Shown piece by piece: positions 1 to 22,647 of a DNA stretch of 22,647 nt (position 1 is the stretch's first letter; every line of letters begins with the position of its first letter). The notes beneath the pieces were generated by a model. It ran no database searches. It had not been told where the DNA came from and saw only the letters and a program-made list of their open reading frames with translations. A program made the translations under genes and the position numbers. The DNA is from a virus: positions 1 to 22,647 of IMG/VR virus record IMGVR_UViG_3300009436_000120. One strand, 5' to 3'.

Positions 1-1
1 A

Positions 2-3000
2 GAGGAAGTAACTAAGCTAAGAGACCAGTATAACAAATTTGCTCAAGAAGAGGCTAAGAACAACGCAACTTCTTTAGATAACGCCCGTATACTTAATGCA
101 GAACTTAGAGATGTACTGGGAGTCAAGCAAAGCTTAAATGATCAAGATAAGACTCTTAGAAACTTAGGAAATGAGATTGTTAAAGCAGCACAACAGAATG
201 TAGTCGAACTCGGTAATGCAGGAAATATAAACAGAGAAATCTCTAAAGCTCAATCACTTCAAAGTAAGCTTATAACAGAGATGACCTCTATTGCAGGGAC
301 TCTCAGCGAACATCAACAGGATATAGCACTACAAATAGCAGAAGCATATAACACTCAACAAGGATTATCCGCAGAGCTAGCAACCGCAACTGCAACCCAA
401 GCAGAACAGGTAAAGATTGTAAGGGAACTTGAAGATAGAACTAAAAATATTGGAACACTTTCAGAAGACGAATCTGATAGACTTAAAGAACAGTTAAATG
501 TTCAAAAAAATATACTCGACGAAGCAACTATAAGGGTTACTAAAGCCGCAGAACTTGAAAGATACGGAGACAACGAAATAAAAAATCTTCAAGAAAAAGC
601 TGGGCTAGAAGGTAAAATAAATTCTTCAAACGCTAATAAATTAGCTGCTACTGTAGCTATGAGTAGAGCGACAGATGAGAATTTAGCTTCTCTAAGAGAA
701 GAAGAAAGGGTACAACGAGCTATAGAAGATAGAATGGGTGTTACCGGTGCGTTAGTAGAAGGTACGGGTGCATTGATGGAAAGACTAGGTATGAGATCCG
801 GTATATTCCAACAAGCCATGAAAGATGCTTCTTCAGCTATGAAAGACATGGCCGAAGAATCGGAAAGAATCGATCCAATAACCGGTGAAATAGTACAGGA
901 CTTTTCTAAAATGGAAATAATGCTGAAAGGTCTCGGGACTTTAGCATCTGGATTTGGAAAGGCATTATTTGATCCCCTAAGTATGGGGTTAAAAATTCTA
1001 TCTGTACTATCGGAGATAAATAAACAATCTGTAGAATTTTCAAGACTAACCGGACAAGCAGCTTATAAGATGTCTGGAGTAGCAACAGAAACTTCTACCG
1101 CAGTAGACTTAATGAAAGTAGCTGCTGAATATACTAAACAAACCGGTATAAACGCTGCTGCTATATTCACTCCTCAACAGTTAGGTCAAATAGCAGATGC
1201 AAAAGATCTTCTCGGACTATCAGCTGAACAAGCTGGTAGCTTAGGAACTATGATGAAATTGACCGGACAAAGTGCTGATCAATTTAACGGAAGTGTATTT
1301 GATGGAGTAAAAGCATTAAATGAATCAGCAGATGCAGCAATCGCTCCTGCCGTAGCACTCCAAGACGTATTAGGAGCATCTGACGATATTAAAGCATCCC
1401 TAGGAGGTAATCCAGAAGCATTAGGTAGAGCTGCAGCAGCAGCAAGAAAACTTGGAATGGATTTAGGTCAGGTTAATAAAATAGCAGACGGTTTACTTGA
1501 TTTTCAATCATCTATAGAGTCTGAATTAGAAGCTCAACTACTGACAGGTAAAAATATTAATTTAAATAAAGCTAGAGAATTAGCGTTAAATAACGATCTA
1601 GAAGGAGTAGCGAAAGAATTATCCAAACAAGGTGCATCAGCAGCTGAATTTGCTAAAATGAACCGCATCCAGCAAACAGCAATGGCTAAAGCAATGGGGA
1701 TGTCTAGAGAAGAACTAGCTAAGATGGTTCTTACGGAAAAAGCTATGGCCGACATGACTGATGAGCAAAAAGCAGCAGCAAGAGGAGTCACCTTAGAGCA
1801 GTCCAAACAAATGGACATTCAGGAGCGTATGAAAAAAGCAGCCTTTAAATTAGCAGAGGCATTCGCACCTATATTAGAAGCGGTAATTCCAATAGTAGAA
1901 CTATTAGGTAAAGTAGCCGGACTAATTGCACCTCTTACTCCTTACCTACTAGGCGCATACGGTGCTATAAGGTTGATGAATGGAGGTATAACAAATATAG
2001 CTTCAGGATTCGGATCAGTAGTCAAAAGTTCATTTGATTTTGTTAAGAATTTATCAGCTAAAAATTTTAACTTCTCTGCAATAGGGAAAGCATTTAAAAC
2101 AGTATTTGGAGATAAAACTAAAGTAGTCTTTGACGAAACATCAAAGAGGTTTAGAGATATGGGAACTGGTAAATTCGTTTCTGCAGACAAAGCAAAAGAA
2201 TTAGGTGCTAAGATGCCCGGCAAAGAAATTTCTACAGCCTCTACAGCAACCTCTAAAGTTAAACCAGGGAAGAACATAAGAGTCTTCTTAAAAAATCTAG
2301 CAGCTGGTTTAAAAGAGATGGCAAGTATGAAAGTACTTTACGGAGCTTTAAACTTAATACCTGCATCAATAGGATTAGTAGCTATGATACCGGGAGTAAT
2401 TGGAGCTAAGCTAATGGAAAAGATGTCTGGACCAAAGTTACTTTTATCTATGCAATCATTAGCACAAGGTTTAGCTTCAATGGGAACAGGTAAGGTACTG
2501 CTAGGAACTTTAGGCTTAATAGCCTCAGCATTAGCATTTACGTTAATGATACCAGCATCAGCAGGGATGGCTCTAATGGGATTAACAGCACCAATGGCAG
2601 CAGCAGGGATATTTACACTTATACCAGCATTAACTGCTTTAGGAACCGCAATGGCATCTGGAGTTGGAGCACTAGGTTTAATTGCATTAGTGGGGTTAGC
2701 AGTAGGAATGGGAGCAGCATTCGCACTCATAGGCGCAGGAGCAATGATGATGGGAAAAGGAATACAGTATGCAGCAGCAGGACTTACTTCAATACTAGGT
2801 AGTTTAATATCTCTTGCAGCAAACCTTCCTCAATTAATGTTAGTTGGATATGCCTTGATGGGTATAGCAGCTGGATTAAGTATGTTAGCAGTAGCAGGTA
2901 TATTCGCTATACCCGCCTTAGCTGCATTATCAACATTTGCACTAGTAATGACACCTTTAGTAGCACTAGGAGGTTTATTCGGAGATGGAGGAGGAGAAGA

Positions 3001-3133
3001 AGATAACTCAATGGCAGAAATATCCTCAAAGTTAGATACCCTTATATCAGTTGTATCAGCAGGAGGTAACGTATACCTAGACGGAGATAAGGTAGGTGAG
3101 GCACAAGTATTAGGCTCTTATAAACTTTCTTAA
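2..3133 (+). CDS. Tail tape measure protein, C-terminal 1043 residues (5' end outside window)
   Basis: The frame stays open from base 2, so the apparent start at 281 is an internal Met and the gene begins upstream of the window. The visible N-terminal third (about residues 1-300) is Ala/Glu/Gln/Lys-rich and looks coiled-coil. A middle part follows with alternating helical segments. From roughly residue 770 to 1000 there is a long run of Gly/Ala/Met/Leu-rich hydrophobic segments resembling many membrane spans. The tail ends in a short polar domain (SSKLDTLI, then GGNVYLDGDKVGEA). Length, coiled coil and hydrophobic stretches are typical of tape measure proteins, which set tail length and enter the host envelope during DNA injection. 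Its position directly before baseplate genes agrees. It has no recognisable enzymatic domain in the visible part. The family assignment rests on architecture rather than on one diagnostic motif. Confidence 0.8.
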   Translation, partial: EEVTKLRDQYNKFAQEEAKNNATSLDNARILNAELRDVLGVKQSLNDQDKTLRNLGNEIVKAAQQNVVELGNAGNINREISKAQSLQSKLITEMTSIAGTLSEHQQDIALQIAEAYNTQQGLSAELATATATQAEQVKIVRELEDRTKNIGTLSEDESDRLKEQLNVQKNILDEATIRVTKAAELERYGDNEIKNLQEKAGLEGKINSSNANKLAATVAMSRATDENLASLREEERVQRAIEDRMGVTGALVEGTGALMERLGMRSGIFQQAMKDASSAMKDMAEESERIDPITGEIVQDFSKMEIMLKGLGTLASGFGKALFDPLSMGLKILSVLSEINKQSVEFSRLTGQAAYKMSGVATETSTAVDLMKVAAEYTKQTGINAAAIFTPQQLGQIADAKDLLGLSAEQAGSLGTMMKLTGQSADQFNGSVFDGVKALNESADAAIAPAVALQDVLGASDDIKASLGGNPEALGRAAAAARKLGMDLGQVNKIADGLLDFQSSIESELEAQLLTGKNINLNKARELALNNDLEGVAKELSKQGASAAEFAKMNRIQQTAMAKAMGMSREELAKMVLTEKAMADMTDEQKAAARGVTLEQSKQMDIQERMKKAAFKLAEAFAPILEAVIPIVELLGKVAGLIAPLTPYLLGAYGAIRLMNGGITNIASGFGSVVKSSFDFVKNLSAKNFNFSAIGKAFKTVFGDKTKVVFDETSKRFRDMGTGKFVSADKAKELGAKMPGKEISTASTATSKVKPGKNIRVFLKNLAAGLKEMASMKVLYGALNLIPASIGLVAMIPGVIGAKLMEKMSGPKLLLSMQSLAQGLASMGTGKVLLGTLGLIASALAFTLMIPASAGMALMGLTAPMAAAGIFTLIPALTALGTAMASGVGALGLIALVGLAVGMGAAFALIGAGAMMMGKGIQYAAAGLTSILGSLISLAANLPQLMLVGYALMGIAAGLSMLAVAGIFAIPALAALSTFALVMTPLVALGGLFGDGGGEEDNSMAEISSKLDTLISVVSAGGNVYLDGDKVGEAQVLGSYKLS

Positions 3134-3170
3134 CTTCTATTTATAATATAATAAACTAAAATAAATAATT

Positions 3171-3380
3171 ATGGCTAACGGAATATTAAACAATCAATTA
3201 CCTAACTCGGATTTAGGTCTAAAAGGAACAACACCACCTCAAAGAGCAGGTGCTAAAGGCAAATCTAGACTACATTACGAGTCTTCGATTAACAATAACC
3301 CAGAAATCGCACAAAGCCCATCAGGATTAGACCTTAATGGAGCTACACCTGACAAATACTCAGATAACCCACCAGCATAA
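3171..3380 (+). CDS. Small proline/glycine-rich probable virion protein
   Basis: A 69-aa protein rich in Asn, Pro, Gly and Ser, without predicted membrane segments or cysteines. It carries two related short motifs, LGLKGTTPPQ near residue 16 and LDLNGATPDKY near residue 53. A similar string (IPLKGTPLPDEY) occurs in the large baseplate protein encoded just downstream. This suggests a shared peptide used in tail assembly, which is my inference. It sits between the tape measure gene and the baseplate genes, and the next start is only 4 nt after its stop, so translation is probably coupled. The leader is A/T-rich with no clear Shine-Dalgarno site. I do not recognise a named family. Confidence 0.6.
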   Translation: MANGILNNQLPNSDLGLKGTTPPQRAGAKGKSRLHYESSINNNPEIAQSPSGLDLNGATPDKYSDNPPA

Positions 3381-3384
3381 GCTT

Positions 3385-5997
3385 ATGCCTATCATAAGAA
3401 ACCTTAAAAAAGACTTTAATGAAGGTCGTATGGATTCACTCCGTTCTATATCTTTTGAAGATACGGGGACTAAGGCTCCTTATGTAACAAAATCTATGAC
3501 TACCGATGGTGCTGTAAGTCCAAACGGAGTATTTAGAGAGATTACGAGTAGAGTAGACGATACTGCTCGTATGATAAAAATGCTTGCAGATAAACCTGGA
3601 CTTACACACTTAGCTAAAGAAGGGGTATTAAAGCAAGGAGAAATAACAGATAAGTTACGGCAGAATCAAAAGTACCAAAACGGTACAGATGTAGGGAATT
3701 TCCTTAGAAGAGCTACCGGAACAATAGAACACCTAGCATTAGTTGCTGGATCTACTTTAGCACAGGTAGCAGTAAATGGTACAGGTACACATTTTTTAAG
3801 AGGATTTAAAAGAGATACATACCTACAAGAAGGAAGTGCATTTCCAGGGTCGGTAGAAGGTTCAACATACAGTTTAGAAGGAGAAAGAGTTCCGATGTCA
3901 GGAGTAAGCTCTCGATCATATCTACCAGCAACTAATACCACTGCATCCCCAGGGGATTTAGGGAAGTTAAACATAGGAATACAGGGAAAATTAAAGCCTA
4001 GTTACGGATTAGCAGGTAAAGTAGTAGATAATTATAACTCTGTTAATACGTTTACAAATACGGTTACTGATTTAAATATAGAAAAAGCATCCGATGGGAT
4101 AGCAATCATTAACCAGACAGAGTTAACAGAAAATACTACAGCATCTGAAGGAACGTTAGGAACATCTAATACAGACGTCATAGGAACCCTAGAAGCGCCT
4201 TTTAAAAGAAGTAATTCATATAGTAACACTCGCCCCTTTACAGGAAATGGCACACTTACAAATGCTAACAATGTACAAAACGGAGTAAGCATTTCTAAAC
4301 CAGAAGATCTTACTAGAAACACAACACCTCAATCAGGTAGTTTAGGAATATCTAATAAGAATATAGAAGGAGACATTGTAGAACAAAGCATATCTTCTAA
4401 CTACCGTACCGACACTACATATACCGAAACAGACACATTAGATAATGTAAACAATGTTCGTAACGGTAACCCTATCAATAACCCTGCAGGTACGGGAGAA
4501 TTTAACAAAACATTCGGCGTACAGACAACTGCTGTAAAAGATCAATTTGGAGTATCCAACGCTAGCATAGAAGGAGATACAGCTCCACTAGCTAATATTA
4601 AAGCAGGGAAGTTTCAAATAATTAATTCTGAGTCAAAATCAGATACACAAACTAATATACTACTAGCTCAACCTGGAACTACCGGTAGCATAGTAAATAT
4701 TCCACTAAAAGGTACGCCCTTACCAGATGAGTACGTAAATACTCAAATGTCTAAGCAAATATTCTCTTCAAGTAACACCTATACAGGAGAAACTGCAAAA
4801 CAACATATAGACATACTTAAACATGGGGATGGAATAGATGCAGGGATATCTAATAGACTAAATCTCAACGACGATACTATTGGAGGATCATCAACCCCTA
4901 TACCAAGCCTGCTTGATCAAAAAACTGCTAACTATAACCAAACAGTAGCTTCAACATCAGTTAAGGACTTTAGGGAAAAAGATATCTTTGGAGGTGGAAT
5001 ACGGAATACATACTCTTTTGACTATAGTGATATAAAAATTAACAAAGAAAAAAGAGTTGGATTAGGTAATCCAGGAAAAGCTTCAAGATTAAGAACATCT
5101 TATACAATCTCAGATCCAGATACAGTAGATAAAATTAATGCATTAGATGTTAGTGAAGAAGCATTAGACGGGATAGAAGAAAACAGAGACTTAATTCAGT
5201 TAGAATTTCAAGTTATAACTCCTGAAAAGACGTACTACCTAGCCTTTAGAGCACTCTTAGACACCTTCGACGATAGTTTCAATGGATCATGGAACTCTAG
5301 TAAATACATAGGCAGAGCAGATAGTTTTTACACTTACAGCGGATTCGAAAGAAGTATAAACATAGGATTTAAAATAGCAGCACAATCTAAAGATGAAATG
5401 AAACCTCTCTATAAGAAAATAGCAACTTTAGCATCTGTAACTGCACCTACTTACGGTACAGGTGGGAGATTTATGAGAGGAACGATAGCTAAGGTAACTG
5501 TTGGAGATTATATTTACGAACAGCCCGGCATTATAGAATCAGTTCAATATACCTGGCAAAAAGACTACCCGTGGGAGATCTCCTTCCAAAATCCAGAAGG
5601 AGAAGGAGGAAAAGATCAGATCCTGCCGCATGTACTAGATGTATCAATATCGTTTAAGGTAATACATGATTTTTTACCCGAAGCAGGAGTAACACCATTT
5701 ATTACGAACCACCGACCTATACAAAGTAATAAAGACACTTACATACCTTTAATAGATAGAGAGTTTATAATTCCAGAAACAAGAGCAGAAAAAAGAGAAA
5801 AGTTAGCTAAAGAAGAAGCAGTTAAAAAAGAAGAAGCAGCACAAGCAGCAATAGAAGCTGAAAAAGCACAAACTGCAGTAGAAGATAAGATACTAATAAG
5901 CAGTAATTTAGCAGGACCTTTAGAGAATCCTGATTCTACAAGAGAAGCAAATACAGGAAATAATGATCCTGGAGCGTTTCTAAATACAGGTGGATAG
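3385..5997 (+). CDS. Large baseplate / tail-tube-junction protein with internal repeats
   Basis: The start is set at the ATG at 3385 (MPIIRNLKKDF), 4 nt after the preceding gene. The longer in-frame start at 3337 would overlap that gene out of frame. The product is 870 aa. Residues ~180-415 are low-complexity, Asn/Thr/Ser/Gly-rich and made of imperfect repeats of about 65 residues (cores such as GTLGTSNTDVIG, GSLGISNKNIEGD, QFGVSNASIEGD). The C-terminal ~250 residues look like a folded tail domain, with segments FMRGTIAKVTVGDYIYEQPG and LPHVLDVSISFKVIHDFLPE that resemble domains of phage baseplate/tube-end proteins. The last ~60 residues contain a charged Ala/Glu/Lys helix. Context (after the tape measure, before the gp53-like gene) supports a baseplate or tube-initiator role. 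The exact T4 counterpart is uncertain. Confidence 0.65.
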   Translation: MPIIRNLKKDFNEGRMDSLRSISFEDTGTKAPYVTKSMTTDGAVSPNGVFREITSRVDDTARMIKMLADKPGLTHLAKEGVLKQGEITDKLRQNQKYQNGTDVGNFLRRATGTIEHLALVAGSTLAQVAVNGTGTHFLRGFKRDTYLQEGSAFPGSVEGSTYSLEGERVPMSGVSSRSYLPATNTTASPGDLGKLNIGIQGKLKPSYGLAGKVVDNYNSVNTFTNTVTDLNIEKASDGIAIINQTELTENTTASEGTLGTSNTDVIGTLEAPFKRSNSYSNTRPFTGNGTLTNANNVQNGVSISKPEDLTRNTTPQSGSLGISNKNIEGDIVEQSISSNYRTDTTYTETDTLDNVNNVRNGNPINNPAGTGEFNKTFGVQTTAVKDQFGVSNASIEGDTAPLANIKAGKFQIINSESKSDTQTNILLAQPGTTGSIVNIPLKGTPLPDEYVNTQMSKQIFSSSNTYTGETAKQHIDILKHGDGIDAGISNRLNLNDDTIGGSSTPIPSLLDQKTANYNQTVASTSVKDFREKDIFGGGIRNTYSFDYSDIKINKEKRVGLGNPGKASRLRTSYTISDPDTVDKINALDVSEEALDGIEENRDLIQLEFQVITPEKTYYLAFRALLDTFDDSFNGSWNSSKYIGRADSFYTYSGFERSINIGFKIAAQSKDEMKPLYKKIATLASVTAPTYGTGGRFMRGTIAKVTVGDYIYEQPGIIESVQYTWQKDYPWEISFQNPEGEGGKDQILPHVLDVSISFKVIHDFLPEAGVTPFITNHRPIQSNKDTYIPLIDREFIIPETRAEKREKLAKEEAVKKEEAAQAAIEAEKAQTAVEDKILISSNLAGPLENPDSTREANTGNNDPGAFLNTGG
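3930..4620 (+). repeat. Imperfect ~195-bp coding repeats in the baseplate gene
   Basis: Four degenerate units start near 3935, 4133, 4323 and 4527, giving spacings of about 190-204 bp (about 65 codons). Each has a Thr-Thr-rich lead, then a core of the type G-x-L/F-G-x-S-N-x-x-I-E-G-D. The cores are preceded by a linker with a hydrophobic/NNVxNG pattern, as in LTNANNVQNGVSI and LDNVNNVRNGNPI. The units are conserved at the protein level rather than as exact DNA copies. This points to old duplication of a small beta-rich module rather than a recent tandem expansion. Confidence 0.65.
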
Positions 5998-6008
5998 TAA
6001 AAATAAAA

Positions 6009-6018
6009 TTCGTATATT
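6009..6018 (+). promoter_or_regulatory. TTCGTATATT promoter-like motif before the gp53-like gene
   Basis: This is one of five intergenic copies of TTCKTATATT. The first G or T after C is the only variable base. It lies only 6 nt before the ATG at 6025, so a transcript from here would be nearly leaderless. No TTG is present at the expected distance, which makes it the weakest of the set. Confidence 0.4.
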
Positions 6019-6024
6019 GAATAA

Positions 6025-6330
6025 ATGGGAAGAAGATTTAAAAAAATACCGATTAGTAAGACCGCTAAAGGAACTGTGTATAAGAAGAACGTCTTATACC
6101 CAGACATACCTTTAGATGAAAACGACGTATACGTAATTACCCAGTATGGAGACAGGTACGACTTACTGGCATCGGAATTTTATAATGATGCAGAACTATG
6201 GTGGATAATATCTTCTGCAAATAATTACCAAAAAGGGTCTTTAAATGTTACCCCAGGAGTACAACTAAGAATACCAGCAGATAAGTCAACAGCAATACAG
6301 CTATACGAAGAAGTTAATAAAAATAGGTAA
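6025..6330 (+). CDS. Baseplate wedge protein, T4 gp53-like with LysM-type fold
   Basis: A 101-aa protein. After a basic N-terminus it has a LysM-like stretch: a hydrophobic/polar segment around YGDRYDLLASEFYNDAELWW, then ISSANNY and a closing VTPGVQLRIP. The same layout (RYD-x-LA-x-xFY-x-D-x-xLWW-x-I-x-x-x-N, then PG-x-x-LRIP) is found in T4 gp53-type wedge subunits and in small tail LysM proteins, which help connect wedges in the baseplate. Its stop overlaps the next start (TAATG at 6328-6332), implying translational coupling with the next baseplate gene. I am confident of a LysM-like baseplate protein and somewhat less sure of strict orthology to gp53. Confidence 0.75.
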   Translation: MGRRFKKIPISKTAKGTVYKKNVLYPDIPLDENDVYVITQYGDRYDLLASEFYNDAELWWIISSANNYQKGSLNVTPGVQLRIPADKSTAIQLYEEVNKNR

Positions 6331-6956
6331 TGTCTAAAAAAGGAAAAGATAAACCACAAGGACAGCCTCAGGATGTCATTGGAGGAGGAATAGACGGCAG
6401 TGTAGTAGAACAGCTAATTGCCCGTGAAGACCTTATATCGACTCCTAAGAGGGATAAGAACCATTTATTGTTTTTTAACAGTAATGGTGCTTGGGCTAGG
6501 ATAGTATCTAGTGTAAATACTATAACTAAAGAGGAGACAGAAGACTTAGCTACCGGTAAAAAGACAATAAAAGACGTAACTGGAAGTAAAAGCTTAGCTT
6601 ATAATAATGTAATTATGGGCGGCACAGTTAAACAAGCAACTGCTAAAGAGCCTACATCAATAGGAGGAGGAATAGATCAATCCCCACATAATCCAATTAA
6701 TATAGATATGGACGGATATGCCTCTAGTGGGGATATCAAAAAGAACGCTTACCATAACTATAAAAGCTTAGGATATAGACCAACACCCGGGATAACCTCA
6801 GTATCTGTTAAATCTAAAGGTACATACGGAAGTCTTAGAGAAGCAGAAGTGAATGTAACAGTATGGACACTAGAGGATCTAGAGATGATGCAAGCACTCT
6901 ACTTAAGACCAGGCTTTACAATACTGCTAATGGGGACATACACTACAACTAGATAG
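6330..6956 (+). CDS. Baseplate protein, N-terminal part (frame broken near 6930)
   Basis: The first 208-aa segment begins at the TAATG overlap and runs through ERLI-type polar sequence with Gly-rich patches. The segment KGTYGSLREAEVNVTVWTLE followed by MMQALYLRPGFTILL resembles a recurring domain of phage baseplate proteins, where the block normally continues as a Trp-Gly-His/Trp motif. Here frame 0 instead reads MGTYTTTR and stops at 6954-6956, while the expected WGHTLQLD continues in another frame from 6931. The functional product is therefore probably one ~514-aa protein spanning 6330-7875, and the last eight residues here are out-of-frame. Causes could be a two-base deletion or one-base insertion, a sequencing error, or programmed frameshifting. 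Confidence 0.7.
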   Translation: MSKKGKDKPQGQPQDVIGGGIDGSVVEQLIAREDLISTPKRDKNHLLFFNSNGAWARIVSSVNTITKEETEDLATGKKTIKDVTGSKSLAYNNVIMGGTVKQATAKEPTSIGGGIDQSPHNPINIDMDGYASSGDIKKNAYHNYKSLGYRPTPGITSVSVKSKGTYGSLREAEVNVTVWTLEDLEMMQALYLRPGFTILLMGTYTTTR

Positions 6957-7875
6957 TAAATCTGGTGAAGTAGTAAAAGACATTCAGTACTACAGAAAAT
7001 TTTTAAGAGACAAGGTACCGAAGAAGACTATACAAAATGACTTAAAGGAATTGACATTCGACTCTAGCTATAACTATGATTCAATGTCAGGATATATATC
7101 AAACTTTAACTGGTCATTTCGAGAAGACGGTGGGTATGACTGTATGATTAAAATTATATCATCCGGTACAGTTCTTGAATCAATTGCAGTTACATTTGAT
7201 ACATCTAACGTATATCCACCAGAACAATTAGAAGGCTGGGCTAATGATAAAGGAAAAAAAGAAAGAAGGTCGATTTACCATAAGTTATTCGTAGAACTTG
7301 AACACTTAGTAGGAGAACCAGACTCTAAGATTCAAGAAATATCTCAAAATGTAACTGAATTTGACCAGTCTTTAAAAGGTGTTGGAGTAGTAGTAGCAGT
7401 TGCAGCAGCAACAGGTGATACAGATTTACTAGTATCAGCATCAGCTGCAGCAGTAGAAGACTTTACAGAAATATTTACAGGAGATAACGAAGATGCTTTA
7501 GAAGATTTAAACGATATAAAAACATCTTTTGGTAAAGCTCTTATAAAGGATCCTGCTTTTAAAGCTAAGTACGATGCAGTAATAAACGGAGGAAGTCTAC
7601 AATATAAGGGAACAGAGTACACTTGGACTAAAAAGAAACCTATAGCTCAATACTCAGAAGATAAAGTTGTACCATACCTATCAGAAAAATTTGGGATGTA
7701 TGGCTTGAAATTTACAACTACAGGAGTTGGACAGTGGGTTAAGATTACGGTTAAAGGTGATGCTAGTCGAGAAAAAGAATTTGCTTTAAATACTTGGACA
7801 GAAGCGGGGTCACAGAAAGAAACGTACAACATAATGGACTTTATAGTTGAAAACGGTAAATTACCTGATAATTAA
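6931..7875 (+). CDS. Baseplate protein, C-terminal part (continuation of the frameshifted gene)
   Basis: The reading frame is open from the TGG at 6931 to the TAA at 7873-7875. It encodes WGHTLQLDSKSGEVV, then a domain with the pattern YNYDSMSGYISNFNWSFRED followed by YDCMIKIISSGTVLES, typical of a phage baseplate/hub domain that joins the RPGFTILL block of the preceding segment. A stop in this frame (TAA at 6928) lies directly upstream, so the part before Met 7051 cannot be reached without a frameshift. The internal ATG at 7051 lies inside the conserved domain and is unlikely to be the true start. The C-terminal ~130 residues hold an Ala/Val-rich helix and an acidic segment of unknown role. 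Confidence 0.7.
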   Translation, partial: WGHTLQLDSKSGEVVKDIQYYRKFLRDKVPKKTIQNDLKELTFDSSYNYDSMSGYISNFNWSFREDGGYDCMIKIISSGTVLESIAVTFDTSNVYPPEQLEGWANDKGKKERRSIYHKLFVELEHLVGEPDSKIQEISQNVTEFDQSLKGVGVVVAVAAATGDTDLLVSASAAAVEDFTEIFTGDNEDALEDLNDIKTSFGKALIKDPAFKAKYDAVINGGSLQYKGTEYTWTKKKPIAQYSEDKVVPYLSEKFGMYGLKFTTTGVGQWVKITVKGDASREKEFALNTWTEAGSQKETYNIMDFIVENGKLPDN

Positions 7876-7881
7876 TAAGAC

Positions 7882-10800
7882 ATGGCTAGTAAATATACAT
7901 TAGGATCTTACAAGTACTTGAATACAACACCTCAGGCAGGTAAGGAATTGCCTTCTACTCAAAAGCCAAACGCTTTATATATAGCTAAATACCTTAAATC
8001 CCAAGGGTATACAAAAGCAGGAGCTCAAGCAGTATTAGCCAACATAAGGAAAGAAAGTTCGTTTAATCCAACTATAGTAGAAAGAGGAGTAGGTGGAAGT
8101 CAAGAAATAGGTGGAATAGGTGGAATCGGACTAATTCAATGGACCGGACAAGGTAAAAGGAGAAGAGGGAAACTAGAAAAAGCAGCAAATTATAGTAAAT
8201 CAACCAGAGATAGCTTAGATTTTCAAACTAAGTACCTTGTTAGTGAAGTTAAAGGAAAAGCAATAGCTAAAATACTAACATCAACTCAAAACCCAGTAGA
8301 AGGTACGTTAGAACTTTTATATTTAAATATTAGATCAGGATCTGCTATTAGAGTTAAAAATGCAATCGATAAGGGGGTAGCACCTGCAAGTAAGGATATT
8401 GAGAGAGTACAACGTAGGGTGTCCGCAACATGGGAAGTTCAGAGCATAGTAGATGAAGTATGGGGAGGAACAGTAGAAGACTATCCTACAGGTACATCTC
8501 CTACAGAAGCAGGAACAGGTAATAGCTCTAATAACGCAGCAGATACTGCAACACCAGCTAACTCGGATGGAGTCAACCAAACTAGTAACGCTAAACAAAG
8601 CTTAAATACTCCACCAGCAGTAGATCAACTACCCATTTACACTAAAGACAGTTTTACTAGAGCCCAAGGACATTTAAAAAAGACATTAAACGGATTTGTA
8701 GCTTTTAGATTAGAATCTATAGAAGAAAAGGATACTGGAATGTTCGACAATGATGACTTAAATGAGTACTGGATACCTCTTTACGTCGTCTTAGATGTAT
8801 ATAACCAGTACGTAAGTATATTAGATGCTACAGCAGAACCAGAAAAAGGGACGAACACTCCAGGTAGGAAGTTAACAGAGTTTTATACTGGCTATCAAGA
8901 TATAGACGAAAGTAAGAAGGAGTATGAAAAGGAATGCAAATTTCTAACAAATGAAATGCACTTTTCAATAGATCCAATGACATGTGTACTTCCTAAACCT
9001 GTACAAAATACGAAAGTATATGATTCTAAAAACACACCAGTACCTTGGAGAGATCCTTTAATAGGTTTTGATGTTAATTCATACGCTCCAGGGCTATTAT
9101 ATAAAAACGGTTTTCATAAAAACGTTGTTGAAGCTCTACAGAGAGGGTTAATGAGAGGAGAATCTGATGATATACTTAACATACTTGTTTCATGTCAACT
9201 TCTACAACAGGAATTAGATAAAATAATAAGCAGTAACAAAGACTCAGATCAAAACGAAGGTAATGATATGGTATCTTTTGTGAGAATTATTCTCAAAGCA
9301 TGTAACGAAGCTTTAGGAGGTATCAATGATTTAGATATGCTATATGACGAACAAGATGATAGGTTCTACATAATAGATCGTAAAATTACTCCAGCGCTAC
9401 GGAATATACTTCCAACAATTACTCTTTCTGGAGTTAGGTCAACAATATCAAAACTAAGCATATCCAGTAAAATTAGTTCAAATATTGGAAGTATGATATC
9501 TATAGCAGCTCAAGGAACTGGTGGACATACTAAAGATAATATAGCTCCGTTATTAGAATGGAATAGAGGGTTATTAGATAGGCACATAATACATAAGTCA
9601 CAGAAAAATACAGAAGGAAACGACCAAGTTAAGGAAAATAGAGAAACACCTGAGGACGAGAGGTTAAAGAAATGGACATTAGCTTACTACGCTTATTGGG
9701 AAGAACTAAATGGAAATACAGGTTTCTGGAACGATAACGGTGATTATGACCGTGCTGCTGTGTCCAATATAAAAGGATACCATAAAGAATGGTGTCAAAA
9801 ATGGGTAGTAGATAAAAGAAGTAAGTCAGAAGATAACCCCCTACCAGCACCGGGAGTAATTCCTGTTGAGCTGTCCTTTACTACTATGGGTATTGGAGGA
9901 TTAAAAATAGGACAAGCATTTTTAGTTGAAGAAGGGATACTTCCTTTCCAATATTCAGAAAATTTTGGATTTATAATAACCGGTTTATCCCATAGCATAG
10001 CAGACGGCAAGTGGACAACAGATGTAAAAACACAATTCTATTCATCTAAACCACCAACACCAGAAGAAATAGCATTTTTTAATGAAAAACATAATTCTGA
10101 AGCTGTACCGTACCAAAATGTTAACTCAGCATCTTCAACATCAGGAGGAAGTTCAGGAAGCGTAACAACTGCTGGAGCAACACTAGGAGAGCAAGGTGAA
10201 ATAATAGTGGCAGACGGACAAGATCCTGCACCGATTATTAATCCAAATAAACTCGGTAGTAGGAAACCAACATCATCAAAAGGTATGGCACCGGTAATTG
10301 CAAGTAAGCCACTAGTTAAAGCATGGGGAAGTAAAGCAAGGACGTACGGCAAATCCGATGTTATAAAAGGAGCAGCTGACGGAATATTTGCCCCTATCGG
10401 TGGACCAGGTACACCAGGAGCAAAATGGCAATCAGGAGCTTCATCTAACGTTAACGGGTCATACTATCTCGAAACAAAAGCAGCAGCACAATTTGTTGGA
10501 TGGTATAACGAAATGGTAGCAGCAGGAATAAAATTTACAGTTTCATCTGCTTTAAGATTTGGTAGCAATGTCGGTGGGGGAGTACACGGATACGGTATTG
10601 CAGTAGATTTCGCAACTCTTTACCGTTTAGTAGGAGGAGCAACAACTGTTACACCTAATATGAATGCAAGAATACAGCAACCAGTATGGAAACAAATGGC
10701 TGAAATAGGAGCTAAATACGGTTGGTACAACCCTTGGAGACTATCTGACGGTAGAAGTATGGAGGAAGTATGGCATTTTGAATACTATGGACCAGCATAA
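7882..10800 (+). CDS. Baseplate hub-like protein with N-terminal lysozyme and C-terminal M15 peptidase
   Basis: A 972-aa virion-type protein. Residues ~30-190 resemble the phage tail lysozyme family: AGAQAVLANIRKESSFNP with candidate catalytic Glu58, then GLIQWTGQGKRR. Residues ~230-740 look like a tail hub region; the segment IGGLKIGQAFLVEEG leading into FIITGLSHSIADGKW resembles hub/gp27-like proteins. A Ser/Gly-rich linker (~745-775) leads to a C-terminal peptidase M15 (VanY-like) domain with Zn motif HGYGIAVD (His902, Asp909) and the final WHFEY (His965). One polypeptide thus brings a glycan-cleaving and a peptide-cleaving domain to the tail tip, presumably for local wall digestion at injection. 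It starts 6 nt after the preceding baseplate gene. The hydrolase calls are stronger than the hub call. Confidence 0.8.
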   Translation: MASKYTLGSYKYLNTTPQAGKELPSTQKPNALYIAKYLKSQGYTKAGAQAVLANIRKESSFNPTIVERGVGGSQEIGGIGGIGLIQWTGQGKRRRGKLEKAANYSKSTRDSLDFQTKYLVSEVKGKAIAKILTSTQNPVEGTLELLYLNIRSGSAIRVKNAIDKGVAPASKDIERVQRRVSATWEVQSIVDEVWGGTVEDYPTGTSPTEAGTGNSSNNAADTATPANSDGVNQTSNAKQSLNTPPAVDQLPIYTKDSFTRAQGHLKKTLNGFVAFRLESIEEKDTGMFDNDDLNEYWIPLYVVLDVYNQYVSILDATAEPEKGTNTPGRKLTEFYTGYQDIDESKKEYEKECKFLTNEMHFSIDPMTCVLPKPVQNTKVYDSKNTPVPWRDPLIGFDVNSYAPGLLYKNGFHKNVVEALQRGLMRGESDDILNILVSCQLLQQELDKIISSNKDSDQNEGNDMVSFVRIILKACNEALGGINDLDMLYDEQDDRFYIIDRKITPALRNILPTITLSGVRSTISKLSISSKISSNIGSMISIAAQGTGGHTKDNIAPLLEWNRGLLDRHIIHKSQKNTEGNDQVKENRETPEDERLKKWTLAYYAYWEELNGNTGFWNDNGDYDRAAVSNIKGYHKEWCQKWVVDKRSKSEDNPLPAPGVIPVELSFTTMGIGGLKIGQAFLVEEGILPFQYSENFGFIITGLSHSIADGKWTTDVKTQFYSSKPPTPEEIAFFNEKHNSEAVPYQNVNSASSTSGGSSGSVTTAGATLGEQGEIIVADGQDPAPIINPNKLGSRKPTSSKGMAPVIASKPLVKAWGSKARTYGKSDVIKGAADGIFAPIGGPGTPGAKWQSGASSNVNGSYYLETKAAAQFVGWYNEMVAAGIKFTVSSALRFGSNVGGGVHGYGIAVDFATLYRLVGGATTVTPNMNARIQQPVWKQMAEIGAKYGWYNPWRLSDGRSMEEVWHFEYYGPA

Positions 10801-10812
10801 AACTATAAACAA

Positions 10813-11493
10813 ATGTATTTACCTAAATCACAATATAAGTTAACTAAAGTTAAAGACATACCTAACGTAAAGGATGTAATTGACCGTCTAGGAAATTTAA
10901 TTAACTCTAATAAGGAAGTAGTACTAACCTCTTTTGGAACTATGTTCGATAAAGCAGGAATAGATTTTGACAAAGGAGATTTTTCGAAAGCATTAGAGCT
11001 ATTTACAACTGGAGACCCGGAGGATACGGAATCACAAGAACAACCTGGATACGAATTCGATAAAGATAACCCAGAATTAAATTCATCAGGTAAAATAGTT
11101 TCCCTAAAACTACCACCAACAACAGCTGATATAAAGAAAGGTATAATGCAAAGATGCTTTTACTATAATAAGTGTACAGGAAAAGCATTAGAGATTTCTA
11201 AAATACAATTAGAAAACTTAGCACTAAGTAAAGATAACTGTACCGAGTTAGCAATAGCAGACTGGTACATTAAGGGTTCCGCTAAAGATCGAAATGTTAA
11301 TGGGTATTTTCTAGAAGGTTTAGAAACTGCAAATAGGAGGACTATACAGGAAATTAAAAAAACTATTCCGGTAATAGAAGCTCTAATAAAAAGCCCTTCA
11401 GAATACGTAGAAGATACATTTATACCTTCATCTACAGAATATAAAACGCAAATAAAAGATATTGTTATACCTTCCCCTGGGAAAAAGTTGTAG
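10813..11493 (+). CDS. Unidentified probable virion protein
   Basis: A 226-aa protein with no recognised family. The N-terminus (MYLPKSQYKLTK) resembles openings seen in small phage structural proteins. The middle is acidic and rich in Asp/Glu/Pro around residues 70-95, followed by a segment with three cysteines (RCFYYNKCTGKAL, then DNCTEL), which is unusual for this region. The C-terminus ends PSPGKKL. No membrane segment or signal peptide is seen. It lies 12 nt after the hub gene and immediately before the promoter-like motif that opens the replication genes, so it is the last gene of the tail module. The structural role is inferred from position only. Confidence 0.5.
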   Translation: MYLPKSQYKLTKVKDIPNVKDVIDRLGNLINSNKEVVLTSFGTMFDKAGIDFDKGDFSKALELFTTGDPEDTESQEQPGYEFDKDNPELNSSGKIVSLKLPPTTADIKKGIMQRCFYYNKCTGKALEISKIQLENLALSKDNCTELAIADWYIKGSAKDRNVNGYFLEGLETANRRTIQEIKKTIPVIEALIKSPSEYVEDTFIPSSTEYKTQIKDIVIPSPGKKL

Positions 11494-11515
11494 ATACGAA
11501 ATATTTTCGTATATT
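11488..11515 (+). promoter_or_regulatory. Promoter upstream of the polymerase gene (TTG-N19-TATATT)
   Basis: TTG at 11488-11490 and TATATT at 11510-11515 are 19 nt apart, which matches Bacteroidota-type spacing. The copy of the shared motif is TTCGTATATT (11506-11515). It is preceded by a perfect 6-bp dyad, ACGAAA-TAT-TTTCGT, at 11496-11510. The ATG follows 20 nt after the motif. The location between the tail module and the replication module supports a start of transcription here. Confidence 0.6.
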
Positions 11516-11535
11516 ATAATAAAGGTTATTAACAA

Positions 11536-12861
11536 ATGTTTTATATACTAGAATCTAAAGAACAGCTCGACTGGTTAGAAAATCAAACTGACTCACCTAT
11601 ATACGTAGATGTCATCAGTACGAATTTCTACTTCCACTCTAAACTAACTTCCACTATAGGAGTATATGTTAAAGTGTTGAACGACAAAGAAGGTTATTTC
11701 ATCCCAGTATCTCATAACGATGGATTAAATGTAGATAAAGACCGTATCTACGCTATACTTAGTAAATTTAAAACACTATACACATTAAATAAAAAAACTC
11801 TTCTCTACCACTTTAATCTACAGAGAGCTATAGACATATCGTTAGTTTACTCTATGAGTAACTATAAGAGGTTAGAGTACTCAACAGCAAATACATCTAT
11901 AGACTGGTACTACCGTACTCATAATGAAAAACCAGATTTAAATAGAATAATTCCGATTGTTAAGCTTTACGAAAGATGTGAAAATATATTTAATCAAATA
12001 GAGCAGCATTTAGCCCTTCCTATACCAGATGGATTTGATTTCTATAACAACATAACTACAAATGTATTTTTCTTACTAGAGCAAAACGGAGTAGGAATAG
12101 TTTACGATGAATTTAATGAATTGTTTAAACCTAAGAATCCTGTATACAATACAGAACATAACACAACCTACACAAACTACAACCTATATAACAATACTTC
12201 AAGACCAACTAACACATTCAACTCAGTAAACTTTGCTGCAATTCCGAAGACTCCAGAGCATAGAAATTGCTTTAAGCCGCAGAATGACTTTTTTGTTGAG
12301 TTTGATTTTGATGGATACCATTTAAGACTGTTAGCTGAACAACTAAATTACCCTTTATCTAGAGAATCAGCTCATAAGCAGTTAGCAAAGCAATATTTCG
12401 GTAAACAGGAAATAACCGAAGAGGAGTATAATAAGGCTAAGCAAATTAATTTTCATGCTATATACGGTAAGATTCCTGAAGAGCATAAAAACCTTAAAAT
12501 ATTCAAAGAAGTTCAGGAATATATTGACGCAATGTGGAGTAGCTTTACAGAAACAGGATATGTTTGGAACCCACAATCTGGAAAAGCATTTACAACTAAG
12601 CTACAGGACATGAATCCAGCTAAGTTGATGAATTATATGATGCAATCGTTGGAAACTTCAAATAATATCACTATATTAAAAGATATACTAAAGTACTTAA
12701 GAGATAAGAAGTCATTTATAACGCTGTATACTTATGATGCTATTCTTTTTGACTTTAGTAAAGAAGACGGTAAAGAGACTTTATCGGATATACAAACAAT
12801 AATGGAAAAACAAGGGAAATACCCTGTAAAATTTAAATATAGCACAAATCTAGTGTTATAA
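11536..12861 (+). CDS. Compact, divergent family A DNA polymerase
   Basis: A 441-aa protein matching the family A layout in reduced form. Residues 1-110 look like the 3'-5' exonuclease fold (YFIPVSH, LLYHFNLQRAID), but the Asp-x-Glu motif reads Asp24-Val-Ile26, so the nuclease is probably inactive. Residues 176-190 (FFLLEQNGVGI) match the segment before the thumb, which is nearly absent. SRPTNTFNSVNFAAIPK (222-238) corresponds to the TGRLSS-NPNLQNIP block. Motif A is FDFDGYHLRLLAE (Asp257), motif B is KQINFHAIYG (Lys302, Tyr310), and motif C is LYTYDAILF (Asp401). Both metal-binding Asp residues survive, but Klenow Glu710, Arg754, His881 and Glu883 align with His262, Tyr298, Tyr400 and Ala402. 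Position before SSB, UvsX and helicase genes fits the replicative polymerase, though reduced activity is possible. Confidence 0.8.
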   Translation: MFYILESKEQLDWLENQTDSPIYVDVISTNFYFHSKLTSTIGVYVKVLNDKEGYFIPVSHNDGLNVDKDRIYAILSKFKTLYTLNKKTLLYHFNLQRAIDISLVYSMSNYKRLEYSTANTSIDWYYRTHNEKPDLNRIIPIVKLYERCENIFNQIEQHLALPIPDGFDFYNNITTNVFFLLEQNGVGIVYDEFNELFKPKNPVYNTEHNTTYTNYNLYNNTSRPTNTFNSVNFAAIPKTPEHRNCFKPQNDFFVEFDFDGYHLRLLAEQLNYPLSRESAHKQLAKQYFGKQEITEEEYNKAKQINFHAIYGKIPEEHKNLKIFKEVQEYIDAMWSSFTETGYVWNPQSGKAFTTKLQDMNPAKLMNYMMQSLETSNNITILKDILKYLRDKKSFITLYTYDAILFDFSKEDGKETLSDIQTIMEKQGKYPVKFKYSTNLVL

Positions 12862-12881
12862 AACAGCACAACTATTTATAT

Positions 12882-13334
12882 ATGACAACAAATTTAACAA
12901 TACCACGGTTCGACTACGATATTGAACCTATTTTTACCAGCGATGATATGAGTAATAAGCTGTTTTGTACCTTTTCAACAGAAGATCAACTTGAAGAGGT
13001 ATTAACCTCAATTCAGGGAAGATATAAGATTATATATAATAAGATATTTGTGCTTTATTCTAAAAGTCAAGACGAGTACATGTGTACATATAACGTAGAC
13101 TTTGGAAATGTAGGAGCTTTTATAGATAATACTATATTAGTACATAGAAAAAAAGAAACAAATACACTTTATACAATAAATGCACTTAATACGTTAATTA
13201 AGGAACTTAACGGAGGTGTACTAGATACAAGTTATAGAATAAACTGGCCTGATTACCGCAACTGCGTACTTCTTACAAAAGGCCCAGAATTAAAGAGAGT
13301 GAATACAAAGTTATATAAAATTATTGAGCTTTAG
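12882..13334 (+). CDS. Protein of unknown function in the replication cluster
   Basis: A 150-aa protein I do not recognise. It opens MTTNLTIPRFDYDIEPIF, then alternates predicted strands and helices. It contains two cysteines in the N-terminal half (LFCTF, YMCTYN) and a Trp/Pro/Asp block (RINWPDYRNC) near residue 122. No nucleotide-binding or metal motif is visible. It lies 20 nt after the polymerase gene and ahead of the SSB promoter, so it is probably cotranscribed with the polymerase. An accessory role in replication is a guess from position alone. Confidence 0.55.
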   Translation: MTTNLTIPRFDYDIEPIFTSDDMSNKLFCTFSTEDQLEEVLTSIQGRYKIIYNKIFVLYSKSQDEYMCTYNVDFGNVGAFIDNTILVHRKKETNTLYTINALNTLIKELNGGVLDTSYRINWPDYRNCVLLTKGPELKRVNTKLYKIIEL

Positions 13335-13363
13335 TTGGCTCTTTAATTTTTTATTCTTATATT
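13335..13363 (+). promoter_or_regulatory. Promoter upstream of the SSB gene (TTG-N20-TATATT)
   Basis: TTG at 13335-13337 directly follows the stop of the preceding gene and is 20 nt before TATATT (13358-13363). The motif copy is TTCTTATATT (13354-13363), 31 nt before the ATG at 13395. The intergenic DNA has no hairpin that would act as a terminator. Confidence 0.55.
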
Positions 13364-13394
13364 ACTAATAAGTTATAATTTTAAAATCAGTTAT

Positions 13395-14198
13395 ATGGAT
13401 ATCAATGCAATCAGAGCTAAACTAGATGCTCTTAACTCTAATGGTCAGGAGAGAGAAAAAACAGACTACACTAAAATCTTTTGGAAACCAGAATTAGGTA
13501 AACAGACAATACGTATTGTACCGTCTGCTTCTGATCCTACTTTTCCCTTTAAAGAGCTTAAATTTCATTACGGTATTGGTAAATTTCCAATGGTAGCACT
13601 TTCCAATTTTGGCAAGCAGGACCCTATTGAGGAATTTGTTAAAGAGTTAAGAAAGACAAGTGATAAAGACAATTGGTCATTATCGGGAAAGATCTCACCT
13701 AAAACCCGTGTATTTGCACCAGTTATAGTAAGAGGAGAAGAAGATAAAGGCGTTAGATTATGGGGATTCGGAGTTACTATCTACAAAGCATTACTTGCTT
13801 TAGCAGAAGACGAAGATATTGGAGACTTTACTGATGTAATTAACGGATGGGATATGGTAGTTGAGCAGCAAAAAGGTAACCCTTATCCTGAAACAACTGT
13901 TAGAATCAAACCTAAACAAACTCCACTATCAGACAATAACGAGTTTGTGGATACGTGGTTAAAAGATCAACCAAACCCTGTTGAAGTACATACGCAGTAT
14001 GACTACGACTTTATTAAGAAAAAACTACAATTATATTTAGATCCAAATGCAGTAGAGGAAACAGAAAACACCGAAACTAAAGAGGGAGATAAACTGCCAG
14101 AAAGCCTAGGTCAAGCAAAAACAGACTTTACTTTGGAAACAGCTACGGCTGGCAACAAAGACACAGTTAGTAAATTTGATGACTTATTCAACGAGTAA
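13395..14198 (+). CDS. Single-stranded DNA-binding protein, T4 gp32-like
   Basis: A 267-aa protein with the gp32-type layout: a short basic/polar N-terminus for cooperativity (DINAIRAKLDALN), a central OB-fold-like domain (WKPELGKQTIRIVPS, FKELKFHYGIGK, VRLWGFGVTIYKALLALAED), and an acidic tail ending in SKFDDLFNE. Proteins of this type coat ssDNA and recruit partners through the acidic tail. T4 gp32 uses a His/Cys3 zinc site in the core; this sequence contains no cysteine at all, so it must be zinc-free like some distant homologues. It has its own promoter-like motif, and the next gene begins 2 nt after its stop. UvsX follows immediately, its usual functional partner. Confidence 0.85.
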   Translation: MDINAIRAKLDALNSNGQEREKTDYTKIFWKPELGKQTIRIVPSASDPTFPFKELKFHYGIGKFPMVALSNFGKQDPIEEFVKELRKTSDKDNWSLSGKISPKTRVFAPVIVRGEEDKGVRLWGFGVTIYKALLALAEDEDIGDFTDVINGWDMVVEQQKGNPYPETTVRIKPKQTPLSDNNEFVDTWLKDQPNPVEVHTQYDYDFIKKKLQLYLDPNAVEETENTETKEGDKLPESLGQAKTDFTLETATAGNKDTVSKFDDLFNE

Positions 14199-14200
14199 AT

Positions 14201-15274
14201 ATGGCAAAACAGAGCAAAGAAGTAAAAGCAGCCGCATCCGCGGCAGTCAAGAAGGGGTTTAATTTAGGTAATTTTAAGAAGAAAAAAGGTTTTTCTAATG
14301 CTTCTGTAAAATTTAAGGAGCAAGGATGGATTCCTTTATCGAAAGCATTCCAAGATATAACTTCTCTTCCAGGAATACCTACAGGACACATTACCCTTCT
14401 AAGAGGACATAGTGATACAGGTAAAACAACTGCATTACTAGAAGCAGCAGTAAATGCACAGAAGCAAGGCGTACTTCCAGTCTTTATTATTTCAGAGATG
14501 AAATGGTCATGGGAACATGCAAAAGAGATGGGATTAGAGTTCACGGAAGTACTAGATGAAAACGGAAAAGTAACAGACTACGAAGGTTTCTTCTTGTATG
14601 CAGATAGAGGTACATTAAATACAATTGAAGAAGTAGCTGTTCATATGGCTGACTTAATAGACGAACAGTCGAAAGGTAACTTACCTCATGATATGTGTTT
14701 CTTCTGGGATTCAATCGGATCTATACCTTGTGATTTATCAGTACGTTCTAATAAGAACAATAATGAATGGAATGCAGGAGCAATGTCTACTCAATTCGGT
14801 AATAATTTAAATCAAAAGATTCTATTATCTAGGAAAGAGAACTCACCTTACACAAATACGCTAGTAGCTATTAATAAGGTATGGACTATGAAACCTGAAC
14901 ACCCAATGGGTCAACCTAAATTACAAAACAAAGGAGGAATGTCTATGTGGTACGATTCTACGTTGGTTGTAACCTTTGGTAATATTACTAACCCAGGTAC
15001 CTCTAAAATTAAAGCTGTAAAGAACGGACTTCAAGTGGAATTTGCTAAAAGAACTAACATTCAGATAGAGAAAAACCACATTGGAGGAGTACAGTCAAGA
15101 GGAAGGGTAGTTATGACCTCTCACGGTTTTATAGAAGACGATAAAAAGGCAATTGATAAATATAGAGATGCACACAAAGAGCATTGGCTAAAGCTAGTAG
15201 GTAGTATAGATTTCGACTTAATCGAAGAAGGAGACTTAGAAGAAGAAACTATAACTCCAAATATACTAGATTAA
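14201..15274 (+). CDS. uvsX: UvsX-like RecA-family recombinase
   Basis: A 357-aa RecA-fold ATPase. The N-terminus is Lys/Ala-rich. A Walker A motif, GHSDTGKTT, is at residues 69-77. A Walker B-like hydrophobic segment ends at Asp170 (MCFFWDSIGS). Downstream segments (NLNQKILLSRKEN, NTLVAINKVW) fit the RecA core, and the C-terminus is acidic (EEGDLEEET), as in phage recombinases. UvsX forms filaments on ssDNA and drives strand invasion for recombination-dependent replication, working with the gp32-like SSB encoded just upstream. Its stop overlaps the next start (TAATG at 15272-15276), which implies coupled translation. Confidence 0.9.
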   Translation: MAKQSKEVKAAASAAVKKGFNLGNFKKKKGFSNASVKFKEQGWIPLSKAFQDITSLPGIPTGHITLLRGHSDTGKTTALLEAAVNAQKQGVLPVFIISEMKWSWEHAKEMGLEFTEVLDENGKVTDYEGFFLYADRGTLNTIEEVAVHMADLIDEQSKGNLPHDMCFFWDSIGSIPCDLSVRSNKNNNEWNAGAMSTQFGNNLNQKILLSRKENSPYTNTLVAINKVWTMKPEHPMGQPKLQNKGGMSMWYDSTLVVTFGNITNPGTSKIKAVKNGLQVEFAKRTNIQIEKNHIGGVQSRGRVVMTSHGFIEDDKKAIDKYRDAHKEHWLKLVGSIDFDLIEEGDLEEETITPNILD

Positions 15275-16308
15275 TGGCTAAATATGATCAATTACTAGAC
15301 GGCTTAAAAGAACGTCCTCCCAGAGAGTTGAATGACCATATACTGGTTATAGATGCTATGAATATGCTAATCCGTAGCTTTTCACTACTCAAAGCAATGA
15401 ACCCCTCAGGCCACCATATAGGTGGTCTTGTAGGCTTCATGCGATCCTTAGGGTTTGTAACTCGGACTTTTGACCCTACCAGAGTGATAATAGTATGGGA
15501 CGGAAAAGGTGGGTCGGCTAATAGGAAAAATATAGACCCGAATTATAAAGCACAACGTGCTACATCTAGGATTACCCACTGGGGGCTATACGATACTAAA
15601 GCAGAAGAGCAAGAAGCTCTAATAGGACAGCTATTCAGAACTCAAGATTACTTGGAGTGTTTACCGGTACAGCAAATTACCATGGAGAAACTAGAAGCAG
15701 ATGACGTTATAGCGTACATAGCTAAAAGAGCTTCCTTCTCTAGTGTTAAGAAGTGTACAATAGTCTCCTCTGATAAAGACTTTTTGCAGTTAGTAGACGA
15801 TACGGTAGAAGTATATGCTCCTATAAAAAAGAAAGTGTTTAAAGAAGATAATATCTTTGAAGAACTAAAAGTACTTCCTGAGAATTATAATTTAGTGAAG
15901 GCACTATTAGGAGATAACTCCGATAATTTAGCAGGAATTAAAGGACTGGGTATAAAGACGATAATATCAGAATTTCCGGACTTAGTTGATAAACCTAAAA
16001 TGTCATTACAGTACGTTTATGATGTATGTGCTGCTAAATTAGAAGATAAGAAATTTAAAAAGATCTTTCCTAAGATAATAACAGAATGGGATCGTGTAGA
16101 AACTAATTTTAAATTAATGGATTTACATGAAACTTCGTTGGATATTAAAGAAAAAGATCATATATTAAATATAATAAAGAGTGACATACCCAACTTACAA
16201 TCAGGGGCATTTTTACATCTATTAGATCAAGATAAGATTGAAGGGATAACAAAAAATACTGAAGGTTGGTTAGAGAACTTTAGAGGTTTAACGGTTTTAA
16301 AAAAATAA
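15274..16308 (+). CDS. 5'-3' exonuclease / RNase H-like flap nuclease
   Basis: A 344-aa member of the FEN/T4 RNase H superfamily. Acidic metal-binding residues lie in the expected order: Asp27 (ILVIDAMN), Asp76 (IIVWDGKGG), Glu141, Asp143 and Asp144 (LEADDVIAYIAKR), Asp167 and Asp169 (SSDKDF), and Asp214/Asp217 (GDNSDN). The last group is followed by the helix-3-turn-helix DNA-binding part (LAGIKGLGIKT). Such enzymes remove RNA primers and 5' flaps during lagging-strand maturation. Since the polymerase here has no 5' nuclease domain, this protein probably supplies it. It is translationally coupled to uvsX and precedes the helicase gene by 4 nt. Confidence 0.9.
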   Translation: MAKYDQLLDGLKERPPRELNDHILVIDAMNMLIRSFSLLKAMNPSGHHIGGLVGFMRSLGFVTRTFDPTRVIIVWDGKGGSANRKNIDPNYKAQRATSRITHWGLYDTKAEEQEALIGQLFRTQDYLECLPVQQITMEKLEADDVIAYIAKRASFSSVKKCTIVSSDKDFLQLVDDTVEVYAPIKKKVFKEDNIFEELKVLPENYNLVKALLGDNSDNLAGIKGLGIKTIISEFPDLVDKPKMSLQYVYDVCAAKLEDKKFKKIFPKIITEWDRVETNFKLMDLHETSLDIKEKDHILNIIKSDIPNLQSGAFLHLLDQDKIEGITKNTEGWLENFRGLTVLKK

Positions 16309-16312
16309 GGTT

Positions 16313-17659
16313 ATGACATTAAAAGCATTGAATCAGTATGGAAAAGGTTTCCAGCTGAAGGTATTGGGCTCATTGTTAACAGACAAAAGCTTTCTTCTGA
16401 ACGTCAGAGACGTACTACAGGAAGAGTATTTTGACTCAGACGCACACAAGTGGATTATTAATCAGCTAGTTAACTACTTTGACAAGTACCATACTACTGT
16501 GACTATGGATGTACTTAAGGTTGAATTACAGAAGATTGATAATGATATTTTAAAAGTAGCTCTTAAGGAAGAGTTACGTAATTCATATGAAGCATCTCAA
16601 GATGATTTAGACTATGTACAGGAAGAATTCACAACTTTTTGTAAGAATCAAGAAATGAAACAAGCAATTCTTAATTCTACAGATTTACTTAAAGCAGGAG
16701 ATTTTGACGGTATTAGGAATACAATAGAAACAGCTATGAAAGCTGGAATGGATAAAAATATCGGTCACGAGTATAATAAAGATGTAGAATCAAGATACAG
16801 AAAAGATTATAGACCAACAATCCCAACACCATGGGCTCAGTTAAATGAAGGAATTCAAGGAGGTTTTGGACCTGGAGATTTAGCTATAGTTTTCGGTAAC
16901 CCCGGAGGTGGAAAAAGCTGGACTTGTGTTGCAATGGCAGCACATGCTGTAAAGTTAGGATTTAATGTTAACTACTATACTTTAGAGTTAGGTGAAGACT
17001 ATGTAGGAAAACGTTTTGACTGTTATTTTACAGGATATTCAATTGATGAAGTAAACGACCATAGAAAAGAAGTTCAAACATACGTAGATAAGCTTAAAGG
17101 AAAGTTAATTGTAAAAGAGTACGCACCAAAAGGAGCTACAGTTAATACAATTAAATCCCATATTCAAAAATGTATAGACATGGATCATAAACCAGACTTG
17201 GTAGTGATTGACTATGTAGATTATCTAAGAGCACCATCAAAAGGTAAATTTTCAGAACGAAAAGATGAAATTGATGATGTATTTATTGCGACTAAGGGGT
17301 TAGCTAAGGAATTAAAAATACCAGTAATAACACCATCTCAGGTAAATAGAATGGGAGATAAAGATTCTGTAATAGAAGGAGATAAAGCAGCAGGTTCTTA
17401 TGATAAAATGATGGTAGCAGATATGTGTTTCTCTTTATCTAGAATGAAAGAAGATAAAGTTTTAGGAACAGGTAGATGGCATGTTATGAAAAATAGATAC
17501 GGCCAAGATGGAATGACCTATAACCTTAAGATGGATACTAATAACGGTCATATTGAATTTGAAGGTAAGGCCGATATAGATGAGCACTTAAATTCCGGCG
17601 ACGGCCCTACGTTTACATTATCTAGAGAAAAAATGTCAGAACTATTTGACAAAAAGTAA
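16313..17659 (+). CDS. Replicative DNA helicase, DnaB/T4 gp41-like
   Basis: A 448-aa hexameric-helicase type protein. Residues ~1-150 form a helical N-terminal domain of the DnaB type (FQLKVLGSLLTDKSFL). The RecA-like motor domain follows, with Walker A GNPGGGKSW (195-203) and Walker B LVVIDYVD (296-303, Asp300). Later motifs include ITPSQVNR (sensor region) and MKNRYGQDG, typical of the DnaB arginine/β-hairpin region. It unwinds DNA at the fork by 5'-3' movement on the lagging strand. No primase gene is seen in the window, so it must be elsewhere or host-supplied. It ends the replication block and is followed by the hairpin-rich leader of nrdB. Confidence 0.88.
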   Translation: MTLKALNQYGKGFQLKVLGSLLTDKSFLLNVRDVLQEEYFDSDAHKWIINQLVNYFDKYHTTVTMDVLKVELQKIDNDILKVALKEELRNSYEASQDDLDYVQEEFTTFCKNQEMKQAILNSTDLLKAGDFDGIRNTIETAMKAGMDKNIGHEYNKDVESRYRKDYRPTIPTPWAQLNEGIQGGFGPGDLAIVFGNPGGGKSWTCVAMAAHAVKLGFNVNYYTLELGEDYVGKRFDCYFTGYSIDEVNDHRKEVQTYVDKLKGKLIVKEYAPKGATVNTIKSHIQKCIDMDHKPDLVVIDYVDYLRAPSKGKFSERKDEIDDVFIATKGLAKELKIPVITPSQVNRMGDKDSVIEGDKAAGSYDKMMVADMCFSLSRMKEDKVLGTGRWHVMKNRYGQDGMTYNLKMDTNNGHIEFEGKADIDEHLNSGDGPTFTLSREKMSELFDKK

Positions 17660-17661
17660 AA

Positions 17662-17702
17662 TATATATGCTATTTATGGAAACATCTCCATTAGCATATG
17701 TA
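17662..17702 (+). promoter_or_regulatory. Possible anti-terminator hairpin in the nrdB leader
   Basis: ATATGCTA (17665-17672) pairs perfectly with TAGCATAT (17692-17699). The stem is extendable outward by T-A, A-T and a T-G wobble (17662-17664 with 17700-17702). An inner stem ATGG (17676-17679) / CCAT (17688-17691) closes an 8-nt loop, with a 3-nt bulge at 17673-17675. The 3' part of this loop and inner stem is the same DNA (17684-17690) that forms the 5' arm of the downstream terminator, so the two structures exclude each other. Confidence 0.5.
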
Positions 17703-17724
17703 GCTTCCTCTGGAGATTTTTTTT
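17684..17724 (+). terminator. Intrinsic terminator before nrdB
   Basis: ATCTCCA (17684-17690) and TGGAGAT (17711-17717) form a perfect 7-bp stem with a 20-nt loop, followed by an uninterrupted run of eight T (17717-17724). This has the form of a Rho-independent terminator. It lies between the helicase stop (17657-17659) and the nrdB ATG (17748). It can either end the replication operon or, together with the overlapping upstream hairpin, act as an attenuator for nrdB/nrdA. Confidence 0.7.
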
Positions 17725-17747
17725 GTCTAATTAATTAATTAAAAAAT

Positions 17748-18731
17748 ATGAGTTTACTCGACGAACGCATTGTCTACAAACCTTTCGAATACCCAAAAGC
17801 ATATGATTTTTGGCTTAAACAACAACAAGCTCACTGTCTACATACAGAAGTACCAATGTCACAAGATGTGACAGACTGGGCAAGTAATTTAAAAGATCAC
17901 GAAAAAAATGTGATTGGAGGAATCTTAAAAGGATTTGCTCAAACAGAAACAATAGTAAATGATTACTGGTCTACTTTAGTAACCAAGTGGTTTCGTAAAC
18001 CAGAAATCATTATGATGGGGACTACATTAGGTTCTAGTGAAACAATTCATGCAGAAGCTTATTCACTACTTAATGAACAATTAGGATTAGATAATTTTGC
18101 AGAATTCTTAGAAGATGAAGCTACTATGGATAAAATAGAAAGCTTAATGAAAGTAAGAGACGGCCATGATGGAACTCCAAACTGGCATGATAGGGCTAAA
18201 TCATTAGCAATTTTCTCTGCTTTTACAGAAGGAGTTAACCTCTTTAGTTCATTTGCAGTGCTACTGTCTTTTAAGATGAGGAATAAACTTAAAGTAGTAG
18301 GGCAGATAGTAGAATGGTCCGTTAGAGATGAAAGTTTACACTCGGATGCAGGATGTTGGCTATTTAGAACACTAATGGAAGAACACCCAGAGTTTAAAAC
18401 ACCTGAATTAGTAGCAGATATAGAAGAAGCAGCAAAAGATGCTTTAAAGTTAGAGTTTAACTTTATCGATAAGATATTTGAAATGGGAGATTTAGAGAAT
18501 TTAACTAAAGCTGAATTAAAAAACTTTATACGTCATAGAGTTAATACAAAAATGGGAGATTTAGGATTAAAACCTATAGTTCCGTCATCAGAGATAGATA
18601 AAGGTGCTTTAAAGACAATGAAGTGGTTTGACGCAGTAATAGCAGGAAAGCAACATACAGATTTCTTTGCTAATAGAGTGACAAATTACGCCAAAGGGCA
18701 TATGGAATGGGATGCAGCAACAATGTTTTAA
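17748..18731 (+). CDS. nrdB: Class I ribonucleotide reductase, small (radical-generating) subunit
   Basis: A 327-aa ferritin-fold R2 protein. The dimetal ligand set can be read as Glu67 (AQTETIV), Glu98 and His101 (SSETIHAEAY), Glu161 (FTEGVN), and Glu195 and His198 (RDESLH). The radical-site Tyr corresponds to Tyr105. The first ligand is Glu where E. coli NrdB has Asp84; Glu there is known from class Ic enzymes, but those lack the Tyr. The protein makes the radical passed to NrdA for reduction of ribonucleotides to dNTPs. The C-terminus ends in an aromatic residue, as expected for docking to NrdA. The gene follows the terminator/anti-terminator leader and precedes nrdA by 11 nt. It has no ATP-cone. 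Confidence 0.92.
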   Translation: MSLLDERIVYKPFEYPKAYDFWLKQQQAHCLHTEVPMSQDVTDWASNLKDHEKNVIGGILKGFAQTETIVNDYWSTLVTKWFRKPEIIMMGTTLGSSETIHAEAYSLLNEQLGLDNFAEFLEDEATMDKIESLMKVRDGHDGTPNWHDRAKSLAIFSAFTEGVNLFSSFAVLLSFKMRNKLKVVGQIVEWSVRDESLHSDAGCWLFRTLMEEHPEFKTPELVADIEEAAKDALKLEFNFIDKIFEMGDLENLTKAELKNFIRHRVNTKMGDLGLKPIVPSSEIDKGALKTMKWFDAVIAGKQHTDFFANRVTNYAKGHMEWDAATMF

Positions 18732-18742
18732 TAAAATAATTT

Positions 18743-19075
18743 ATGAGTATAGTAGTAGATACTTCCAAATGGGAAGCAGGTAAGGATTATCCAGAGTGGA
18801 TGAACGAAGTATCATTGGCAACAATATCAAAAGGGTATTTGCTAACAGATGAAACACCTAAAAAAGCATACAAAAGAGTAGCAGATACAATTGCAAAAAG
18901 ACTGGATAGACCAGATCTTGCTAATAAGTTTTTCCGCTATATGTGGAAAGGATGGCTAAATTTAGCTTCCCCTGTACTTTCTAACACCGGAACCGACCGA
19001 GGATTACCTATCTCATGTTTTGGAATTATACGCCCGATTCAATTCGAGGTATTGGTCTCACCAATGCCGAACTAA
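18743..19075 (+). CDS. nrdA: Ribonucleotide reductase large subunit, N-terminal part (frame lost near 19024)
   Basis: The first 94 residues are the N-terminal part of a class I NrdA, with the conserved run WLNLASPVLSNTG and then LPISCFG, where Cys92 is the redox-active cysteine of the active site. After Gly94 frame 0 reads IIRPIQF and stops at 19075, while the expected sequence NYTPDS continues in the -1 frame (AAT at 19024-19026). The true product should be about 571 aa over 18743-20457. No ATP-cone precedes the catalytic domain, so this enzyme lacks the usual dATP activity switch. One missing A in the GGAATT run at 19022 would explain the shift. Confidence 0.85.
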   Translation: MSIVVDTSKWEAGKDYPEWMNEVSLATISKGYLLTDETPKKAYKRVADTIAKRLDRPDLANKFFRYMWKGWLNLASPVLSNTGTDRGLPISCFGIIRPIQFEVLVSPMPN

Positions 19076-20121
19076 TGAGACTTACCTCCCTTGGCGGCGG
19101 TGTTGGTATAGGGTTATCCCGTATTAGAGGTAGAGGAGTAGAAATAGGAAACGGAGATATGGGCCAATCAGAAGGAGTAATACCATGGTCTAAAATATAC
19201 GATTCAACAATACTAGCGACTAATCAAGGAGCAGTTAGAAGAGGATCAGCATCAGTAAACCTGGATATTAACCACCCGGATATTAAAGAATTTTTGCAAA
19301 TACGTAGACCTAAAGGAGATCCTAATAGACAGTGTCTAAACCTACACCAATGCGTCGTAGTGGATGATACCTTTATGCAAAAACTAGAGCGGAGAGACCC
19401 TGAGGCTATGGATACATGGGTAACAATCCTGAAATCTAGAGTTGAGACTGGAGAGCCATATATAATGTTTAAAGACAATGTAAATAATGATAATCCACCA
19501 GCATATGTTAAAAATAACTTAGATGTAAGCATGACAAATATATGCTCAGAGATAACTTTACACACAGATGAGGAACATAGCTTCATTTGCTGTTTATCCT
19601 CAGTTAATTTAACAAAATGGCATGAATGGAAAAACTCAGATTTAGTTGAGACATCAATTTACTTTCTAGACGGGGTATTAGAAGAGTTCTTAGCTAAAAC
19701 TTCTGGAAGAGATTCACTTATTAGAGCTCATAGATCTGCTAAAAAAGGAAGAGCTATTGGACTAGGAGTACTAGGATGGCACACTTTACTTCAAAATGAA
19801 AGAATACCTTTCTCATCAATAGCTGCAACATCATATACACATCAGATTTTTTCTCAAATTAAGAGTCAAGCAGAAGCTGCATCAAGAAAGTTAGCAGATG
19901 AATATGGAGAACCACTATGGTGTAAAGGAACAGGTATGAGAAATACTCACTTAATGGCAATAGCACCGACTGTATCTAATAGTACAATATCAGGAGGAGT
20001 ATCAGCCGGCATAGAACCAATACCAGCTAATGTATATACTTTTAATTCAGCAAAAGGAACATTTATACGAAAAAACTCGGCGCTAGAAAGTTACTTTGAA
20101 GAAAGAGGATGTAATACATAG
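19015..20121 (+). CDS. nrdA: Ribonucleotide reductase large subunit, central catalytic part (ends at in-frame TAG)
   Basis: This carries the main α/β barrel of class I NrdA. Visible blocks are LTSLGGGVGIGLSRIR, NQGAVRRGSASVNL, NICSEITL (the Asn-x-Cys-x-Glu catalytic triad), FICCLSSVNL (the second redox cysteine), the long RAIGLGVLGWHTLL segment and IAPTVSNSTISGG. The first residues MFW come from frame −1 and are not conserved; authentic sequence starts at Asn in NYTPDS. The frame closes at TAG 20119-20121 in the middle of GCNT-stop-EVWDSIMKDRG. The same frame then continues with typical NrdA sequence, so the TAG interrupts the gene rather than ending it. A single C-to-T change from CAG would create it. 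Confidence 0.88.
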   Translation: MFWNYTPDSIRGIGLTNAELMRLTSLGGGVGIGLSRIRGRGVEIGNGDMGQSEGVIPWSKIYDSTILATNQGAVRRGSASVNLDINHPDIKEFLQIRRPKGDPNRQCLNLHQCVVVDDTFMQKLERRDPEAMDTWVTILKSRVETGEPYIMFKDNVNNDNPPAYVKNNLDVSMTNICSEITLHTDEEHSFICCLSSVNLTKWHEWKNSDLVETSIYFLDGVLEEFLAKTSGRDSLIRAHRSAKKGRAIGLGVLGWHTLLQNERIPFSSIAATSYTHQIFSQIKSQAEAASRKLADEYGEPLWCKGTGMRNTHLMAIAPTVSNSTISGGVSAGIEPIPANVYTFNSAKGTFIRKNSALESYFEERGCNT

Positions 20122-20457
20122 GAAGTATGGGATTCTATTATGAAAGATAGGGGTTCTGTAGCAAATCTACCAGAAGACATTATGCCTTTGGAAGATAAGC
20201 CAATCTTCCTAACTTTTGCAGAGGTAAATCAATTAGCACTAGTAGAACAAGCAGCAGTTAGGCAAAAATATATTGATCAGACACAGTCTTTAAATTTAGC
20301 TTTTGATCCAACCGATTCACCTAAGTTTATTAACCTAGTACACCAAACAGCCTGGAAATTAGGGATTAAAACACTATACTACCTTAGAACAGATTCAGTA
20401 ATTAACGGAGATATAGGCTCCAGAACATCAGAAGACTGCCTCAGTTGTGATGGATAA
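20122..20457 (+). CDS. nrdA: Ribonucleotide reductase large subunit, C-terminal part (after the TAG)
   Basis: In the same frame as the preceding segment, directly after the TAG, the sequence continues EVWDSIMKDRGSVANLP and ends as NrdA does. It includes the radical-transfer tyrosine pair in TLYYLRTDS and the C-terminal CLSCDG tail, whose Cys-x-x-Cys normally shuttles electrons from thioredoxin to the active site. If expressed alone from Met20140 it could not be a working enzyme. Its preservation suggests recent mutation, readthrough of the TAG, or a sequence error. The gene encoding a thioredoxin lies 600 bp downstream. Confidence 0.85.
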   Translation, partial: EVWDSIMKDRGSVANLPEDIMPLEDKPIFLTFAEVNQLALVEQAAVRQKYIDQTQSLNLAFDPTDSPKFINLVHQTAWKLGIKTLYYLRTDSVINGDIGSRTSEDCLSCDG

Positions 20458-20467
20458 AATTTAACAT

Positions 20468-20881
20468 ATGTTATATACTATACTAATAGTAATCCTCTTA
20501 GCTACACTAGGAGGAGTTACTTACCGTTATAAAAAGAAGCTTAATCTACTAGAAGAGCAATTTGAGAGAGAAAGAGCAGAAATTAGGAGGGATGCCAAGA
20601 AAAGGTCAGGAGCAGTACAATGGGGGAAAACGATAGAGCATTTCGTTCCATTTATGCCCGGTTTTCCTGTTCCTCCTGAAGACTGTACCTTTCTAGGTAT
20701 GCCAATTGACTACGTTGCGTTTAAAAACACCGGAAGTAAAACTAAATGCTCAGTTCACTTCGTAGAGGTAAAGAGCGGTAGTGCATTCTTAATGGGAAAA
20801 CAGAAGAATATTAAGAGCGCAATAGAAGAAGGTAGAGTATATTGGCATGAGATAACAGTGGACGGAAATACTGTAAAATAG
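20468..20881 (+). CDS. Membrane-anchored nuclease related to archaeal Holliday junction resolvase
   Basis: A 137-aa protein. Residues 1-19 form an N-terminal membrane segment (MLYTILIVILLATLGGV), followed by a basic/acidic helix (about 22-46). A PD-(D/E)xK-type nuclease core follows, with Glu57 (GKTIEHFVP), Asp81 (GMPIDYVAF) and Glu100-Val-Lys102 (VHFVEVKSG). This matches the family annotated as predicted endonucleases distantly related to archaeal Holliday junction resolvase (COG4741 type, from memory). It may cleave branched DNA or unpackaged DNA near the membrane; the substrate is not known from sequence. It starts 10 nt after nrdA and is followed by a promoter-like motif. Confidence 0.75.
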   Translation: MLYTILIVILLATLGGVTYRYKKKLNLLEEQFERERAEIRRDAKKRSGAVQWGKTIEHFVPFMPGFPVPPEDCTFLGMPIDYVAFKNTGSKTKCSVHFVEVKSGSAFLMGKQKNIKSAIEEGRVYWHEITVDGNTVK

Positions 20882-20911
20882 TTGTTTACATGCTATATTT
20901 TTCTTATATTA
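20882..20911 (+). promoter_or_regulatory. Promoter upstream of the small basic protein/thioredoxin genes
   Basis: TTG at 20882-20884 is 20 nt before TATATT (20905-20910). The extended copy ATATTTTTCTTATATTA (20895-20911) differs from that at 22535-22551 by one base only. The ATG of the small downstream ORF follows 26 nt after the motif. No terminator hairpin is seen after the preceding gene. Confidence 0.6.
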
Positions 20912-20936
20912 ATATATAATCATAAATCAAAGTTAT

Positions 20937-21068
20937 ATGTCAAAAAATTCATCTAAACAGCTCTATACCCAGACTATAGAGTGGTTAAAATCAATCGGAG
21001 TAAAATCTTCTAATACTCCAGTAAAAAAATCAAGGTTTAACAGCTATAAAGAAAAAGGAAGAAAATGA
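20937..21068 (+). CDS. Small basic protein, 43 aa, coupled to thioredoxin
   Basis: A short ORF from ATG 20937 to TGA 21066-21068 encodes a Lys/Ser-rich peptide (MSKNSSKQLYTQTIEWLKSI, then KKSRFNSYKEKGRK). It is preceded by a good copy of the promoter motif at a suitable distance, and its stop overlaps the thioredoxin start (ATGA), a common sign of translational coupling. The net charge is strongly positive and there is one Trp. I know no family for it; DNA or partner binding is only suggested by charge. Confidence 0.6.
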   Translation: MSKNSSKQLYTQTIEWLKSIGVKSSNTPVKKSRFNSYKEKGRK

Positions 21069-21325
21069 TAAAAGTAATTAAATTTTACGCTAATTGGTGC
21101 GGACCATGTAAAGTATATGCTAAGTCCTTTGATAAAGTTGCTGAGGAATTAAAAGATACCTACGAATTTGTTAACGTTAATATTGAAGAAGATACAACAG
21201 GATTAGCAGCACAGTATAAGGTAAATGGAATACCTACAACTGTTGTTATAGACGGAGAGAAGATAAAATCGGAAACCGGTAGGATGGATGAAAAGAGACT
21301 AAAAGCATTTATAGGAAGTGAATAG
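21065..21325 (+). CDS. Thioredoxin
   Basis: An 86-aa thioredoxin-fold protein with the active site WCGPC (Cys12, Cys15) after FYAN and the cis-proline Pro57 in NGIPTTVV. The length is shorter than bacterial thioredoxins (about 105 aa) but usual for phage versions. It can reduce disulfides, most plausibly the C-terminal cysteine pair of the RNR large subunit encoded upstream, closing an electron supply chain within the phage. The start overlaps the stop of the 43-aa gene, and the following gene starts at GTG inside its last codons. Confidence 0.92.
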   Translation: MIKVIKFYANWCGPCKVYAKSFDKVAEELKDTYEFVNVNIEEDTTGLAAQYKVNGIPTTVVIDGEKIKSETGRMDEKRLKAFIGSE

Positions 21326-21662
21326 AAATATAGTTATAGCGTTTATACTATTTACAGTAGCACAAGCAATGATATGGTACCAGACCAACTCTCAGTTCTT
21401 TAGTAGCTGGGTAAAAGAAAGACCACTTCTTATGGCTACATTAGGTATACCTATTAGTTATATTTTAATTTATGCATCTAGATACGTTGTAGACGGTTTT
21501 GACGGAGTTCTATGGCCCGGTAGGCTAATAGGATTTTCTACAGGTATGGTAATAATGACAATCTTAACATACATTCATTTAGGAGAAGGCATTACAGTTA
21601 AAACAGGAGTAACACTAGTACTAGCATTTATAATAGTAATGGTGCAGTTATATTGGAAATAA
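21318..21662 (+). CDS. Conserved membrane protein of unknown function
   Basis: A 114-aa protein starting at GTG 21318, overlapping the thioredoxin gene by 8 nt with an AGGA just before it. Four hydrophobic segments can be seen: about residues 4-20, 37-54, 67-85 and 95-112. Short polar loops lie between them (WVKERP, VVDGFDG, LGEGIT). There are no cysteines and no catalytic motif. Proteins of this general shape occur next to thioredoxin/RNR genes in T4-like phages as I recall, but no function is established. An inner-membrane location is likely. Confidence 0.7.
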   Translation: MNRNIVIAFILFTVAQAMIWYQTNSQFFSSWVKERPLLMATLGIPISYILIYASRYVVDGFDGVLWPGRLIGFSTGMVIMTILTYIHLGEGITVKTGVTLVLAFIIVMVQLYWK

Positions 21663-21679
21663 TAAAAATAATTTAAGTT

Positions 21680-21985
21680 ATGCTAAGAAGACCAGATTCT
21701 ATCCCCGACGGGGACACAATTATCGAAGACGCGGTTATGGAACCGTTCTTTATTGCAAAATCCACCTCAGGTGGTTATACTCTGTATGAAAGAGTAATAA
21801 AAGGAGAAAACAACACCCACTACATTAAGACTATTTGCTATCCTGCTACATTTAACGCAGCATTGAAATCAGCCTGTAGAGAGTTACTCAACAGTAAGAG
21901 TAAGCACTATAGATCAATAAAAGATTATATAAGTGAATGGAGAGTGATACAAGAAAAAATATCAAAGTTTACAAATATAGAGTAG
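21680..21985 (+). CDS. Conserved phage protein of unknown function
   Basis: A 101-aa protein. The segment MEPFFIAKSTSGGYTLYERV followed by KTICYPATFNAALK looks like a small β-rich domain, then a C-terminal α-helical part (ELLNSKSKHYRSIKDYISEW). Similar short proteins are known from phage genomes, as I recall, without assigned role. The gene begins 17 nt after the membrane protein, and the next start is 1 nt after its TAG stop. Confidence 0.65.
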   Translation: MLRRPDSIPDGDTIIEDAVMEPFFIAKSTSGGYTLYERVIKGENNTHYIKTICYPATFNAALKSACRELLNSKSKHYRSIKDYISEWRVIQEKISKFTNIE

Positions 21986-21986
21986 G

Positions 21987-22532
21987 ATGGCAAATATTAA
22001 TAGAACAGAGATATACATAGAGGGATCTAAAGAAGCTATTGATAATTTTGTATAAAGATTTGAAAAGTGCCATAGTGGTCCTTACCCAAATCAAGAAGAT
22101 AACCCTCACATTGCAGATGAATTTGGGGCAGATGCTGAGTTATTTATTGATAAAGTTGGTTCAAAATGGATCCAAATTTGGGATGAAGGTATTTACCGTG
22201 AAAGCGAAAATAACTGTGAAATTTATTTAGATACAGCTTGGTACCCACCATCAGATATGATTTTAGAAATTTATAGACAAATGGCTGAAATTGATGATGA
22301 AATTACAGTATCAGGTAAGTATTGGGATGAGGCTTATAACCCAATAGGTGTTTTTGAAGTATACTATGGGGAAATAATTAAGGAAGAACACCATGATCTA
22401 GATGAAACTGAATGGGATGAAATGGTTGAGGAAGAAAATGAGGACTATGATAGGAACTTTTGGGAAGAAGTTATAGACCCCTTATTTACCATCTTACAAG
22501 AGAAATTAGACAAAGTAATAGAAGAAATATAG
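21987..22532 (+). pseudogene. Api92/YubB-like ferredoxin-fold protein interrupted by in-frame TAA
   Basis: Starting at ATG 21987 the frame gives MANINRTEIYIEGSKEAIDNFV, then TAA at 22053-22055. It continues in the same frame without further stops (RFEKCHSGPYPNQEDN and on) to TAG at 22530-22532, 181 codons in all. The region after the TAA contains YLDTAWYPPSDMILEIYRQM and VSGKYWDEAYNPIGVFEVYY, a pattern like the ferredoxin-like domain of Api92/YubB-type phage proteins (from memory). The C-terminus is very acidic. An internal Met at 22257 could start a 91-aa fragment but would lack half the domain. One base change (for example GAA or AAA to TAA) or a sequence error would explain the break. Confidence 0.65.
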
Positions 22533-22540
22533 AAATATTT

Positions 22541-22550
22541 TTCGTATATT
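22541..22550 (+). promoter_or_regulatory. TTCGTATATT promoter-like motif before the PP-loop gene
   Basis: This is the last of five intergenic copies. Its extended form ATATTTTTCGTATATTA (22535-22551) is nearly the same as that at 20895-20911. It lies just after the stop of the preceding gene and 58 nt before the ATG at 22609, so a real leader would be transcribed. No TTG is present at the −33 distance. Confidence 0.5.
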
Positions 22551-22556
22551 AAATAA

Positions 22557-22576
22557 AAACGTCCGCCTATACGTTT
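22557..22576 (+). other. Short hairpin in the leader of the PP-loop gene
   Basis: AAACGT (22557-22562) and ACGTTT (22571-22576) form a 6-bp stem with an 8-nt loop, ccgcctat. The loop bases GCC (22565-22567) could pair with GGC at 22586-22588, which would make a small H-type pseudoknot. There is no poly-T tract after it, so it is not a terminator. It may be a chance structure or an RNA control element. Confidence 0.3.
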
Positions 22577-22608
22577 ATAATACCTGGCATCAATTAAATT
22601 AAAAAATC

Positions 22609-22647
22609 ATGGCTAAACATGTAGTAGTATCCCTATCGGGAGGGATG
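22609..22647 (+). CDS. PP-loop ATPase, probably QueC-like (5' end only)
   Basis: Only the first 13 codons are present: MAKHVVVSLSGGM, cut by the window end. The segment VVVSLSGGM is the start of the PP-loop motif (SGGxDS) used by N-type ATP pyrophosphatases. The N-terminal position right after a short basic start resembles QueC (7-cyano-7-deazaguanine synthase), which phages carry to make 7-deazaguanine for DNA modification. Other PP-loop enzymes (asparagine synthase-like, GuaA or tRNA thiolation enzymes) cannot be excluded from 13 residues. Confidence 0.5.
   Translation, partial: MAKHVVVSLSGGM

Follow-up and report, generated by a model that had tools for sequence, protein, structure and literature searches.

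A conserved leader with a predicted late-type promoter and a probable 5′-terminal stem-loop precedes the ribonucleotide reductase genes of uncultured marine phages

Results

The locus and its relatives

The window, by which we mean the whole analysed stretch of 22,647 nucleotides, is a 22.6-kb virus fragment (IMG/VR record IMGVR_UViG_3300009436_000120) that carries phage tail genes, replication genes, nrdB, a broken nrdA, and genes for a Holliday-junction endonuclease and a thioredoxin. The closest relatives in culture are the Flavobacterium phages immuto, which share 78% DNA identity over the helicase-nrdB region, and T4-like capsid and portal genes are present in the immuto genome. The leader considered here lies between the gene for a DnaB/gp41-like replicative helicase (16313–17659, plus strand; Pfam DnaB_C, E 8e-20) and the gene that it serves, nrdB, which encodes the small subunit of a class I ribonucleotide reductase (RNR; 17748–18731, plus strand; Pfam Ribonuc_red_sm, E 8e-62). 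Further downstream, nrdA (18743–20457) falls into three reading frames in the window; it carries a small deletion at about 19027 and is interrupted by a stop at about 20119. In relatives it is a single intact frame of 571 aa, and the split reflects either a sequencing error or a broken gene.

Leaders were taken as the regions in front of nrdB and were extracted from the loci of two scans, with more added later. A distance filter left the immuto clade out of the resulting set of 101 distinct leaders, and that clade is reported apart. The annotated start of the immuto NrdB (L162, 6787–6895) at 6895 lies ~36 codons too far in, and homology places it at 6787.

Two overlapping hairpins in front of nrdB

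The original prediction described two hairpins between the helicase gene and nrdB, the second running into eight T, and a direct reading of the sequence agrees with it. Hairpin 1 (17665–17699, plus strand) consists of an outer stem, ATATGCTA at 17665–17672 with TAGCATAT at 17692–17699, and an inner stem, ATGG at 17676–17679 with CCAT at 17688–17691. Hairpin 2 (17684–17717, plus strand) pairs ATCTCCA at 17684–17690 with TGGAGAT at 17711–17717, has an inner helix, AGC/GCT, in its loop, and leads into the T tract of eight T (17717–17724, plus strand), the first of which is paired. Because positions 17688–17690 belong to both, the two hairpins are mutually exclusive. The fold of 17657–17750 includes hairpin 1 within its minimum (total −18.1 kcal/mol; hairpin 1 alone, −16.2 kcal/mol; z = −2.65, with 3 of 200 shuffles equally good). 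For the window and L001, the fold of lowest energy is hairpin 1, which suppresses hairpin 2 in the predicted ensemble. When the promoter arm is left out of the fold, hairpin 2 appears, at −11.1 kcal/mol. In the window alone, hairpin 1 is the more stable, and an RNA starting behind the TATTTAT core described below would form hairpin 2.

In the window, hairpin 2 has the make-up of an intrinsic terminator, with a G+C-rich stem of 7 bp followed directly by the eight T. A simple terminator scan missed the site because the loop is longer than the 8 nt that the scan allows. An Rfam scan of the window returned no family and the only candidate leader peptide in the leader was ATG TAG, which leaves a two-state attenuator with neither a leader peptide nor a known aptamer as its sensor. 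The hairpins end at least 30 nt from the nrdB start, and the ribosome-binding site and start codon are left uncovered.

Conservation of the hairpins

A stem starts 2–7 nt behind TATTTAT in 97 of the 101 distinct leaders (the immuto clade left out), the distance being exactly 6 nt in 58. The stem search favours pairing, and fair controls are the identical search on shuffled sequence and behind 172 other late-type sites: a stem score of at least 13 was reached by 90% of the nrdB leaders versus 10% of the shuffles and 6% of the other sites. Across the 20 leaders of the window clade, 99.3% of the cells of hairpin 2 are paired, and one A-U pair has been replaced by G-C. In the larger set of leaders, the stem's own arms are 98.8% complementary, against 70.9% (sd 1.3%) for swapped arms. 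The stem variants include ATCTCC/GGAGAT, GTCCTC/GAGGAC, GGCCTC/GAGGCC, ATCCCC/GGGGAT and GTCTGC/GCAGAC, among others; structure is kept across leaders, and the stem and loop sequences are not conserved. RNAalifold found no consensus structure in a MAFFT alignment of 54 leaders because MAFFT aligned the T tracts and put the 3′ arms out of register, and the case for covariation rests on the stem-registered comparison in its place. Judged with its relatives, we consider hairpin 2 to be an element conserved far beyond chance, and one that is largely confined to RNR leaders.

The compensatory changes for which the original prediction proposed to test both stems are thus seen in the arms of hairpin 2, but there are none for the pairs of hairpin 1, which over the 20 close leaders pair in 69.1% of cells versus 68.9% in column shuffles. 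Folding favours hairpin 1 in the window and its closest relatives alone, and the two hairpins compete in a few further leaders; hairpin 2 prevails in most of 98 leaders, even when the promoter arm is included. The 5′ arm of hairpin 1 is made up of the TATTTAT motif and the conserved AATATATAT, and it is, by this comparison, constrained as late-type promoter DNA; the 3′ arm falls in the variable loop of hairpin 2. All of this tells against the two-state attenuator that had been proposed. In such a switch, RNA read through from the helicase would form hairpin 1 and be read on, and RNA from the late promoter, having no 5′ arm, would form the terminator. The folds predicted for the window and L001, dominated by hairpin 1, would suit this mechanism, and T4 has a related design (PMC2988022), but relatives that retain hairpin 2 have lost hairpin 1. 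We therefore judge hairpin 1 to be incidental and a two-state switch to be very improbable.

A predicted late-type promoter upstream of hairpin 2

The word [CA]TATTTAT ranks with the most strand-biased intergenic sequences in most of six genomes, and its intergenic enrichment is 10- to 30-fold. The density of TATTTAT is 2.5–6.3 per kb between genes versus about 0.2 per kb inside genes, and that of the T4 late-promoter word TATAAATA between genes is 0.4–0.9 per kb. TATTTAT is found before genes for terminase, portal, sheath, tube, tape measure and similar structural proteins. No −35 element was found at the [CA]TATTTAT sites of the six genomes, and A or a purine is preferred 5–6 nt downstream of them. 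We therefore take [CA]TATTTAT to be a genome-wide late-type promoter core, with late timing inferred from gene content. In T4, the late-promoter word TATAAATA spans −13 to −6 (PMC1524935). By analogy, the core in the window, CTATTTAT (17670–17677, plus strand), would occupy the same positions, and this analogy together with the downstream base preference predicts a transcription start at 17683–17684 (plus strand). If so, the 5′ end of the nrdB mRNA probably lies at the base of hairpin 2.

The likeness to the T4 late promoters (gp55/gp33/gp45) extends to a short A/T core, the lack of a −35 element, the many copies and the position before structural genes. The core differs, however, and no convincing gp55 relative was found in the genomes examined: a search with phrog_234 and phrog_12791 gave one weak immuto match (E 0.008), which on profile comparison was unlike gp55. 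This match to phrog_234, the T4 late sigma family, is a protein of ~232 aa (L163, 28174–28872) that is conserved in L381 and L382. Some late-type promoters lie just 4–5 nt before a start codon (G005 at 89664 and 100150; G002 at 144872 and 157825; immuto at 81513) and would give leaderless mRNA.

Directly upstream of the core at nrdB, comparison of leaders revealed a conserved A/T block, AATATATATG (17660–17669, plus strand). A genome has about one copy of TATATNNTATTTAT, usually at nrdB; the block is present in 63 of the 101 distinct leaders and at only 9 of 177 late-type sites in the six genomes, 4 of those 9 being nrdB. The AATATATAT block upstream of the core is nearly confined to RNR leaders. 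An RNR-specific A/T block that overlaps an RNR promoter recalls the control of bacterial RNR operons by the palindromic NrdR box, the consensus of which is ACACWATATATWGTGT, but the phage leader contains no match to this consensus with up to 3 mismatches.

The six genomes also contain a second promoter class, AGTTG-N18-TTC[GT]TATATT (e.g., L162–L165 and L170–L184), with a spacing of about 18 nt, which clusters at 60–80 kb of immuto among small hypothetical genes. It bears only a partial likeness to host promoters, for which a −7 box of TAnnTTTG has been described (PMC9723704).

A separate nrdB promoter downstream of the hairpin, which the original prediction had named, together with complete termination, as a finding that would speak against an attenuator, was sought between hairpin and nrdB in 71 leaders, and no recognisable promoter motif was found. 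Barring an unrecognised start, the hairpin is therefore unlikely to be a complete terminator.

The T tract and the TGTCTWA motif

At least four T in the 5 nt after the stem are found in 68 of the 97 leaders, well above chance. The other 29 have three or fewer, some of them without any U run; L117, L127 and L131–L133 combine a longer stem with loss of the U run. Comparison of leaders also identified a conserved single-stranded motif, TGTCTAA (17724–17730, plus strand), directly behind the hairpin. In 68 of the 97 leaders, including leaders without a T tract, TGTCT is found no more than 16 nt from the stem, and it is rare in other intergenic regions; in most leaders, UGUCUWA follows 1–6 nt behind the stem. 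Before other NrdB types the motif is altered or lost (TATCTAA, AATCTA, none in L138). Pairing of TGTCTAA with the first nrdB codons (TTAGA by eye in some leaders) was considered and rejected, such pairing being absent in the window clade. AATATATAAAGATAT is very conserved directly before the nrdB ATG in most relatives (e.g., L019 and L033) and absent in the window clade; it could form a weak A/U hairpin around the nrdB start.

The retention of UGUCUWA behind the stem in most leaders raises the possibility that hairpin and motif together serve as the target of an RNA-binding factor from phage or host, in translational repression or Nus-type antitermination. To our knowledge, no factor is known for such a leader. 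A similar arrangement, TATTTAT ... TGTCTAAC, before an unrelated membrane protein of 78 aa is consistent with this idea, as is the precedent of T4 DNA polymerase, which binds to an operator hairpin ~40 nt ahead of its own start (PMC3014915). The stem and loop sequences are not conserved, however, and the motif changes before other NrdB types, so we think a protein-binding site quite improbable. The leader of the membrane protein (MDLLKKIGSWA...) reads TATTTAT - N - GGAATTCC ... TGTCTAACTA, lacks a G+C-rich hairpin, and was seen in three genomes (G001, reverse, 130562–130640; G008, 39910–39980; G005, 74309–74360).

Association of the element with RNR

Where a gene has been inserted between helicase and nrdB (L059 and L060), promoter, hairpin and TGTCTTA stay with nrdB. 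The inserted gene encodes 193 aa (VHEKPWRHAIVENFFDED...) and lies 11–600 nt behind the helicase stop. The hairpin is also kept before an NrdB of 27% identity (L086, L116, L118, L134, L135 and most of L201–L212) and before the ATP-cone NrdB of L138. In L142 and L150, which we count as one event, the helicase has no RNR behind it; TATTTAT is kept and the hairpin is absent. RNR is present without the hairpin in the immuto clade (about 26 distinct leaders, L297–L331) and in L214 and L215, and the hairpin is therefore not essential. These comparisons indicate that the hairpin element goes with RNR rather than with the helicase, though the link is not strict.

We had first considered the hairpin to be a terminator for the helicase, and a plain intrinsic terminator of the replication operon with an incidental dyad was also the alternative offered by the original prediction. 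A stem with eight T directly behind a gene end, and a T tract in most relatives, are what such a terminator would look like. Yet the element follows nrdB when a gene is inserted (L059), is missing behind a helicase that has no RNR (L142 and L150), and sits behind a promoter at fixed spacing; moreover, with no recognisable nrdB promoter downstream, full termination would silence RNR. This explanation was dropped and is in our view improbable.

The site behind the helicase is a hot spot of RNR exchange, with three NrdB types and RNR loss (L086, L138, L210, L213 and L142). In L210 and L213, the old leader with a remnant of a few codons stands before the new nrdB. A scan of the genome contigs with NrdB found no flavobacterial host gene.

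Discussion

Comparison of the leaders leads us to conclude that nrdB in these phages is preceded by a conserved RNR leader with a late-type promoter, that a 5′-terminal stem-loop is probable, and that a two-state attenuator is not supported. We propose that the promoter, with the nearly RNR-specific AATATATAT block upstream of its core, drives the RNR operon. The transcript, starting at ~17683, would open with a stable stem-loop, hairpin 2, followed by a U-rich stretch with the conserved UGUCUWA and then, about 24 nt later, by the nrdB start. All nrdB transcripts, whether started locally or read through from the helicase, would pass the hairpin and T tract, and we infer that the stem-loop determines how much late RNR mRNA is produced. 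The amount of RNR made is probably set by the hairpin. Where the T tract is good, as in the lineage of the window, the stem-loop would most likely act as a partial promoter-proximal terminator, that is, an attenuator; in lineages with a decayed T tract, it may instead protect the 5′ end. We give about an even chance to this reading of the leader as a late-type promoter with a 5′-terminal stem-loop that tunes RNR mRNA as partial attenuator or 5′-end protector. It preserves part of the original suggestion that RNR could be switched separately from the helicase: a conserved terminator-like hairpin in an RNR leader, apart from the helicase, could regulate RNR separately, although the two-state mechanism envisaged for it does not stand.

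Between the two modes we rank partial attenuation first and 5′-end stabilisation close behind because the T tract is strong in 68 of the 97 leaders and weak in 29, and the U run has been lost in the five long-stemmed leaders. The weak tracts argue against termination as the conserved function, and attenuation leaves the conserved TGTCTWA unexplained. An alternative that does away with termination is that a stem-loop at +1, leaving no single-stranded 5′ end, slows the decay of RNR mRNA. The stem sits at the predicted +1 with fixed spacing, its structure is kept with its sequence free, and in leaders with a decayed T tract it persists and even becomes longer (e.g., L117, L127 and L131–L133). A T tract far above chance in most leaders would nevertheless be needless for stabilisation, and here too the conserved TGTCTWA is unaccounted for; stabilisation by itself is possible though unlikely. 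The 5′-terminal stem-loop of the Escherichia coli ompA type is an mRNA stabiliser, and it resembles the phage element in the position of the stem and in its freedom of sequence, but the phage leader has in addition a T-rich tail and UGUCUWA.

Other known systems offer partial parallels to the proposed leader. With intrinsic terminators and promoter-proximal attenuators it shares the G+C-rich stem, the eight T of the window and the T-rich tail of most relatives, but the phage hairpin lies directly behind a promoter and before the gene, its T tract has decayed in about 30% of relatives, and it comes with no recognisable downstream promoter or leader peptide. In T4, a late promoter can be contained in the 5′ arm of a hairpin available exclusively to read-through RNA (PMC2988022), and late promoters in hairpin arms delay the translation of homing endonucleases and lysis genes (PMC2988022, PMC3014915). 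Hairpin 1 of the window likewise holds a late-type promoter in its 5′ arm; however, the T4 hairpins (I-TevI, segB, mobE and e) hide the ribosome-binding site, whereas hairpin 1 does not and is not conserved. In a search that covered part of the literature, we found no description of an RNA leader or of RNA-level control for phage RNR genes.

More tentatively, these phages may possess a dedicated leader RNA for RNR, composed of an RNR-specific late promoter, a 5′-terminal stem-loop and UGUCUWA. Such a leader would have been kept through RNR gene exchange in T4-like flavobacterial phages and would adjust the dNTP supply in late replication, via partial termination or an RNA-binding factor. RNR genes are common in phages and shape the dNTP supply in infected marine bacteria. 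The leader occurs in many uncultured marine phages, and its link to RNR spans three NrdB types. The cultured phage immuto, which has no leader hairpin, provides a natural contrast. Finally, the two promoter classes described here give an initial map of early versus late control in these phages.
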